Assembly (NCBI GenBank): GCA_017432445.1
Contig: JAFRJC010000137.1
Coordinates: 62,001-126,000, forward strand
DNA: 64,000 nucleotides
From: Eggerthellaceae bacterium
GTDB lineage: Bacteria > Actinomycetota > Coriobacteriia > Coriobacteriales > Eggerthellaceae
Direction: 5' to 3'
Of the stretch, positions 1 to 64,000 are shown piece by piece (position 1 is the stretch's first letter; each line of letters begins with the position of its first letter). The notes under the pieces were generated by a model, which was given only the letters and a program-made list of their open reading frames with translations, did no database searches and was not told the origin of the DNA. The translations under genes and the position numbers were made by a program.

Positions 1-1
1 C

Positions 2-526
2 GGCATCCTGTGCTATCTGGGCTCTGACAACGACATGAGCGGTTCTTACGAGCTGGGCACGTTCGTCGATAACTTCCAGGACGATTGGCTGACCATCGAT
101 GGCCATTACGTCAGCGCGGCGCTGTGCGAAGTGGGCGACGGCTACAACTTGTACTACATCCCCATTCTGCTCAACGGCGAGCGAACCGGGCTTGTCATCG
201 AGTATGCGTACGCCACGAACAGCTACAAGGTATTGTGCGTGATGGATGAGCCCAACCAGGAAACGGGCATGGCGGGAAAGACGGGCCGTCTTCTCGAGAA
301 GGGTGACAAGGTCCAGTTCCTGTTCCCGGCCGAGAACGCCAAGACAGGGATAAGCGACGTCATCCCGCTCGAGACGATGGAATGGCACGATAACGTATCC
401 GTTGTATATGAGGGCCTCGGCGATGGCAACTTCGCGTTCCGCTACGAGATCACCGACGTTTTGGGCAACAAGATCAACACCGAACTCGTCTACCAGCGTT
501 ATAAGAACGGCAAGGTCGTCAAGTAG
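2..526 (+). CDS. C-terminal part of a secreted or beta-rich protein (5' end outside window)
   Basis: The reading frame is open from base 2, so the gene begins upstream; the ATG at 35 is probably internal. The visible 174 residues are rich in beta-strand patterns and acidic and aromatic residues, without membrane segments. The phrase YYIPILLNGERTGLVIEY and the later KTGRLLEKGDKVQFLFP resemble the C-terminal region I remember from clostripain-type (C11) peptidases, but the catalytic part is not in the window, so this is only a hint. A strong hairpin follows the stop codon. Unrecognised with confidence. Confidence 0.6.
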   Translation, partial: GILCYLGSDNDMSGSYELGTFVDNFQDDWLTIDGHYVSAALCEVGDGYNLYYIPILLNGERTGLVIEYAYATNSYKVLCVMDEPNQETGMAGKTGRLLEKGDKVQFLFPAENAKTGISDVIPLETMEWHDNVSVVYEGLGDGNFAFRYEITDVLGNKINTELVYQRYKNGKVVK

Positions 527-540
527 GATTTTCTGTCTGG

Positions 541-590
541 ATGATATGAACGCCCCGGTAACGCACAGTCTTCTGGGGCGTTCATATCAT
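541..590 (+). terminator. Long perfect hairpin after the first gene
   Basis: Bases 541-556 and 575-590 form a perfect 16-bp inverted repeat around an 18-nt loop. It lies 15 nt past the stop codon, with only a weak T run after it. Likely the terminator of the truncated gene. Confidence 0.7.
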
Positions 591-687
591 TCGGCTCTTT
601 AGGCTGTTCAGTAATTATGCACAACGGCATGTTATACTTCACGGCTGTGATAGCTGGTATATCCATCCGGACAAAAGGAGATTAATC

Positions 688-1929
688 ATGGCAGGCCGCG
701 ATATCACGATTCCCTTTGGACCCGACAGGACAGGTGGCATGGACTTGTCGTCCTTGATTCCCGAAGTGGAGTCGACACAGCAGGCTGAGGAGGAGTTTGC
801 CGAGACGGGCGTGCTTCCCGACTCCGCTTTCGAAGCTGCCCCCCAACAGAGCTACGGTGGCGATGAAGCGGAAGAGGCTCCCTTGGCAGAGTATCCGCAG
901 GATGAGCCGCTTGTCGTCGAGTCGGATATCTCGGATCAGGCGTATGACGAAGCTGCCTCTCCACTTGAAGAGGAGCTTGTCGAGGATACCGAAGAAGAAC
1001 TTGACGAATCTGCTGCTCCCAAGGTTGACGTTCAGGCGAGTCTTCTCGCCTTGAAGGATTCGATCGATCAAGGTCGCGAGCTGAAGGCCCGCGAGAGGGA
1101 ACGTGACGAATTCGGCCAAAAACTCGACGCTGATCGCGAAGAGCTTGCCGATCGCGAGAACATCCTGGCCAATTATCATCAGCTCGTTGCCGAGCAGGAT
1201 GCCATCATTGACGAATGCACCAGTCAGCGCGATGCGAGGAAGTTCGAGCTTTCCCAGCTCGTGGCCCAGCAAGATGAAACGACCGAAACTCTGCAGCGCA
1301 TGCGCGATTACCACGATTCGCAGCTGCAGCCGCTCGAAACGGCCTTGGGACGCGCCAAGGCAACCGCCGAGCAGGCCAAGAATGACGAACGCAGTCGAAA
1401 GTCGGAGCTCAATGCCGCAGAAATCGCGAAGCGCAAGGCTGAAGGCGGCGACGATGCTGCCATGACGCTCGCGCGTTACGAAGTGGCCCAGCAGGCCTAC
1501 GAGGAAGCGGCCTCGCGCAGCGGCATGGCGAAAGAGGCTCTCGACAAGGCCCAGCTCCAGTATGACGATCTGCGTGAGCAGGTCGAGCAGGCAGAAGCGC
1601 CCCTGGAGCGCAGCCTCGAAGACTTAGAAAAGAAGATCGAGGAGCTCAAGGAGAGCGTCAACCGTCTGGGCGAGGATATCTCTGTAGCTCGCAAACGCCG
1701 CCAGTATTGCGATACCGTCTACCAGTATCCAGACGAGACGGCCAAGCTGCGTGCGAGCGTCGAGGCTGACGAGGAAACTGCGCGCCGCATGGACGAGGAG
1801 AACGACGAGTTGCGCGATCGTCTGGCTGATAGCAAGCAGCGCTCCAAGACGGCGAAGCTTGCCATTGCTGCCGTCATAGCGATCATCATCGTTCTCATCG
1901 TGGTGTTCGTCGTAGTCGGCGGCAAGTAG
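688..1929 (+). CDS. Tail-anchored coiled-coil membrane protein
   Basis: A 413-residue protein in three parts. Residues 1-115 are acidic, proline-poor and probably disordered. Residues about 118-385 are a long charged heptad-like coiled coil rich in E, K, R, A and Q. Residues about 390-410 are a single I/V-rich transmembrane helix followed by GGK. There is no signal peptide, so the bulk should face the cytoplasm with the C-terminus anchored in the membrane. A clear AAAGGAG lies 8 nt before the ATG. The layout suggests a scaffold or envelope-associated structural protein, but no specific family is recognised. It is flanked by terminators and so is probably monocistronic. Confidence 0.8.
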   Translation: MAGRDITIPFGPDRTGGMDLSSLIPEVESTQQAEEEFAETGVLPDSAFEAAPQQSYGGDEAEEAPLAEYPQDEPLVVESDISDQAYDEAASPLEEELVEDTEEELDESAAPKVDVQASLLALKDSIDQGRELKARERERDEFGQKLDADREELADRENILANYHQLVAEQDAIIDECTSQRDARKFELSQLVAQQDETTETLQRMRDYHDSQLQPLETALGRAKATAEQAKNDERSRKSELNAAEIAKRKAEGGDDAAMTLARYEVAQQAYEEAASRSGMAKEALDKAQLQYDDLREQVEQAEAPLERSLEDLEKKIEELKESVNRLGEDISVARKRRQYCDTVYQYPDETAKLRASVEADEETARRMDEENDELRDRLADSKQRSKTAKLAIAAVIAIIIVLIVVFVVVGGK

Positions 1930-1970
1930 AGAATAGGCTTAGGGCACGCTGCCATATATATGTAGCACAG

Positions 1971-1994
1971 ACGGGCTGGGGATTCCCAGCCCGT
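1971..1994 (+). terminator. Rho-independent terminator
   Basis: Stem ACGGGCTGGG (1971-1980) pairs with 1985-1994 around the tetraloop GATT and runs into TTT. It terminates the coiled-coil gene. Confidence 0.85.
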
Positions 1995-2058
1995 TTTCAA
2001 ATGCGTATTTGAAGCTAGGCTTCAGAGATGCAACGTTCAATAGTTTCAGGGGGTAGAT

Positions 2059-2901
2059 ATGCCGCTCGTACAGCTCGATGATCTTTCCGATCGACGGTTG
2101 CGCCCCTATTCAGGCATGACCGACGGTCAGCTGAAGCGCGGCGAAGGGTTCAGGCGCGACAATCCCGATGGGCTGTTCATCGGCGAGTCGGGTCGCGTTA
2201 TAGAGCGTGCGCTCGAAGCAGGCATCTGCCCGACATCCGTTCTCGTGGACGAGCGTTGGCTTGAACACGATCGGCCCATCATCGAGCGCGTGCAAGCTGC
2301 AAACCCCAACGCCCCCATCTTTTTCGCGACGGCACGGCAGTTTCGCGAAATCACCGGCTACGAGGTGGTGCGTGGCGCTCTCGCTTGCTTCGAGCGCCCG
2401 AAGCCCCGATCGGTCGAAGAGGTGATTGCGGGCGCGCGTCGCGTCGCCATTCTTGAAGATGTAACAAATTACGCCACCCTGGGCGCCATCGTCCGCTCCG
2501 CTGCAGCACTTGGGATGGATGCCGTCCTCATCAGCCCTTCGTGCCACGATCCGTATTACCGCCGTTGCGCACGCGTGAGCATGGGCGCTGTGTTCCAGGT
2601 TCCCTGGGCTCGCATCGAGGGGGATGCTGATTGGGCATCCGGGCTTGTTCCAACGTTACGCGAAAGCGGCTTCGTGACTGCGGCCATGGCCCTTCGAGAT
2701 GATTCTATCGGCCTGCGAGATCGACGCTTGGCTGAAGCTGAGCGCCTGGCCGTAGTGCTGGGGACCGAAGGCGACGGCCTGCGCGATACCACGATCGCAG
2801 CTTGCGATTACACGGTGCTCATCCCCATGGCCCATCAGGTCGACTCCCTCAACGTTGCCGCCGCAGCTGCCATCGCCTTTTGGGAATTGGGTCCGGAATA
2901 A
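2059..2901 (+). CDS. TrmH/SpoU-family RNA 2'-O-methyltransferase
   Basis: A 280-residue SPOUT methyltransferase, expected to transfer a methyl group from SAM to a ribose 2'-OH in rRNA or tRNA. Motif 1 (NYATLGAIVRSA, N...G...R) is near residues 138-149. Motif 2 (VVLGTEGDGL) is near 232-241, and motif 3 (IPMAHQVDSLNVAAAAAI), forming the knotted SAM site, is near 256-273. The N-terminal 100 residues look like the substrate-binding domain of the family. Length is normal. The exact target nucleotide cannot be told from the sequence. Flanking terminators suggest a single-gene unit. Confidence 0.9.
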   Translation: MPLVQLDDLSDRRLRPYSGMTDGQLKRGEGFRRDNPDGLFIGESGRVIERALEAGICPTSVLVDERWLEHDRPIIERVQAANPNAPIFFATARQFREITGYEVVRGALACFERPKPRSVEEVIAGARRVAILEDVTNYATLGAIVRSAAALGMDAVLISPSCHDPYYRRCARVSMGAVFQVPWARIEGDADWASGLVPTLRESGFVTAAMALRDDSIGLRDRRLAEAERLAVVLGTEGDGLRDTTIAACDYTVLIPMAHQVDSLNVAAAAAIAFWELGPE

Positions 2902-2937
2902 TGTAAACCCCAGATGATACAAACACCTTGGAAGATT

Positions 2938-2972
2938 TCGGGGGGCGCGTGTCTTGGATACGCGCCCCCCGA
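2938..2972. terminator. Bidirectional terminator between convergent genes
   Basis: Perfect 13-bp stem (2938-2950 with 2960-2972) around a 9-nt loop. It sits between the rightward methyltransferase and the leftward dehydrogenase and can serve both. Confidence 0.85.
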
Positions 2973-2998
2973 TTGTCAACATTATTGAGATGCTTGCA

Positions 2999-3970
2999 CT
3001 ACAGCACTCGGTTTACGAGCTCTCGGCCTTCTACGTAGCGGTGGAGGTTGTCGCAGACAATGGCTGTGATGTTCGCTTCGGTCTTGTCGCTTTTGCCGAA
3101 AGCACCACCTGCCGAATGGGGAGTGATCAGGCAGTTTTTGCAGCGCCAAAGCGGGTGCTTCATGGGTAGCGGCTCGGGGTCGGTTACGTCCAACGCCGCA
3201 CCACGCAGACGGCCCTCTTCGAGAATGCGCGCAAGCGCGTCGCAGTCGATGAAGTCGCCGCGTCCCACGTTGACCAAAATGGCGTTCTGCTTGATCTGCT
3301 GCAATCTGCGCTCGCCGAGCCAGCGCACGGTGCCGCTCGTGCTAGGCAGGCAGCCTATGATGACGTTGCTTTGTCCCAACAGCTGTTCTGCGCGCGACAG
3401 CGATACGAGCTTGTCAAAGCCTTCATGCGGCTCCTCGTAGTTGCGGCAAACGCCCGTAATCGATGCCACGTCAAAACCCGAGAGCCGTTTCGCAACATGT
3501 TGTCCGAGGTCGCCCGCGCCGAACACGAGCACGTGGGCTCCTTCCAGCGACATGACAGGCCCCAGGTCGTTCCAGGCCATAGATGATTGGTATTTCGCGT
3601 ACATGCCAGTGTTCTGCGCTATGGCCAGAATCTGACCGACCACGAACTGGCTGATGATGTGTCCGTATGCGCCTGCGGCATTCGTCAACATGATGCCGTC
3701 GGGGAAGTGCACGTTATCGCCGGTGTACGCGTCGACGCCCGACCAGGTGGATTGAAGCCACTTTACCGAAACGCCCTCGCCGCGTAGCAGGCGTGCCGGG
3801 ATCTCCCCGATGACAACCTCACATTGCGTGAGGGCTTCGCGTAGCGCCTGAAAGCCCTTGACGGTGGCCAGGTCTCCGTCAAAGCGCTTGATCACGGCAT
3901 CTTTGCCAGCTGCGTAACGTATTTGATCCATGTGGCGTTTTTGGAACGGCGCCGTCACCAGTATGTTCAT
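2999..3970 (-). CDS. D-isomer-specific 2-hydroxyacid dehydrogenase
   Basis: NAD(P)-dependent oxidoreductase interconverting a 2-hydroxy acid and a 2-keto acid; the substrate cannot be deduced. The nucleotide-binding motif VFGAGDLG is near residues 143-150. The catalytic set of the family is present: Arg in NVGRGDFID, Glu in DVTDPEP and His in ITPHSAGG. I place the start at 3970 (MNILVTAPFQKRH...), giving 323 residues, because AGGGG precedes it. The longer frame to 4060 adds residues unlike the family. Confidence 0.88.
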   Translation of the reverse strand: MNILVTAPFQKRHMDQIRYAAGKDAVIKRFDGDLATVKGFQALREALTQCEVVIGEIPARLLRGEGVSVKWLQSTWSGVDAYTGDNVHFPDGIMLTNAAGAYGHIISQFVVGQILAIAQNTGMYAKYQSSMAWNDLGPVMSLEGAHVLVFGAGDLGQHVAKRLSGFDVASITGVCRNYEEPHEGFDKLVSLSRAEQLLGQSNVIIGCLPSTSGTVRWLGERRLQQIKQNAILVNVGRGDFIDCDALARILEEGRLRGAALDVTDPEPLPMKHPLWRCKNCLITPHSAGGAFGKSDKTEANITAIVCDNLHRYVEGRELVNRVL

Positions 3971-4089
3971 AAGAGCCCCTATCTTCCTGAAAAGGGTTTC
4001 CGAATCAGCCGAGGAGAGGATGCTCTTCGGCCGACCATGAAAAGCAACCGTTGCAATCATAAGTCATGTTGCCCAAGATGCGCCACATC

Positions 4090-4117
4090 TTGCAATCTGG
4101 CGGGCTTCTGCTACAAT
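4090..4117 (+). promoter_or_regulatory. Possible distal promoter of the infA operon
   Basis: TTGCAA (4090-4095), 16-bp spacer, TACAAT (4112-4117). If used, it would give an approximately 270-nt GC-rich structured leader before infA. The rest of the 3,971-4,396 gap holds no convincing gene. Confidence 0.4.
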
Positions 4118-4323
4118 CCCTTTTTGGCCGACAAGGCGGCCGCCCTGCGCGCGAGTGCGGGCGCGAACAATACCTGGCAGTCCCGGGCTAGCCAGCACCC
4201 AACATGGCCCCGAGGACAGCGCGATCGATAGAGTCGCACGCCTGACATGCAGGCATATACGAGCCGTCGCGAAAAGAATCGCAAGGGGACGGTTTGAAGG
4301 CTTTGTGCGCTCTCGAAATCTTC

Positions 4324-4352
4324 TTGAACATGCCCTTTCACCTTGGTATTAT
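4324..4352 (+). promoter_or_regulatory. Sigma-70-type promoter of the infA-rplQ operon
   Basis: TTGAAC (4324-4329), 17-bp spacer, TATTAT (4347-4352), 45 nt before the infA start. Near-consensus hexamers and ideal spacing. Confidence 0.7.
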
Positions 4353-4396
4353 TTATCGTTGCTGCTTACTGACGATTTTTAAGCGAAGGAGCTGTG

Positions 4397-4615
4397 TTGG
4401 CTAAAGAAGATGTCATCGAACTCGAGGGGACCGTGCTGGAAGCATTGCCCAACGCAATGTTTAGGGTCGAGCTCGAGAACGGCCACAAGATTTTGGCCCA
4501 CATATCGGGAAAGATGCGCATGCATTACATCAAGATTCTCCCGGGCGACAAGGTTACGGTCGAACTTTCGGTCTACGACCTCAACCGCGGTCGCATCACC
4601 TATCGTTTCAAATAG
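4397..4615 (+). CDS. infA: Translation initiation factor IF-1
   Basis: IF-1 binds the A site of the 30S subunit during initiation. The protein reads [15 protein letters not shown] and continues as a single OB fold, with 72 residues when started at TTG 4397, the standard length and N-terminus of the family. GTG at 4394 is possible but lies only 2 nt from AAGGAG and adds an unusual residue, while TTG lies 5 nt from it. First gene of the ribosomal block infA-rpmJ-rpsM-rpsK-rpsD-rpoA-rplQ. Confidence 0.95.
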
Positions 4616-4804
4616 GTAAGTCCGCAGCAGGTCGGACGGTTCGCGCGAGCAGCCCGTCTGGCCAAGTAAAGCTCGCGCCCGCGGTCGGGCGGGCAAAATG
4701 GAGGAGAGCACCGTCCGCATTCCTTCATCCGGCAGAAAATCATCGGCAGCGGCTGGCCGTGATAGATACGCAGTTATTTGTAGGGACACCGAAAGGAAGC
4801 AATT
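4616..4804 (+). other. Leader between infA and rpmJ
   Basis: A 189-nt spacer, unusually long inside this operon. It contains GTCCG/CGGAC hairpin arms near 4620-4637 and ends with the rpmJ ribosome-binding site GAAAGGAAG. A short frame starting at ATG 4699 runs into rpmJ but looks like chance. No convincing gene. Confidence 0.4.
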
Positions 4805-4918
4805 ATGAAGGTACGTCCTTCGGTCAAGAAGATGTGCGACAAATGCAAGATCATTCGTCGCCATGGCAAGGTTTTCGTCATCTGTGAGAACCCGCGCCAT
4901 AAGCAGCGTCAAGGTTAA
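4805..4918 (+). CDS. rpmJ: 50S ribosomal protein L36
   Basis: A 37-residue protein beginning [19 protein letters not shown], the canonical L36. The zinc ligands CDKC and CENPRH (C-x2-C ... C-x4-H) are intact, so this is the zinc-containing form. It lies in its standard place between infA and rpsM. Confidence 0.97.
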
Positions 4919-4935
4919 AGAAAGGGTAAGGGTAT

Positions 4936-5304
4936 ATGGCTCGTCTTGTTGGTGTCGACCTCCCGCGCAACAAGCGCATCGAGATCGGTTTGACCTATAT
5001 CTACGGCATCGGCCTCACGACCTCCAAGAAGATCCTTGCGGAAACCGGCATCAATCCGGATACCCGCACCGACGATCTCACCGAGGGTGAACTCACGAAG
5101 TTGCGTGACTACATTCAGAACAACCTCACCGTCGAGGGCGACCTGCATCGCGAGGTCTCCCAGAACGTCAAGCGACTGATGGAAATCGGTTGCTACCGCG
5201 GCCTGCGTCATCGTCGCGGCCTGCCCGTTCGCGGTCAGCGTACGCATACGAACGCTCGCACGCGCAAGGGTCCCCGTAAGCAAATCGGCGGCAAGAAGAA
5301 GTAA
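4936..5304 (+). CDS. rpsM: 30S ribosomal protein S13
   Basis: A 122-residue protein starting [20 protein letters not shown], with the helix-two-turn-helix and the conserved [19 protein letters not shown] segment. The basic C-terminal tail reaches the decoding region and tRNA. It sits in the head of the 30S subunit, contacting 50S. Normal length, 17 nt after rpmJ. Confidence 0.98.
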
Positions 5305-5315
5305 GGTAGTCACAC

Positions 5316-5714
5316 ATGGCACAGAAGAAAAAAGTCACCACGCGCGTGAAGCGCTCCGAGCGTAAGAACATCGCCGTTGGCGCTGCGCACATCAAGTCTA
5401 CGTTCAACAACACCATCGTTTCTATCACCGACCCGCAGGGCAACGTCATTTCCTGGCAGTCCGCAGGCACGGTCGGTTTCAAGGGTTCGCGCAAGTCCAC
5501 GCCGTTCGCCGCGCAGATGGCCGCCGAGGCTGCTGCGAAGACGGCCATGGAGCACGGCTTGCACAAGGTTGCCGTGTACGTGAAGGGTCCCGGCTCCGGC
5601 CGCGAAACCGCCGTCCGCTCCCTGCAGGCTGCTGGCCTCGAGGTTTCCAGCATCCAGGATTGCACGCCCATTCCGCACAACGGTTGCCGTCCGCGCAAGC
5701 GTCGTCGCGTCTAG
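5316..5714 (+). CDS. rpsK: 30S ribosomal protein S11
   Basis: A 132-residue platform protein of the 30S subunit, contacting 16S rRNA near the E site and the Shine-Dalgarno helix. Diagnostic segments are [29 protein letters not shown] and the C-terminal [13 protein letters not shown]. Only 11 nt follow rpsM. Confidence 0.98.
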
Positions 5715-5738
5715 CTCGTATACAGGAGGATTCATATT

Positions 5739-6332
5739 ATGGCAATTGACAGGACTCCGGTTCTGAAGCGCTGCCGCCAACTGGGCATCGACCCGGTGGT
5801 GCTGGGCTATACCACCAAGGAATCTAAGCGTCAGCCGGCACGCCGTCGCAAGGAGAGCGAGTACGGCATGCAGCTGCGCGAGAAGCAGAAGGCCAAGTTC
5901 ATCTATGGCGTTCTGGAGAAGCAGTTCCGCCACTACTACAAGCATGCGCTGGCTCAGGAAGGCGTCACGGGCGAGAACCTGATGGCCATCCTCGAGTCCC
6001 GCCTCGACAACGTTGTGTTCCGTCTGGGCTTCGCCCGTACGCGCAAGGAAGCGCGTCAGACGGTTACCCACGGTCACATCACCGTCAACGGCAGGCGTGT
6101 TGACATCCCGTCGTACCGCGTACGTCCCGGCGACCTCGTCGCCGTTGCTCCCAAGGCCAAGGAGCTGCTCGTCATCAAGAGCGCCCTGGTCTCCAACGAG
6201 CGCGTGTCGGTTCCGGCTTGGCTGGAAGTCGACATCGAGAAGCTGCAGGGCAGTGTGCTCTCGCTTCCCACTCGCGATCAGATTGACCTCGACATTAACG
6301 AGCAGCTGATCGTCGAACTCTACTCGAAGTAA
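5739..6332 (+). CDS. rpsD: 30S ribosomal protein S4
   Basis: A 197-residue primary 16S rRNA-binding protein and assembly nucleator. The S4 RNA-binding fold is visible at [18 protein letters not shown] through [17 protein letters not shown]. The N-terminal region lacks the four-cysteine zinc site (only one Cys, near residue 12), so it is the zinc-free C-minus form. An AGGAGG precedes the ATG. Confidence 0.98.
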
Positions 6333-6363
6333 TCGCGCCCGAAGTTAAGGAGGCTTATCACAC

Positions 6364-7314
6364 ATGACAGAGTTCATGAGGCCGACAGTTACAACGGAAG
6401 AAGTGAACGATACCGTCGCGCGTTTTATCGTGGAACCGCTCGAGCGTGGTTACGGCAACACGCTGGGCAACTCGCTGCGTCGCGTTCTGCTCTCGTCCCT
6501 TGACGGCGCCAAGGCGACCGCCATTCAGATCGAGGGCGTACAGCACGAGTTCACCACAGCCGAGGGCGTGATCGAAGACATTACCGATATCGTTCTGAAC
6601 GTCAAGGGACTGGTGTTCCAGGCGCTCAACAGCGATATCGAAGAAGCGGTTGCTCACGTGTCTGCCGAGGGTCCGTGCGTGGTCACCGGCGCGGAGCTGC
6701 AGGTTCCAACCGAGTTCACGCTCATCAACCCCGAGCACGTCATCGCCACGGTTGCCGACGGCGGTCAGCTGGAGATGTCGATTCGCATCGGCGTCGGCCG
6801 CGGCTACGTCGATGCCGACCGCAACAAGCGTACGGAAGACCCGATCGGCATCATTCATGTCGACTCGCTGTTCTCGCCGGTGCGCCGCTGCACGATGAAC
6901 GTCACCAATACGCGTGTTGGCCAGCGCACCGACTATGACAAGCTGGTGCTCGAGGTCGAGACCGACGGCTCCATCACGCCGACTGAGGCCATTCTCGCGG
7001 CAGTGAACATCATCAACCAGTACATGGGCGCGTTCATGACGCTGGCCGAGGTCGAAGGTGAAGAGGAGGTCGAAGTGGTTTCGATCTTCGCGCCGGAAGG
7101 CCAGGAGACCAACGCCGAGCTCGACAAGCAGATCGAGGATCTGGATCTGTCGGTGCGCTCGTACAACTGCCTGAAGCGCGCGGGTATCCACTCGGTGCGC
7201 CAGCTGGTCGAGTTCTCCGAGAACGACCTGCTCAACATTAGGAATTTCGGTGCCAAGTCCATCGAGGAGGTCAAGGATAAGCTGATCTCGATGGGCCTGA
7301 ACCTGAAGCTGTAA
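6364..7314 (+). CDS. rpoA: DNA-directed RNA polymerase alpha subunit
   Basis: A 316-residue alpha subunit. The N-terminal dimerisation and assembly domain includes GYGNTLGNSLRRVLLSSL near residues 31-48. A linker near 235-255 leads to the C-terminal helix-hairpin-helix domain that contacts UP elements and activators (LDLSVRSYNCLKRAGI and LLNIRNFGAKSIEEVKDKL). It sits in its classical place between rpsD and rplQ. Length is normal. Confidence 0.98.
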   Translation: MTEFMRPTVTTEEVNDTVARFIVEPLERGYGNTLGNSLRRVLLSSLDGAKATAIQIEGVQHEFTTAEGVIEDITDIVLNVKGLVFQALNSDIEEAVAHVSAEGPCVVTGAELQVPTEFTLINPEHVIATVADGGQLEMSIRIGVGRGYVDADRNKRTEDPIGIIHVDSLFSPVRRCTMNVTNTRVGQRTDYDKLVLEVETDGSITPTEAILAAVNIINQYMGAFMTLAEVEGEEEVEVVSIFAPEGQETNAELDKQIEDLDLSVRSYNCLKRAGIHSVRQLVEFSENDLLNIRNFGAKSIEEVKDKLISMGLNLKL

Positions 7315-7329
7315 TAGGAGTTAAGAACT

Positions 7330-7923
7330 ATGAGACACAACTACAAGGGTCGCAAGCTCGGCACCGACTTCTCGCACACCAAGGCGATGAAGCGCTCGCT
7401 GGTTGCCGCGCTGCTGTACAACGACCGCATCAAGACGATCGAGTCTCGCGCGAAGGAAATCCGCCCCGAGGTCGACCGCATCATCACCTGGGCCAAGAAG
7501 GGCGACCTGCATTCGCGTCGTCTGGCCATCGCCCGCTTGGGCGGCGACAAGGAACTCGTCCGCGAGATCTTCGAGAAGGTCGAGCAGGGTTTGTTCGCTG
7601 ACCGCAACGGTGGTTACACCCGCATCATGAAGCTCGGTCCCCGCAAGGGCGACGGTGCCCCTATGGTTATCATGGAGCTGTGCACCGAGCCGGTGAAGAA
7701 GAAGGCCAAGAAGACCGCTGAGCCCAAGAAGGCTGCCAAGGTCGAGGAGCCCAAGGCTGAGGAGATCATCGACGTCGAGGCTGAGGAAGTCGTCGAGGCC
7801 GAAGAGGTCGTCGAAGAGGCTGCCGAGGCTACCGAAGCTGTCGAAGAGGCTGCCGAGGAAGCTGCTGAAGAAGTTGCCGAGGCTGTCGAAGAGGCTGCCG
7901 AAGAGGCTGAGAAGGCCGAATAA
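7330..7923 (+). CDS. rplQ: 50S ribosomal protein L17 with acidic C-terminal extension
   Basis: Residues 1-115 are standard L17 (MRHNYKGRKLGTDFSHTKA ... NGGYTRIMKLGPRKGDGAPM), which lies near the exit tunnel. After a lysine-rich junction (KKKAKKTAEPKKAAK), about 75 residues of low-complexity Glu/Ala/Val sequence follow, built from EEAAEEA-like units; the usual bacterial protein ends before this. Acidic extensions on ribosomal proteins are known in actinobacteria. The tail was probably expanded by slippage of GAGGCTGCCGAA-like DNA repeats. A copy of its 3' end occurs at 11,295. Confidence 0.95.
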   Translation: MRHNYKGRKLGTDFSHTKAMKRSLVAALLYNDRIKTIESRAKEIRPEVDRIITWAKKGDLHSRRLAIARLGGDKELVREIFEKVEQGLFADRNGGYTRIMKLGPRKGDGAPMVIMELCTEPVKKKAKKTAEPKKAAKVEEPKAEEIIDVEAEEVVEAEEVVEEAAEATEAVEEAAEEAAEEVAEAVEEAAEEAEKAE

Positions 7924-7943
7924 GAGCAGTAAGCAAGAGCTGT

Positions 7944-7972
7944 AAAGGGCCGTCCTGCTGGGCGGCCTTTTT
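7944..7972 (+). terminator. Terminator of the ribosomal operon
   Basis: Stem AAAGGGCCGTCC (7944-7955) pairs with GGGCGGCCTTTT (7960-7971), with two G-U pairs and loop TGCT, then T. A close copy lies at about 11,372-11,395. Confidence 0.9.
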
Positions 7973-8028
7973 GCTGTGAGGACGATCAGATTTCAGTTGC
8001 AGGAATCAGGTCCCTGCCGTATTAGCGG

Positions 8029-8066
8029 AAGAATCATCAAAGGGGGTAGCCCCTTTGATGATTCTT
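8029..8066. repeat. Long perfect palindrome with AAAGGGG/CCCCTTT core
   Basis: A 17-bp perfect stem (8029-8045 with 8050-8066) around GTAG. It may terminate the leftward lipoprotein gene. Its core AAAGGGG...CCCCTTT recurs with different outer arms at 37,841 and 57,699, suggesting a dispersed palindromic element. Confidence 0.6.
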
Positions 8067-8141
8067 TCAACTCTGCAGTGAATGGCGTGATGCGCCGTGG
8101 GCAAGTCTATGTGCGTCGGGAAGATCAGCCCATCCAGGCAT

Positions 8142-9386
8142 CTAATCTGCCACCTTTCCCTCTTTAGAGTCGTCGATCCTGTAGAAGATGTCGAAAATGT
8201 TGATATCGTCGGGACTCCCATCAGGTGAAAATTCGACCGTGTCGCCTGGGGCGACGAAATCAGCTTCCCCTCTATACTCTCCCTTGGTTTCGGTGTGGTA
8301 CGTTGCTGAGCCAAAGACGTGCATGCTTAAGAGGTAGTGACCCGAGTTGTTCGTAATCTTAAGCACATGCGAGCCCCTGTCATAATTGACGTCGAATTCT
8401 TCTCTGAAGCTCGAACCGGTTCTGTCTTCGTCTATTGCATAAGTCATGCCAAGGAAGGTGAAGTTGTTCTCTTCATCTGCGAAGCCCAGGTTGTTGACGA
8501 CCTCATATGTTTCGTTCGGCCAGACCCCAGAGACGAAAGCTCGCTCTTCGCACCAGTTGCCATGGGAATCGATGTAGGAAAAGTACAGCACACCTTGGTC
8601 GATTCGAGCATCGACACTGCTCTTGATTGCGGTACAGCGATCGGAGCCGAACGTGACGTCGAATTCGTCATAACCGAACATCGTATCGTCGTTGCCAGGG
8701 TCGACTTCGGAATCAGCATCGAGAACCTGTAGGGTCGGATCGGTGCAGGGCACATCGCTACCGAAGGCGAGGCTGAAAGCCCTTGCTTCTCCAGCCTTCA
8801 TGTTGAAGAGCATGTTGTTGCCGTAGTACGATGAGTTGCCAACTATGCCAGGGGTCAAGCCGACGGTGCCACCTACGATTCCTTCATGCGGGTCGTCGTC
8901 GCCATACCCATCGGCGTAATGCTGCGTTACCTGCAAATCGAAAGCAACACGGTTGGCGTCTGCGGCGCTATTGTTCACGAGCGTGCCTGAGATAATGTAG
9001 CGGTACCTTGCAGTGTAGGCATCCCCTTCACCTCGGTTATCTTCTTCGATTGTCAGGCCTTTCACCGTGAAATCACCGATGCCAGGGGCTCTGGAAACGC
9101 CTGCATCTGCATTGGAATTGCCAGCCGCCTCTGCGCTGTTGGCTGCTTCGCCCGATTGCCCGCCGAGGGTGCTCGGGACATTTGCTTCTTCAACCTCGGC
9201 CAGTTCGATCGCCTCTCGACCTATCGTTTCAACTATTGCTTGTGATTGCGTCAGCGTTTCTATGGTTAGGGTTTCTGCTGCTTGCGCTTGCTCGTTATTG
9301 TCGGGGGGCGGCGTGCAGCCTGCAAAGCCCGATAGCGCGATACATATCATTGCGCAAAGCGTAGCGGTCGCAATTCTTCTCTTCAT
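8142..9386 (-). CDS. Secreted lipoprotein, DUF4352-like repeats
   Basis: A 414-residue lipoprotein. The signal peptide MKRRIATATLCAMICIALS is followed by lipobox GFAGC and a Ser/Asn/Ala-rich linker. At least two beta-sandwich-like repeats follow, with phrases such as ISGTLVNNSAADANRVAFDL and ITNNSGHYLLSMHVFGSATY, the pattern of FxLYD/DUF4352 domains of exported proteins. Start supported by AAGGAG. It is a paralogue of the divergent gene at 9,910: both share NMKAGEAR/NLKAGEAR and end in (I/T)DxSKE. Function unknown; likely surface-exposed on the outer membrane leaflet. Confidence 0.82.
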   Translation of the reverse strand: MKRRIATATLCAMICIALSGFAGCTPPPDNNEQAQAAETLTIETLTQSQAIVETIGREAIELAEVEEANVPSTLGGQSGEAANSAEAAGNSNADAGVSRAPGIGDFTVKGLTIEEDNRGEGDAYTARYRYIISGTLVNNSAADANRVAFDLQVTQHYADGYGDDDPHEGIVGGTVGLTPGIVGNSSYYGNNMLFNMKAGEARAFSLAFGSDVPCTDPTLQVLDADSEVDPGNDDTMFGYDEFDVTFGSDRCTAIKSSVDARIDQGVLYFSYIDSHGNWCEERAFVSGVWPNETYEVVNNLGFADEENNFTFLGMTYAIDEDRTGSSFREEFDVNYDRGSHVLKITNNSGHYLLSMHVFGSATYHTETKGEYRGEADFVAPGDTVEFSPDGSPDDINIFDIFYRIDDSKEGKVAD

Positions 9387-9909
9387 GATGTTTCTCCTTC
9401 TTCTGAATTGAGCTGGTTTTCTTCGATCGCCTCATGGTTTGCCATCAGGGAGCTGTGGTTGTTTTTCACCCTCCAATTTCAGTCTTTTCGCCGGTCAGAA
9501 TGACGTGCTCTTTCGTTCCTTTGCATCCCTGCGGGCTTTCCCGATGGCGCCAATCTATCGCTAGCCGTGCGCAATAAGTTGCGCAACAAAACGTCTTCAG
9601 GCTCGTTCACACTGAGGTTGTCGAGCTGGCCGGCTTGCTTCTTTGGAATCGAGAGGATGAGGTGAGGGTGAACTGGTTTTTGGAAAAGAGAGCAGGCAGT
9701 TCAGTGTGGAGAAAGCGTTGCGTTGCTACACGGCGTTGTTTCGCCATGCTGTGCTTCGTGCGAGAGGATTCGATCTTCGGAGAGTCCCTGGCTGCAACTG
9801 GGAAGAAGTGTTTACCGTGCTAAGGAAAAGCGCTTGCGTCGACGAAGAAAGAAGCGCTCACCTTAGAGGGAGAAGAGTATTTGGCATTTGCGGGAGAAGG
9901 AGCAATACC
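9387..9909. other. Intergenic region between divergent lipoprotein genes
   Basis: 523 bp between two head-to-head genes; it must hold both promoters. It contains the perfect palindrome GTTGCGCAAC (9578-9587) next to a partial second copy (GTGCGCAAT), a possible operator. The frame running into the right gene from 9,706 has no family-like residues before the true signal peptide. Confidence 0.4.
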
Positions 9910-11229
9910 ATGAAGAGAAGTTTATATTGGGCAATCGTGTTGGCCCTTGCCGTCAGCGCATGTGCATTGGCTTTGTGTTTGACGGGGTGCGATGGTGCTG
10001 GCCAAGCGCAGTCTCATGATGCTGCGGCCTCTGAAACGCAGACGATGGCCGATGAGAGCACAGAAGCGGCGACGAGAACTGAAAGCTTATCGTCAGTCGA
10101 GCAAAAGGCGGATGCGAGCACGGACGAAAGTGCGCAGCTGAGCGATGCTGCTGTTTCCGGGCCCGATGCGTCAAAGATAACGGTATCCAACTTGAAGCTC
10201 GTGGAATTGGGTGCGAGTTCTGAAGGCGCCGATCCGATTCCGCGCGATTATGTCCTTACCGGGACGCTTACCAACGGCAACGACCAAGTGGTGTCAGCTG
10301 GAGTTTCGCTGTTCGTGCACGAGCTGAGTATCGACGAGTACGGTGACGAAACCGAAAGCGACGAGGTCGGGGAATATGCGCTGGAAAACTGCTCGGCTAC
10401 TCCGGGCGTCCTCGACGATCTTTTCTTGAACCTCAAAGCTGGCGAAGCGCGCGATTTCGAATACTATTTGAGCTCTCTTGACTACTATGACACATACGAA
10501 ATCACACGCAACGGAGTGGAGGGTTTTGTAGGTTTTGCTAGTCCCGAACTTAGGGTGAATGAAGTAACTGGCGAGGTTACGGAATTCCCAGACAGTCCAG
10601 GCATGGCCATCGTTGCCGATGACGACATCACGATCTCCTACAGAAAAGAAGGCGACACGACCTTTATCGATGCGACGAACAATACTGACAAGCTCTATTC
10701 CGATATTGTCGTTGTGACCTCGTATTTCGACGAGGGTCACGACAACGCGCATGAAATTGCAATGGATAATATCGGATCTGTCCGCCCGGGTGCTTCAGGC
10801 TTGGTCGAAGTGAACGCAAACAGCGGCCATACTGGTGGCAATTGGTATGTTCAAGATCCGCGGACGATAGTAGTAGTAGCAGTGGAAGATGCGGAACGTC
10901 CCGCGACGAGCCTTGCCGAGGAATTCGATGCCGAAGTGGTGAGTGAGGACGGGAGCCTTTCGCCTGAGGTGAAGATAACGAATAAAACGGGTAAGTATTT
11001 GGAAAGCGTAACTGTAACCGTACGTATTTTCAAAGAAGGTTCTGAAGAGTTGTTGCTGGCAGTTGGCAACGCTGATCACATGGCTCCTGGCGACGAGCAA
11101 GTAGTGGAAATCAGCTTGGCCAGTTCGGGTGGTCTCTTCATGTTCGAAGGTCCAGATGTTGCTGACATGGAAATTTATGACATTACCTACACCGTGGATG
11201 AGAGCAAGGAAGCTAAGGCAAAAGGTTAA
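9910..11229 (+). CDS. Secreted lipoprotein, paralogue of the divergent gene
   Basis: A 439-residue lipoprotein. Start at ATG 9910 after GAGAAGGAG; the signal peptide is MKRSLYWAIVLALAVSACAL and the lipobox LTGC. A Ser/Thr/Ala/Glu-rich linker leads to tandem beta domains (YVLTGTLTNGNDQVVSAGVS, FIDATNNTDKLYSDIVVVTS, KITNKTGKYLESVTVTV). The end EIYDITYTVDESKEAK matches FDIFYRIDDSKEGK of the gene at 8,142, so the two arose by duplication and inversion. Visibly richer in A and T than the neighbouring ribosomal genes. Function unknown. Confidence 0.8.
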   Translation: MKRSLYWAIVLALAVSACALALCLTGCDGAGQAQSHDAAASETQTMADESTEAATRTESLSSVEQKADASTDESAQLSDAAVSGPDASKITVSNLKLVELGASSEGADPIPRDYVLTGTLTNGNDQVVSAGVSLFVHELSIDEYGDETESDEVGEYALENCSATPGVLDDLFLNLKAGEARDFEYYLSSLDYYDTYEITRNGVEGFVGFASPELRVNEVTGEVTEFPDSPGMAIVADDDITISYRKEGDTTFIDATNNTDKLYSDIVVVTSYFDEGHDNAHEIAMDNIGSVRPGASGLVEVNANSGHTGGNWYVQDPRTIVVVAVEDAERPATSLAEEFDAEVVSEDGSLSPEVKITNKTGKYLESVTVTVRIFKEGSEELLLAVGNADHMAPGDEQVVEISLASSGGLFMFEGPDVADMEIYDITYTVDESKEAKAKG

Positions 11230-11294
11230 GCCATGAGGTCGACCGCTTGCTTCGATCGAAAGATTGGCGTTTGCAAACCGGGTTCTGCCTATGG

Positions 11295-11395
11295 GAGGCC
11301 GTCGAAGAAGTTACCGAGGCTGCCGACGAGGTCAAAAAGAACGAGTAAAGAGCGTTAAGCAAGAGCTGTAGAAGGGCCGTCCTGTTGGGCGGCCC
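11295..11395 (+). pseudogene. Duplicated rplQ 3' end plus terminator
   Basis: Bases 11,295-11,348 read EAVEEVTEAADEVKKNE-stop, like the L17 tail, but with no body upstream. The shared stretch TAAGCAAGAGCTGTA and then AAGGGCCGTCCTG(T/C)TGGGCGGCC match 7,931-7,967. This is a remnant of a second rplQ end on the far side of the two lipoprotein genes. It fills most of the 11,230-11,551 gap; the hairpin near 11,372-11,395 may still work as a terminator. Confidence 0.75.
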
Positions 11396-11551
11396 TCGCA
11401 ATTTTTTATAGCATCGCCTAGAACAGCAAGGCTCGTGCTATCTTTCCGCTGCGTTTAACCTTCATCCGAATCCGCCCTTGCCGTTGCGGAAGGGCCTGTG
11501 AAACAGAGGCTACATCTACGATACGTTCGCAGAGACCTGGCCGCTATCAAG

Positions 11552-12853
11552 CTACGCTTCCAAGACGTCCTTCAAAAGCGAAACCGAGTACAGGCTACCC
11601 CAAGCGCAAACGATGCCGTCATCGCCTGCGAGCTCCATAGCAAGTGCCATAGCGGCGCTGAAATCAGGTGCCACTCGCACCTCGGGGTCGAGGCCGAGGG
11701 CCTGGGCTTCTTCGGCAACCGCTTGCGCCAAGTCGTCGCCCGAAAGTGCACGCAGGACGTTTGGCGAGGTCACGCACACCCATGCGTCGCCCAGTGGGGC
11801 CACTGTGCGAATCATGGTCCGGTAGTCCTTGTCGGCGAGAACGCTCATCAAAAAGACGATGCGCTTGTCCGCAAAGGCGTCCTCCAAGCTTTCGGCCAAG
11901 GCGACCGCTCCTTGCGGGTTGTGCCCTCCGTCGACCACTACGGCAGGAGGCCCCGAGGAAACGACCTCGAATCGAGCAGGCCATGACGTATCGGCAATGC
12001 CCTGCTCGATTGCCTCATCCGAGATGCTCCAACCCCGATCCCGAAGGGCGAAGATGGCCTCGAGCGCTAGCGCTGCGTTCGAAGGCTGGTAGCTTCCCAG
12101 TAAGCGCGTAGTGTATGAGATGCCCTTATAGTTGAAGGGGCGCATCACATTATGGATGGGGTTGACTTCGAGCTGGGAGAAATCGGGCACGACGACTTCG
12201 GTGCCTGCTGCTTCCGCAGCTTGCTTGATGGACTCCGTTGCTCCTTCATCGTCCTGAGGCCACGAGACCACCGAGGCGCCTGGCTTTATAATGCCTGCCT
12301 TCTCGGCTGCTATAGCTGCCTGAGTATCGCCGAGGAGCTCGGTGTGGTCCAGCCCGATACGGGTGATGACGCAGACTTCGGGTGCGTCGATGATGTTCGT
12401 AGAGTCCAGGCGGCCGCCCAGCCCCACCTCTGCTATAACGATGTCGCAGTTGCAGCGCGCGAAATGCTCGAAGGCCACGGCGGTCATGAGCTCGAATTCG
12501 GTCGGATGCTCGCCCGTCTCGGCAGCCATCGCCTCAGCGTGCTCGCGGACGGCGAGCGTCACGTCGCGCAGGTCGTCAAGCGAGATGTTCTCGCCGTTCA
12601 CGCGAATGCGTTCCTCGAACGTGATGATGTAAGGACTTGTGAACAAACCCGTCTTGTAGCCGGCCTTGCGCAAAGTCGACTCAATGAAAGAGCAGGTTGA
12701 TCCCTTGCCATTCGTACCAGCCACATGGACGAACTTCAAACGGTCTTGCGGACGGCCCAAGCGGTTGAGCAGTTCTTCTGTGCGCTCCAAGCCATAACGT
12801 GATTGCTGCCAGCGGGGCTCGTTGATATAGGCGATGGGATCGAACTCGTTCAT
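11552..12853 (-). CDS. folC: Bifunctional folylpolyglutamate/dihydrofolate synthase
   Basis: A 433-residue Mur-ligase-like enzyme that uses ATP to add glutamate to dihydropteroate or folates. The P-loop VAGTNGKGSTCSFIE is near residues 44-58, followed by YKTGLFTSPYI and the omega-loop region. The family HTELLGDT (Mg-binding) and VVDGGHNPQGA motifs are present. GAGGAGG precedes the ATG. The folate pool it maintains is also the methyl acceptor of the corrinoid system further right. Next gene upstream, 55 bp away and same strand, is the DNA glycosylase. Confidence 0.95.
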   Translation of the reverse strand: MNEFDPIAYINEPRWQQSRYGLERTEELLNRLGRPQDRLKFVHVAGTNGKGSTCSFIESTLRKAGYKTGLFTSPYIITFEERIRVNGENISLDDLRDVTLAVREHAEAMAAETGEHPTEFELMTAVAFEHFARCNCDIVIAEVGLGGRLDSTNIIDAPEVCVITRIGLDHTELLGDTQAAIAAEKAGIIKPGASVVSWPQDDEGATESIKQAAEAAGTEVVVPDFSQLEVNPIHNVMRPFNYKGISYTTRLLGSYQPSNAALALEAIFALRDRGWSISDEAIEQGIADTSWPARFEVVSSGPPAVVVDGGHNPQGAVALAESLEDAFADKRIVFLMSVLADKDYRTMIRTVAPLGDAWVCVTSPNVLRALSGDDLAQAVAEEAQALGLDPEVRVAPDFSAAMALAMELAGDDGIVCAWGSLYSVSLLKDVLEA

Positions 12854-12908
12854 GCAGATAGCCTCCTCGAATGAGATATCGCGCCATGTATCGGTTTCAT
12901 AGCGCAGT

Positions 12909-13469
12909 TTAGCGTCTCAAGAGCTCGCCGAGCGTGGCGAAATCGTTTTCTAGGGCGAGCCATTTTGTGCGGTCGTAAATGGCTGCAGCGGGGTGGTAGA
13001 TGGGGAATACCTTGAACCTGCCTGCTTGCTGTAACGTCCCATGGAGCCGTGTGATGCCGACTTCGGTTTTAAGGACGAACTTCGTCGCGAAATTTCCGAG
13101 CGTCACGATGAACTCCGGGTTGATGGTACGCGTTTGCTCACGTAGGAACGGTGTGCAGAGCTCGATTTCTTCTGGACGCGGATCGCGGTTTCCCGGCGGC
13201 CGGCATTTCAGGACATTTGCGATGAAGACCTCTTCGCGTGTAAGGCCCGCAATTTCCAGTAGTTGGTTAAGGTTTTGCCCAGCTTTTCCCACAAAGGGCA
13301 AGCCTTGCAGATCCTCGTTCTTGCCAGGTGCTTCACCGATGAACAGGACGCGCGCGTCGGGGTTCCCATCTCCGAAAACCGTCTGGGTGCGTCCCGCAGC
13401 TAATGGGCATGCTTGGCATGCAGCCACCTGGGCTTTCAACACTTCAAGTGGTATATGCGGCTTTGGCAT
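12909..13469 (-). CDS. Family 4 (Fe-S) uracil-DNA glycosylase
   Basis: A 186-residue base-excision repair enzyme removing uracil from DNA. The four Fe-S cysteines of family 4 are visible: CQAC near residues 18-21, Cys in NVLKCRPPGNRDP and Cys in EIELCTPF. Active-site motif 1 is GEAPGKNEDLQGLPFVGKAG and motif 3 is YHPAAAI. Length and layout match thermophile- and actinobacterial-type UDGs. Confidence 0.93.
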   Translation of the reverse strand: MPKPHIPLEVLKAQVAACQACPLAAGRTQTVFGDGNPDARVLFIGEAPGKNEDLQGLPFVGKAGQNLNQLLEIAGLTREEVFIANVLKCRPPGNRDPRPEEIELCTPFLREQTRTINPEFIVTLGNFATKFVLKTEVGITRLHGTLQQAGRFKVFPIYHPAAAIYDRTKWLALENDFATLGELLRR

Positions 13470-13535
13470 ATGCTCTCCTCGCGTGAATGCGCTCTTCGGG
13501 TCAAGTTCGAAAAAGGCGCATCCATCGTTATCTCA

Positions 13536-14864
13536 TTACGTAAACACCTTCGGCAAGGACGAGAAGCCGGTCGTTATCTCGTAAGGGGTCGTCATGAGCT
13601 TACCGGCGAGTTCGTCGACGGTTATCTCGGCAAGGCCCTGTTTGCCGAGGATGACCACTTCATCTCCAACCTGCGGGTCGATTCGCTCGCGGGCAGCGGA
13701 ACGGCGTAGGTCGACCTCGAACATGCATGAATCCATGCAGATGGCGCCAACTTGACGTACGTAGCGTCCGTTCACGATGAAATCGATGTTTCCCGACAGT
13801 GCGTACCGCAGTCCATCTGCATAGCCAACGGGGATGGTGCAGACCTTCACCGAGCCGGGGCTTCGGTAATGCAGTCCGTAGGAGACGCCTTCGCTCACCC
13901 CGAGCACGTGTGTGTCGGTGATGCGCGCATGCACGCTCATGGCGGGTCTCAGCTCCGCTATCTGGCGCGTTTCGGGACAGGGATGGAGGCCGTAAAGTAC
14001 CAAGCCCAGTCGCACCATGTCGAACTGGACGCTCGGGTACCGCAGCGCTGCAGCCGAGTTGGCCGCATGTACGACACCTGGATCGAATCCCGCTGTGCGC
14101 ATGTTGTCGACGGTGTCGATGAAGCGTCTGGCTTGTAGCTGGAGGTCGAGCGTTTCGGCGCACTCGGCGGTGGCATAGTGGGTGAAGACCCCTTCCAGCT
14201 CGAGCGCCCGGTGGAAACTCACCTGATGGAGGAACTCGATGGCCTCGTCGTGTCGCACCCCCAACCGGTTCATCCCCGTGTTCACGGCAAGGTGATAGGG
14301 TGCCATCATGCCATGCAGGTCGGCTGCCTCGGCGTAGGCTATCGCGAAGTCCGGTTCGTAAATCGACGGCGTGATACGGTATCCCAAGAGATGGGGAATA
14401 GTCTGCCGAGGCGGCTGCGCGAGCACGAGGATGGGAGCGTTGACACCTGCTTTGCGCAATTCGATGCCTTCGGCAACGGTTGAAACGGCGAGTCGGTCAG
14501 CTCCTGCCCCGATGGCGGCTTTGGAAACTCCTACGATACCGTGTCCGTATGCATCGGCTTTGACAACAGCCATCAGGCGGCATCTCGGCTGCAGCAAGCG
14601 TCGCGATTGGGCGACGTTGTGGCGAATAGCCGAAAGGTCGATTTCAGCCCAAGCCCAGCGTCCGTCTCCAGGACGGGGGTCTGCGAGCTCAACTTCGGTA
14701 AACGGAATCGCCCTCCGATGGTTTGCGGAGAGTTGCGAATGGGAATGCTGCGCTTGTGCTGCTCCCGCAGTCGCAGCACGGCTGCGGCGGGAAGCCTCCC
14801 CGGCGGACTCGAACTCGTTCGGGAGATGCGCGAAACCGGTGAACCCGTTGGGCAAGTTGTCCAT
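13536..14864 (-). CDS. alr: Alanine racemase with N-terminal extension
   Basis: PLP enzyme converting L- to D-alanine for peptidoglycan. The PLP lysine is in AVVKADAYGHG; the catalytic Tyr region (SEGVSYGLHYRSPG) and the substrate-binding GAICMDSCMFEVD are present. The first about 68 residues (rich in Ser, Ala, Arg) precede the normal start of the barrel (WAWAEIDLSAIRHNV). No closer good start is seen, so the protein may carry an extra N-terminus, or translation starts later at a non-ATG codon. Confidence 0.92.
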   Translation of the reverse strand: MDNLPNGFTGFAHLPNEFESAGEASRRSRAATAGAAQAQHSHSQLSANHRRAIPFTEVELADPRPGDGRWAWAEIDLSAIRHNVAQSRRLLQPRCRLMAVVKADAYGHGIVGVSKAAIGAGADRLAVSTVAEGIELRKAGVNAPILVLAQPPRQTIPHLLGYRITPSIYEPDFAIAYAEAADLHGMMAPYHLAVNTGMNRLGVRHDEAIEFLHQVSFHRALELEGVFTHYATAECAETLDLQLQARRFIDTVDNMRTAGFDPGVVHAANSAAALRYPSVQFDMVRLGLVLYGLHPCPETRQIAELRPAMSVHARITDTHVLGVSEGVSYGLHYRSPGSVKVCTIPVGYADGLRYALSGNIDFIVNGRYVRQVGAICMDSCMFEVDLRRSAARERIDPQVGDEVVILGKQGLAEITVDELAGKLMTTPYEITTGFSSLPKVFT

Positions 14865-14888
14865 GGAGCGCTGCCTTTCGAATCGGTC

Positions 14889-16733
14889 CTAGTAGTAGAT
14901 CTTTACCCTGGTGCCTACAGGAATGGTCCCGTTGTTAACGCTGTTGTACAGCCATTGCGCATTGTCGATATCCAAGCGCACGCAGCCCGAAGAAACCGAT
15001 TGTCCGAGCCTCCCGTCGAGAATGCGCCTCGAATTCTTCTGATACGTCACCGAATGGAAGAGGTATTCCCAGCCGATGAAAGCGGTGGCGTAGTAACACG
15101 AGTAATTGTCCCCGAACTCGTATTGCGTGTTGCCATTGATGGTGTAGCTTCCTGTCGGCGTCAGTCTAGGCCTGCCGGTGGAGCATTCCCAGCTTTTCAG
15201 AAGCGTGCGGTTACCTTTCGGGCCGCTGAAAATGCACATCCAATGATGTGTGAGATCGACTGTGATCAGGTAGTTTGTATAGCTCGTCGTGCTTTTGGCG
15301 TAGTTCCATGCCTGCGCGACGCCAAGCCTTTCGGAGCCTTTCTTATAAGGCTTCTGCGCTACGAGCTTCCAGCGTTGGGTCGCAGCGCCTGTATCGGTGC
15401 TGGAAACCGCCGATGAACCTGGGTTGCCAGCACCCGCGGCTGTTAGCGCCTTGCGCGATGCTTTGTTAACCAGGGAATACGCGCCATCTTCACCTAATAC
15501 GACCTTCCATTTTTGAAGGTTGCCGCCGCTAGAGGCGTTTTGACGGACAATTGCGTTTTCGGCAGAGGAGCCACTTGCGACCTCGATGCGCTTGCTCGAT
15601 CCGGTGTTGGTTATCCGATAGGTATCGGTGGCAGTGCGGGTGAACCTGAACACCTCGGCGTTGGTCTCTTCCTCTTTTTGAACTTGGAGCTTCGCGCCTT
15701 TGTCGAGGCTTTCGTCGATGACGGCGAGTAGGTTGCCCTTCGCGATTGAGGTGAGCGTATACGTTCCGTTTGGCAGCACGTCGGTGCGCGTAAGCGCGAA
15801 GCGACTCCCCTTCGCCGCAGTGACGAGCTTTCCACCGGAAACCTTCATTCTTCTGCCCGTTTGGACATTGGAGAATGCGCAGCCGCCGCTCCTGAGGGAA
15901 AGCGTCCATCTGGACGACATCGTGCCGTCTTTGGAGCGCTGCACAACCTTTCCGCCCGCGTCGCAGAGGTACAGGCCCGATGTGCAGGATTGGAGGGTGA
16001 TCGAACCGTCGACTTGCTTGCGTATGAAGAAGCGAAAATCGATGGAAGAATCGTTGAAGGCGGCTTTCGTCATCTGGACGCCGCTCGAGGTTTTAGATCC
16101 TGGCAATCGGATTACGGCATTCGGGTTTTTTGCCGTTGCGATGAAATACGCTCCATTGGCGATACTCGACGTCGAACCCCTGGGAACGAGTTTGAACTCA
16201 AGCTTTTGGATTTGGCCGAGCTTGCCGGCGCTGCCGGCCGTTCCTCCATTCATTGTCCAGGGTTGCCAGCCGGTATCCTTAATATAAGCCCGATAAACGA
16301 CGTCGTAGGATTTTGCGATCTTTCCGGTGAGCCTCACCTGCACGCCTCGCATATACCAGCCTTTTGTTCCCAGCCGCGCTCCATTAGATACCCACTTTGA
16401 CCAGCCTTTGCCTCTTTGGTAGATGCGGTACTTAACTTGGCCAGACAAGCTGCTCTTCGCTAACTTTAGGCTGATGATCTGGAATTTCTTATTTTTATCA
16501 CCGATGGCGGAGCCATTGCTCTTCCAATTGGTCCACTTGCTGCCAACGTAAGCCCTGTACTTGATTTGAGGGTCTTCCGAGGTTTTTGGCTCGGCTGTCT
16601 CGGTTTCGGTCGAGGCTGCTACGAGGCCTGTGGAAGTCTTATTGCTTGCGAGCGCGGTTCCTGGAACGAGGAGAAGTGCTGCGACGAGCGCACATACGAG
16701 TGCTGGAAGAAATGCCTGCTTGCGTATGCTCAT
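14889..16733 (-). CDS. Secreted L,D-transpeptidase with ChW-like and ricin-type repeats
   Basis: 614 residues. The signal peptide is roughly 1-29 (MSIRKQAFLPALVCALVAAL...). Residues about 55-185 hold three ChW-type repeats (YRAYVGSKWTNWKSNG, YRIYQRGKGWSKWVSNG, YRAYIKDTGWQPWTMNG). Residues about 195-460 have a ricin-type beta-trefoil pattern. The C-terminal YkuD domain (about 485-614) keeps His in FHSVTYQ and the nucleophile Cys in SSGCVRLD. It should cross-link or anchor proteins on peptidoglycan outside the membrane, with the repeats binding wall polymers. Ribosome-binding site weak. Confidence 0.9.
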   Translation of the reverse strand: MSIRKQAFLPALVCALVAALLLVPGTALASNKTSTGLVAASTETETAEPKTSEDPQIKYRAYVGSKWTNWKSNGSAIGDKNKKFQIISLKLAKSSLSGQVKYRIYQRGKGWSKWVSNGARLGTKGWYMRGVQVRLTGKIAKSYDVVYRAYIKDTGWQPWTMNGGTAGSAGKLGQIQKLEFKLVPRGSTSSIANGAYFIATAKNPNAVIRLPGSKTSSGVQMTKAAFNDSSIDFRFFIRKQVDGSITLQSCTSGLYLCDAGGKVVQRSKDGTMSSRWTLSLRSGGCAFSNVQTGRRMKVSGGKLVTAAKGSRFALTRTDVLPNGTYTLTSIAKGNLLAVIDESLDKGAKLQVQKEEETNAEVFRFTRTATDTYRITNTGSSKRIEVASGSSAENAIVRQNASSGGNLQKWKVVLGEDGAYSLVNKASRKALTAAGAGNPGSSAVSSTDTGAATQRWKLVAQKPYKKGSERLGVAQAWNYAKSTTSYTNYLITVDLTHHWMCIFSGPKGNRTLLKSWECSTGRPRLTPTGSYTINGNTQYEFGDNYSCYYATAFIGWEYLFHSVTYQKNSRRILDGRLGQSVSSGCVRLDIDNAQWLYNSVNNGTIPVGTRVKIYY

Positions 16734-16887
16734 GGATACCGCCTTCGTGAACCGTTGCTTGTTTTCCGTATTATATCGCGAAGAAATGATGCGAATGCTT
16801 TCTGTTAAACCAGCCTTCCGCGTGCCCTATCCCACTTACCTAGGATGCTGGACGGCCAAATTGCATCCAAAGGCGCGCGAAAACGAA

Positions 16888-16916
16888 GCCGCCCGGCAGG
16901 TGAACTGCCGGGCGGC
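16888..16916 (-). terminator. Terminator of acpP
   Basis: Perfect 12-bp GC stem (16,888-16,899 with 16,905-16,916), loop GTGAA. On the minus strand it runs into TTCGTTTT, 25 nt past the acpP stop. Confidence 0.85.
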
Positions 16917-16941
16917 TGACAATGCTTTGAGGAAACAATTC

Positions 16942-17160
16942 TTACAGCGATTCGATATGCTTGATGACATCGCCGAGGTTCTTCAGCCCTTCGGGTTCGC
17001 CGAAATCGATGTTGAGCGCGTCTTCTAGGGCGCAGATCAACTCGACCATGTCAAGCGAATCGATGTTGAGCGATTCGAAGGTGGCCTCTTCGGTGACGAG
17101 GTCGGGGTTGATGTCCAGGTTTTCCACCAGGATGTCTTTAATGGTATCGAGCGTCGACAT
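16942..17160 (-). CDS. acpP: Acyl carrier protein
   Basis: A 72-residue acidic four-helix protein carrying the phosphopantetheine arm on Ser of NIDSLDMVEL (near residue 35), used in fatty acid synthesis. AAGGAGG precedes the ATG. Shorter than the 77-80 residues of many ACPs but with a full fold. It follows hpf on the same strand after a 29-nt gap. Confidence 0.93.
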   Translation of the reverse strand: MSTLDTIKDILVENLDINPDLVTEEATFESLNIDSLDMVELICALEDALNIDFGEPEGLKNLGDVIKHIESL

Positions 17161-17189
17161 GAAGCCTCCTTTTCTGTGGTGCTTCAGGT

Positions 17190-17777
17190 TTACAGGGTTT
17201 GCTTGAGCAGGCCGTAACCGCCATCATCACGACGATACAGCACGCACACGGCAGAGCTGTCGCGGTCGGTGTAGACGAAGAAATCATGGCCCAAAAGATC
17301 GATTTGGATAAGGGCTTGCTCTTCGGTCATCGGCTCGAACTCGATTTCCTTCACGCGGACGATTTCTTCCTCGGCGCTCAGGTCGGCCATGAGGGCATCC
17401 AGGTCCAAATCACCTGTTCCTTCGCCCATTTCCCTAATTGATGCGGTCTCGCCGTGGGCACCGGCGCGGACTTTGCGATCGATTACGCGGGTCTTGTACT
17501 TACGCAGCTGGCGCAATACCTTGGCAGCGGCAACGTCGATGGCGGCGAACATGTCTTGTTCGCACTCCTCGACGCGAACGACGTTACCCTTCGTGCGGAT
17601 GGTGACCTCGCACTGGCACGGCAAGGCGATTGACGGATTCTTCTTCACGCTAAGGACGACTTCAGCGTCGAGCGGGTCGATGTCCATGACTTTCATGGAA
17701 TGGCCGATTTTTTCTTCGGCATACTGGCGCAGCGCATCGGATACGGTCATTTTGCGCCCGGCTACTGTAATTGCCAT
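17190..17777 (-). CDS. hpf: Ribosome hibernation promoting factor, long form
   Basis: A 195-residue long HPF that pairs 70S ribosomes into inactive 100S dimers during starvation. The N-terminal domain (MAITVAGRKMTVSDALRQYA...) binds 16S rRNA. The C-terminal dimerisation domain is EIEFEPMTEEQALIQIDLLG followed by HDFFVYTDRDSSAVCVLYRR. The start at 17,777 follows AGAGGTAG. The much longer frame reaching 19,034 overlaps glmU on the other strand and is not a gene. Confidence 0.95.
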   Translation of the reverse strand: MAITVAGRKMTVSDALRQYAEEKIGHSMKVMDIDPLDAEVVLSVKKNPSIALPCQCEVTIRTKGNVVRVEECEQDMFAAIDVAAAKVLRQLRKYKTRVIDRKVRAGAHGETASIREMGEGTGDLDLDALMADLSAEEEIVRVKEIEFEPMTEEQALIQIDLLGHDFFVYTDRDSSAVCVLYRRDDGGYGLLKQTL

Positions 17778-18026
17778 AACTACCTCTTCTGTCGGGGGCG
17801 AATAAAAAACAGCCTGTTCGTGGGCGACCAAAAAACGCGGCCTCTCCTTCCTCAAGCTGATAGCCATAGGATAACTCAAAACATGCCCCGATGCTGTCAG
17901 AAGATGAATTCGTTTGAGAAGTGTTTCGCGGCTTGCAGCGCACCCGAATGTGGCCCTTGCCTGCTCAGGGATTTGCTGCGTTTGGTATACTCTCCAACTG
18001 TGAGATTTGACGAGTGAGGAGCATCT

Positions 18027-19043
18027 ATGCAGACAGCAGCAATTATCTTGGCAGCCGGAGCGGGCACGCGCATGAAGTCGAAGCGCCCCAAGGTCGCTCA
18101 CGAAATGCTTGGAAAGCCCTTGCTCAACTGGGTGGTCGACGCTGCGCGCGAAGCCGGTATCGACGAAATCGTAACCGTCGTGGGTCATATGCGCGGACAA
18201 GTCGAGCCGCTCGTGGCCGGCAAGACCCAGATTGCCGTGCAGGAACAGCAACGGGGGACGGCTGACGCGGTGCTGGCCTGTCGCGAGGCGCTCGCAGATT
18301 TCGAGGGGTCGATTCTCGTACTCTCGGGAGATTGCCCGCTCATCAGTGCTGGCACCATGCAAGCGCTGGCCGATTTGCGCGAACGCGAGAATGCAGCTGT
18401 CGTCGTTTTGACGATGCGGCCCGACAACCCCTTCGGTTACGGGCGCATAATACGTGATGCGGACGGGCAAGTGGAGCGCATCGTGGAGCAAAAGGATGCA
18501 ACGCCTGAGGAAGCTGCCGTAAACGAATGCAATTCCGGATTCTACTGCTTCGATGCGAAGGCGCTGTTCGAAGCGCTTGACCAGGTGGGAAGCAACAATG
18601 CGCAGATGGAGTTCTACCTGACCGACGTAGTTGAGATCAGCCGCCGTGCGGGTCGTCCCGTGCTCGCGCTTCCCGCCGCTGACGATTCGGAGTGCTTGGG
18701 CATCAACTCCCGAATTCAGTTGGCGCAAGCCACCAAGATTGCCCAGCGGCGCATAAACGAAGAGCATATGGCGAACGGCGTGACCATGCTTGACCCCGAT
18801 CAGGTTTGGATTGGCCCCGGTGTGAAGATCGCGCGCGATGTGGAGCTTCTGCCCCAAGTGTTCCTTTTCGGTTCCACCGAAATCGGCGAGGATAGCGTCA
18901 TCGGGCCGAATTGCCGCCTCACGGACACCGTTGTCGGTTGCGGCTGCTTCGTCGACGAGACGATTGCCGACCAGGCGCGCATTAGCGATGGCGCTTCCTG
19001 TGCTCCGCGTAGCTACCTGTATCCTGGCACCCATCTAGAATAA
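18027..19043 (+). CDS. glmU: UDP-GlcNAc pyrophosphorylase, GlmU lacking most of the acetyltransferase domain
   Basis: Residues 1-225 are a full uridylyltransferase: LAAGAGTRMKSKRPKVAHEM, QEQQRGTADAV, GDCPLI and ECNSGFYCF. It makes UDP-GlcNAc from GlcNAc-1-P and UTP. The C-terminal left-handed beta-helix starts (DPDQVWIGPGVKIARDVELL) but stops at residue 338 (SYLYPGTHLE), just after the short insertion region. The rest of the helix with the acetyltransferase His and the tail, about 120 residues in bifunctional GlmU, are missing. No continuation is found in other frames downstream. AGGAG lies before the ATG. Followed by prs as in many Gram-positive bacteria. Confidence 0.92.
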   Translation: MQTAAIILAAGAGTRMKSKRPKVAHEMLGKPLLNWVVDAAREAGIDEIVTVVGHMRGQVEPLVAGKTQIAVQEQQRGTADAVLACREALADFEGSILVLSGDCPLISAGTMQALADLRERENAAVVVLTMRPDNPFGYGRIIRDADGQVERIVEQKDATPEEAAVNECNSGFYCFDAKALFEALDQVGSNNAQMEFYLTDVVEISRRAGRPVLALPAADDSECLGINSRIQLAQATKIAQRRINEEHMANGVTMLDPDQVWIGPGVKIARDVELLPQVFLFGSTEIGEDSVIGPNCRLTDTVVGCGCFVDETIADQARISDGASCAPRSYLYPGTHLE

Positions 19044-19163
19044 CGAGTCCTTTAGTCTGCGAATGAACTGCGGATTCTTTTAATTTGCCCAAAGCGCCAA
19101 ACAACGCCTCGCCTATCCATGGTTTAATAAAACATGGCCTAAAACCTGATGCTAGGAGGGCGC

Positions 19164-20129
19164 ATGACGCAGATGCAAAAGACCATGGCCGTCTTTTCGG
19201 GGTCGGTAAATCCCCCGCTTGCTGACGGCATTGCAAAGGAGCTCGGACTTGAGCTCGGCAATGTGAAGCTCGAGAAGTTTGCCAATGGAGAGATTTACGC
19301 GCGCTATCTCGATAGCGTGCGCGGCGCCGACGTGTTCATCGTGCAGTCCGTATGCTCTGGTTCGGGCTACGATGTGAACGATGCCCTCATGGAGCTGCTC
19401 ATCATGATAGATGCAGCAAAGCGTGCGTCAGCGCGCTCGATATGTGCCGTCATCACGCACTATGGCTATGCGCGCCAGGAGCGCAAGGCGGCTCCGCGCG
19501 AGCCTATTACGGCGCGCCTGGTGGCCGACCTCATCTCGTCGGCGGGTGCCAACCGTGTTATCGCCATCGATTTGCATCAGGACGCGATCCAGGGTTTCTT
19601 CGATTTGCCCGTCAACCATATGACGGCCATGCCCCTGTTCGTCGACTACTACAAGGATAAGGGATTCGATCCCGAGAAGCTGTGCGTGGTTTCTCCCGAT
19701 GTCGGGCGCGCGAAGGCTGCCAAGCGGTTCCAATTGCTGCTCGACAGCGATATCGCCATCATGCACAAGGACCGCCCTCGTCACAACCAATCCGAGATCA
19801 CGGCCCTTATCGGTGATGTGACCGGCAAGATCTGCATCATCAACGACGATATGATCGACACAGGCGGCACGCTGTGTGCCGCTGCTGACACTCTGCTTGC
19901 TCGAGGTGCGGAAAAGGTTTACGTGTGCGCAACGCACGGCCTGTTCAGCGGTCCGGCATATGATCGCATCGAGGAATCGAGCATCGAGGAAGTCGTCGTC
20001 ACCGATGCCGTGCCCGTACCGCCCGAGCGCCAGACGGGCAAGATCAAAGTTCTGTCGATTGCGGGGCTTGTAGGCAAGACTATCGAGCGTGTCTACTCGA
20101 ATGGCTCGGTTGCCCAACTGTTCGAGTAA
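19164..20129 (+). CDS. prs: Ribose-phosphate pyrophosphokinase
   Basis: Makes PRPP from ribose-5-phosphate and ATP for nucleotide, His and Trp synthesis. The start at 19,164 (MTQMQKTMAVFSGS) gives 321 residues; the ATG at 19,149 overlaps the AGGAGG ribosome-binding site. The conserved signature is altered but recognisable: FANGEIYARYLDSVRGADVF, HYGYARQERKA, the divalent-metal region DLHQDAIQGFF and the PRPP loop NDDMIDTGGTL. The family is complete. Confidence 0.95.
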   Translation: MTQMQKTMAVFSGSVNPPLADGIAKELGLELGNVKLEKFANGEIYARYLDSVRGADVFIVQSVCSGSGYDVNDALMELLIMIDAAKRASARSICAVITHYGYARQERKAAPREPITARLVADLISSAGANRVIAIDLHQDAIQGFFDLPVNHMTAMPLFVDYYKDKGFDPEKLCVVSPDVGRAKAAKRFQLLLDSDIAIMHKDRPRHNQSEITALIGDVTGKICIINDDMIDTGGTLCAAADTLLARGAEKVYVCATHGLFSGPAYDRIEESSIEEVVVTDAVPVPPERQTGKIKVLSIAGLVGKTIERVYSNGSVAQLFE

Positions 20130-20195
20130 ACCATAGAAGGGCAGTTCCTTTCTGCGAGTTTTTGCAGGAAGGCGTAATTTCGTATTTACGAAAAG

Positions 20196-20226
20196 AGGGA
20201 TTGGGACGGTCATCATTCCAATCCCT
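20196..20226 (+). terminator. Hairpin between prs and pth
   Basis: AGGGATTGGGA (20,196-20,206) pairs with TTCCAATCCCT (20,216-20,226, one G-U pair), followed by TTT. It would separate prs from pth or attenuate read-through. Confidence 0.7.
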
Positions 20227-20245
20227 TTCGTTCAGAGAGAAGAAG

Positions 20246-20809
20246 ATGGACCTCTATCTGATAGCGGGATTGGGAAATCCAGGCGAGGAGTATGCCCAGA
20301 CCAGGCATAATGCTGGTTTTCGCGTCGTGGACCTGCTGGGTGGCGAGATGGGTGCTCGCTACTGGAAAAACGAGTGCGGCGCCCTGACGGCGAAGGGGGT
20401 TTACCATGATTGCGATGTGGTTCTCGCCAAGCCCCAGAGTTTCATGAACGTGTCGGGCGGGCCGGTGAAGAAGCTTTTGGATGCCTACGGAATCAGTCCC
20501 GACCACCTGATCGTCATCCATGACGAGCTGGACATTGACCCAGGGACCGTGCGTGTGAAGTTTGGCGGTGGGCATGCGGGGCACAACGGGCTTCGTTCAA
20601 TTTGCGACAAGCTTGGCACGCGCGATTGGTATCGCGTGCGCTGCGGGATCGGGCGGCCTCCTGGACGTATGGATGTCGCCGATTTTGTGCTGAGCGTTCC
20701 CAAGAAGGAAGCGGCAGAAGATTTCGACTACGCCGTCGACCGCGCTGCGCAGGCAACGATGTCCCTATTGGATCATGGTCTCGAGCGCACACAGCAGGAT
20801 TTCAACTAA
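20246..20809 (+). CDS. pth: Peptidyl-tRNA hydrolase
   Basis: A 187-residue enzyme recycling peptidyl-tRNA dropped from ribosomes. LIAGLGNPGEEYAQTRHNAGF near residues 4-24 has the catalytic His (HNAGF). PQSFMNVSGGPV, the catalytic Asp region IVIHDELDIDPGTVRVK and GGGHAGHNGLRSI are all present. Start at MDLYLIAG by homology; the upstream in-frame residues lie over the terminator hairpin. Confidence 0.96.
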   Translation: MDLYLIAGLGNPGEEYAQTRHNAGFRVVDLLGGEMGARYWKNECGALTAKGVYHDCDVVLAKPQSFMNVSGGPVKKLLDAYGISPDHLIVIHDELDIDPGTVRVKFGGGHAGHNGLRSICDKLGTRDWYRVRCGIGRPPGRMDVADFVLSVPKKEAAEDFDYAVDRAAQATMSLLDHGLERTQQDFN

Positions 20810-20839
20810 GTGGGCGATGATGCATTCTCCTCACAGGGT

Positions 20840-20920
20840 TTTGTATCATTTTGGTCAACGTTCGTTTTGAGTGGTTCGCGATGCCGCGAAGTGATACAAA
20901 GTCCTCCGAGGAAAAGTATC
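20840..20920. promoter_or_regulatory. TTTGTATCA inverted repeats upstream of the Fe-alcohol dehydrogenase
   Basis: TTTGTATCA (20,840-20,848) and its exact complement TGATACAAA (20,892-20,900) lie 43 bp apart. A further GTATCA copy follows near 20,917. Spacing of the inverted pair would suit a looping or two-site operator. Inference only. Confidence 0.4.
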
Positions 20921-20944
20921 ATCGCGCAGGGTTAGGAGGATTCC

Positions 20945-22162
20945 ATGAACGATTTCACGTATTACTCGCCGACAAAGTTCGTGTTCGGACGCGAAGTTGC
21001 AGACCGCATTGGACCCGAGATGGCGGCAGCAGGTTTCGGCAAGGTGATGGTCGTGTACGGCGGCGGATCGGCGGAGCGGTCTGGATTGCTCGCTCGCGTG
21101 AGGTCCTCCCTTGAGCAAGCGGGCATCGCGTTTGTGGAAAAGGGCGGCGTGCGTCCCAACCCAGAGGTCAATTGGGTGCGTGACGCCATCGCGCTTGCGC
21201 GTGCGGAAGGCGTGGAGGGCCTGCTCGCAGTGGGTGGCGGCTCGGTCATCGATGCCTCCAAGGCTACGGCGTTCGGCATCCCCTACGAGGGCGATGTCTG
21301 GGACTTCTTCGCGAAGAAACAGCCCATCGAGAGCTGCCTGCCCATCGCTGTGGTGCTGACAATCCCCGCCGCTGGCTCTGAAGCTTCGGGCTCGTGCGTG
21401 ATTAGCAACGATGCCGAGAATCTGAAGCTGGGAGTGGCGGGCGACGTATTCCGTCCCAAGCTCGCGATCATGGACCCGACGCTCACGTTCACGCTGCCCG
21501 CTTACCAGACAGCTGCCGGCGTCACCGATATGATCGCCCACGTCTGCGAGCGCTACTTCAGCGGTGTGGGAGCCGTGCCGGTAACCGACAACATCGCTGC
21601 GGCAATCATCTGCGCGCTGCTCGAGGCGGGTCCCCGTGCGCTCGAGCAAACAGATGATTACGATGCGCGAGCCACGATCATGTGGTCGGGGATGTTGGCC
21701 CACAACGATCTGGCTGGCTGCGGCCGCTCGCTCAACCCCACCGCCCGTGCAGGCGGTTGGGAAAGCCATGGCTTGGAGCACGAGCTTTCGGCCCATTATC
21801 CGGAGATTGCTCACGGCGCCGGCCTTGCGGTCATCATGCCCGCCTGGATGCGCTACGTGTGGCGCAGCGATCCCGAGCGTTTCCTGCTGTTCGCCTCTGA
21901 TGTGTTCGGCATCGAACCGGCTTTCGAAGAGTGCGAATCGACCGAGGAGGCCATCGAGGATGCCGTAACGGCTGCCATCGACGAGCTCCAGGCGTTCTTC
22001 CAAAGCCTCGGCATGCCCAAGACGCTCGGCGATTTCGGGCTTACGCCCGATGATGTCGATGCGCTAATCGACACACTGCGCCTCAGCAAGGGTGAGGCGT
22101 TCGGAGCGTTCCAGAAACTAACCATGGACGACGCGCGCGCCATCTACCTGAGCGCATTCTAA
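20945..22162 (+). CDS. Iron-containing alcohol dehydrogenase (butanol dehydrogenase type)
   Basis: A 405-residue NAD(P)H-dependent group III alcohol dehydrogenase. The nucleotide-binding GGGS is seen in LLAVGGGSVIDASKATAFG near residues 95-113. The Fe ligands fit DMIAHVCERYF and ESHGLEHELSAHYPEIAHG, with the HxxxH...H pattern of the family near residues 275-291. GGAGG precedes the ATG. It likely reduces aldehydes or oxidises alcohols in the cytoplasm; the substrate is unknown. Possibly single-gene and regulated by the GTATCA repeats upstream. Confidence 0.93.
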   Translation: MNDFTYYSPTKFVFGREVADRIGPEMAAAGFGKVMVVYGGGSAERSGLLARVRSSLEQAGIAFVEKGGVRPNPEVNWVRDAIALARAEGVEGLLAVGGGSVIDASKATAFGIPYEGDVWDFFAKKQPIESCLPIAVVLTIPAAGSEASGSCVISNDAENLKLGVAGDVFRPKLAIMDPTLTFTLPAYQTAAGVTDMIAHVCERYFSGVGAVPVTDNIAAAIICALLEAGPRALEQTDDYDARATIMWSGMLAHNDLAGCGRSLNPTARAGGWESHGLEHELSAHYPEIAHGAGLAVIMPAWMRYVWRSDPERFLLFASDVFGIEPAFEECESTEEAIEDAVTAAIDELQAFFQSLGMPKTLGDFGLTPDDVDALIDTLRLSKGEAFGAFQKLTMDDARAIYLSAF

Positions 22163-22176
22163 GATTCTGGGAATCT

Positions 22177-22231
22177 CGGAGGGTTGTTTTGGCACGGGTA
22201 TCTAGGATGCTCATCCCACAATAACCCTCCG
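22177..22231 (+). terminator. Hairpin between Fe-ADH and MFS gene
   Basis: CGGAGGGTT (22,177-22,185) pairs perfectly with AACCCTCCG (22,223-22,231) across a 37-nt loop, starting 15 nt after the dehydrogenase stop. It could be a terminator or an attenuator of the MFS gene. Confidence 0.5.
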
Positions 22232-22255
22232 GGGAAAACGTGCCATTTCTAAAGC

Positions 22256-23653
22256 ATGGAGCAATCTGGGGAAAACGAAGCGATTGACGAGCCGCGTTGG
22301 CGGGTGTACGTCCTGTTCGCGCTTTTCACGATAGGGTCAGCGCTAGGCAATCTATCGCAAACGGGCTTGAATGCCATGTTGCCCACGGTAATGGCCGAGT
22401 TCGGGGTCGAGGTCGATGTGGGGCAGTGGCTGACGACCGGCTACATGCTCATGCTGGGCGTGGCCGTTCCGCTCGCCACATTCTTGATGCAACGGCTCAA
22501 CGATCGCGCTTACGTGCTTTTGTGTTACAGCCTGTTCGCCGCGGGTGCCATTGCCGACTGGGTGGCGACGGGCTTTGTGGTCATGCTGATGGGACGCGTG
22601 TTGCAGGCGATCGCCGTTGGGCTGTTCATTCCCAAGAACCAGACGATATCCATGACCAAGTTTCCTCCGGGACGTCAGGCTACGGCAATGGGCATAGCGG
22701 GCATTGCGCTCGGCTTCGCGCCGAGCGTGGGACCCACGGTGGGCGGCGCCATGGATTACGCCTATGGATGGCGTAGCTTCTTCGTGCTGATAGCAGTGCT
22801 GTCGCTTGTTCTTCTCGCGCTTGCCCTGCCGTTGGTGAAAGGCGGCAAGGCCACAAACGAATCAGCGCAGCTGGAGTCCGTTTCGCTGGTGTTCTCCACG
22901 CTCGGGTTCGGTGGCGTGTTGCTGGGGCTGTCTCAGGCGAGCAGCTACGGGTTGAAAAGCCCGTGGGTTTGGGCGCCCGTCATTGTGGGCGTCGTGTTCA
23001 CCGCCCTGTTCTTCCTGCGGCAACGTCGCGTCGCAAACCCTCTCATGGACTTGCGCATATTCAAATCGAGCCAGTTCAACTGGGGGTTGATCGCATCGAT
23101 GTTCCTGTTCGCCTGCTTTATGGGCATTGCGCTCGTCATCCCGCTGTACGTGCAAGACACCCTTGGAGGGACATCCCTCGAAGCGGGTTTGGTGACGTTC
23201 CCCACCGTGTTCACCGCTGTTTTGGTGAACCCGCTTTCAGGCATCTTGGCCGACAAGACCTCTCCTCGCTTGTCTGCGTTGGTCTTCGGGTCGTTTCTTG
23301 CCGTCGGGTCAGTTGCGTGCGTGTTCGTGGGCGACCACACGCCCTTGTGGTTGCTCTCCATCTGGCAAACCATCCGCGCCATCGGCGTGTCAGGGCTCGT
23401 CGGTCCGCTTCTGACCTATGCGCTTGCCGGATTACAAGGGCCTCTCGTGCCGCATGGCAGTTCGGCAGCGGTGATATTGCGCCAGATGGCAGCTACGTTT
23501 GGAACTGCAATCATGGTGTTTTGCATTGCAGCGCTCTTGCCGTTCGCGGCTTCGGGCGCTGTTGGATCCGCCGTTCCGTATCAGGTCGCTTTCGGCTTCT
23601 CGGCGGTTATGAGCGTTCTTGGCATGGCCTCGATCGTGACGCGTGTGAAGTAG
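22256..23653 (+). CDS. MFS transporter, DHA2 (EmrB/QacA) drug:H+ antiporter type
   Basis: A 465-residue integral membrane protein with about 14 hydrophobic helices by eye. DHA2 features include LPTVMAEFGVEVDVGQWLTTGYMLMLGVAVP in TM1-2 and MGIAGIALGFAPSVGPTVGG (motif C of antiporters) near residues 143-162. Substrate unknown; probably exports drugs or aromatic compounds using the proton gradient. Ribosome-binding site weak (GGGGAAA), 23 nt upstream. Confidence 0.88.
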   Translation: MEQSGENEAIDEPRWRVYVLFALFTIGSALGNLSQTGLNAMLPTVMAEFGVEVDVGQWLTTGYMLMLGVAVPLATFLMQRLNDRAYVLLCYSLFAAGAIADWVATGFVVMLMGRVLQAIAVGLFIPKNQTISMTKFPPGRQATAMGIAGIALGFAPSVGPTVGGAMDYAYGWRSFFVLIAVLSLVLLALALPLVKGGKATNESAQLESVSLVFSTLGFGGVLLGLSQASSYGLKSPWVWAPVIVGVVFTALFFLRQRRVANPLMDLRIFKSSQFNWGLIASMFLFACFMGIALVIPLYVQDTLGGTSLEAGLVTFPTVFTAVLVNPLSGILADKTSPRLSALVFGSFLAVGSVACVFVGDHTPLWLLSIWQTIRAIGVSGLVGPLLTYALAGLQGPLVPHGSSAAVILRQMAATFGTAIMVFCIAALLPFAASGAVGSAVPYQVAFGFSAVMSVLGMASIVTRVK

Positions 23654-23689
23654 GGCGAAAAGGGCTCCGCGTACTGATGCCGGTGCCGC

Positions 23690-24553
23690 CTAAATGCGGT
23701 CGAACAGATTCGTGGCGCCCGTGTAGTCCATGAACTCTCGATAGACGGCGCGGCGCAGCTTTCCCAATGTCTGGGGGTCTTTTCCGCCAATGGGCTTGCC
23801 GTCGAGCTCGTTGGCGAAGGTGCAGAAAGCGGCTGACGACGTGACGATTGCCTCGTCGGCGTCTGCAAGCTCCTCCAGGGTGAAGGCGCGTTCGATGACG
23901 GGAACGCTCTCGCGGTAGCAAGCTTGGATGAGGTGCGTTTTCGCAATGCCACGCAGGATATGCTCGTCGTTCGGATGCGAATACAGCACGCCATCTTTCA
24001 GGATCGAGATGTTCGAATGAGCGCATTCCGTGACGACGCCTTGGCGGTGAAGCACCGCTTCGTCCACGCCGGCCAGGTGCGCTTCCTGTAGATACTTGAC
24101 CGCGGGCAAGAGGTTGAGCGTTTTGACATTGCCGTACTCGAAACGGCGGTCTTCCAGGGAAATGAGCTTCAGCGGAACGGCGGGGTCGGGCAACGCTTCG
24201 GGGTATATGAGCACCCAAAGCTTGCCCTGCATGCTGGAATCGTAGATGTGCTCTCGCAGGGCAACGCCGCGCGTGACCTGCCAGTAGACGCAGAGCATGC
24301 CATCGTCTACCTGGCCAAGAAGCTCTAGGAGCAATCGCGCGAGCTCCTCTTTGCCCAGGGGGATGTTTATGCTGAAGGGAACAGCGCTCGAATAGAAGCG
24401 GTCGAGGTGGTCTTCAAGACAGAAGATCTTGCCGTTGGTGGCCATGGCTGCTTCGTAGATGCCGTCGCCGAAGAAATGACCTCGGTCGTTGAACGGGACC
24501 ATGAGCTCGTCGGGGGAGCCGGTGCGTCCGTCGTAGTAAGCGATGCTCTTCAT
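23690..24553 (-). CDS. dat: D-amino-acid transaminase (aminotransferase class IV)
   Basis: A 287-residue fold-type IV PLP enzyme. The start MKSIAYYDGRTG at 24,553 is chosen because it begins the fold; longer frames reach non-homologous sequence. PLP lysine in VKTLNLLPAVKYLQEA, cofactor-phosphate region in LRGIAKTHLIQ. FGDGIYEAAMATNG and DHLDRFYSSA are typical of D-alanine transaminase rather than branched-chain enzymes. It would supply D-glutamate or D-alanine for cell wall, alongside alr. Confidence 0.88.
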   Translation of the reverse strand: MKSIAYYDGRTGSPDELMVPFNDRGHFFGDGIYEAAMATNGKIFCLEDHLDRFYSSAVPFSINIPLGKEELARLLLELLGQVDDGMLCVYWQVTRGVALREHIYDSSMQGKLWVLIYPEALPDPAVPLKLISLEDRRFEYGNVKTLNLLPAVKYLQEAHLAGVDEAVLHRQGVVTECAHSNISILKDGVLYSHPNDEHILRGIAKTHLIQACYRESVPVIERAFTLEELADADEAIVTSSAAFCTFANELDGKPIGGKDPQTLGKLRRAVYREFMDYTGATNLFDRI

Positions 24554-24829
24554 GCTCGTCAACCCTTTCGTGAGTGATTGATTCCCGATTATACCCCGCG
24601 GGCAATCGGTTATCCCGTTGGCAATCAGTTGCCCATGGGGTATTCGGTTGAGGATGGTTGTCAATCGAGGATTCCAGGTAAACAATCAATTAATCATTAT
24701 GCAGTTGGCGTGCGTTTTCTCGTTGGTTAAGAGCTGCGCGGTACAATGACACAGTTTTTGTAAATAACAGCGCGAAAGAGCCGAAAGCTGGTTTCGCGAG
24801 GACGGGTTTTGCAAGGAGCTGGGATAACC
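24554..24829. other. Intergenic region between dat and aspS
   Basis: A 276-bp, relatively AT-rich divergent spacer. It must hold both promoters; the TACAAT at 24,742-24,747 may be the aspS -10 box, but no good -35 is at the right distance. Two imperfect repeats around GGCAATC(G/A)GTT occur near 24,601-24,640. No gene. Confidence 0.35.
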
Positions 24830-26623
24830 ATGACGGAAATTGATTACAAGAACGAATATTGCATGCACACCGCCACCTGTGGCGAGCTGCGTATGGGCGA
24901 TTGCGGCCGCGAGGTAACGCTTACCGGCTGGGCGTGGCACAACCGCGATCATGGCGGGCTGATCTTCGTTGACCTGCGCGATCGCGCGGGTTACACGCAG
25001 GTGGTCGTCGACCCCGATTGCGTGACGCCTGAAGAGTTCGCCGTAGCCGAGCACTTCAGCCGCGAAGATGTACTCAAAATTAGCGGTAAGGTGCGCGAGC
25101 GTGGTCCCGAGGCCGTCAATCCCAACATGGTCACCGGCGAGATCGAGGTGCTGGCGAGCTCCATCGAGGTGTTGAACAAGTCCGTCACGCCGCCGTTCTC
25201 GATCGAAGACGGCATCGAGACTGATGAGACCACGCGCATGAAGTGGCGTTACCTCGATATCCGCCGTCCCGAGATGCTTGCCAACCTGAAACTGCGCCAC
25301 CAGGTGGTCACCGCCATGCGCGCGGCCCTGAACAAGCGCGATTTCCTGGAAATCGAGACCCCCATCCTTGCAAACTCCACGCCGGAAGGCGCGCGTGACT
25401 ACATCGTTCCCAGCCGCCCGAACCCCGGTAAGTTCTACGCGCTGCCGCAAAGTCCGCAGCAGTTCAAGCAGATGCTGATGGTGGGCGGCGTCGAGCGCTA
25501 CTACCAGATCGCCCGCTGCTTCCGCGACGAAGACTTGCGAGCCGACCGTCAGCCCGAGTTTACGCAGGTCGACATCGAAATGTCGTTCGTGCAGGGCGAT
25601 GACGTCATCGACATGATGGAAGACGTCATGCGCGAGACGCTCGAGGATGTGGGCGTCGAGCATCCCTTCCCGCTGCAGCGCATGCAGTATGCCGAGGCCA
25701 TGGACCGCTTCGGTTGCGATCGTCCCGACATTCGCTTCGGCATGGAGCTCGTAGACCTCACCGAGATCGTGCGTGGTTGCGGCTTCGCCGTGTTCGCCAA
25801 AGCAGTCGAAAACGGCGGAGTGGTGAAGGCCATCAACTGCAAGGGCGCGGGCAACTGGAGCCGCGGCGAAGTGGAGAAGCTGGGCGACCTGGCCGCCGAG
25901 AACGGCGCGAAGGGCATGGCCTGGATTGCCTTCACCAGCGAAGACGCAGAGCTTAAGGGCAAGAGCCCCATCATCAAGTTCTTCGAGGACGACGTGTACG
26001 CACGCTTGAAGGAAGCCATGGACGTGGAAGCCGGCGACCTCCTGCTGTTCGCGGCCGACAAGCCTGAAATCGCCAACACCGTGCTCGGCGCGCTGCGCCT
26101 GCGCATGGCCGATGCGCTCAATATCCCACGCGAGGGCCATGCGCTTCTGTGGGTCGTCATCTTCCCGATGTGCAGGTACGACGAGGAAGGGACAAAGTAC
26201 GCTGCCGAGCACCATCCGTGCACGAGGAGTCGCGAAGAGGACCAGGATAAAATCGAAGATGCGCCGCTCGAGTGCGGTAGCTACTCGTACGACTTGGTCA
26301 TGGACGGTTTCGAGGCTGGCGGTGGCACCATCCGTATCCATACCCCCGAACTGCAGCGCCGCGTGCTGCGCCGCTGCGGCCTGACCGACGAGCAGATCGA
26401 CGAGAAATTCGGCCACCTGATCCATGCGCTCGAGCTTGGTGCGCCCCCGCACGGCGGCATTGCACTCGGCCTCGACCGCCTGGTCATGCTGCTGGCAGGC
26501 AAGGATTCCATCCGCGACGTCATCGCCTTCCCGAAGACCAGCTCGGCATCTGACCCGATGACCGGCGCACCGTCGGAGGTCACCGAACGTCAGCTGAAGG
26601 AAGTCAGCCTGTGCCCGCTGTAA
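24830..26623 (+). CDS. aspS: Aspartyl-tRNA synthetase
   Basis: A 597-residue class II synthetase charging tRNA(Asp), possibly also tRNA(Asn). The OB-fold anticodon domain is residues 1-110, then motif 2 ([24 protein letters not shown]), the bacterial insertion domain, and motif 3 ([15 protein letters not shown]). The start is [15 protein letters not shown] after AAGGAG; TTG at 24,809 is rejected since the ribosome-binding site would be inside. It heads a cluster with gatCAB, suggesting linked Asp-tRNA(Asn) or Glu-tRNA(Gln) chemistry. Confidence 0.95.
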
Positions 26624-26646
26624 GAGCGCAGTTCTAGAACAAACGG

Positions 26647-26688
26647 AAAGAGCCCGGCAATGAGGATGCCCCCATTGCCGGGCTCTTT
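26647..26688 (+). terminator. Terminator of aspS
   Basis: Perfect 16-bp stem (26,647-26,662 with 26,673-26,688), 10-nt loop, ending in CTCTTT. The next genes (gatCAB) therefore need their own promoter; TACAAT at 26,692-26,697 may be its -10. Confidence 0.9.
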
Positions 26689-26737
26689 CGCTACAATACG
26701 ACCGTATGGAATCGAAGCTACGCGTAAAGGAGTGATA

Positions 26738-27019
26738 GTGGACCGAGACGCGCTTTTGGGCCTTGAAAGCTTAAACCAGCTGGCCCTGACCCCTGAAGAA
26801 CAAGATGAGATGCTGGCCTTCTTCGCCGCCCGAGAAGCAGATTGGGAATCATTGGCCCAGGTTGACACTGCGAACGTCGAGCGCATGGTCCATGTACGGC
26901 CCATGGTGAACGTGCTGCGGGAAGATGTCCCTTCGCAGCCGTTTTCGCGCGAGGACCTGCTCGCACAGGCGCCAGAGTCAATGGACGGGTACTGGCAAGT
27001 GCCTCGAGTCCTGCAGTAA
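26738..27019 (+). CDS. gatC: Aspartyl/glutamyl-tRNA amidotransferase subunit C
   Basis: A 93-residue small subunit that wraps GatA and GatB together. Start GTG at 26,738 (MDRDALLGLESLNQLALTPE), 5 nt after AAAGGAG. The N-terminal helix (LTPEEQDEMLAFF), the proline-linked loop (RPMVNVLREDV) and C-terminal SMDGYWQVPRVL match GatC. Length normal. Ten nucleotides before gatA. Confidence 0.88.
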   Translation: MDRDALLGLESLNQLALTPEEQDEMLAFFAAREADWESLAQVDTANVERMVHVRPMVNVLREDVPSQPFSREDLLAQAPESMDGYWQVPRVLQ

Positions 27020-27029
27020 GGAGGGCGTC

Positions 27030-28331
27030 ATGAGCGAAAACACCCTGTTCATCACAGAAAACTCCTGCAAGAAAACCGAAGGCGGATTCGACATCGGCCT
27101 TGACGATCTGGTTTTGACCCAGGATGCGGCCACTTCTGCCGGATCGAAGATGCTGGCCGGATTCAAGAGCCTGTTCGAAGCCCGAATTGTCGAGCGCCTT
27201 CGCGAGGCCGGCTACGACATCGCCGGAAAGGTGAACATCGGCGAATTCGGTTTCGATTTCCTAGGCGAATCATCCTATTTCGGTCCCGTAATCGATGCGG
27301 ACGGGCATCTCGTCACTGCCACTGCCAAGCTGCTCGGGGATTCAAGCGTAGATGCCGTGGTTGGTCTCGATGTGAACGGTGCGCAGGCGCGTGCGGCATC
27401 GCTTTCCGGACAAGTTCACCTGAAACCCACCTATGGCTGCGTATCCCGGTTCGGTACCGTAGCGATAGCCTGTTCTGGCGAAACCGTTGACATCACCGCC
27501 CGCTCGACAAAGGACGTCCAGCAAGTGCTGGACGTGCTGGCCGGTCACGATGACGCTGATGGCACGTCCCTTCCCGCAAGCGAATGCGCCCGGTTGACCA
27601 CTGCCGGTTTTGCGGAAGCCGTCGGAGCGGGTGAAGCGTTCGCCGCACCCATCACGCACGTGAAAGTGGCGCGCGGTTTGATGAATTCCGCCGATGCGGA
27701 CACCAAGCAGCTCATGGAGGCCGCCATCCAGACCTTGAGTTCGGAAGGCATCGGCGTCACGGATACAGCTTCGGAAACCGACGACCTCTTCGCCGTGGCT
27801 AACCTGGCCTGGAATATCCTCATGTGCGCGGAGCTCTGCAACAACGTGAATCGTTTCGAAGGCATGAAATACGGCTACCACACCGAGAAATACCAGACCA
27901 TCGACGAGCTCTACACCAAATCACGTACGGAGGCCTTCGGTTACCTTACCAAGGTCGCTATCCTGTACGGGTCCGAAGTGCTGGCCACGGGTAACTACGA
28001 GCGCTGCTACGACAAGGCGTTGCGCATCCGCCGCCTCGTTTCGGAGGCCTTCGCGAGCGAATTCGCACAGGGAGCCTCGGCTGGCAATGCCGCCGGCCAG
28101 ACCGCGATCCTTCTACCCGCCTGCGCCAAACGTGCCTACAGCCTTGCCGATGTGGAGGCAAACCCCTACCTGGCCTTCGAAGAGAACCGCTTCACCGCCC
28201 CCGCCGCAATCACCGGCCTGCCGGCGCTCACCGCAGGCGGCGTGCAGCTGGTCGGACCGGCGTTCTCGGACGTCGCCTTGCTGCGCCTCGCCGATATCTT
28301 GACTGCCGATTGCGCTGGAAAGGAGGCCTAA
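27030..28331 (+). CDS. gatA: GatA-like amidotransferase subunit lacking the amidase catalytic triad
   Basis: A 433-residue relative of the glutaminase subunit of GatCAB (usual length about 485). The fold is recognisable: ASKML-like GSKMLAGF, GKVNIGEFGF, LKPTYGCVSRFGTVAIA, RFEGMKYGYHTEKYQTIDEL and TGLPALTAGG. The catalytic Lys of GIKDN is replaced in IGLDD. The glycine-serine GGSSGGSA motif with the cis-Ser is absent (VTATAKLLGDSS occupies it), and the nucleophile Ser of DTGGS becomes Ala in DVNGA. The N-terminal about 60 residues are also missing. No glutamine hydrolysis is expected. Reading frame intact between normal gatC and gatB. Confidence 0.9.
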   Translation: MSENTLFITENSCKKTEGGFDIGLDDLVLTQDAATSAGSKMLAGFKSLFEARIVERLREAGYDIAGKVNIGEFGFDFLGESSYFGPVIDADGHLVTATAKLLGDSSVDAVVGLDVNGAQARAASLSGQVHLKPTYGCVSRFGTVAIACSGETVDITARSTKDVQQVLDVLAGHDDADGTSLPASECARLTTAGFAEAVGAGEAFAAPITHVKVARGLMNSADADTKQLMEAAIQTLSSEGIGVTDTASETDDLFAVANLAWNILMCAELCNNVNRFEGMKYGYHTEKYQTIDELYTKSRTEAFGYLTKVAILYGSEVLATGNYERCYDKALRIRRLVSEAFASEFAQGASAGNAAGQTAILLPACAKRAYSLADVEANPYLAFEENRFTAPAAITGLPALTAGGVQLVGPAFSDVALLRLADILTADCAGKEA

Positions 28332-28333
28332 GC

Positions 28334-29791
28334 ATGACCGCTTACGAAACCGTCATCGGTCTTGAGGTCCACGTGGAGCTGGCCACCAAGTCAAAGATCT
28401 TCTGCTCCTGCACAAACGGCAGTGATGCCGAGCCCAACACCCATGTATGCCCTGCCTGCTGCGGTATGCCGGGCATGCTTCCCGTTGCAAACCGTCAAGT
28501 CATCAACCTCGGCATGACTGCGGGAATGATGCTCAACTGCCACATCAACCGAACCACCACGTTCGACAAGAAAAGCTATTACTACCCCGACCTGCCGGCT
28601 TCCTATCAAACCACCCAGTGGTTTGCGCCCATCGCGGTGAACGGCTACGTGACCATCCAGACGGAAGATGGCCCCAAGGACATCCGCGTCAAGCAGATTC
28701 ACATGGAAGAGGATGCGGGCAAGCTGGTCCACGACAACTGGAGCTACACCACGCTGGTGGATTTCAACCGTACCAGCGTGCCCCTGATCGAGATCGTGAG
28801 CCAGCCTGATTTGCGCAGCGCCGATGAGGTGGTGGCATATCTGGAGCGCCTGCGGAGCCTGCTGAGGTTTGCAAAGGTGTCGGGCGCCCGCATGGAGAAG
28901 GGCACTATGCGCGCCGACGTGAACCTGTCGGTGCGTCCTGCAGGAAGCGATGTGCTAGGCGTGCGCACGGAGATGAAGAACATGGCCTCCATCGCAGCCA
29001 TCAGGCGGGCTATCGAATACGAGACCGCCCGCCATATCGACGCCATCGAAAACGGCATCGAGGAGCTTGTGCAAGAAACTCGTGGTTGGGATGACGATGC
29101 TGGCAAGTCTTTCGCAATGCGGAACAAGGAAACCGCAGGCGACTATCGGTACTTCCCGGATCCCAACATCATGCCCGTGGTTATCGACGACGAGTGGTAT
29201 GACCGTATTCGCGAGAGCTTGCCCGAGCTTCCGGAGGTGAAGTTGGAGCGCTATGTGGCGCAAGTAGGCCTTTCCGACTACGATGCTGGCATCCTTGCCC
29301 AGAGCCGTGCCTTCTGCGATTGCTTTGAAGGGGCTATGGCTGTCGGAGCCGCACCCAAAGAGGCTGCCAACTGGATCATCACCAACTGCACGGGTATCCT
29401 CAACAAACGAGGGCTGACTTCGGAAGACCTGCCAGTGCCGGGCAAGGCTCTGGGGCAGCTCATCGGCTTGGTAAACGATGGAAAGGTGAGCAGCGCTAAC
29501 GGCAAGCGTCTGCTAGAAACCCTGTTCGACTTGGATTCTCGGGGCGAGGACATCCCGGAAGACATGGTCGCCTTCGCCGAAGCCGAAGGGCTTGTGAATT
29601 CGTCGGACACCGGAGCTCTGGAAGCCGTGGTGGCAGCCGTCATCGCCGCCGATCCTGAGACTGCACAAGCATATCGGGACGGCCGTGAGAAGGCTTTGAA
29701 CCCGCTGTTCGGCGCCTGCATGAAGCAGCTCAAAGGTAAATGCGACACGCAGGTCCTCCGCAGCCTTTTGATTGCAGAGTTGAGCAAATAG
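28334..29791 (+). CDS. gatB: Aspartyl/glutamyl-tRNA amidotransferase subunit B
   Basis: A 485-residue ATP-dependent kinase/transamidase subunit. It has ETVIGLEVHVELATKSKIFC, the zinc-type Cys set (CSC...CPACCGMPGMLPVAN), FDKKSYYYPDLPASYQTTQW and the KQIHMEEDAGKLVHD motif of the phosphorylation/ammonia site. The GatB/YqeY tail domain is at the C-terminus. Complete and with no lost motif visible. Starts 2 nt after gatA, so translationally coupled. Confidence 0.95.
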   Translation: MTAYETVIGLEVHVELATKSKIFCSCTNGSDAEPNTHVCPACCGMPGMLPVANRQVINLGMTAGMMLNCHINRTTTFDKKSYYYPDLPASYQTTQWFAPIAVNGYVTIQTEDGPKDIRVKQIHMEEDAGKLVHDNWSYTTLVDFNRTSVPLIEIVSQPDLRSADEVVAYLERLRSLLRFAKVSGARMEKGTMRADVNLSVRPAGSDVLGVRTEMKNMASIAAIRRAIEYETARHIDAIENGIEELVQETRGWDDDAGKSFAMRNKETAGDYRYFPDPNIMPVVIDDEWYDRIRESLPELPEVKLERYVAQVGLSDYDAGILAQSRAFCDCFEGAMAVGAAPKEAANWIITNCTGILNKRGLTSEDLPVPGKALGQLIGLVNDGKVSSANGKRLLETLFDLDSRGEDIPEDMVAFAEAEGLVNSSDTGALEAVVAAVIAADPETAQAYRDGREKALNPLFGACMKQLKGKCDTQVLRSLLIAELSK

Positions 29792-29925
29792 CAAGAGCTT
29801 CGTCTTGTCATGCAACGCGGGCTAGCTTATGCGTTCGGCGCAAGCTGGCCCGCGACGTTTTGCCCAATCGATTATGATATACATGCATACACGGACCTAT
29901 GGGAAAACGGATAATGGAGAGCACC

Positions 29926-30201
29926 ATGGTTCCCGAAGGAATCGACAAGAACAAGTTCTTCCAGCACACGGAGTGCGATTATTTTCCGTGTCACGAAGGC
30001 ATCCCCGTAGAACGTTTCAACTGCATGCTGTGCTATTGCCCTCTCTACACGCTTGGCGAGGCATGCGGAGGCAATTATACGTATACGTCCAAGGGCACGA
30101 AGAACTGCAAGGCGTGCAACATCCCCCACAACGGCGATAGCGGCGTGCTCCTCGTGCGCGAGCGTTTTGGGGAGCTCGTCAAACTGGCGGCACGGGAGTA
30201 G
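29926..30201 (+). CDS. Cysteine-rich small domain protein
   Basis: A 91-residue protein of the cysteine-rich small domain family (PF04071 type), with CDYFPCHEG, FNCMLCYCPLYTLG, ACGGNYTY and NCKACNIPHNG, eleven cysteines probably binding metal. Start at ATG 29,926 (MVPEGIDKNKFF) is chosen since GGAGAG lies 6 nt before; ATG 29,914 and 29,899 are alternatives. Family function unclear. I recall the domain being fused to cobalamin-pathway enzymes in some anaerobes, which would suit the corrinoid genes 1.7 kb to the right. Confidence 0.8.
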   Translation: MVPEGIDKNKFFQHTECDYFPCHEGIPVERFNCMLCYCPLYTLGEACGGNYTYTSKGTKNCKACNIPHNGDSGVLLVRERFGELVKLAARE

Positions 30202-30298
30202 CCGTTCGAATGGGCGGTGGTTGTCGCGCGAATTGGCCGATGCGCTGCTCTGATATCGTTGGAAGCAATTGCACGCTTGCCTGGCGAAAGGGTTTAGC

Positions 30299-31144
30299 TT
30301 GAAATATCCGAGAACGCTCTTGGTGCTTATGACGCTTGCTATTGCGACAGTATTTTGCGTCTGCGGAGTCGCCTGCGATTCGGGTCAGCTCTCGCAAGCA
30401 GGCACGAAGCAAGCCGCGGAACAGCCTTCCCAGCAAGAATCCGAACAATCAAGCCAAGGGTTTCCCATGTATACGACCAGGACATGGATCGTGCTCGGCG
30501 ACAGCCTTACGGATGACACCTTCAGGACGAAGACGAAGTACTACGACTACGTAGCGCAGGATTTGGGCTGCACCGTTGTCAACTGCGGGGAGATGGGAAC
30601 CGGCTACATGACGCCGACTGGTGGCGGCGCCTTTTACGATAGGGTCGATGACATCGACGTGTCGAACGCAGATTGCCTAACCATCTTCGGCAGCTTTAAT
30701 GATCTAGGAAAAGGCTATTACCTGGGAAGCGCATATGATGAGACGGAAGACACCATCGGTGGTTGCATGAACCTCACCATCGAAAAGCTCGTCGCCAAGA
30801 ATCCGGCTTTGAGGATAGGCATCGTCACCCCGACTCCCTGGCGCACGAACTTCAGCTACAACGAGGATGGGAGTGCATCGTTCTATACGATTACGAGATC
30901 AGATTGCGACGAATACGTTGCGCTGCTCAAGGATGTTGCAAAGAGACATCGGCTTCCTGTGCTCGACCTGTACGAGACGTATGGGCTCGATCCCGACAAC
31001 GAGCAGGTGAGGGAGCTCTACTATACGTACAACGGGAAGATGGACGAAGGTGGGGTTCATCCAAACGGCGAAGGGCACAAGCTCATGTACCCGATGTGGC
31101 GTGAGTTCGTCAAGACGCTCATGGCCTCCGATGTCGTTGATTAA
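30299..31144 (+). CDS. SGNH/GDSL-family hydrolase lipoprotein
   Basis: 281 residues starting at TTG 30,299 (MKYPRTLLVLMTLAIATVFC), with GAAAGGG 6 nt before. Lipobox near GVAC, then a Gln/Ser-rich linker. Catalytic blocks of SGNH hydrolases: block I IVLGDSLTDD, Gly in GEMGTGYMT, Asn in FGSFNDLG and the Asp/His block GGVHPNGEGHK. It should be an extracytoplasmic esterase or deacetylase. Substrate unknown. Confidence 0.88.
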   Translation: MKYPRTLLVLMTLAIATVFCVCGVACDSGQLSQAGTKQAAEQPSQQESEQSSQGFPMYTTRTWIVLGDSLTDDTFRTKTKYYDYVAQDLGCTVVNCGEMGTGYMTPTGGGAFYDRVDDIDVSNADCLTIFGSFNDLGKGYYLGSAYDETEDTIGGCMNLTIEKLVAKNPALRIGIVTPTPWRTNFSYNEDGSASFYTITRSDCDEYVALLKDVAKRHRLPVLDLYETYGLDPDNEQVRELYYTYNGKMDEGGVHPNGEGHKLMYPMWREFVKTLMASDVVD

Positions 31145-31171
31145 CTCTTAAGTTTGCATCGAAATACGTGA

Positions 31172-31462
31172 ATGGAAATGAGGCTAAGGTGTGCCCTTCG
31201 TTTCATTGCCTGGCTTACCGCCGCGGAGGAAAACGGGGGCGGTTTTCTCCTATTAGAGCAACAGCTCGTCATGTCGGTGGGTCTGCTCGTCGCGCTTGTC
31301 ATGCATTACGGAGTTGATCTCCAAAAGCCCGATGATTCCACGACGGGTGTTGAAGTCAGCATGGACGCAGACGGGGATGGCGAAATCGACGAGGGATTTG
31401 AGGAAGCCGGCAAGGTGTACCGCGATTCCGCCACGGGAAAGTACTACATGGTGCAAGAATAG
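31172..31462 (+). CDS. Small hypothetical protein with EF-hand/dockerin-like Asp loop
   Basis: Up to 96 residues; the real start may be ATG 31,271 (MSVGLLVALVMHYGVDLQKP), giving a single hydrophobic helix plus an acidic tail. The tail has MDADGDGEIDEGF, a calcium-loop-like D-x-D-x-D-G pattern, and ends KVYRDSATGKYYMVQE. No strong ribosome-binding site. Could be a small membrane protein or chance. Confidence 0.4.
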   Translation: MEMRLRCALRFIAWLTAAEENGGGFLLLEQQLVMSVGLLVALVMHYGVDLQKPDDSTTGVEVSMDADGDGEIDEGFEEAGKVYRDSATGKYYMVQE

Positions 31463-31579
31463 GCCGTCGTGCGCGCCAATCTCTGGGATTCGATGACAAA
31501 GAACATGAATAAGCAGGGTAAATGCATGCTATTGGCATTCGAAATGTAAAGCTGTGCATTTCGCCAATAAATGTTCACC

Positions 31580-31598
31580 GCATACAGGTTTGCATACA
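31580..31598. promoter_or_regulatory. Direct repeats GCATACA upstream of MT-II gene
   Basis: GCATACA occurs at 31,580-31,586 and 31,592-31,598, one helical turn (12 bp) apart, in an AT-rich stretch about 90 bp before the start. TACAAT at 31,628-31,633 is a possible -10. An activator-type site is possible. Confidence 0.35.
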
Positions 31599-31683
31599 AA
31601 GTGCAAAAAATAATTAGTATGTTGCTGCTACAATTAGCCTGCTGAGTTTTGCAATCGTTGTTAAAAGAGCAAGGAGGCACATC

Positions 31684-32493
31684 GTGATTGTCATCGGCGA
31701 GAAGATTAATGGTTCCATTCCCAAAACCGGCAAAGCCATTGCAGAGCGTGACGAAGAGTACATCCGCATGCTGGCCCGCACCCAGACCGAGGCTGGTGCC
31801 ACCTACATCGACTGCTGCGCATCGGTGAACGAGGGCGAACTCGAGACCCAGGAATGGCTCATCGGCCTGATCATGGAAGAGTCCGACCTGCCTATCGCCA
31901 TCGATAGCCCCGATCCCCAGGTGTGCGTCGACGCCATGAAGTTCTGCGGCGACCGCGTTGGTCTGATCAACTCCGTCTCCGGCGAGGGCAACAAGATGGA
32001 CATCGTGTTCCCGGTTATCGCCGACACCAAGTGGGGCTGCGTGGCTCTGCTCTCCGACGACTCTGGCATTCCGCCTACTGCTGAGGGCCGTATCGCCGTA
32101 TTCGAGAAGATCATGGCAAAGGCCACGGAATATGGCATTACTCCTGATCGTCTGTACATCGACCCGCTAGTCGAAACGCTGGGCGCCAACGAGGAAAGCC
32201 TCCTCACCTTCAATGCATGCGTCAAGGCTATCAAGGAAAAGTATCCGACCATCCACATCACCTCGGGCCTGTCCAACATCTCGTTCGGTCTCCCCAGCCG
32301 CAAGCACATCAACATGCCGTTCCTGGTTCTGGCTATGCAGGCTGGTATGGACTCCGCCATCATGGACCCGACGAACCGCGACATGAACGGCGTTATGCAC
32401 GCCACCGCCGCCCTTCTCGGCGAAGACGATTTCTGCCTCGAATACATCGAAGCGTATCGCGACAACCTGTTCGGCCCCATTGACCGCGACTAG
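31684..32493 (+). CDS. Methyltetrahydrofolate:corrinoid methyltransferase (MT-II)
   Basis: A 269-residue TIM-barrel enzyme of the DHPS-like AcsE/MtgA/MetH-domain family. It moves a methyl group between a corrinoid protein and tetrahydrofolate. Key parts are IVIGEKINGSIPKTG, the pterin-binding GATYIDCCASVNEGE, INSVSGE and the hallmark SGLSNISFGLPSRK near residues 195-208. Start GTG after AAGGAGG. Immediately followed by the terminator and the reductive activator gene. It is probably the common methyl exit for all three MT-I enzymes of the window. Confidence 0.9.
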   Translation: MIVIGEKINGSIPKTGKAIAERDEEYIRMLARTQTEAGATYIDCCASVNEGELETQEWLIGLIMEESDLPIAIDSPDPQVCVDAMKFCGDRVGLINSVSGEGNKMDIVFPVIADTKWGCVALLSDDSGIPPTAEGRIAVFEKIMAKATEYGITPDRLYIDPLVETLGANEESLLTFNACVKAIKEKYPTIHITSGLSNISFGLPSRKHINMPFLVLAMQAGMDSAIMDPTNRDMNGVMHATAALLGEDDFCLEYIEAYRDNLFGPIDRD

Positions 32494-32506
32494 TTATTGT
32501 GATTGC

Positions 32507-32537
32507 AAAAACGGCGGGCGATACGCCCGCCGTTTTT
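32507..32537 (+). terminator. Terminator after MT-II
   Basis: AAAAACGGCGGGCG (32,507-32,520) pairs with CGCCCGCCGTTTTT (32,524-32,537), loop ATA, then TT. Confidence 0.93.
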
Positions 32538-32693
32538 TTGTATGCGCAAAGCCGTTTGTTCTTAGGAAACGATTGCGTGTGTCCTTTCGGCGTTCAAGTA
32601 TGTTCGAAAGCTGATGCGCGCTCTCGAACCCAGATGATAATTGCTATAGTCGCAGTTAGCAAAATGCGGGTGGAATCGAAGGAGGCATTCACA

Positions 32694-34196
32694 GTGAAGA
32701 TTCTCATTGATGACGCGGGCAAGCGAATTGCAGCTGAGGCCCAGGAGGGGCAAACCGTTCTCGACGTGCTGCAACGCGAGCGTATCGACATTCAGGCCAC
32801 CTGCGGAGGCGTGGGAAAATGCGGCCGCTGCCAGGTGCTCGTGCGTGACGAAGAAGGCTTGAGCTATCGCCTTGCCTGCACGACTCCGGTAAGCGATGAG
32901 ATGGAAGTGGTTGTGGAGCATGCGGGTGCCATGGAGGTGCTGCAGAGTGGCACGACGAGCGTTTTCCCGCCCGATGAGGGAGCGAGCGGATATGGCATCG
33001 CAATCGATATCGGAACCACAACGGTGGTTGCTCATCTGCACGATCTTGCGACAGGCGAACGCCTGGCAACTGTGGGCCGCCCCAATCCCCAGATAGCTTT
33101 CGGCAGTGACGTCATCAGTCGTATTTCCGCCAGCGTTGACGGTAAGCTCGACCTCATGACCGGCGTTATCCAGGATGCCTTGCGCGAGATGAAGGCTAAG
33201 CTGTGCAAAACGGCCAAGATTTCGCCCGATGAAGTTAAGAAAGCCACGATTGCCGGCAACACAGTCATGCAGCACATTGCCATGGGGTTGCCTCCTGACT
33301 CCATCGGCGGCGCTCCTTTCACGCCGCTTTCGCTGTTCGGCGATACGTGGGAGATCGAGGGTCTGGGTTCGTGCTACCTGACGCGTTGTATTGCCGGTTA
33401 TGTGGGAGGCGACATCACGGCAGGCATGCTGGCAACCACGATAGACGCTCCGGGTACCCATCTGTTCTTGGACCTGGGTACTAACGGCGAAATGGCGCTT
33501 TCTCGTGATGGGAACATCGTCAGCTGCGCCACGGCTGCCGGCCCCGTGTTCGAAGGTGCCAACGTGCATTTCGGCATGCCGGCTTCTCCCGGCGCCATCT
33601 CGAAGGTCTCGTATGAAGACGGCCAGGTGAAATTGCAGGTCATAGGTGATGTCGATCCCATCGGCGTATGCGGTACGGGCCTCATCGATGCAATCGCGCT
33701 CATGCTTCGCCTGGGGGTGGTCGAGGATTCGGGCCGTTTTGCGGATGAAGAAGACCTTGACGAGCCGTTGCGTAGCTGGTGCGGAGAAGAGGGAGGCCGT
33801 GGCGCCTTCTACCTGACGCCCGACCATTCGCTCTACATCACGCAAGCTGACGTGCGCAATCTGCAGCTGGCGAAGGCCGCGGTGTGCGCAGGTATCATGA
33901 CCATGCTCGACCATATCGGCATCGAAGCATCCGATATCGACTCGCTCGAAATAGCCGGCGGTTTCGGCGCCTACCTCAACCTCGGGTCGGCTGCTCTTGT
34001 CGGCTTGTTCCCCGAAGAGCTACTTCCCGTCGCCAAGAGCGTTGGCAACACTTCGGGCGAGGGGGCAACTGCCCTGCTCGTGTCCAGCGCGGCGCGCGAA
34101 CGAGAGGCCGAAATCGTGTCGAAGTGCGAATACATAGAGCTTTCGACTTCAATGACCTTCAACCAGCTGTATGTCAAGATGATGGGTTTCGCGTAG
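32694..34196 (+). CDS. RamA-like corrinoid reductive activase (2Fe-2S + ASKHA/DUF4445)
   Basis: 500 residues from GTG 32,694 (MKILIDDAGKRIAAEA) after GAAGGAGG. The N-terminal ferredoxin domain has CGGVGKCGRC and a later LAC (C-x5-C-x2-C...C) for a 2Fe-2S cluster. The rest is an ASKHA-fold ATPase-like DUF4445 with GIAIDIGTTTVVAHL, HLFLDLGTNGEMAL and EIAGGFGAYLNLG. It re-reduces Co(II) to Co(I) on the corrinoid protein, using ATP. No C-terminal methanogen-type 4Fe-4S extension is seen. Confidence 0.93.
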   Translation: MKILIDDAGKRIAAEAQEGQTVLDVLQRERIDIQATCGGVGKCGRCQVLVRDEEGLSYRLACTTPVSDEMEVVVEHAGAMEVLQSGTTSVFPPDEGASGYGIAIDIGTTTVVAHLHDLATGERLATVGRPNPQIAFGSDVISRISASVDGKLDLMTGVIQDALREMKAKLCKTAKISPDEVKKATIAGNTVMQHIAMGLPPDSIGGAPFTPLSLFGDTWEIEGLGSCYLTRCIAGYVGGDITAGMLATTIDAPGTHLFLDLGTNGEMALSRDGNIVSCATAAGPVFEGANVHFGMPASPGAISKVSYEDGQVKLQVIGDVDPIGVCGTGLIDAIALMLRLGVVEDSGRFADEEDLDEPLRSWCGEEGGRGAFYLTPDHSLYITQADVRNLQLAKAAVCAGIMTMLDHIGIEASDIDSLEIAGGFGAYLNLGSAALVGLFPEELLPVAKSVGNTSGEGATALLVSSAAREREAEIVSKCEYIELSTSMTFNQLYVKMMGFA

Positions 34197-34216
34197 CGGG
34201 AAGAGAGGAAGCCGCC

Positions 34217-34750
34217 GTGAGCGTTATCGAGGATTTGGCTGCTCAGCAGGGATTCGAATGCATGGGCACGTGCAGCGCGAAGGATCTTGTGGCACGCGAC
34301 GAGGTGCGCTCGATGTGCGCGGCCAACTTGTGCCAGATGTACGAGCATAGCTGGTCGTGCCCGCCTGCGTGCGGCGATATTGCTGAGTTCCAACAGCAGA
34401 TGAACGAGTACGAGCACTGCCTGGTAGTGCAGACCGTTGCCGAGATGGAAGACGAGTTCGACTTCGAGACGATGGCAGAGTCGGGCGAGCGCCAGAAGGA
34501 CCGTGTCCAAGACCTAGCCGAAGCCATCGACGCTGCCGGGCTCAGCGCGGAGGTCATGGTGCTATCGGCGGGAACGTGCACGCTGTGCAAGGAGTGCACC
34601 TATCCGGATGCACCGTGCCGCTTTCCCGACAAGCGGCTCGTTTCGATGGAGGCAGCCGGTCTTGTCGTATCCGAGGTCTGTACCCAGGCGGGCATCCCGT
34701 ACAACCATGGTCCGTTGACCATGACGTATTCGGGTTGCATCCTCTATTAA
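34217..34750 (+). CDS. DUF2284 cysteine-rich metal-binding protein
   Basis: 177 residues, start GTG (MSVIEDLAAQQGFECMGTCS) after AGAGAGGAAG, 20 nt past the activase gene. Cysteine clusters: CMGTC, CAANLCQMYEHSWSCPPAC, and CTLCKECTYPDAPCRFPDK. The family is often called a putative Fe-S/metal-binding protein. Here it may deliver electrons to the activase or corrinoid protein (inference). Co-transcribed with the activase and the HyuA-type ATPase by spacing. Confidence 0.88.
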   Translation: MSVIEDLAAQQGFECMGTCSAKDLVARDEVRSMCAANLCQMYEHSWSCPPACGDIAEFQQQMNEYEHCLVVQTVAEMEDEFDFETMAESGERQKDRVQDLAEAIDAAGLSAEVMVLSAGTCTLCKECTYPDAPCRFPDKRLVSMEAAGLVVSEVCTQAGIPYNHGPLTMTYSGCILY

Positions 34751-34785
34751 CGGAGCATCGAGACGATTGGTGGCAGGCAGAGACG

Positions 34786-36801
34786 ATGATACGCATAGGA
34801 ATCGACACAGGCGGTACGTTCACCGACGCAGTCGTCATCGATGCGGGGGATGGCGCGCCCGAAGTGCTTGCCAAGGCCAAGGCGCTCACCACCAAAGGCG
34901 ACCTCACGCGCGGCATCGGCGCCGCCATGGACGCGCTGCCCCGAGAGGCGCTCGAGCGCGCTGAGCAAGCAGCTATCTCAACGACGCTGGCTACCAATGC
35001 TTGCGTCGAAGGAAAGGGCGGTCGGGCGAAGCTCATCATCGTGGGTACGACCGCTGAGGTGCTCCGAAGAGTTGATGCACAGGGTAAGTTCGGCATTCCT
35101 TACGCAGACGTGTTGACGACGCCCTTTGTGGGGTCCTATGACGGCGCGGAAGTAACCGTGCCCGATTGGGAAGAGCTTTACCAGCAGAACCGCGCCTTCT
35201 TCGAGGGGGCCGATTCGTTCGGCATCGCAAGTCTCTACGCGCTCAACAATGGAGCGGAAGTAGAGAGAAGCGGAGCCGCATGGTTACGCGAGAAGTTCGG
35301 GAAGGTGGTAGTCGAGGCCACTTCGGTGGCGGCTGAGCTCAACGTGATCGGCCGCGGCGCTACCGCATTGCTCAACGCGCGCCTCGTCCCCGTGATCGGG
35401 GAGTTCCTCGACGCCATCAGAGAGGCGTTCGATGCCCGCGGCCTGGACATCCCCATTTCTGTCGTGCGCAGCGACGGTACGCTCATGTCGGAAGAGCTCG
35501 CCCGCACACGTCCGGTCGAGACGATCCTCTCGGGACCTGCAGCCTCTGTCACCGGAGCCCAAGTGCTGGCCGGCACTTCGGAATGCCTTATCGTCGACAT
35601 CGGCGGCACGACGTCCGACATCTCGATTGTGCATGACGGACGACCCAATCGGACGGACGGCATCTTCATCGGCGGCTGGAAGACCCAGGTGCCAGGCGTG
35701 TTCATTGACACCATTGCACTCGGAGGCGACACGTCGGTGCGCTACACGAAGAACAGCCGCTTGGAACTTGGCGTACGCAAGGTGACGCCGCTGTGCATTG
35801 CGGCAGCGCGCTGGCCCGAGGTCAAGCGCAAGCTAGCCTATTACTATTCGAGATCGGTCATCGATTTCCATTCGCGTTACGAACTGTTCTATTTGCTCGC
35901 CAACCCCGGCGATCTTGAGCGCTACTCCAGTCCCGAACAACAGTTCTTGGAGCTGTTGCGCGAAGGCCCTATCTCCTATTTTGACGAACGGGTCGGCGCA
36001 ATCGTGGGTTTGAAGACCGATCGGCTCGAGGACATGGGCATTGTGATGCGTTGCGGTATGACGCCAACCGACGCCATGCATCTTAAAGGCGATTTCAGCG
36101 AGTTCGATGTCGAGGCCTCGCGTTTGGGGGCGAAATGCCTGCTCAAGTCATATCGTGGCAAGGAGGCTTCCGAAGAGGAAGCGGAAATTGCTAAGCTCGC
36201 CGATGAGATATACGAGCTTGCTCAGTTCAGGCTCTACAGCCAGGTGGTCGGTGCTTTTGCGCAGGATCGCTTCTGGCCTGATATGCCTTGCTCGCTTGAT
36301 GATCAGATGAAGGCGATGATAAGCGGCTCTTGGAAGCGCCGTCGTGAAACTTCTCCTGCTCCATTTGCTGTCAATTTTGGAGGAGCGGCGACGCTTGTGG
36401 GAGTTGGGGCTCCGACTCACGTATTCCTCAAAGAAGTGGGCGAAGCTCTCAACATGTCCTACGCCGTTCCTGAGCATGCAGGCGTCGCCAATGCAGTTGG
36501 CGCCGCGGCGTCACGCGTGGCAGTGGAACAACGGGTCGTAATCTATCCTCAGCGTGGTTCCGATGGCGTCATCCAGTGTTACCAAGTTCGCGGGCTGGAG
36601 CGTCTTGTGGCATGCGATACGATCGACGAGGCTCTTCAAGTTGGGCGTTCGCTCGCGCGGGAGCAAGCTGAGGCTGAAGCGCGTCGTCGTGGAGCTACGG
36701 GCGAGCTAACATGCGACATCAGCGACTCCCGTCACGTGTATAACGCCACCGGGGTTATGGAAATCGTTCGAGACTGGGTAATCACGGTCAGGGTCGAGTG
36801 A
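34786..36801 (+). CDS. Hydantoinase/oxoprolinase-family ASKHA ATPase
   Basis: A 671-residue protein of the HyuA/oxoprolinase-A family: phosphate-loop GIDTGGTFTDAVV at residues 4-16, SDGTLMSEELARTRPVETIL and LIVDIGGTTSDISIVHDG near 275-293. There is no HyuB partner nearby, and the protein lies in one run with RamA-like and DUF2284 genes. Thus a role in ATP-driven reactivation or assembly of corrinoid proteins is more likely than true hydantoinase or oxoprolinase activity (inference). Ends with a typical beta C-terminus VMEIVRDWVITVRVE. Confidence 0.88.
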   Translation: MIRIGIDTGGTFTDAVVIDAGDGAPEVLAKAKALTTKGDLTRGIGAAMDALPREALERAEQAAISTTLATNACVEGKGGRAKLIIVGTTAEVLRRVDAQGKFGIPYADVLTTPFVGSYDGAEVTVPDWEELYQQNRAFFEGADSFGIASLYALNNGAEVERSGAAWLREKFGKVVVEATSVAAELNVIGRGATALLNARLVPVIGEFLDAIREAFDARGLDIPISVVRSDGTLMSEELARTRPVETILSGPAASVTGAQVLAGTSECLIVDIGGTTSDISIVHDGRPNRTDGIFIGGWKTQVPGVFIDTIALGGDTSVRYTKNSRLELGVRKVTPLCIAAARWPEVKRKLAYYYSRSVIDFHSRYELFYLLANPGDLERYSSPEQQFLELLREGPISYFDERVGAIVGLKTDRLEDMGIVMRCGMTPTDAMHLKGDFSEFDVEASRLGAKCLLKSYRGKEASEEEAEIAKLADEIYELAQFRLYSQVVGAFAQDRFWPDMPCSLDDQMKAMISGSWKRRRETSPAPFAVNFGGAATLVGVGAPTHVFLKEVGEALNMSYAVPEHAGVANAVGAAASRVAVEQRVVIYPQRGSDGVIQCYQVRGLERLVACDTIDEALQVGRSLAREQAEAEARRRGATGELTCDISDSRHVYNATGVMEIVRDWVITVRVE

Positions 36802-37059
36802 CGAACTGCATATTCATACAGATGCTTCCTCCTCTTTGCACGAAAGCAAGTCCGGACATAGAAGAAGGCATCTGCCAGTTTCATAAGAAAGAAGTATTAG
36901 ACCTGATAGCATAGGGAATTGCCTTCCCTTGAAAAGCTATGCCAGCGCGTGATATCCAAATGGCGGGTACGTAAAAAGGCCCGCTGACAAGCTTTCCCTA
37001 GAACATTGAATGCGGTATAAGAAATTTTTATGAATAAGGGTTGGCGCAAAAAAATTCAC

Positions 37060-37088
37060 TTGACGATATTGGGTGATAAAGATATTTT
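37060..37088 (+). promoter_or_regulatory. Promoter of the corrinoid protein gene
   Basis: TTGACG (37,060-37,065), 17-bp spacer, TATTTT (37,083-37,088), in an AT-rich stretch 55 nt before the start. The rest of the 36,802-37,142 gap has no recognisable gene or cobalamin riboswitch. Confidence 0.65.
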
Positions 37089-37142
37089 ATGACCGTAGCA
37101 AATCCATGCAGCTCAAGTCGGCATCCAAGAAAGGGGAGCATC

Positions 37143-37775
37143 ATGGCAATTCTTGACGATCTTCGTGAAAAGACAATTAAGGGCAAGCGCAAGGAAACCG
37201 GTCCGCTCGTACAGCAGGCTCTGGATGAGGGTCTGGATCCCCAGGAAATCCTCGACGCAATGATCGAGGCCATGGGCATCATCGGCGAGCGCTTCACGAG
37301 GGGCGAGTGCTTCGTTCCCGAGATGCTGGTTGCAGCTCGCGCTATGACTGCTGGTACCGACGTCCTGAAGCCGGCCATGGCTGCTGGCGGCACCGAGCCG
37401 CTCGGCTACTGCGTCATCGGCACCGTTGCTGGCGACATGCACGACATCGGCAAGAACCTCGTCCGCATGATGATCGAGGGCAAGGGCGTTGAGGTTACCG
37501 ACCTGGGCGTCGACGTTGCTCCCGAGGCTTTCGTTGATTACCTGAGCCAGCATCCCGAGTGCAAGCTCGTGGCTCTGTCCGCTCTTCTGACCACCACCAT
37601 GCCTTCGCTCGACGCAACCGTCAAGGCCATCGTTGACGCCGGTCTGCGCGACCAGGTCAAGATCATGGTCGGTGGCGCTCCTGTCACCCAGGAATTCGCC
37701 GACGAAATCGGCGCTGACGCCTACACGCCCGACGCTGGCGCTGCTGCCGAGAAGGCCGCTGAGCTCCTCGCATAA
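37143..37775 (+). CDS. Corrinoid protein of the methyl-transfer system
   Basis: A 210-residue cobalamin shuttle (MtaC/MtbC/OdmA type). The N-terminal four-helix cap domain (LVQQALDEGLDPQEILDAMI) is residues 1-85. The Rossmann B12 domain has the His-ligand motif GDMHDIGKNLV near residues 98-108 and a conserved GGAPVTQEFADEIGADAY. It accepts methyl groups from MT-I enzymes and gives them to MT-II. Start at MAILDD after AGAAAGGGGAG. Codon use is very clean, indicating high expression. Single copy in this window, so shared by all MT-I. Confidence 0.95.
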   Translation: MAILDDLREKTIKGKRKETGPLVQQALDEGLDPQEILDAMIEAMGIIGERFTRGECFVPEMLVAARAMTAGTDVLKPAMAAGGTEPLGYCVIGTVAGDMHDIGKNLVRMMIEGKGVEVTDLGVDVAPEAFVDYLSQHPECKLVALSALLTTTMPSLDATVKAIVDAGLRDQVKIMVGGAPVTQEFADEIGADAYTPDAGAAAEKAAELLA

Positions 37776-37799
37776 CATAAAGCAAATCCAAATTTGCCT

Positions 37800-37826
37800 A
37801 AGGGCCGCTCAATTAGAGCGGCCCTT
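37800..37826 (+). terminator. Terminator of the corrinoid protein gene
   Basis: AAGGGCCGCTC (37,800-37,810) pairs perfectly with GAGCGGCCCTT (37,816-37,826), loop AATTA, then TT. Confidence 0.93.
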
Positions 37827-37840
37827 TTCTATGTGGCGAG

Positions 37841-37871
37841 ATAGCCAAAAGGGGACAGTCCTTTTGGCTAT
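37841..37871. repeat. Palindrome with AAAAGG core between convergent genes
   Basis: ATAGCCAAAAGG (37,841-37,852) pairs with CCTTTTGGCTAT (37,860-37,871), loop GGACAGT. It overlaps the stop codon of the leftward regulator. Likely its terminator, and a member of the AAAGGGG-type palindromes. Confidence 0.6.
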
Positions 37872-39391
37872 TTAGTATTCAGCAATGTGTTCAGCGATAC
37901 CATCAAGTAGAAGCGCAGGTTAGAATCCTCGAGGTCGACGTCTATGATTTCCTCGATCTTGTTGAGACGGTTGCGCAACGTGTTACGGTGCAGGTAGAGC
38001 GCCTTGGCGGTGGAGACTGCGTTGCGTTCGAATTGGAGGTAACCGAGTAGCGTGAGGCAGTAGCTCGTATGATGCGCTTTATCGTACGAGTGGAGCACCT
38101 CCGCTTCGTAGCAGATGGGCAGTGAGTTCCTGCAATGGTCGGCAAGCAAACGCGGGAAGGTGCTATCGCATGAGATGACGCGTGGCTCCAGGTTATCGTC
38201 CTCCTCGATCGTGTCGTGTATGTGCATGTTCTGCTCGTAGTAGAACGGCATTTGCGCAAAGTCGCTGAATCGGTTGCTGAGAACGATGATTCGTTTGAGC
38301 GCCGTGCTGCTCTTGTGAAGATGGCTCATGAACTTGTCGACATCATCGAGCTCGATGTGATAGAGCAAGATGGCGGTGTCCTTGTAGATGTATGCATGAC
38401 TATCGAAGTCAGCCGACAGCTGACCCATCGTGCGCATGTGCAACAGATGGTTGTTGTATTCGTCGGGCGAGAAGCGCACCGTGGCCATACGAAAGTCGGA
38501 TTCGATATCCCAACGCGTTTCACGCTTGAGCTCCTGGGCGATGTCGCGCCTGCTCGTGAGCATGCCGTCGAGCATGTGGACGATGTAGCTGTTCTGGAAA
38601 CCTGCGATATAACCTTGCTGTGCTCCGCGCGACGACATGATTGGCGCGATGAGCTTGCCGAATTCCTCGGCTATTTCTACTTCGCAATAGCCTAAGTCGC
38701 CCCAAGTATCGATCATGAAGTAATAGCCCACGAGCCTACCCCGGTAACGAATGGGCTTTGCAAGGATGCGGATCGTGTAGACGTCGGAGTCTATGAGCGC
38801 GGCATGGGGGAGGTTGGAGATGCGGTAATAGTCCCCGGTGCGGTTGAGGGCATCCACGATATTCAAAGGATACAATCCGTCGTGGAGCATCTGATAATGC
38901 CAGGTAGCGCTAATCTCGCCCATCTCGAAGTCAACGCGCGAAATCATGCGCCAGCCCGCATCGGCCACGTACTGGGGTCGGGGCACGAATTCGGCCGTCG
39001 CGTCAACAAGGCTTTGATAGGAAGCATCGGAGAGCAGGAGATTGTTGATCGTATCGTGCCAGTTGCGGTACCTTTCCGTCTCCTTAACTATGTAGTCAAA
39101 CAAGCGGTCTAGGTCACAGATGTCGGGAACGATGATGCGGGGAATGCCCACGCATTTATCTGCGAGCGAATCGGGCACGACACAACCGAACGTATCGGCA
39201 GGGTCGAGTGCGGGGGAGGGCACTTCCTTCTCGTCAGTTACGAAATACAAGAATCCTGCATGGCTTGCGAAACGCGTGGATGCAATCCCAACCCATTGAA
39301 TGGTGAGCCTTCCAACATGCTCGTCGGCAATTTGAGCTCGTGGGACAACTTTAAGCGTTTTTGTGTACACATAACGGAGCGAGAGTTTCAT
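37868..39391 (-). CDS. PucR/CdaR-type transcriptional regulator
   Basis: 507 residues with a variable N-terminal sensory region and the PucR-type C-terminal helix-turn-helix (ERNAVSTAKALYLHRNTLRN, then RLNKIEEIIDVDLEDSNLRF near residues 455-495). It faces away from the GPH symporter gene and is adjacent to the corrinoid protein gene. It likely activates transport and demethylation genes in response to a substrate (inference). A TGTGCA palindrome lies in the divergent spacer. Confidence 0.88.
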   Translation of the reverse strand: MKLSLRYVYTKTLKVVPRAQIADEHVGRLTIQWVGIASTRFASHAGFLYFVTDEKEVPSPALDPADTFGCVVPDSLADKCVGIPRIIVPDICDLDRLFDYIVKETERYRNWHDTINNLLLSDASYQSLVDATAEFVPRPQYVADAGWRMISRVDFEMGEISATWHYQMLHDGLYPLNIVDALNRTGDYYRISNLPHAALIDSDVYTIRILAKPIRYRGRLVGYYFMIDTWGDLGYCEVEIAEEFGKLIAPIMSSRGAQQGYIAGFQNSYIVHMLDGMLTSRRDIAQELKRETRWDIESDFRMATVRFSPDEYNNHLLHMRTMGQLSADFDSHAYIYKDTAILLYHIELDDVDKFMSHLHKSSTALKRIIVLSNRFSDFAQMPFYYEQNMHIHDTIEEDDNLEPRVISCDSTFPRLLADHCRNSLPICYEAEVLHSYDKAHHTSYCLTLLGYLQFERNAVSTAKALYLHRNTLRNRLNKIEEIIDVDLEDSNLRFYLMVSLNTLLNTK

Positions 39392-39445
39392 ATCTAACGA
39401 TCCTTATCGATTAGCCATATAAGTCATAGCGTCGGCATTTCTAAC

Positions 39446-39461
39446 TGTGCATTATTGCACA
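39446..39461. promoter_or_regulatory. Possible operator in the regulator/GPH divergent spacer
   Basis: Perfect palindrome TGTGCA-TTAT-TGCACA (39,446-39,461), 106 bp before the symporter start. A related GGTGCACTTGCAG lies 25 bp further. Candidate site for the divergent PucR-type regulator. Confidence 0.45.
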
Positions 39462-39567
39462 ACTTATTGGGCAAATAATGGTATCTGGTGCACTTGCAGC
39501 CGTGAACGGTTGTTTTTAAGATTTTTTCAAGGTGGGTAAAGTGTTGTCTCGTAGAAAGGGGAAAGCA

Positions 39568-41061
39568 ATGACTGACGAGACCAAACAAGTCGAGAAGCAG
39601 GATACACCCACTCTGCCTCCCGACTACAAACCGCTGTCTACAGCGCTGAGGTTCTTCTACGGCGTTGGCGACTTCGGCTTCAACATCATGAACTCGGTGG
39701 AGAACTACTACTTCGTGTTCTTCCTCACCAACTGCGCGATGCTCGACCCGGTGCTCGCCGGTGTCGTGTCGACGGTCGGTTCCGTCATCGACGCAATCGT
39801 CGGTTGGCTGTGGGGTGCGATCATCAACACGATCAAGCCCATGAAGTGGGGTCGTTATCGCTCCTTCCTGTTCATCATGCCTTGGGCTGTCCCGATTCTG
39901 TTCGCGCTCGACTATGTGAAGTTCTCTGACAACCCGGTAGTCACCGCCGCGTTGATCACAGTCTTCTATGTCGCATCGCACTGCACCTGGGACTTCCCGT
40001 ATGTTGCGAACGTTTCGATGATCGCAGTCGTAGGCCAGACGCCCGAGGACCGCGCTCACCTCGCCTCTACCCGTGGCATGTGGTCGAACGCATCCAAGAT
40101 TCTGTTCGCCTACATCTTCCCGCCCGTTGCTCTGCTCGGCGCGATGATCCTGGGCAACCAGAATACAGATCCCGCAGCTGCGCCCGCCAACTACGCGTTT
40201 GCGGCGTTTGTTTTCGGTTGCTGCATGGCTGCTCTCTACAACGTGCACTTCTTCATCACCAAGGGTTACGAGAAGGAGTACACCAAGGAAGAGCTCGCCA
40301 ACTGGAAATCTGCAAAGAAGGAAGACAAGACCAACAACAGCGCTGGCGACCTCGGCCGTTCCATCGCTCAGAACCCGAACGTCATCTTCCTGATGCTGGG
40401 CGACGTCGCGAAGTGGATCTTCAACTTCGTCGTCGGCGGCACCGCAGTTTACTACTTCACCTATGTCGCGTTCGATCCTGCCATGCTCGCTAACTACATC
40501 TTCGCGACCAACGTCGGCACCGTTGTCGGCGCTTACCTGGGCGGCCCTGTTTCCAAGGCTCTCAGGGGCTCGAAGAAGGCAGTTATCGCAGCCTTCATCG
40601 TCATGATCGCGATGCTGCTCATCGCACGCGTCAGCTACCAGCAGATGATGGTCGTCGTGGTTTGCATGACCGTCGCTCAGGCTGGTTACGGCCTCATCTA
40701 CGCGGTCATCCCCGCGATGTACGGCGACTGCGTCGTCTACTCCGAGTGGAAGACCGGCAAGAACTCCGCTGGTTGGATTTCCGGCCTGCAGGTTCTGCCC
40801 CTTAAGATCGGCTTCTTCGCACGTGGCGTGGTCATCCCGGCCATCCTGGCAGCAGCCGGTTTCGTCGCAGGCATGACCGCCGACCAGTCGACGCCCGCCC
40901 TGCAAGAGGGCATCGTCAACGGTTGGTTCGTGCTTCCCGCGATCCTTTGCGTCATCTCCATGCTGATCCTCCTGTTCGGTTACAGGATCAACAATGACGT
41001 TCTGGCACAGGCTCAGAAGGAAATTGCTGAGCGTCAGCACAACGAGCAGAACGCTGAATAA
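39568..41061 (+). CDS. GPH-family MFS symporter
   Basis: A 497-residue 12-helix transporter of the glycoside-pentoside-hexuronide:cation symporter family, as seen in FFYGVGDFGFNIMNSVENYYF, VGWLWGAIINTIKPMKWGRYRSFLF, YGLIYAVIPAMYGDCVVYSEWKTGKNSAG. Start MTDETKQ after AAAGGGGAAAG. In this setting, it may import methoxylated glycosides or betaine-like compounds; the cargo cannot be told. Very high-expression codon use. Confidence 0.9.
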   Translation: MTDETKQVEKQDTPTLPPDYKPLSTALRFFYGVGDFGFNIMNSVENYYFVFFLTNCAMLDPVLAGVVSTVGSVIDAIVGWLWGAIINTIKPMKWGRYRSFLFIMPWAVPILFALDYVKFSDNPVVTAALITVFYVASHCTWDFPYVANVSMIAVVGQTPEDRAHLASTRGMWSNASKILFAYIFPPVALLGAMILGNQNTDPAAAPANYAFAAFVFGCCMAALYNVHFFITKGYEKEYTKEELANWKSAKKEDKTNNSAGDLGRSIAQNPNVIFLMLGDVAKWIFNFVVGGTAVYYFTYVAFDPAMLANYIFATNVGTVVGAYLGGPVSKALRGSKKAVIAAFIVMIAMLLIARVSYQQMMVVVVCMTVAQAGYGLIYAVIPAMYGDCVVYSEWKTGKNSAGWISGLQVLPLKIGFFARGVVIPAILAAAGFVAGMTADQSTPALQEGIVNGWFVLPAILCVISMLILLFGYRINNDVLAQAQKEIAERQHNEQNAE

Positions 41062-41075
41062 TGCTCGATGAGACG

Positions 41076-41104
41076 GTGCACGGCCCGTTTAACGGGCTGT
41101 GCAC
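41076..41104 (+). terminator. Terminator of the GPH gene
   Basis: GTGCACGGCCCGTT pairs with AACGGGCTGTGCAC (one G-U pair) with a minimal loop. No clear T run; position 15 nt past the stop supports termination. Confidence 0.7.
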
Positions 41105-41190
41105 CAACTCGCCGAATCACGTGCTATAGTATGAGAACTTGCACGACTTATTACTCGACTTGGATATAGCAGGTAATGGAAGGTGCCCAC

Positions 41191-41739
41191 ATGGCAGGAT
41201 TGATGGACGCGTTTGCGCAAGCGCGAGCGAGCCGGCAGAAGAAGTCGCCGCTCGAGGTCGGCCTCAGGACCGGCCTCCTCATCGTGGCGATTGTCATCTG
41301 CGTCCTGCTGATCAAGCGCTTCGAGCCAGACCAGCTCATCATCCTGCTGTTCCCCATCCTGATTATTGGAATCCTGGTCACCATCCATACGGTCAGGAGC
41401 AATCCCAAGAACAAGGCGGATGTAAAGGACGAGCACGAGACGTGCATGCCCATTCTGGAGAGGTATCAGCAGAAGAAGGACGTCAAGCGGCTGATGCGCG
41501 ATTATGACGAGTGGTGGGAAGGTGACCACAGCAACTATACGCGCATGCACTTCGCCGCAAAAATTATCGACATCCTTCAGGACAACAAGAAGTACGAGAA
41601 GGCACTCAAGGTGCTGTACCAGGTTGCCGAGCTTCCTCTCAAGGGACGCGATCACTACGATTTCGACAACTACCTCAGGAAGGTTGAGCCCATCCTGCAG
41701 GAGGGACTCGAAAAGCAGCGCAAGACGCAGGGTAAGTAG
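41191..41739 (+). CDS. Small membrane protein of unknown function
   Basis: 182 residues (start ATG 41,191 after GGAAGG; ATG 41,176 is the alternative). Residues 25-70 form two close hydrophobic helices (TGLLIVAIVICVLLI, LIILLFPILIIGILV). A charged cytoplasmic-looking helical region of about 110 residues follows, with TPR-like sequence KIIDILQDNKKYEKALKVLY. A TATAGT box about 60 nt upstream could be its -10. Lies between the GPH symporter and MT-I genes. No family recognised. Confidence 0.72.
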   Translation: MAGLMDAFAQARASRQKKSPLEVGLRTGLLIVAIVICVLLIKRFEPDQLIILLFPILIIGILVTIHTVRSNPKNKADVKDEHETCMPILERYQQKKDVKRLMRDYDEWWEGDHSNYTRMHFAAKIIDILQDNKKYEKALKVLYQVAELPLKGRDHYDFDNYLRKVEPILQEGLEKQRKTQGK

Positions 41740-41847
41740 ATCGTGTAGCTTCTCCAGCAAGAAACGCATGTGAATAGGTTGCATTGAGCGCCCCGTGCAT
41801 AGGGTGTGAGGGCGTTTATGAAAGAACCAGATAAGAAAGGAGCGCAC

Positions 41848-42870
41848 ATGGGCGATTACAAGCTCACTCCGCGCGAGAACCTCCTTGAGGTTATGAAGGG
41901 CGGAAAGCCCGAGCGCTTCGTTAAGCAGTACGAAGCCTTCAACATCCCGTTCAGGGATCTTGCCTCTTACCGCTGGCGCAACAACCCGCGTCCGGGTGAG
42001 GTCAACAAGGTTAACAACTGGGGCGTCACCGTATCGTGGGCCGAGGGCCAACCCGGCGCCTTCCCGGTGCACACGCCCGAGAAGATCGTGTGCAAGGACA
42101 TCGAGGAGTGGCAGGACTACGTCACCGCCCCCGATCCCTACACGATTCCCGAGGCTGAGTGGGAGAAGGACCAGGAAGCCTGGGACAAGATCGACCGCAA
42201 AGAGCAGTTCGCCATGGCGTTCGTGGCTCCTGGCGTGTTCGAGAACGCCCACTACCTGTGCGAGATCTCCAACGTGCTCATGGCATTCTACGAGTGCCCC
42301 GATGAGCTCAAGGAACTCATCAAGTACCTCACCGAGTGGGAGCTGAAGCTCGCCGAGGTTATCTGCGACCACCTGCATCCCGACGGAGTCTTCCACCACG
42401 ACGACTGGGGTACCCAGATTTCCACGTTCGTGGCGCCCGACATGTTCGCCGAGTTCTTCGAAGAGCCGTACAAGGAGATTTACGGTTACTGGAAGAGCCG
42501 CGGTGCCGAAATCGTTGCGCACCACTCCGACTCTTACGGCGAGACCATCGTGCCGACCATGATCGAAATGGGCATCGACGTGTGGCAGGGTGTCATGAAC
42601 ACCAACGACATCCCCGCATGCATCGAGAAGTACGGCAAGGACATCACCTTCATGGGCGGCATCGACTCCGCGTCGGTTGACCACCCGGGTTGGGAGCGCG
42701 ACGAGATCGTGACTCAGGTCAAGCGCACCTGCGACGAAAACGGTCCGCTGTACTTCATCCCGTGCCTGTCCCAGGGCCTTCCCATCTCCACCTTCCCGGG
42801 TGTCTACGACGCCACGAACGAGGAGATCGAGAAGTACTCGAAGATCTACTGGGCCGAGCACAACCTGTAA
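41848..42870 (+). CDS. UroD-family corrinoid methyltransferase (MT-I), copy 1
   Basis: A 340-residue uroporphyrinogen-decarboxylase-fold methyltransferase, expected to move a methyl group from a donor (methoxy-aromatic, methylamine or similar) to the corrinoid protein. Start MGDYKLTPRENLLEV after AAAGGAG. Landmarks shared with the other two copies: ERFVKQYEAF, FHHDDWGTQISTF, AHHSDSYGETIVPTMIEMG, DVWQGVMNTND. A His-rich pocket replaces the HxC...C zinc motif of MtaA/MtbA (HSDSY here). Likely induced with the nearby GPH carrier. Confidence 0.9.
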   Translation: MGDYKLTPRENLLEVMKGGKPERFVKQYEAFNIPFRDLASYRWRNNPRPGEVNKVNNWGVTVSWAEGQPGAFPVHTPEKIVCKDIEEWQDYVTAPDPYTIPEAEWEKDQEAWDKIDRKEQFAMAFVAPGVFENAHYLCEISNVLMAFYECPDELKELIKYLTEWELKLAEVICDHLHPDGVFHHDDWGTQISTFVAPDMFAEFFEEPYKEIYGYWKSRGAEIVAHHSDSYGETIVPTMIEMGIDVWQGVMNTNDIPACIEKYGKDITFMGGIDSASVDHPGWERDEIVTQVKRTCDENGPLYFIPCLSQGLPISTFPGVYDATNEEIEKYSKIYWAEHNL

Positions 42871-42914
42871 AGGGTTTGGAACTGTATAACCCTCCCGACT
42901 GTTCCAAAAAAGCG

Positions 42915-42947
42915 AAGAGCCATCTGGATAGGGGCCAGATGGCTCTT
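42915..42947 (+). terminator. Terminator of MT-I copy 1
   Basis: AAGAGCCATCTGG (42,915-42,927) pairs perfectly with CCAGATGGCTCTT (42,935-42,947), followed by CTTAT. Confidence 0.9.
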
Positions 42948-42998
42948 CTTATATGTTGGATTGCATGTCGACTACGGTTTCCGATACCGCGTCGCAGT

Positions 42999-43760
42999 CT
43001 ATTTCTTCAAAACGAAATCTGGGCTCATCTCCTGCCATGCGTTCATGCGGGCGCGAAGCTCGGCTTTGCTCTCCTCGTCTTCCTTAAGAGCTAGCAGCTC
43101 CCAGTCCATCTGTCCAAGCGCTTCGATGACCTCGGAAAGCTTTGTGTAGGGAATGGAGATTACCAAACGGCCAGCAGGATACACCTTGCGGCGGCTCATG
43201 CCGTGTCCCATGCCTGAAATGGTGTAGTTCACCTTTCCGGTTACGTAGGGATAACCAAAAAGCCATGCGCAAGACAGAACGGGTGAGGCCGTGCTCTGCC
43301 AAAGGTCGCCCGATATATAACTCGTGGCCCTCATGATGATGCTGGCTTGCGTGATGTCTGCAACGCACAGCAAGATGTCGGGTTCGAAATCGCATAAGTG
43401 GAGTGGGCAGAACACCACGAAGTTTACGGACCCCGGAGTGAGAGTCTTGATCTCATGGTACAGGCGGGCGTTGGGTGCCTGGGTTCTGAAGACGCCGAAG
43501 TCCTTGCCGGCCTGGCCGCTTGCCGCCAGGGGCGGTTTCTCGATCATGCCCATGATCATCTTGCCGAAGCAGTTGTCATCGTCTTTCATGACGAAGAACG
43601 CACGGTCCTCCACAGCGGCCTTCTTGGCAAATTCGCAGAACGAGAGCACTTCGTCAACACGCTCGAACCCTTCAGATTGGCTGAAGCAATACTTGATGGC
43701 AATCGGCTGAAATTCGCATCCGAGTTGGTAAAACAGGTCCTTGGCTTCTTGCGTAAGCAT
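42999..43760 (-). CDS. DUF169 family protein
   Basis: A 253-residue protein with start MLTQEAKDLFYQLGCEFQPI after AAGGAG. DUF169 proteins are widespread in anaerobes and often lie near corrinoid or one-carbon genes; their function is unknown. Cysteines are in DDNCFGKMIMG, CEFAKK and CPLHLCDF, hinting at metal or cofactor binding. Convergent with MT-I copy 1. Confidence 0.85.
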   Translation of the reverse strand: MLTQEAKDLFYQLGCEFQPIAIKYCFSQSEGFERVDEVLSFCEFAKKAAVEDRAFFVMKDDDNCFGKMIMGMIEKPPLAASGQAGKDFGVFRTQAPNARLYHEIKTLTPGSVNFVVFCPLHLCDFEPDILLCVADITQASIIMRATSYISGDLWQSTASPVLSCAWLFGYPYVTGKVNYTISGMGHGMSRRKVYPAGRLVISIPYTKLSEVIEALGQMDWELLALKEDEESKAELRARMNAWQEMSPDFVLKK

Positions 43761-43886
43761 GTGCCGCTCCTTCGGCTTCGGTGGCTTCCCTATTACGTTA
43801 TGGTAGTACAAGGCGCATCGTGCCACCACAGTATTCGCTTATTTTGCCAAGCAGGTGACGACAAACGTGTTTGCTAGAATGGGCGC

Positions 43887-44291
43887 ATGGGGGAATTCGC
43901 AGATAAAGTATTCGAAATAGTGCGGCAAATCCCGGAAGGCAGGGTAACCACGTACGGGCGAATCGCACAGCTTATGGGAAGGCCGCAGTCGGGACGTTAC
44001 GTGGGGTTTGCCTTGAGGGGGAACCCCAGTCCCGGCGCCGGCGACGATGCTATCCCTTGCCATCGAGTCGTTTTCAAGGATGGGCGACTATGTGATGGGT
44101 TTGCATTTGGCGGACCCGATGTGCAGCGTGCGTTGCTCGAGTCGGAGGGCGTTACGTTTGCGGACGATACCCATGTCGATCTAGGAGCATGCTTGTGGGA
44201 TGGCAGCAGTCCAGATACCCCATCCAATAGCATTGTTCCAATAACGCCTCCCGGGAGTTTTGATTGGGAAGCGGAATTGGGCGAATGGTGA
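43887..44291 (+). CDS. Methylated-DNA-protein cysteine methyltransferase-like protein
   Basis: 134 residues containing only the DNA-binding C-terminal MGMT domain: GRVTTYGRIAQLMGRPQSGR (helix-turn-helix with Arg finger), GFALRGNP, and the acceptor Cys in IPCHRVV. Because the Cys is kept (not PWHR), it should accept alkyl groups, unlike pure alkyltransferase-like sensors. It repairs O6-alkylguanine. A C-terminal stretch of about 35 residues is unrelated. Weak ribosome-binding site. Confidence 0.88.
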   Translation: MGEFADKVFEIVRQIPEGRVTTYGRIAQLMGRPQSGRYVGFALRGNPSPGAGDDAIPCHRVVFKDGRLCDGFAFGGPDVQRALLESEGVTFADDTHVDLGACLWDGSSPDTPSNSIVPITPPGSFDWEAELGEW

Positions 44292-44378
44292 GATAATCAC
44301 GTCGACGGAGATGGCTTCCTTTGAAGCGTATTTGCATCGGAGTCAAGTTCGGCATTGTGTGATTGGAGATGAGGCGGC

Positions 44379-45248
44379 GTGTTTGGCGAATGCCATGCAC
44401 ATTTTGCGATGGACGGCGTGAACTTCGCGCAAGCAATGGCTCGTCACGCAAATGGGCCCGATGAAGCGCATATTCGCGCGTGCTTCGAGGCGTATCGTTC
44501 CCGCGGGATAGCGTTCGTGCGCGATGGGGGCGATAAGTACGGCGTGTCGCAGCTTGCTGCGCGCATAGCGCCCGAATACGGCATCGATTACCGTACGCCG
44601 ATCTTCGCCATCCATCGCAAGGGCGGATATGGCTCCATCGTGGGACGGGCGTTCGAGAACATGCGCGAATACGCGGATCTCGTGGAAGAGGCAGCAGCCC
44701 AAGGAGCTGATTTCATCAAGATCATGACCACTGGACTCATGGATTTCAACGAGTTCGGGCGCATTACGCACTTCGATTTGGATGCCGCCGAAGTGCGTGA
44801 AATGGTGCATATCGCCCACGAGCAGGGTTTCGCCGTCATGTCGCATACGAACGGCAAACGCGCGGTGCTCGCGGCCATCGAAGCAGGGGTCGACAGCATC
44901 GAGCATGGCAACTACGTCGATGAGGACTGCATCGCGGCGCTTGCCGAGTCCCGCACGTGTTATGTCCCAACAGCCACGGTGGCGCGCAACCTCATGAATC
45001 AGGGACTCTACGACGAAGGCGTGCTTGCCCGCATCTGGGAGGCCTCGCGTACGGCCATTGCACGGGCTGTGGAGGCGAATTGCACCGTGGCGTGCGGCAG
45101 CGATGCCGGAGCAGTGCTCGTGCCTCATGGCCAGGGTACCTGCGACGAATACGATTGTTTTGCCGCTGCTATATCCGATGCCGCTCTGCGCGATGCTCGC
45201 CTGGCCGAGGGAGAGGCGTTTATCCGCGAGACCTTCCGCAGGAAGTGA
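44379..45248 (+). CDS. Amidohydrolase-superfamily barrel protein
   Basis: 289 residues from GTG 44,379. Only the metal-dependent TIM barrel is present: HxH in MFGECHAHF at the very N-terminus, Lys in FIKIMTTG, His in SHTNGKRAV, His in SIEHGNYV and Asp in CGSDAGAV. The usual N- and C-terminal beta-sandwich of imidazolonepropionase-like amidohydrolases is absent. All metal ligands are kept, so it may be active on small cyclic amides. Substrate unknown. Confidence 0.8.
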   Translation: MFGECHAHFAMDGVNFAQAMARHANGPDEAHIRACFEAYRSRGIAFVRDGGDKYGVSQLAARIAPEYGIDYRTPIFAIHRKGGYGSIVGRAFENMREYADLVEEAAAQGADFIKIMTTGLMDFNEFGRITHFDLDAAEVREMVHIAHEQGFAVMSHTNGKRAVLAAIEAGVDSIEHGNYVDEDCIAALAESRTCYVPTATVARNLMNQGLYDEGVLARIWEASRTAIARAVEANCTVACGSDAGAVLVPHGQGTCDEYDCFAAAISDAALRDARLAEGEAFIRETFRRK

Positions 45249-45257
45249 TAGGGCTCT

Positions 45258-46250
45258 TTATTTGTCGAACTCGGCGATGTGCAGGCGCGGGGAGCGCAGG
45301 AGCAACATCCAGAGCACGCACGAAAGGCATGTGCAGACGAGCATGATCGCGCCGATTCCGAAAATGTAGTTCGGCCAGCCTACCATGATGACGCTCATAC
45401 CGATGACGCCGAACATGCTGAACGTGAAGTTGATGAGCGACGAGGCAGAGCCTGTGTCGCCTTGCTGCAGCGAGAGCAGCACGTTGGTCGTGTAAGGACG
45501 GATGGCGCTCTGAATCGTGGCATACAAGATCAGCAGTCCGCAGAATGCGAAGGCAGATGACGTGCCAAACAGGAGCAATGCTATTGCCGCCACAAGGCCA
45601 AGAATCATCATAACGTGCGTGAACGCACGTGGAGTAACCTTCTTGCTTGCTTTCAACCAGATGATCGGGCCCAGTGCCGTGAAGGCGGCAGTGACGGCGA
45701 AGAAGTACGTGTAGCCCTGAGGCGTCGTGCCGAAGAAATCGACGTAAATGTAGGATGCCACTGCCAGATAGGAGCTGAAAGCCACGTTGAAGAACGCGAC
45801 CATGGCGAGTAGCGTCAAAAACGATCTGTTTCGCCCGACTTTCACCAGGCCGTACAACGTTGACGCAACTCCTCCGTCGCTGCGCTCTTCCTGCGGCAGG
45901 CTCTCTTCGAACAAAAGGGCGAAGACTAGGCAGCATGCGCCAAAGATGGCGAGCGCTACGAACGAGGAACGCCAGTCGAAGAAGATCAAGAGAATCCCGC
46001 CGATAAGGGGCGCGATTACCGGCCCGACTACGGCGAGCACCTGGATGATGGCGATCATCTGCCCGGTTGTGTTGAAGTAGCCCGGCAGCGACGGCACGGC
46101 AGGGGTGTACATGTCGATGGAAAACGGGATGACCGTGCTCGACAGGATGATGAAGAACGAGAGTCCCGTCTGTCCGAGCCTGTGCTGTGGGCGGAGCAGC
46201 CAGCCTGCTTTCCCATTTTGTCGTTTCTCGTTTTTTACCATGGGAGCCAT
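45258..46250 (-). CDS. Bcr/CflA-type MFS transporter with internal deletion
   Basis: MFS drug-resistance family protein, about 330 residues. Start uncertain (46,250, or ATG 46,241); no ribosome-binding site fits. TM1 (LSSTVIPFSIDMYTPAVPSL) is joined directly to what is normally TM5 (IIQVLAVVGPVIAPLIGGIL), so about 90 residues with TM2-TM4 and the GRRP-type motif A loop are gone without frameshift. The remaining about nine helices (YTYFFAVTAAF, SSLINFTFSMFGVIGM) look normal. Probably inactive or in decay. Confidence 0.8.
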   Translation of the reverse strand: MAPMVKNEKRQNGKAGWLLRPQHRLGQTGLSFFIILSSTVIPFSIDMYTPAVPSLPGYFNTTGQMIAIIQVLAVVGPVIAPLIGGILLIFFDWRSSFVALAIFGACCLVFALLFEESLPQEERSDGGVASTLYGLVKVGRNRSFLTLLAMVAFFNVAFSSYLAVASYIYVDFFGTTPQGYTYFFAVTAAFTALGPIIWLKASKKVTPRAFTHVMMILGLVAAIALLLFGTSSAFAFCGLLILYATIQSAIRPYTTNVLLSLQQGDTGSASSLINFTFSMFGVIGMSVIMVGWPNYIFGIGAIMLVCTCLSCVLWMLLLRSPRLHIAEFDK

Positions 46251-46323
46251 AGTATCAAAATCAGCTGAACCGAACGTCCCGTTGCCCATCGCCATAGTGG
46301 ATAAAACAGACCGATAACCGAAA

Positions 46324-46349
46324 CCGGCCCCCAATGGGATGGGGGCCGG
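46324..46349 (-). terminator. Terminator of MT-I copy 2
   Basis: CCGGCCCCC (46,324-46,332) pairs with GGGGGCCGG (46,341-46,349), then T-rich on the minus strand. It lies in front of the truncated MFS gene, about 44 nt past the MT-I stop. Confidence 0.8.
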
Positions 46350-46392
46350 CAAGGTTACTTCGTCTTCGAACGGAACCCGTTACGACGTTTTC

Positions 46393-47442
46393 CTAGAAGA
46401 GGACCTGAAGCTCGGGACGGGCAGCTTCGAGCTCTTCTTGCGTGAAACCGAACTTCTCGCTGTTGTACTGGTCGAAGTACTTGCACATCTCGAGATATAC
46501 GCCCGGAATGGTCGAACCCGGACCACCCTGCGTGATGCAGGGGATGTAGCTCTGGAACTCATAGCCGTCCAGGTGCTCGTAAACGACCTTCTCCACGACT
46601 TCGGAAGTCCAGCCATGGTAGTCAACATCCTTGTTGTCGATGTTGCCCATGAAGGCAATCTGACCCTTGTATTTCTCGAGCAGGTCCGGAACGTTATTGG
46701 ACTCCATCGGTCCTTGCCACACGTCGATGCCCATTTCGATCATGTAGGGCACGAGGTTGGCGGCATAGGAATCGGAGTGATGGAAGACGAACTCGACGCC
46801 ATGATCCTTGTAGTATCCGTAAATCTCCTTGTAGGGCTCCACGAACATCTCTTCGAAAACATAGGGCGGCAGGAACGAGTTGATTTCTGTGCCCCAGTCG
46901 TCATGATGGAAGATGGCCTCGGGATGCAGCTTGTCGCAAATCAGCTCGGCGAGACGCAGCTCGTATTCCTTCAGGTACTTGATCAAATCGGCCATGCGCT
47001 CGGGCTCTTCGAGGTAGTAGATGAGGGCTTCGTCGATAGAGCACAGATGATGCGATTGCTCGAACAGGCCAGGGGCGATGAAGGCGGCGCCAAACGCCAG
47101 GTTCTCTTCTTTGTTCTGCTTGTACTGCTCTGCGAACATGTCCCATTCGGCATCGGGGAAGTCAAGCGAGGGGGCCTTTACGTACTGCTCCCATTCCTCG
47201 ATGTCCTTGACGACGATCTTATCGGGAGTGTGAACCGGGAATGCACCAGGCGTGTGTGCGGGGAAGTCGAACGTGACGCCCCAGGCGTTAACCTTGCCCA
47301 TATCGCCGGGAGCGAGCAGCGCGCCCGAATGGATGATCTGCGGGTGGAACATGAGGATGACACCCTCGTAGTTGTTGACGAAGCGGTCCGGATGACCTCC
47401 GTCGATGATGGTCTGGCGCAAGTTCTCTTTAGCGGTAAGCAT
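46393..47442 (-). CDS. UroD-family corrinoid methyltransferase (MT-I), copy 2
   Basis: 349 residues with the same fold and signatures as copy 1: MLTAKENLRQTIIDGGHPDR, IFHHDDWGTEINSFLPPYVF, FHHSDSYAANLVPYMIEMG, IDVWQGPMESNNVPDLLEKY. It should feed methyl groups to the shared corrinoid protein from a different donor. GGAGG precedes the ATG. Divergent from a PucR-type regulator whose operators lie in between, so it is likely controlled by it. Closer to copy 3 than to copy 1 over the N-terminus. Confidence 0.9.
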   Translation of the reverse strand: MLTAKENLRQTIIDGGHPDRFVNNYEGVILMFHPQIIHSGALLAPGDMGKVNAWGVTFDFPAHTPGAFPVHTPDKIVVKDIEEWEQYVKAPSLDFPDAEWDMFAEQYKQNKEENLAFGAAFIAPGLFEQSHHLCSIDEALIYYLEEPERMADLIKYLKEYELRLAELICDKLHPEAIFHHDDWGTEINSFLPPYVFEEMFVEPYKEIYGYYKDHGVEFVFHHSDSYAANLVPYMIEMGIDVWQGPMESNNVPDLLEKYKGQIAFMGNIDNKDVDYHGWTSEVVEKVVYEHLDGYEFQSYIPCITQGGPGSTIPGVYLEMCKYFDQYNSEKFGFTQEELEAARPELQVLF

Positions 47443-47590
47443 ACAAGCCTCCAGTTCACTCGGCGCGTCAATGGCGCTTGATCAATTTGTCCAAATACTT
47501 GTCGAGCAAGAATTTGGGGTCCAAAAAACAAGGAATGCACCCTGAAAAGGACTTATTATGATTTTAACCCCATTTGTTATATTGCAAAAA

Positions 47591-47637
47591 CTTCAATAAT
47601 TGCAGTATTGAAGAAATAAGCACTACAATTTGTAGTG
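47591..47637. promoter_or_regulatory. Twin palindromic operators between MT-I copy 2 and its regulator
   Basis: CTTCAATA (47,591-47,598) and TATTGAAG (47,606-47,613) form a perfect inverted repeat with 7-bp spacing. CACTACAA-T-TTGTAGTG (47,621-47,637) is a second perfect palindrome 7 bp further. Both lie in an AT-rich divergent spacer. Strong candidates for the regulator's binding sites. Confidence 0.6.
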
Positions 47638-47694
47638 TCATTGGAATGATGATTTCACATGATGGTATTGCTCATCATCGGAAAGGTCGCGCTC

Positions 47695-49272
47695 ATGAAG
47701 CTCGATGGAAATGCAGCTCTCTACCAGCTGCAGAGGGAATTCAAAAATGTGAGTTTTCGTCTAGCCCCAGGATCCATGATGCTTGACTACCCACTGCTCT
47801 ACGATGAGGCAATCGATATGAGCGGGCATGTAGTCCTGCTATCCGATAGCGATCGACCGAGGGCAAGCGAGCACATGCAGCAGGTGATGTGCGTTTGCCT
47901 GAGCGACGAGGTGGCTTGGGCTGCTCGAGAGCGGGGATTCTTCGTCGCCCAAGTACATGATGATGTCAGTTTCCAGCATCTTTACAACCGACTTCAGTCG
48001 GTGTTTCTGGCTAACGAGCGCTTTGAAACACAGCTGCATGCCTACGTCGATACGTATGCTGGCTACAAGCCCATCCTCGATGCATGCTTGGAGACGATGG
48101 GGTTCGCTTGCGTGTTGATTGACGGCCGGTACCGAACCGTGTGCCAATCGGGAGACTTGAATCTCGTCGAGGATTCGGGCAAGTCTAGTGGTGGGCAGGA
48201 TGCATGGGATGATGACGGGTTCGGTCCAACCGTCCTCGATGAGGACGTCGTCGACTTATTTATGGCTTCACAGCACTATCGCCGCATGCGCACTGGTCGA
48301 AAAGTCTTTTCCATGCCAGGGGCCAACCGTCTTTTCATGCGCAACGTGTTTTTCGAGGATAAACCTGTGGGCATGCTGGTTATGAAGCATCAAGGTGACG
48401 TAATGAGCGCGAGTTACGTTCGTTTCCTGCTCAACTACCTTGCTCCGTTTGTAGAGGGGATGTATGCCCGCATCGGATCTTTCGACTTGACCGCCGTCCG
48501 CCCGACGGGTATCCGCACGATGCTGAAGGGCGTACTCGAGGGGGCGGTCGATAATGCGCCCCTGCTTTCCCTTTTGCTCTTGGAAGAAGGAAACGATCAG
48601 GATGATTGCTATATGCTCCTACGTTTGGAACGAAGTTTCACGAATGAGGGTGCCGAAGGGTTGGCTTACTTCGCCCAGCGCCTGGAACGCGCTTTGCCAC
48701 AAGCCTACTGCGCCGAGACGGAAGGTAAGCTCTATGCACTCGTGCATGTTGGCGCACCATTGTCGGAAGAGGGTTTCACATCGAGGTCCGTTCAAGATTT
48801 TCTTGCAAAGCTTCCCGCGGTATTGCGTGACAAGCTCGTGAAGGCTGGGGCGAGCAGACCGTTTTCTGACATGAGAAAGCTTCTCGCCGCACGCTTGCAA
48901 GCTGATGCAGCGCTCGAGAGGGGAGATGAGCTCGACCCGGCTTACTGGTATTACCGGTTTAACGATTACGCTTTGGGCTGGCTGCTGCATAACGGCTGTT
49001 CCTCTATCGCTCCCGAGTATGTCTGCCATTCGGCCGTCGTGCAGCTTAAACAATACGACGAGCATCATGGAACGAGCCTGTTGGACACGCTTGCGGTGTT
49101 CATGAGCTGTCGTTATAATGCCACTCTCGCTGCCCAGAAGCTATTCGTTGCCCGCTCGACCCTTCTCAACCGTTTGGAGCGCATAACCGAGCTGACAAGC
49201 GTGAACCTCGACAGTCTGGAGGAGCGCACCTACCTGGGAGTTTCGCTTGTTCTTTTGGGATACTTGGGGTAA
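47695..49272 (+). CDS. PucR/CdaR-type transcriptional regulator
   Basis: 525 residues from ATG 47,695 (MKLDGNAALYQLQREF) after GGAAAGG. A large N-terminal region (probable effector domain) leads to a C-terminal helix-turn-helix: CRYNATLAAQKLFVARSTLLNR (near residues 475-497), LERITELTSVNLDSLEERTY. Divergent from MT-I copy 2, with two palindromes between them. Probably senses the MT-I substrate. Confidence 0.88.
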   Translation: MKLDGNAALYQLQREFKNVSFRLAPGSMMLDYPLLYDEAIDMSGHVVLLSDSDRPRASEHMQQVMCVCLSDEVAWAARERGFFVAQVHDDVSFQHLYNRLQSVFLANERFETQLHAYVDTYAGYKPILDACLETMGFACVLIDGRYRTVCQSGDLNLVEDSGKSSGGQDAWDDDGFGPTVLDEDVVDLFMASQHYRRMRTGRKVFSMPGANRLFMRNVFFEDKPVGMLVMKHQGDVMSASYVRFLLNYLAPFVEGMYARIGSFDLTAVRPTGIRTMLKGVLEGAVDNAPLLSLLLLEEGNDQDDCYMLLRLERSFTNEGAEGLAYFAQRLERALPQAYCAETEGKLYALVHVGAPLSEEGFTSRSVQDFLAKLPAVLRDKLVKAGASRPFSDMRKLLAARLQADAALERGDELDPAYWYYRFNDYALGWLLHNGCSSIAPEYVCHSAVVQLKQYDEHHGTSLLDTLAVFMSCRYNATLAAQKLFVARSTLLNRLERITELTSVNLDSLEERTYLGVSLVLLGYLG

Positions 49273-49405
49273 ACAGCGGGGCAGGAGCATTGACTCTGCA
49301 TGGTCGGCGAATCGACGATGCGTCTTTGCAATGTGATGCAGGTTGGGTGCAGCTGATGCCAACTTTGCAAGATAGGCACGGCGCCCGCCGAGCATGATGT
49401 GATTG

Positions 49406-50002
49406 CTATTCGGATGCGTCAGCGGGAAGTTCCTCTTCGCCTTTGCGCATGACGTCGGAGCTAGATAGCCCAAGATTTTCGAGTAAGTTGTTGAAGACGG
49501 GCTGTTCGCGTACGGGTCGCGTGTCTGCAGTGCGCGCCATGCCGCCGTATGAGCTGATGGGGGTACGGCGAGTCTTGCGAGGAAGGATTTCGGTAACCGT
49601 CAGCTCGTAGACGAGGTCTTTGCCTGCAAGCCGATGGTTGAAATCAAGGTATGCATAGGTGTCGTCGACGCGTAGTACTTTGGCGGGCACCTTTTGTCCC
49701 GCGGGGCCGAAGAAGTTGATAACCTGTCCGACAGGCAGCTCTTCGGCATTCGGGATGTAGCGCAGCTCTCGTTGCTGGATGTTTCGCTCGTCGTAGGGTC
49801 CGTAAGCGTCTTCTGCAGGGATGATGACGGTTCGGGTTTCACCGACTTCCATGTCTTGCACCGCGCGATCAAGGCCCCGGATGACCTGACGACAATCGGT
49901 CATGAATTCGAGCGGGCCGTTCATCTCGCTCGAATCGAAGACTGTACCGTCTTCCAGCTTGCCGACGAATTCCACGCGCACGTTAACGTTAGGACCAATC
50001 AT
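49406..50002 (-). CDS. FKBP-type peptidyl-prolyl isomerase (SlyD-like)
   Basis: 198 residues from MIGPNVNVRVEFVGKLEDGT (start 50,002 by AAAGGGG). FKBP fold with an inserted IF domain (YGPYDERNIQQRELRYIPNAEELP ... VLRVDDTYAYLDFNHRLAGKDLVYELTV) as in SlyD. An extra C-terminal 60-residue tail (RKTRRTPISSYGG ... GEEELPADASE) is outside the fold and is low in conserved residues. It helps protein folding in the cytoplasm; no metal-binding His-rich tail as in E. coli SlyD. Confidence 0.9.
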   Translation of the reverse strand: MIGPNVNVRVEFVGKLEDGTVFDSSEMNGPLEFMTDCRQVIRGLDRAVQDMEVGETRTVIIPAEDAYGPYDERNIQQRELRYIPNAEELPVGQVINFFGPAGQKVPAKVLRVDDTYAYLDFNHRLAGKDLVYELTVTEILPRKTRRTPISSYGGMARTADTRPVREQPVFNNLLENLGLSSSDVMRKGEEELPADASE

Positions 50003-50165
50003 TTCCCCAACCCCTTTCAGGCTTATTCTCACCGTAAAGAATAGCATGCGCCTTTCCCGATTCGACGGTGCAGACGGTGTCAAAGCGCCAAGGTTTCGTG
50101 CTGGTTTTTGGAGAATGCATCAACAGCTATTTCGGGTCACCTGATGCATCGACATGAAATATGAA

Positions 50166-50190
50166 GCGCCCACCTGGAAAAGGTGGGCGC
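50166..50190 (-). terminator. Terminator of the zinc-ribbon repeat gene
   Basis: GCGCCCACCT (50,166-50,175) pairs perfectly with AGGTGGGCGC (50,181-50,190), loop GGAAA. On the minus strand it is followed by a T-rich stretch. Confidence 0.8.
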
Positions 50191-50247
50191 AATGGTGGTG
50201 CTTCATGCAAAGGCGCGCAGTCACCGTAGCAGGTTCGCGTTTCGCGC

Positions 50248-50586
50248 TTACGCGCCCGTGACGCCTCCAGGTGTTCCGGGAGCGCTGGGCATGCCAGGGG
50301 CGCTAGGCTTGCCGGGAGCGCTGGGCATGCCAGGAGCACTCGGTTTACCAGGAGCGCTGGGCATACCCGGGGCACTGGGCATGCCAGGGGCGCTGGGCAT
50401 ACCGGGAGCGCTAGGCATACCAGGGGCGCTGGGCATGCCAGGCATACCTGCAGCTCCGGCACCAAACATACCAGCGTCTTCAACCGACAGTCCGCACTTC
50501 ACGCACTGGGTTGCATCGGGGTCGTTAAGCGTCCCGCATTTCGGGCATTTTATCGGCAAGGATATGCCAGACGGTCTAAAGCACAT
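50248..50586 (-). CDS. Zinc-ribbon protein with PSAPG hexapeptide repeats
   Basis: 112 residues from MCFRPSGISLPIKCPKCGTL (start 50,586 after AGGAGG). A zinc-ribbon CPKCG...CVKCG sits at residues 14-34. The C-terminus is about nine copies of MPSAPG or KPSAPG. This is a small cytoplasmic protein with a disordered proline-rich tail; function unknown. The repeat DNA (18 bp units) is almost identical between copies, so copy number may vary between strains. Confidence 0.8.
   Translation of the reverse strand: MCFRPSGISLPIKCPKCGTLNDPDATQCVKCGLSVEDAGMFGAGAAGMPGMPSAPGMPSAPGMPSAPGMPSAPGMPSAPGKPSAPGMPSAPGKPSAPGMPSAPGTPGGVTGA
50275..50436. repeat. Coding minisatellite, 18-bp units
   Basis: About nine tandem 18-bp units (plus-strand pattern CCAGG(G/A)GC(G/A)CTGGGCAT), encoding MPSAPG/KPSAPG in the minus-strand gene. 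Units are nearly identical, indicating recent expansion. Confidence 0.85.
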
Positions 50587-50805
50587 TGCATCCTCCTGTG
50601 GAATTGGTCTGAAGCGGATCCCTCGATCCGTTAACGACATTGTATGGGAAATGCGTTTTCCCGCGAGTGCTGAGTTCTTCCAAATAAGGGCTGCATTATT
50701 TGGAACCTTTTCCATGATAAGAAGCGCAGTAGGTAATTATGCTTTCTCATGTATCGTAAGGCAGAGTATGGCGTCGAGACGTCAGGCTGAAGGAAAGGGG
50801 CATTC

Positions 50806-51573
50806 ATGGCAAGGCTCGAAGGCAAATATGCGGTTATCACGGGCGCGACGTCCGGTCTGGGCGAGGCAAGCGCGATCATGTTCGCCAAGGAAGGCGCGCA
50901 GGTCGTATGCACCGGTCGCAACCAGGAGAAAGGCGAGGCACTCGTCGCCAAGATCACCGAAGCCGGCGGCACGGCGTATTTCATCGCGGGTGATATGCGC
51001 AAGAAGGAAGACGTGCAGGCGCTGCATGACTTCGCAATCGAGAAGATGGGCAAAGTCAACGTGCTGCTGAACAGCGCTGGCGTTCTCGTGCACAAGCCCT
51101 TCCTGGAGCAAACCGACGACGACTTCAATTACGTCATGGAGACGAACCTGCGCGCCTACATCTGGACGATGCAGGCGTTCATCCCCGACATGGAAGCCAT
51201 CGGTGGCGGCAGCATCATCAACATCGCCTCCATCTCCGCGTTCTGGCCGGAGCTGTACTCTTACTTCTATGGCTGCACGAAGGCCTCCGTCGCCAACCTG
51301 TCCAAGAACGTTGCCTGCGAGTATGCCAAGAAGGGCATCCGCATCAACGTCATCGAGCCCGGTCCGGTGCTCACGGCCATGACGCCTGCCGAAGTTGCCG
51401 CTCATCCCGAGGACTTCGCTGCAGGCATCTGCCCGCTCGGACGCATCGGCGTGCCGGACGACATCGCCTATGCGGCAACCTACCTCGCTTCTGACGAGTC
51501 GTCGTGGGTCACGGCTTCCGAGTTCGTCATCGACGGCGGCGTGCACATCAGCAACGTCGCGCTTGATGCGTAA
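50806..51573 (+). CDS. SDR-family NAD(P)-dependent oxidoreductase
   Basis: 255 residues of a classical short-chain dehydrogenase: TGATSGLG coenzyme motif near residues 13-20, NSAGVLV, catalytic Ser in IASISAFW, Tyr-x3-Lys in YFYGCTKASVAN near residues 155-165, and GRIGVPDDIA. It reduces a ketone or dehydrogenates an alcohol; the substrate is not clear. Ribosome-binding site AAGGGG. Lies ahead of the MFS-Mo enzyme cluster and could act in the same pathway. Confidence 0.92.
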   Translation: MARLEGKYAVITGATSGLGEASAIMFAKEGAQVVCTGRNQEKGEALVAKITEAGGTAYFIAGDMRKKEDVQALHDFAIEKMGKVNVLLNSAGVLVHKPFLEQTDDDFNYVMETNLRAYIWTMQAFIPDMEAIGGGSIINIASISAFWPELYSYFYGCTKASVANLSKNVACEYAKKGIRINVIEPGPVLTAMTPAEVAAHPEDFAAGICPLGRIGVPDDIAYAATYLASDESSWVTASEFVIDGGVHISNVALDA

Positions 51574-51617
51574 GAGACGGCTTTCGCATCACGAACCGAC
51601 ACGGTCAAACGAATGAC

Positions 51618-51680
51618 ATGATGCGCCTCGTCCTCAGCATGAGGCGCATCATCGAGGATAGCCCGCCTGGCGGGCTATCC
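51618..51680 (+). terminator. Two tandem hairpins after the SDR gene
   Basis: ATGATGCGCCTC/GAGGCGCATCAT (51,618-51,629 with 51,641-51,652) and GGATAGCCCGCC/GGCGGGCTATCC (51,656-51,667 with 51,669-51,680). The second ends 25 nt before the next start and may limit or regulate read-through. Confidence 0.75.
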
Positions 51681-51704
51681 CATTGAATGCGAAAGGCATG
51701 CGAA

Positions 51705-52943
51705 ATGGCGAAAAAGGGTTCCGGCTTCAAGTGGGCAGTCCTATTCCTTATGGTGTTCGGCGCAGCCATGCTCAACTTCTCCAATATGGTGTTTTCGGCT
51801 CGTTCCGTTGACGTCATGGCGCAGTTCGGCATGGACCAGGCACAGCTCACGGCTATCTCCGGCATCGGCGTCCTTCCTGGAGCGCTGTTCAGCGTCGTGC
51901 TGGGCAACTTCTTCGATAAGCGCGGGCCCTCGTCAATCCGCTATGCTGGCGCGGTGCTGCTGTTCCTCGCGGCAGCTTGCCAGATCTGGCGCGTGTTCGC
52001 CGGCACCTATGTCGAGCTGTTCATCATCACGTTCCTGTCGGGAACGTTCTTCCTGCCCACGCAGGTGCTGCCTGCAAAGATGATCGAGGCTTGGTTCGAA
52101 CGCTCCGAGATGGGCACGGCCATGGGCGTGTATGGTGCGGCCGCTGGCATCGGCATCACGGCTGCATTCGCGGTGGGCGCGCTGTTCCCCACGACTACGA
52201 TGGCGCTTGCCTTCTGCGCCGGCGGCTATGTCGTTGTGGCTGTGTACTGGCTCTTAGCCGCCAAGTTGCCTTCAAGCGAGGCTCCCAGCGAAGCTGCGAG
52301 CGATTCGGGCGATGGTCCGAAAGTGAGCGTGGGAGCGGTTCTGAAGAGCAAGAACATGTGGCTCATCATGATTTGCGGCGGTCTGGCCGCCGGTGCGCCC
52401 CTGCTCTACAACAGCTACATCATCAACGCTTTCATCGATAAGGGTATGGAACCGGCGCTCACGAGCCTTGTCGGTGTCCTGTTCAACATCGGGTTGGTTG
52501 TCGGCGCCATCGTCACGGGCTTCATCGTCTCGAAGGCGGGGCGCTACAACCGGGTGTACACGACATTCCCCATCATCGCGGCAACTTGCCTTGTCGCTTC
52601 GTACTTCATCCCGCTTGGGCCGCAGACTTTCGTGCTCACGGTAGCCGGCGCTCTGTTTGCAGCAAGCACGCTGTCAGTGAACATGGCGCGCATTGGCCTC
52701 ATTCCGCTGACGGGAGACTTCGGCCCCGAGAACATCGGCATAGCGGGCGGTATGAACAACACGGCCATGGGCGTGTGCATGTTCGTCCTGCCGACGATTT
52801 CGGCGGTAGCGCTCGGCAACAACTATGTTGGCGTATTCATCACGCTGTTCGTGTTCTTTGCCATCATGGCGCTGTGCGGTGGAATCCTTTTGCCGGAACT
52901 CGGCGAGAACGGCGAGCTCGCTCGTCGCGCTCGCGGGGAGTAG
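51705..52943 (+). CDS. MFS transporter of the molybdenum-enzyme cluster
   Basis: A 412-residue 12-helix MFS protein (oxalate/formate antiporter- or NarK-like), starting MAKKGSGFKWAVLFLMVFGA with GAAAGG 8 nt before. Motifs: GNFFDKRGPSS (motif A-like) and FIVSKAGRYNR. It lies 163 bp before a molybdopterin oxidoreductase and its small ferredoxin. Likely imports the substrate or exports the product of that enzyme. Confidence 0.9.
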   Translation: MAKKGSGFKWAVLFLMVFGAAMLNFSNMVFSARSVDVMAQFGMDQAQLTAISGIGVLPGALFSVVLGNFFDKRGPSSIRYAGAVLLFLAAACQIWRVFAGTYVELFIITFLSGTFFLPTQVLPAKMIEAWFERSEMGTAMGVYGAAAGIGITAAFAVGALFPTTTMALAFCAGGYVVVAVYWLLAAKLPSSEAPSEAASDSGDGPKVSVGAVLKSKNMWLIMICGGLAAGAPLLYNSYIINAFIDKGMEPALTSLVGVLFNIGLVVGAIVTGFIVSKAGRYNRVYTTFPIIAATCLVASYFIPLGPQTFVLTVAGALFAASTLSVNMARIGLIPLTGDFGPENIGIAGGMNNTAMGVCMFVLPTISAVALGNNYVGVFITLFVFFAIMALCGGILLPELGENGELARRARGE

Positions 52944-53106
52944 CGCAAGCTGGGTGTTCGCCAATCCTCCTGTTTTCGGGCCGTTTATTGTACGGCCTGT
53001 CAATGGAATCGTGCGCAGTCCCTTTCTACAATTCTCGTTAAGAGGGAGGCTGGGGAGAAGTGCCTCCAATTGAAATACGAGTGAACGAGAGAGGAAAGGG
53101 GACGGC

Positions 53107-55746
53107 ATGAGCGACGAGAAGATCGATGCCATCGAGACCGAAGAAGTCCTGTCAGATGGTAAGACCGCGAATCTTGCCGGTGCCGAGCTGGCAGCCGACG
53201 AGGAGCAAGTTGGCCAGCGCATCCGCGAGAAGGGCATCGCATACGGCATGCCCTACAACAACACCTACAACATGGATCTGTACCCCGACAAGGTCCAGTG
53301 GAAGGAAGGCGACCTCACCGCCACCCGCACCACGATGTGGTCGGGTCCTGGCTGCCACTCTGGTTGCCAGATCATCTTCTACACCGATGAGGATGGCAAG
53401 CTCGTCAAGACCGAGGGCGACCCCAATTCTCCCATGACAGCAGGCCGTCTGTGCATGCGCTGCCTGGAGCTCCCCCAGATGACGAACAACGAGCGTCGTC
53501 TGAAGTGGCCGGTCAAGCGCGTCGGCGAGCGTGGCGAAGGCAAGTGGCAGCGCATCAGCTGGGACGAGGCCTACGACATCATCGTCGAGAAGGTTCGCGA
53601 CATCCAGGAGAACTTCGGCCCCGAGTGCATCGTTTCCATGATCGGCACCGGCCGTAACGTCTCGCAGGTCATCGCGCACAACCAGTACGCCAATTTCGGT
53701 GGCGCCGACCTCACTCTGTGCTTCCTGTCCGGCGACTCCTGCATGCTGCCGCGTACGGCGCTGTGCTACGTCATCATGGGCAACCAGTGGGTAGCCGACT
53801 TCAGCCAGTTCCGTGCCAAGCGCTATGAGGACGACCCCGAGTTCGTCAACCCCGAGTGCGCCATCATCTGGGGCACGAACCCCATGATCAACAACGCCGA
53901 CGCATTCCTGGGCCACTGGATCATCGAGTCCATGAAGCGCGGCACGAAGCTCATCACGATCGATCCGCAGCTCACCTGGATTGCTTCCCGCTCCGATATG
54001 TGGCTGCGCCTGCGTCCGGGCACCGACGCGGCGCTCGCGCTCGGCATGATGAACGTCATCATCAACGAGGGCCTCTATGACGCGCAGTTCGTCGACTACT
54101 GGACCTACGGTTTCCCGCAGCTCGCCGAGCGCGTCCAGGAGTACCCGCCCTCGAAGGTCGCCGAGATCACCTGGGTTCCCGAAGAGCAGATCATCGAGGC
54201 CGCCCGCATGTACGCTCAGGCCAAGCCGGCAACCGTGCAGTGGGGTCTGTCCGTCGACATGGCAAAGATCGGCGTCATCACCGCCCATGCCATCGCCTGC
54301 CTCGTGGGCATCACCGGCAACATCGACATTCCCGGCGGCAACGTGCTCATCGACCAGGCCGCTGGCCTCGAGTTCGGTTACAACTCGGGCATTTGGGAGC
54401 TCGAGGGCACGCCGTACGTGGCCAACCGCCTCGGCGTCGACCGCTACCCGCTGAAGAAATACGGCTTCACCGCCTCCTCGCAGGCCGACTCCATCCTGCA
54501 GGCCATCGAAACCGAGCAACCGCATCCGGTGAAGATGCTCTGGATCCAGTCCGCCAACCCCATTGCCAACATGGGCCAGGACGCTCCGCGTCTGTACCGC
54601 GCACTCAAGACCATCGACTTCGTCTGCGTGATCGACCTGTTCATCACGCCGACCGCTGTCGCCTTCGCCGACCTGGTACTGCCTTGCGCCATGTCGCACG
54701 AGCGCGACTGCATCCGCGTGTGGTTCGATCCGCTGCGCACGCTGACCAAGTGCGGCCAGTTCGAGGAAGCACTCTCCGACGAGGAGATCATGATCGGCCT
54801 CGGCCACAAGATCGCTCCCGAGAAGTGGCCTGAGTACGTCGTTGACGACCGTTCCTACATGAACTGGCGTCTCGAGCGCGACGGCGTTCTGGACAACGAC
54901 GGCACGCAGATGACGATGGAGCGCGTCGAAGAGAAATACGCCGGCATGTGGTATCACAAGTTCAACTACCGCAAGTTCGAACTTGGCCGCCTGCGTCCCG
55001 ACGGAATGCCCGGCTTCATGACGCCGACCGGTCGTTACGAGCTGTACTGCACGCTGTTCGCGAGCTTCGGCGACGATCCGCTGCCCTACTACGAAGAGCC
55101 GCCCACATCGCCGTATCGCACTCCCGAACTCGTCGAGAAGTATCCGTTCGTGCTCACCACCGGCAAGCGCTCCTTCGAGTTCTTCCACTCCGAGTGGCGC
55201 CAGCCCGAGACCATTTCGCGTCAGCTGCATCCCGATCCCATGTTCGACATCCATCCCGACGCCGCGGCCAAGTACGGCATCATCGATGGTGACTGGGTCT
55301 GGATCGAGAACCAGATGGGCCGCATGAAGCAGCGCGCCCGCCTGAATCCGACGCTCGACCCGCGCGTCATCTCCACCGAGCACGGCTGGTGGTTCCCCGA
55401 GCGCGCTCCCGAAGAGCCGAGCCTGTTCGGCGTGTTCGACTGCAACCCGAACAACCTCATCCCGCAGTGCGAGAACGGCACCAACGGCTATGGCGCTCCG
55501 ATCAAGTGCTCGATGGCGACCATTTACAAGGTTACGCCCGAGAACGACACGCCCGAGGATCAGCCCACTTACCAGGTCTGCACGACCGGCTACACGCATG
55601 GTCCGACGCACATGTCCGACAAGCCGAGCTTCTATGATGGCTGGACGCCCGACTACGAGCCCGAGGGCTTCTTCGACATCGATGAGTACTGGGCAACTCA
55701 CGAGCATCAGGAATACATCCCGCTGCACAAGCGTGAGCAGGCGTAA
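53107..55746 (+). CDS. Molybdopterin oxidoreductase of the DMSO-reductase superfamily, cytoplasmic
   Basis: 879 residues with no Tat signal, so cytoplasmic. The N-terminal cysteine set is C83-x3-C87 (GPGCHSGC) and C116-x2-C119 (GRLCMRC); the usual first Cys, two residues ahead of C83, is absent. Bis-MGD signatures: NPECAIIWGTNPMINNADAF, IDPQLTWIASRSDMWLRLRPG, IPGGNVL, and a C-terminal TTGKRSFEFFHSEWRQPET. The metal-ligand region is near SGDSCMLPRTALC. Partner ferredoxin follows 31 nt later. The family includes acetylene hydratase, pyrogallol transhydroxylase and gut catechol dehydroxylases; which reaction applies is inference. Confidence 0.88.
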   Translation: MSDEKIDAIETEEVLSDGKTANLAGAELAADEEQVGQRIREKGIAYGMPYNNTYNMDLYPDKVQWKEGDLTATRTTMWSGPGCHSGCQIIFYTDEDGKLVKTEGDPNSPMTAGRLCMRCLELPQMTNNERRLKWPVKRVGERGEGKWQRISWDEAYDIIVEKVRDIQENFGPECIVSMIGTGRNVSQVIAHNQYANFGGADLTLCFLSGDSCMLPRTALCYVIMGNQWVADFSQFRAKRYEDDPEFVNPECAIIWGTNPMINNADAFLGHWIIESMKRGTKLITIDPQLTWIASRSDMWLRLRPGTDAALALGMMNVIINEGLYDAQFVDYWTYGFPQLAERVQEYPPSKVAEITWVPEEQIIEAARMYAQAKPATVQWGLSVDMAKIGVITAHAIACLVGITGNIDIPGGNVLIDQAAGLEFGYNSGIWELEGTPYVANRLGVDRYPLKKYGFTASSQADSILQAIETEQPHPVKMLWIQSANPIANMGQDAPRLYRALKTIDFVCVIDLFITPTAVAFADLVLPCAMSHERDCIRVWFDPLRTLTKCGQFEEALSDEEIMIGLGHKIAPEKWPEYVVDDRSYMNWRLERDGVLDNDGTQMTMERVEEKYAGMWYHKFNYRKFELGRLRPDGMPGFMTPTGRYELYCTLFASFGDDPLPYYEEPPTSPYRTPELVEKYPFVLTTGKRSFEFFHSEWRQPETISRQLHPDPMFDIHPDAAAKYGIIDGDWVWIENQMGRMKQRARLNPTLDPRVISTEHGWWFPERAPEEPSLFGVFDCNPNNLIPQCENGTNGYGAPIKCSMATIYKVTPENDTPEDQPTYQVCTTGYTHGPTHMSDKPSFYDGWTPDYEPEGFFDIDEYWATHEHQEYIPLHKREQA

Positions 55747-55777
55747 GTGACCCGAGGGAAGAGAAAGGAAAGATATC

Positions 55778-56116
55778 ATGACTAGGTATGGTCTGTTCAT
55801 CGACTACGAGTACTGCTCGGGTTGCAAGGTTTGCGTGACTGCCTGCAAGATGGAGCACGGCTTCGAGCCGAACGACTTCGGTATCGTCCTTCTGCAGGAC
55901 GGCCCGCGCGAGTGCTCCGACGGCAAGTGGGAGTACAACTACCTGCCCATGCCCACCCATCTGTGCGACCTGTGCGCGGCTCGCGTGGACGCAGGCAAGC
56001 TCCCCAATTGCGTGCACCACTGCCAGAACGGCGCCATGGTGTACGGTCCGGTGGAAGAGCTCGCCGCCAAGGCGGAGGCCGCCGACAAGTCCGACATCGC
56101 GATCTTTGTGCGTTAA
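55778..56116 (+). CDS. Small two-cluster ferredoxin, partner of the molybdenum enzyme
   Basis: 112 residues after AAAGGAAAG. CSGCKVCVTAC at residues 13-23 and CDLCAARVDAGKLPNCVHHC near 67-86 form two 4Fe-4S sites. This is a reduced DmsB/AthS-like electron-transfer subunit, much smaller than four-cluster subunits. It likely hands electrons from a cytosolic donor to the Mo enzyme. No membrane anchor gene follows. Confidence 0.9.
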   Translation: MTRYGLFIDYEYCSGCKVCVTACKMEHGFEPNDFGIVLLQDGPRECSDGKWEYNYLPMPTHLCDLCAARVDAGKLPNCVHHCQNGAMVYGPVEELAAKAEAADKSDIAIFVR

Positions 56117-56141
56117 GCGTTCGCGATAGGATATGATTTCG

Positions 56142-56164
56142 GGAGGGTCCAGTACGGGCCCTCC
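56142..56164 (+). terminator. Terminator of the molybdenum-enzyme operon
   Basis: GGAGGGTCC (56,142-56,150) pairs with GGGCCCTCC (56,156-56,164, one G-U pair), loop AGTAC, then TTTT. Confidence 0.9.
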
Positions 56165-56195
56165 TTTTACATAAGGGGAACAGAGGAGCGGCAAT

Positions 56196-56426
56196 ATGCC
56201 AACATGCGGATATGCATGCATAAACTGTGGGAGGTGCAAGGGCCGCATGCCCAAGCCCATTCTCGTGCCGCTTTGCCCTTTTTGCGGATATGACAATCCA
56301 TTCGGCAGCGAGACGTGCGAGAAATGTGGCGGGTCGTTAGAGCTGCAACCGGGGGTCACCAACCTCGTAGGCGTCCGTCCTGCAGGCATGGCCCAAGCCG
56401 AATTGGATTCGCCAGATACCCGCTAA
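56196..56426 (+). CDS. Small double zinc-ribbon protein
   Basis: 76 residues from MPTCGYACINCGRCKGRMPK after GAGGAG. Two metal sites are visible: CGYACINCGRC (residues 4-14) and CPFCG...CEKCGG (about 28-46). Likely zinc- or iron-binding; function unknown. Lies between two terminators, so monocistronic. Confidence 0.78.
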   Translation: MPTCGYACINCGRCKGRMPKPILVPLCPFCGYDNPFGSETCEKCGGSLELQPGVTNLVGVRPAGMAQAELDSPDTR

Positions 56427-56441
56427 GCTTTGCTCAATGCA

Positions 56442-56474
56442 AGGAGGCCGGCTTCCAGCAGGAACCGGCCTCCT
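56442..56474. terminator. Bidirectional terminator
   Basis: AGGAGGCCGG (56,442-56,451) pairs with CCGGCCTCCT (56,465-56,474), with an inner TTCC/GGAA extension and loop AGCA, flanked by T-rich sequence. Serves the zinc-ribbon gene and MT-I copy 3, which converge. Confidence 0.85.
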
Positions 56475-56497
56475 CGCTCTTTTGGGGAAAGCTCTTT

Positions 56498-57544
56498 TTA
56501 GAACAGGATCTGCAGCTCGTCGCGTGCGGCCTGGATGTCCTCGATGTTGTGTCCGAACGTCTTGGCGTTGTATGCGTCGACGGCCTTGATGAGCTCCATG
56601 TAGGTGCCCGGATACACGCTGCCAGGACCACCCTGCGTGATGGAGGGGATGTACTGGTGCGGTTCCATGCCCTCCAATGCCGAAAGCGCAGCTTTCTCGC
56701 AGTCCTCGACAGTCCAACCGTCGAAGTCGACCTGCTTGTTGTCGATGTTGCCCATGAAGGTGATTGGCTGGCCCTTGTACTTCTCGACCAGAGCAGGAAC
56801 GTCGTTGGAGCGCATGCATCCCTGCCAGATGTCGATGCCCATTTCCAGCATGTAGTCGATGAGGTTGGCGCAGTACGAGTCGGAGTGGTGCATGATCACT
56901 TCGACGCCATGCTCGTGATAGTACTGGTAGATCTGCTTGTAGTGCTCTGTGAAGTACTCGTCGAACATCTCCGGACGCAGGAAGGAGTTCTGCTCGCTTC
57001 CCCAGTCGTCATGATGCAGGATGGCGTCGGGATGCAGGTGGCTGCACAGCTGTTCGGCTACTTGAAGCTCCCACTCAGTGAGGTACTTGAGCATGTCGGC
57101 CATCTCGTCCTCATTGGTCATATAGGCCATGAGCGCCTCGGTGATTCCCATGAAGGCGTGAACCTGTTCAAACAGGCCAGGAGCGACGAAACAGGCCTTG
57201 AATGCCTTGTCGCCGTCGATGGCGTCCATCATGCCCTGGGAGATCTCCCAAAGAGCGTCGGGGTAATCGGTCGAGGGGGCCTTGAGGTACTCTTTCCAAT
57301 CCTCGATGTCGTCGATGAGCACCTTGTCGGGCGTGTCGAGCGGGAAGGGGCCCGGTGTTCCCTCGGGATAGCTGTACGTGACACCCCACGAATTGACGAC
57401 GTCGAGCTCCCCATATTTGGGCATGGGGTTGCCAAGGATATTGGGTCCAAAAGCAATCTTGATCCATTCGTAGGAATTGACGAAGCGGTCGGGATGTCCG
57501 TCGGGCTTCAGGGTCTCACGGAGGTTTTCTTTCGCTGTGAGCAT
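56498..57544 (-). CDS. UroD-family corrinoid methyltransferase (MT-I), copy 3
   Basis: 348 residues: MLTAKENLRETLKPDGHPDR, ILHHDDWGSEQNSFLRP, IMHHSDSYCANLIDYMLEMG and IDIWQGCMRSNDVPALVEKY. It shares its N-terminus and C-terminus (ARDELQILF) with copy 2, so they arose by duplication, but differs in substrate-pocket residues. GGAAGGAG precedes the ATG. The MFS gene upstream on the same strand is separated by a terminator, so it needs its own promoter. Confidence 0.9.
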   Translation of the reverse strand: MLTAKENLRETLKPDGHPDRFVNSYEWIKIAFGPNILGNPMPKYGELDVVNSWGVTYSYPEGTPGPFPLDTPDKVLIDDIEDWKEYLKAPSTDYPDALWEISQGMMDAIDGDKAFKACFVAPGLFEQVHAFMGITEALMAYMTNEDEMADMLKYLTEWELQVAEQLCSHLHPDAILHHDDWGSEQNSFLRPEMFDEYFTEHYKQIYQYYHEHGVEVIMHHSDSYCANLIDYMLEMGIDIWQGCMRSNDVPALVEKYKGQPITFMGNIDNKQVDFDGWTVEDCEKAALSALEGMEPHQYIPSITQGGPGSVYPGTYMELIKAVDAYNAKTFGHNIEDIQAARDELQILF

Positions 57545-57698
57545 CGTGCTCCTTCCTTCGAAGTTGGCGTCGGGCCTGGTTGTAACACCGATAACGATAT
57601 TGTAGGAAAGATGTCATAATAAGCGCGATGGCTATTCTTCCAAGATACGCACCTGTTTTTGGAGCCTTTGCAAGAAAGCGAAAGGTGTTTCGTAGTCG

Positions 57699-57729
57699 AT
57701 GAGGCAAAGGGGCAGCCCCCTTGTCTCAT
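57699..57729. repeat. Palindrome with AAAGGGG/CCCC core
   Basis: ATGAGGCAAAGGGG (57,699-57,712) pairs with CCCCCTTGTCTCAT (57,716-57,729) with one G-U pair and one mismatch, loop CAG. Third member of the AAAGGGG...CCCC palindrome type seen at 8,029 and 37,841. Confidence 0.5.
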
Positions 57730-57749
57730 AGGGCATCTTTTCAAAAGAG

Positions 57750-57774
57750 AAGCCCCCGCACGAGGCGGGGGCTT
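57750..57774 (-). terminator. Terminator of the leftward MFS gene
   Basis: AAGCCCCCGC (57,750-57,759) pairs with GCGGGGGCTT (57,765-57,774), then TCTCTTTT on the minus strand, 51 nt past the MFS stop. Confidence 0.88.
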
Positions 57775-57824
57775 GGGGTGCTCGATCTTGAAGATTGGCG
57801 TTTACACGCTGGCAAGCGAAGCGG

Positions 57825-59153
57825 TTATTCGGTCTTCGCAGCAGCCTCGGCCTTGTCCTTGAGCATGTCTTCGACGTTGCAGCGCAGGTTCGGGAACATG
57901 TACTGAATGAAGCCGGAAACGATGCAGCAGATGAACAGGCCGACGAAGATTGCCTGGTAGTAGCCAGCGGGGGAGACGCCCTCGACTGCCGGGTACATCA
58001 TGCCGCAGATCGGGGCGACGATGTAGGACGAAACCAGGAACATGCCGGCGTTCTGGAGAACGGACTGGAAACCACCGACAGCGCCCAGATACTTGGGCTC
58101 GACGTCGGGCAGCAGAGCGGGAAGCGTCTTGACCATAGCCATCATCGGGGCGAAGAAGATCGCGCCCAGGGCGAACATGGCAGCAGGGCCGAAGCCACCC
58201 ATGTAGGGAATGAACATGGCGGCTGCGTAGAAAGCGCCGGAACCGATGAGCATGACCCAGAAGACCGGGCGGGAGTGCTTGAAGCGGGCGACGACTGCCG
58301 GCAGCAGAATGCAGCCGATGCAGACGACGACGGTGTTGACCGTGGAGATGTTCGCAGCGGTGGTAGCGTCGGCGCCGTACACGGTCTGGATAGCCGCGAC
58401 CATGAACGAGGTGCCGATGACGGTTGCGCCCATGAAAACGAAGGCGAACAGGCTGATGCCCCAGACGCTCTTCTTCTTGAGGGCATAACCCATGTGCTGC
58501 ATGATCGGTTCTTCGACGGCGATTCCATCGGGATGCTCACGATAGAGCAGGAACCAACACACGATGGAGACGACGAACAGGATTGCGGAAATCCACCAGC
58601 AAGTCTGAACGCCGGAAGCTCCCTCGACCAGGCCCATCGGAATGCCCTCGGGGCTGAACGCCACATCGCCGGCGGTCAGGCGAGCGCCGACCTGCAGGGC
58701 GATGGCAGCGCCGAGAGAAGCGCCGCAGACGTACACGCCAAACGCGACGTTAGCGGATTTGCCGGGGAACCATGCGCGGATGACCTTGGCGCTGTTGGCG
58801 TTAAGGGCGGCCGTGGCAACGCCCATGACCAGCGAGGCCAGGAAGCACATGATGAAGCTCGTGCCCGACATGGCGCGCCAAACGACGCCGATGAGCGCGA
58901 TGATATAGCTGACGACCATGACCTTCGACACGCCGATGCGGTCGGCCAGGGTGCCCAGGAAAATGCCGAAGACGATGCCGGCGAAATACGGAACCGACAT
59001 GATCATGCTGAACAGCGTGCCGTCGATGCCGTAGCGCATCATGACGGCCAAGGCTGCACCGCCCGGCACGATGAACGAGAACTGCAGCGTGACCAGGCAC
59101 AGGAACAACGCTGCCAAGATCGCCCATCGTCTTGGATAGAGTTTCTCCTCCAT
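57825..59153 (-). CDS. MFS transporter (OFA/MCT-like)
   Basis: 442 residues, start MEEKLYPRRWAILAALFLCL at 59,153 after AGGAGG. Twelve hydrophobic helices by eye; motif A-like GTLADRIGVSKV near residues 70-81. Such carriers move small carboxylates or aromatic acids. It faces the ferredoxin/AOR genes divergently and may supply them or MT-I copy 3. High-expression codon use. Confidence 0.9.
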   Translation of the reverse strand: MEEKLYPRRWAILAALFLCLVTLQFSFIVPGGAALAVMMRYGIDGTLFSMIMSVPYFAGIVFGIFLGTLADRIGVSKVMVVSYIIALIGVVWRAMSGTSFIMCFLASLVMGVATAALNANSAKVIRAWFPGKSANVAFGVYVCGASLGAAIALQVGARLTAGDVAFSPEGIPMGLVEGASGVQTCWWISAILFVVSIVCWFLLYREHPDGIAVEEPIMQHMGYALKKKSVWGISLFAFVFMGATVIGTSFMVAAIQTVYGADATTAANISTVNTVVVCIGCILLPAVVARFKHSRPVFWVMLIGSGAFYAAAMFIPYMGGFGPAAMFALGAIFFAPMMAMVKTLPALLPDVEPKYLGAVGGFQSVLQNAGMFLVSSYIVAPICGMMYPAVEGVSPAGYYQAIFVGLFICCIVSGFIQYMFPNLRCNVEDMLKDKAEAAAKTE

Positions 59154-59191
59154 TAACAACCTCCTCCTTGTATGGTTGGGTTCGCACGTAT

Positions 59192-59211
59192 GCCCAGGCA
59201 TCAGCCTGGGC
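59192..59211 (-). promoter_or_regulatory. Leader hairpin of the MFS gene
   Basis: GCCCAGGC (59,192-59,199) pairs with GCCTGGGC (59,204-59,211), loop ATCA, 39 nt before the start. Possible 5' UTR structure affecting mRNA stability or translation. Confidence 0.45.
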
Positions 59212-59321
59212 TTTGCAAACCTTGTTCTGTAGTGGAGCCCGATCTGTGCACCCCACACAGGTGGAGCCCCGCTACTTTCCATGTTGCATTATCGCGGTGG
59301 GATGGGTTTCGTTCCAATGCG

Positions 59322-59337
59322 CAACCTTACAAGGTTG
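59322..59337. promoter_or_regulatory. Palindromic operator candidate in the MFS/ferredoxin spacer
   Basis: CAACCTT-AC-AAGGTTG, a perfect palindrome in the middle of the 435-bp divergent spacer, which holds no gene. Candidate site for the PucR-type regulator at 62,595 or another regulator. Confidence 0.5.
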
Positions 59338-59588
59338 TTTCAAAGAGTTAGCAAAAATGACAATAGCCAAACACGCGCATTTGTCTAGGCACGCAGCGCG
59401 AAAAGCGGTATGCGCTTGCCGAGCTGGGGTTAACCGAATAAAGAGGGGGTCTCGAGCTAGCTGGTTCAACGTGCCTTTCGACACAAATGACGAAAGGCGG
59501 CACTAGAATTGCCCGCATAAATCAATGGACGTATTCGGATGAAAATCGGAAGATACGTTAAGAGTGAGAAAAGGGGAGAGGAGGACCT

Positions 59589-60131
59589 TTGGAAGGATAT
59601 GGAAACCACATCGTGCAATACTCGCCTGAGTACTCGCTGTGCGCGGGGTGCGAGACATGCTCGATCATGTGCGGGCTCACCCATGATGGCTTCACAGGGC
59701 CGGGCAATGCGCGCATTCGCATCAACCTGGGTACGCGCAGCCTCATGCACGAGGTGCTGGCGTGCCAGCAATGCGACGATCATCCTTGTTACGAGGCTTG
59801 TCCGAAGAAAGATGCCGCCATGTGCATCGATCCGGAAACAGGCATCGTCTACATCGTCGAAGACGATTGCATCGGCTGCGGCAAGTGCGCCAAGGCATGC
59901 AAGTTCACCCCGTCGCGCATCCAGATCCGCAAGCACAAGAACCGTCGCATGTGGAAGGCCGTGAAGTGCGACCTGTGCCGCGACAACCCCGAAGGACCGC
60001 AGTGCGTGAAGTATTGCATCGTGCGCTGCCTGGGGCTCTCGGACGATTCGCTCGAGTTGCCGGAAGGCGTCGTTCCCGCTTACATGCAGGAGCAGCAGGC
60101 CCTTGAGGAACAGGAGGCGACACATGCCTAA
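59589..60131 (+). CDS. Four-cluster 4Fe-4S ferredoxin, partner of the AOR enzyme
   Basis: 180 residues from TTG 59,589 (MEGYGNHIVQYSPEYSLCAG) after GAGAGGAGG. Four cysteine groups: CAGCETCSIMC, CQQCDDHPCYEAC, CIGCGKCAKAC and CDLCRDNPEGPQCVKYC, sixteen cysteines for four clusters, as in DmsB/HycB-like subunits. The end overlaps the start of the AOR gene by 8 nt, so they are translated together. Passes electrons between the AOR-type enzyme and a cellular carrier. Confidence 0.9.
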   Translation: MEGYGNHIVQYSPEYSLCAGCETCSIMCGLTHDGFTGPGNARIRINLGTRSLMHEVLACQQCDDHPCYEACPKKDAAMCIDPETGIVYIVEDDCIGCGKCAKACKFTPSRIQIRKHKNRRMWKAVKCDLCRDNPEGPQCVKYCIVRCLGLSDDSLELPEGVVPAYMQEQQALEEQEATHA

Positions 60132-62355
60132 CTATTCGATCGAAGATATCCTGGGCAATCCTAACAACACCCAGGGCCTGTACGGGTACAGTGGGCACAT
60201 TGCGCGCATCAACCTGACGACCAGCGAGATCAGCGACGTTGACACCTATCAATACGTGCCCAAATACATCGGCGGCCGCATGATCTGCAACCGCATCTTC
60301 TGGGACGAGGTGCCCACGGGCACCGGTCCCTACGACGAGGCCAACAAGTTCATCTACATGACCGGTCCCACTACAGGCACCGGCATTCCCGCAGGTGGAC
60401 GCTCTGCAGCTGTTTCCGTTGGCGCGAGCAATGCTCCCAACATGTACGCATGGGGCAACATTGGCGGCTGGTTCGCGACCGAGCTGAAATACGCCGGCTA
60501 CGACGGGTTCATCATCGAGGGCAAGAGCGAGACGCCGGTCTACATCTGCATAGACGATGACAAGATTGAAATCCTTCCCGCCGACGACATGTGGGGCATG
60601 CGCGTGCATCAGGCGCAGGAGGCGCTCGAGCAGAAGCACGAGCACGCCTTCAAGTCCATCGTCATCGGCCCTGCGGGCGAGAACCTCGTGCGTTTCGCCA
60701 CGTTGACCACTGGCAACGACAGCGTATTGGCCAAGGGCGGTTTCGGTGCAGTATGGGGCGCCAAGAAGCTCAAGGCCATCACCGTGCACGGCACGGGCGT
60801 CATCGCGCCGGCTGACCTCGAGAAGCTTGACTACCTGCGTTGGAACATGAACAACCCGGGCATGAAGCCGTCGCCGGTGCTGCATCTGGACGCCATCGGC
60901 GTGCCGGGCGCCGAGTTCCCGGCGGTGTACGATCGCGGTAACATGTCGTGCTCTCCTGGTTGCAACCAGCACTGCAACGCGTTGCTGAGAGACGGCGTGT
61001 CAGCTTTCGGTCCCGAGCGCGTGAACCACACCGAGAAATGCGTGAGCATCTGCACCTTCGACTATCGCACCGACATCCCCGGTCCTGTCGGCATGTTCTG
61101 GCCTACCCAGCAGAACTACTGTGCGCCGTGCAAGCTGCTCGGGCGTGATTTCCCCATGCCGGACTTCACCGATCCGCATTTTGCCGAGCAGGCTCAGGTC
61201 ATCATTCCCGACCGGTTGGACTTCTGGGGGCCCGACTACGATCGCGGCACGATCGTAAACGACCTGTGCAACGAGTACGGTATCGATAAGTGGGAGGTCG
61301 TCATCTGGATGATGACCTGGCTTTCCATGTGCAAGACCGAAGGACTGTTCGAAGGCTTGGGCAACCTTGGCTGCGAGCATGAGATCGACGTTGCCGATGC
61401 CGAGTTCATGAAGGAGTTCATTACTAACTTGGTCTATCGCAAGGGCGAGTACGGCAACATGTTCGCCGAGGGCATGCACCGCGCCATTCGCGAGCTAGGC
61501 TACGATAAGTTCAGCGAGACCATCTACCACGGCCGTTACAGCCAGATGCTCGGCGGCAAGCGCACCGACCTGCCCGTGAGCCTGGAGGCGGCTTGGGGAT
61601 CGTCCATGCACTGGCAAGGGCGCGGCTACGAGGGCGCAGTCGAGAAACCCACGTGGCTGGCTGCCTGCATCAACAACATGATGAACACGCGCGATGCGCA
61701 GACCGTCGAGCATTTCCATTGCAAGTTCGACCACCATGCCGAGGCCATCGCCGATCCGTATCACTCCCCGCACCTGATCGACGCTATCATCGCCACGCAG
61801 AACAACGCCGAAATCAAGGATTCGGTCATGAGCTGCGAATGGCAGTCTCCCGATCCCTGGTGGCCCGAGATGGAATCCGAGATGTTCATGGCCGCTACGG
61901 GCGCGCCTATGACTCCGGAGGAGCTCCGCGATGCCGGTTTCCGCAGCAAGCTCTTGTTCCGCGCCATCCTTATTCGCGATCATGGACGTTGCCGCAGGCA
62001 AGAGGTCGAGCAGGAATGGCGTGTCATGCAGATCCCCGATACGTGGAACGAAGTTGCCGACTGGCAGCAGTTCAACGAGATGGTCGACCTGATTTACGAG
62101 GCGCGCGGCTTCGACCTCGAAACTGGTTGGCCGTATCGAGAGACGTACGAGAAATATGGCCTGGATGATGTGGCTGACGAGATGGAGGCTCTGGGTCTGA
62201 TCCCCGAGCGTCCTGCCGAGCGCTGGAGCGACTACGGAGAGCCCCCGTTCGTTCAGTTCGTCGAGAATCGCAAGCTCGAGCCCGATTACGAGCCCGATCC
62301 CGTGAAGGCGTCCACGCCGCTGCCGGGAGCTCCTCCTGCGCTCAAGTTCTCGTAA
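60124..62355 (+). CDS. Aldehyde:ferredoxin oxidoreductase family enzyme
   Basis: 743 residues, start MPNYSIEDILGNPNNTQGLY. AOR-type tungsto- or molybdopterin enzyme. N-terminal domain with YVPKYIGGRMICNRIFWDE and GIPAGGRSAAVS. Fe-S cysteines at CSPGCNQHC near residues 281-289 and YCAPCKLLG. A long C-terminal tail (YGEPPFVQFVENRKLEPDYEP) is unusual. It may oxidise aldehydes to acids, or reduce aromatic substrates as do BamB-type members; the substrate is unclear. Genes with the four-cluster ferredoxin form one operon. Confidence 0.9.
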   Translation: MPNYSIEDILGNPNNTQGLYGYSGHIARINLTTSEISDVDTYQYVPKYIGGRMICNRIFWDEVPTGTGPYDEANKFIYMTGPTTGTGIPAGGRSAAVSVGASNAPNMYAWGNIGGWFATELKYAGYDGFIIEGKSETPVYICIDDDKIEILPADDMWGMRVHQAQEALEQKHEHAFKSIVIGPAGENLVRFATLTTGNDSVLAKGGFGAVWGAKKLKAITVHGTGVIAPADLEKLDYLRWNMNNPGMKPSPVLHLDAIGVPGAEFPAVYDRGNMSCSPGCNQHCNALLRDGVSAFGPERVNHTEKCVSICTFDYRTDIPGPVGMFWPTQQNYCAPCKLLGRDFPMPDFTDPHFAEQAQVIIPDRLDFWGPDYDRGTIVNDLCNEYGIDKWEVVIWMMTWLSMCKTEGLFEGLGNLGCEHEIDVADAEFMKEFITNLVYRKGEYGNMFAEGMHRAIRELGYDKFSETIYHGRYSQMLGGKRTDLPVSLEAAWGSSMHWQGRGYEGAVEKPTWLAACINNMMNTRDAQTVEHFHCKFDHHAEAIADPYHSPHLIDAIIATQNNAEIKDSVMSCEWQSPDPWWPEMESEMFMAATGAPMTPEELRDAGFRSKLLFRAILIRDHGRCRRQEVEQEWRVMQIPDTWNEVADWQQFNEMVDLIYEARGFDLETGWPYRETYEKYGLDDVADEMEALGLIPERPAERWSDYGEPPFVQFVENRKLEPDYEPDPVKASTPLPGAPPALKFS

Positions 62356-62384
62356 ACGTTTAAGGCGTTTTTCAAATTGAGCAT

Positions 62385-62411
62385 GTGGGGCCGCGGAATC
62401 CGTGGCCCCAC
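62385..62411 (+). terminator. Terminator of the AOR operon
   Basis: GTGGGGCCGCGG (62,385-62,396) pairs with CCGTGGCCCCAC (62,400-62,411, one G-U pair), loop AAT, followed by AGTTTT. Confidence 0.9.
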
Positions 62412-62464
62412 AGTTTTATATGCGGAATCATGCAGCAGGGCCCACCCCGTCCTCGCATGCATGA

Positions 62465-62554
62465 TTCTTACAATGATGAATCTCAAATCATAGAAAGAGT
62501 TAATGAGTGAACCCTGTTTCTTAAGGTAGAGCAAAAAATCTGCTATTGTAAGAA
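62465..62554. promoter_or_regulatory. Long-spaced inverted repeat upstream of the regulator
   Basis: TTCTTACAAT (62,465-62,474) and its exact complement ATTGTAAGAA (62,545-62,554) are 70 bp apart. Possible two-site autoregulatory operator; each arm contains a -10-like element. Confidence 0.4.
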
Positions 62555-62594
62555 ATGACAATGCGATGGGTCATAGCTAACGAGGGGGTCGGTT

Positions 62595-64000
62595 ATGGTT
62601 CAAGAGAGCGGTTACTCGGGCACTGATTCTCGGGGAATCCTTTCCTTTTCGGGACCGTACCAACTGCAGGGGAAAAAGACTGCTCTGGTGACCGCCAACA
62701 TCGTACTCGCATTTGTCGAGCGTTTTGACATCCTGCAAGCTCCAACAAAAGTGTCGAAGCGGTTCTGCTGGTTCAAAACGATCGTGACAGACGAAGACGT
62801 CCAGTCGCTTGCGGATGATGGCGTCGACAACTGCATCCTCTACATCTGCACCGAAGACCGCGCAAAGGAGGTTTTGGAGCTATCGACTTCCGCGTTCCTT
62901 CTCGTTGTTTCTCGTTCGGGAGAAGTGCCTGATTGGGCCACCCAGAATAGGAACCGAATCGCGCTCATCGCGAGTAACGATCGGCTCATCTACATATCGG
63001 CGCTCATGCAAAACCTGTTCACGAGCATGTTGGTATGGGAGGGCGCCCTCGATCGCATCGTCTCGGCGCATGGTACTTTGACCGAATTGCTGGAAGAAGG
63101 GGCTCGTGCGCTCGGGTGCTTCATGGCAGTAACGGATGCCGGATTCAACAATATCGCCCACACATCTTCTGTCGAGCCACCCACCAATGCATTTGCCCAC
63201 TTAATCGAGACAGGCTGCTATACGCCTGACATGATTGCCCACATCGAGCGGGATGTGCTACCGAATTACCGAAATTCCCGCACGCCCATTTTCGATGCCC
63301 GTCGCCATGATGGCGAACCAGATCTCATCCATTTCCCCATCTATTTCAGCGGGGAGTATTTCTTTCATCTGACTATGGCATGCCGACCGGATCTGGATTC
63401 ACGTGCGGCGTGTGACCTTTTGGCCGTGTTCGCGGATCGATTCAGCGCTTTATGCGCGACGTTCTGGGAAGACATCATCATGGTGAAATCCCCTTGGCAT
63501 CGAGTCCTCACCAACCTCATCGACGGCGTACCCATGAACGACAGCTATCTCTCGACGCAGCTGTCGCTGACCGCCATTCCCCAGTCGCATCAGCTCTGCC
63601 TGCTTTGTTTTGATTTGAGCGCCGATGATACGCCGACGATCCGCTCGCATATAACCGAAGCTGCAGCTGCGCTGAATGGAGGCGCTTGCTATCCGTTTGC
63701 CTACAACGGACGGCTCCTCGTCCTGTGCTATGCCATGTCCGAAATAGGCATGTCGTTCTCGCTCAAGGAATTTGCGCACGACATCGAGAACCACATTCCG
63801 CTCACGGGCAAGCTGCGCATCGGCATATCCAAGACCTTCACGAACATCGAATATATCCAGACGGCATTCAACCAGGCGCTACTTGCCATCAATTTCTCGG
63901 ACTGCATCGATGCAGAGTGCATTTTGTTGGGCAAGAAGCGCGAGCATTATTGCTACTCGTTCGATTCGATACTGCCGTATTACCTAATCGTGGCTTCGAC
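62595..64000 (+). CDS. PucR/CdaR-like transcriptional regulator (3' end outside window)
   Basis: An open frame from ATG 62,595 (MVQESGYSGTDSRG), after GAGGGGG, through the window edge: 468 codons without stop. N-terminal purine-catabolism-regulator-like sensor region, then a GGDEF-like/CdaR middle region (HDIENHIPLTGKLRIGISKT, FTNIEYIQTAFNQALLAINF). The C-terminal helix-turn-helix should lie outside the window. Layout parallels the two other PucR-type regulators here. It follows the AOR operon and probably controls it. Confidence 0.8.
   Translation, partial: MVQESGYSGTDSRGILSFSGPYQLQGKKTALVTANIVLAFVERFDILQAPTKVSKRFCWFKTIVTDEDVQSLADDGVDNCILYICTEDRAKEVLELSTSAFLLVVSRSGEVPDWATQNRNRIALIASNDRLIYISALMQNLFTSMLVWEGALDRIVSAHGTLTELLEEGARALGCFMAVTDAGFNNIAHTSSVEPPTNAFAHLIETGCYTPDMIAHIERDVLPNYRNSRTPIFDARRHDGEPDLIHFPIYFSGEYFFHLTMACRPDLDSRAACDLLAVFADRFSALCATFWEDIIMVKSPWHRVLTNLIDGVPMNDSYLSTQLSLTAIPQSHQLCLLCFDLSADDTPTIRSHITEAAAALNGGACYPFAYNGRLLVLCYAMSEIGMSFSLKEFAHDIENHIPLTGKLRIGISKTFTNIEYIQTAFNQALLAINFSDCIDAECILLGKKREHYCYSFDSILPYYLIVAS

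Follow-up and report, generated by a model that had tools for sequence, protein, structure and literature searches.

The question raised by this locus is why a bacterium would keep a GatA subunit that appears to have lost its glutaminase, since GatCAB is usually viewed as glutamine-dependent and GatA as its conserved glutaminase. We refer to the gene as gatA*, to the GatB encoded with it as GatB*, and to the whole 64,000-nucleotide stretch of Eggerthellaceae DNA that was analysed as the window. The explanation that we favor, with a probability of roughly 60%, is that gatC-gatA*-gatB encodes a dedicated Asp-tRNA(Asn) amidotransferase that does not hydrolyze glutamine, takes ammonia from outside and keeps GatA* as a scaffold, and that the host of the window acquired it as an additional complex, next to a canonical GatCAB.

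Organization of the aspS-gatCA*B locus

All four genes of the locus lie on the forward strand. The first, aspS (24809..26623), encodes an AspRS (704.6 bits to NCBIfam aspS_bact, cut-off 373.9); no other AspRS was found in the genome, in which the PF00152 matches were limited to this gene and one LysRS-like gene. It is followed by gatC (26738..27019; 66.4 bits to TIGR00135, cut-off 47.1), for which the GTG at 26738, preceded by AAAGGAG, is more probably the start codon than position 26660, where a longer open reading frame begins; the TIGR00135 match begins at residue 27 of that longer frame. The gatA* gene (27030..28331) is an intact frame of 433 codons for a GatA-fold subunit without the glutamine site, and gatB (28334..29791; 503 bits to TIGR00133, cut-off 314.8) retains its kinase/amidotransferase and YqeY domains. 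The original prediction that an intact gatA frame is placed between normal gatC and gatB genes was thus confirmed. The gaps are 10 nt between gatC and gatA* and 2 nt between gatA* and gatB, and a Shine-Dalgarno-like sequence precedes each gene. In the window, aspS and gatC may be separate transcripts rather than co-transcribed, because a very stable hairpin lies between them (26646..26689; -36.6 kcal/mol, z -7.8), which resembles a terminator on the minus strand. Downstream of the operon, at 31684-34196, are genes for a putative methyltetrahydrofolate methyltransferase and a putative corrinoid-activating iron-sulfur protein, as judged from their sequences.

The active site of GatA*

We compared the active site by a profile HMM match to the 2df4 and 4wj3 structures and by a MAFFT alignment with 21 canonical GatA proteins; both methods agree. 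Reference positions K79, S178, R358 and D425 are those of S. aureus GatA, in which we take R358 and D425 to be glutamine-binding residues. In the GatA* of the window, K79 is replaced by D25, S178 by A118, R358 by A310 and D425 by N386, and the loop that carries the cis-Ser is shortened. The predicted loss of all three catalytic residues therefore stands, with corrections to its details. The lysine is gone as proposed, but its column is occupied by the first Asp of the LDD motif and not by the Leu with which it had been aligned. The cis-Ser motif was thought to be replaced; it is absent, and the loop is also at least 6 residues shorter. The change of the nucleophile from Ser to Ala is correct for the window but is not general in the family. 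The loss of both glutamine-binding residues goes beyond what had been listed, and the missing N-terminal section was verified, with about 55 residues gone and the profile match starting at position 52 of 445. Catalytic residues that are shifted but present were rejected by the two alignment methods together with the fold match.

The same pattern runs through 39 GatA* homologues. The K79 column holds Asp in 35 and Glu in 4. No member has a Ser in the cis-Ser column, and the loop is at least 6 residues shorter in nearly all. R358 is replaced in every one (by Ala, Val, Thr, Ile or Cys), as is D425 in all 38 that have a residue there (Asn, Ser, Gly or Arg). The S178 column is the variable one, with Ala in 20, Ser in 11, Thr in 5 and other residues in 3; in the 11 with Ser, the catalytic partners are gone. 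Overall, GatA* keeps 35 of the 103 columns that are invariant in canonical GatA, and GatB* keeps 76 of 101 such positions, with mostly conservative losses. A less degenerate relative of 419 amino acids (L234:3032-4192, minus strand) carries the motifs SGGAATA and DSDGSARR and has already lost K79, R358 and D425; judged by these motifs, it is possibly an evolutionary intermediate.

These data bear on the possibility that GatA* has rebuilt an amidase site and that the complex still generates its own ammonia, from glutamine or a different amide. GatA* is strongly conserved with invariant residues of its own, a Ser is present at the old nucleophile position in the 11 homologues mentioned, and Cys148 is common (27 of 29 members in one comparison, with more exceptions among further loci). 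However, the residue at K79 is always acidic, both glutamine-binding residues are gone, and Cys148 is not invariant, so it was rejected as a shared catalytic residue and no shared new nucleophile was seen. We regard a rebuilt site as very unlikely.

Fold and selection

GatA* scores 128.5 bits against Pfam Amidase and 197 bits against the TIGR00132 gatA equivalog model, below its cut-off of 481.1. Its AlphaFold model (pLDDT 85.9, pTM 0.89) has the amidase-signature fold and matches GatA chains with Z of about 41-45 (4n0i_A, Z 44.7; 2df4_A, Z 43.3; about 393 residues), in keeping with the prediction that landmarks of the GatA fold remain. Between genomes of the host's genus, the dN/dS of gatA* is 0.10-0.14, indicating strong purifying selection. 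Because the active site is lost while the fold and this constraint are kept, the sequences point to GatA* being a maintained pseudo-amidase.

An ordinary decaying gene, or an artefact of assembly or binning, would be another account of a degenerate GatA. The genomes are fragmented, that of the window has 4.81% contamination, and in a red-deer Eggerthellaceae contig gatA* is split over two frames (L053:10001-11256), by a frameshift or a sequencing error in the deposited sequence. Against this are the 39 intact homologues from many genomes, the dN/dS of about 0.1 and the conserved operon, on which we rejected a decaying pseudogene. Contamination is likewise an unlikely source of the window, as the AspRS from this contig and those from other genomes of the genus share 91-97% identity. 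Altogether, we give this explanation almost no credence.

Distribution and linkage to AspRS

Besides the genome of the window, 6 of 60 relatives carry gatA*: three of the same genus, two of the family and one of the order. A scan of GTDB genomes recovered 23 gatA* loci, mostly from Clostridia or Oscillospiraceae of ruminant and horse guts and including one from an uncultured Eggerthellaceae bacterium. Among 394 genomes of the order of one carrier (G071), 17 exceed 400 bits, followed by a drop to 311 bits. The GatB proteins of the gatA* family form one clade with a support of 1.0. All carriers found are uncultured, with incomplete genomes.

The predicted tie of this GatCAB to AspRS was borne out, with aspS adjoining in the window and in most loci of the family: it precedes gatC in 20 of the 23 loci and in 10 of 10 further loci, and in the related loci, as in the window, gatA* is encoded between gatC and gatB. 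In 12 of the 33 loci, aspS and gatC are a single reading frame, and the three fused proteins that we tested contain AspRS and GatC domains by Pfam. In the Clostridia loci, the AspRS encoded with the operon has RDHGG in its anticodon-binding domain, and RDLG predominates in the free-standing AspRS of these Clostridia. His rather than Leu at this position is presumably the mark of a non-discriminating AspRS that recognizes tRNA(Asn). On this motif, the operon AspRS would be a second AspRS of the non-discriminating type in Clostridia, and is predicted to charge tRNA(Asn). The AspRS of the window also has RDHGG. Beyond the identity to its own genus, it is 77% identical to the AspRS of G027 and about 40% identical to the operon type of Clostridia. 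It is thus of the Eggerthellaceae type, and gatCA*B has therefore been placed beside a different aspS, which makes an independent link to AspRS.

A canonical GatA in the host of the window

A cell relying on a glutaminase-free GatCAB, as originally envisaged, does not describe this host. Its genome contains a second, full-length and canonical gatA (G000:C175:8421-9755; 470.8 bits) with a second gatB adjoining, and with this pair the host does not need a glutaminase-free GatCAB to make Gln-tRNA. A second gatA was one of two findings named at the outset that would speak against the proposal, the other being catalytic residues that had merely shifted. The canonical GatCAB presumably handles Glu-tRNA(Gln). 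It could also carry out both reactions, in which case gatCA*B may be dispensable or have another role. An AsnRS over the cut-off is absent from 48 of 61 relatives of the host, most of which also lack gatA*; the canonical GatCAB alone can therefore evidently suffice in Eggerthellaceae, and gatCA*B is an addition.

GlnRS and AsnRS in gatA* carriers

Amidase-family matches are limited to GatA* in 21 Clostridia genomes. The notion of a cell with no working glutaminase GatA, which fails for the host of the window, holds for these genomes, where the dead GatA is the only one. We examined 30 genomes for GlnRS and AsnRS. GlnRS over the cut-off was found in 20 of these 21 (the exception is G063), and the other nine all lack it. 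AsnRS over the curated cut-off was found only in G070 and G072 and not in the other 28 of the 30, the genome of the window included; 19 of the 21 lack it. AsnB over the cut-off was absent from half of the 30. Single gene absences in the Clostridia carriers prove little because the completeness of those genomes is not given. One genome with GatA* and GlnRS (G066) has an AsnRS-like frame at C41:3293-4549 that scores 231.8 bits, below the asnS cut-off. The overall pattern fits the formation of Gln-tRNA by GlnRS, or by the canonical GatCAB where present, and of Asn-tRNA by AspRS and GatCA*B.

This distribution also weighs on a role for GatCA*B outside translation, either in a tRNA-dependent pathway for which it would place a different amide or amine on Asp-tRNA, or in the regulation of AspRS. 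Such a role would agree with the uniform changes of GatB* at otherwise invariant positions (R79K, G148S, T210V, Q234H and D278N) and with the presence of a canonical GatCAB in the genome of the window. We nevertheless consider it quite unlikely: the 19 Clostridia genomes have no AsnRS over the cut-off and no other GatA, leaving GatCA*B as the sole candidate found for Asn-tRNA, and no biosynthetic neighbor recurs at the loci.

Proposed mechanism and source of ammonia

We propose that a non-discriminating AspRS charges tRNA(Asn) with Asp, and that GatB would then activate the side-chain carboxylate with ATP and amidate it. GatA* would have lost glutamine hydrolysis and serve as a structural partner, a scaffold for GatB and GatC and probably the path of entry for ammonia. 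The nitrogen would be ammonia made outside the complex, either free NH3/NH4+, which is plentiful in the gut, or the product of another enzyme. In the Clostridia carriers, GatCA*B would probably be the only route to Asn-tRNA, with GlnRS making Gln-tRNA. The substrate, the ammonia donor and the scaffold role are our reading of sequence and gene context, which support the earlier proposal that a complex that lost its glutaminase and kept the gene would need ammonia from elsewhere. When its glutaminase step is bypassed, GatFAB can use NH4Cl for transamidation (PMC4027206). We speculate that the constant Asp or Glu at the K79 position helps to admit ammonium. A search of open-access papers turned up no description of a GatA with a dead glutaminase.

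A dedicated source of ammonia is conceivable. In 7 of the 23 loci and 4 of the 10 further loci (11 of 33), aspS-gatC-gatA*-gatB is accompanied at a distance of up to about 10 kb by an asparaginase-family gene (L039:6418-7506, L044:10890-11945, L057:12630-13655, L239:7752-8735 and others), which is directly behind gatB in L044, L235 and L239. Most of these neighbors keep TGGT and HGTDT, and they match GatD models and GatD chains. A partner amidase of this kind could dock on GatA* and feed the Asp-tRNA(Asn) amidotransferase, as GatD feeds GatE in archaea. The gene is missing from two thirds of the loci, however, and the genome of the window yielded only a fragment match of 35 bits; we rejected it as a general ammonia source. 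Where the P. horikoshii enzyme has its catalytic Lys, none of these neighbors has a Lys, which is uninformative because other clostridial relatives lack this Lys too. A docked partner amidase is unlikely as the general explanation, and the asparaginase-family neighbor could supply ammonia in some lineages.

Bacterial GatCAB recognizes tRNA(Asn) by the U1-A72 pair, which is present in all 98 surveyed genera with GlnRS and GatCAB (PMC4206432, PMC9976931). In the few genomes that we checked, tRNA(Asn) has U1-A72 in G000, G062, G067, G077 and G079 and G1-C72 in G071, G072 and G080. The latter three all have the fused AspRS-GatC, and G072 also has an AsnRS. The loci recorded for G1-C72 in these three genomes are L048:5-80, where the tRNA gene is about 2.7 kb upstream of the operon, L210, L211, L212 and L233. 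A broader and more tentative scenario, which we place somewhat short of an even chance, is that a lineage of gut Clostridia makes all of its Asn-tRNA with a glutamine-independent transamidosome of AspRS and GatC (partly fused), a dead GatA and GatB, running on ammonia that is free or comes from the asparaginase-like partner. The fused clade would no longer need U1-A72 as the fused AspRS delivers the tRNA, and the module would have spread to Eggerthellaceae as a second amidotransferase.

Comparison with known systems

If the favored explanation is true, the translation of asparagine codons would be tied directly to ammonia, and GatCA*B would be a natural system for studying GatA as scaffold and ammonia channel apart from its catalysis. 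Annotation rules by which every GatA-like protein is scored as an active glutaminase would fail, and the AspRS-GatC fusions would be a transamidosome made covalent.

GatCA*B resembles the GatCAB of S. aureus (2df4) and the asparagine transamidosome (4wj3, 3kfu) in its three subunits, the GatA fold (Z about 43) and the link to AspRS. The GatB and GatC of the window score above their family cut-offs, whereas GatA* lacks the Ser-cisSer-Lys site, the glutamine-binding residues and the N-terminal 55 or so residues. The asparaginase-family protein beside some loci resembles the GatD of archaeal GatDE; GatA*, in contrast, has the amidase-signature fold, and most loci, as well as the window, lack the asparaginase-like gene. 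The bifunctional AspRS/GatC PRK12820 (NCBIfam NF009460) is the same fusion as in the fused loci, although the fused protein of L057 scores 426 bits against a model cut-off of 1379. Mammalian carbamoyl phosphate synthetase 1 likewise retains an inactive glutaminase domain and takes ammonia from its environment (PMC4655335); its fold and reaction are unrelated to those of GatCA*B, and the likeness is an analogy of mechanism, not homology.
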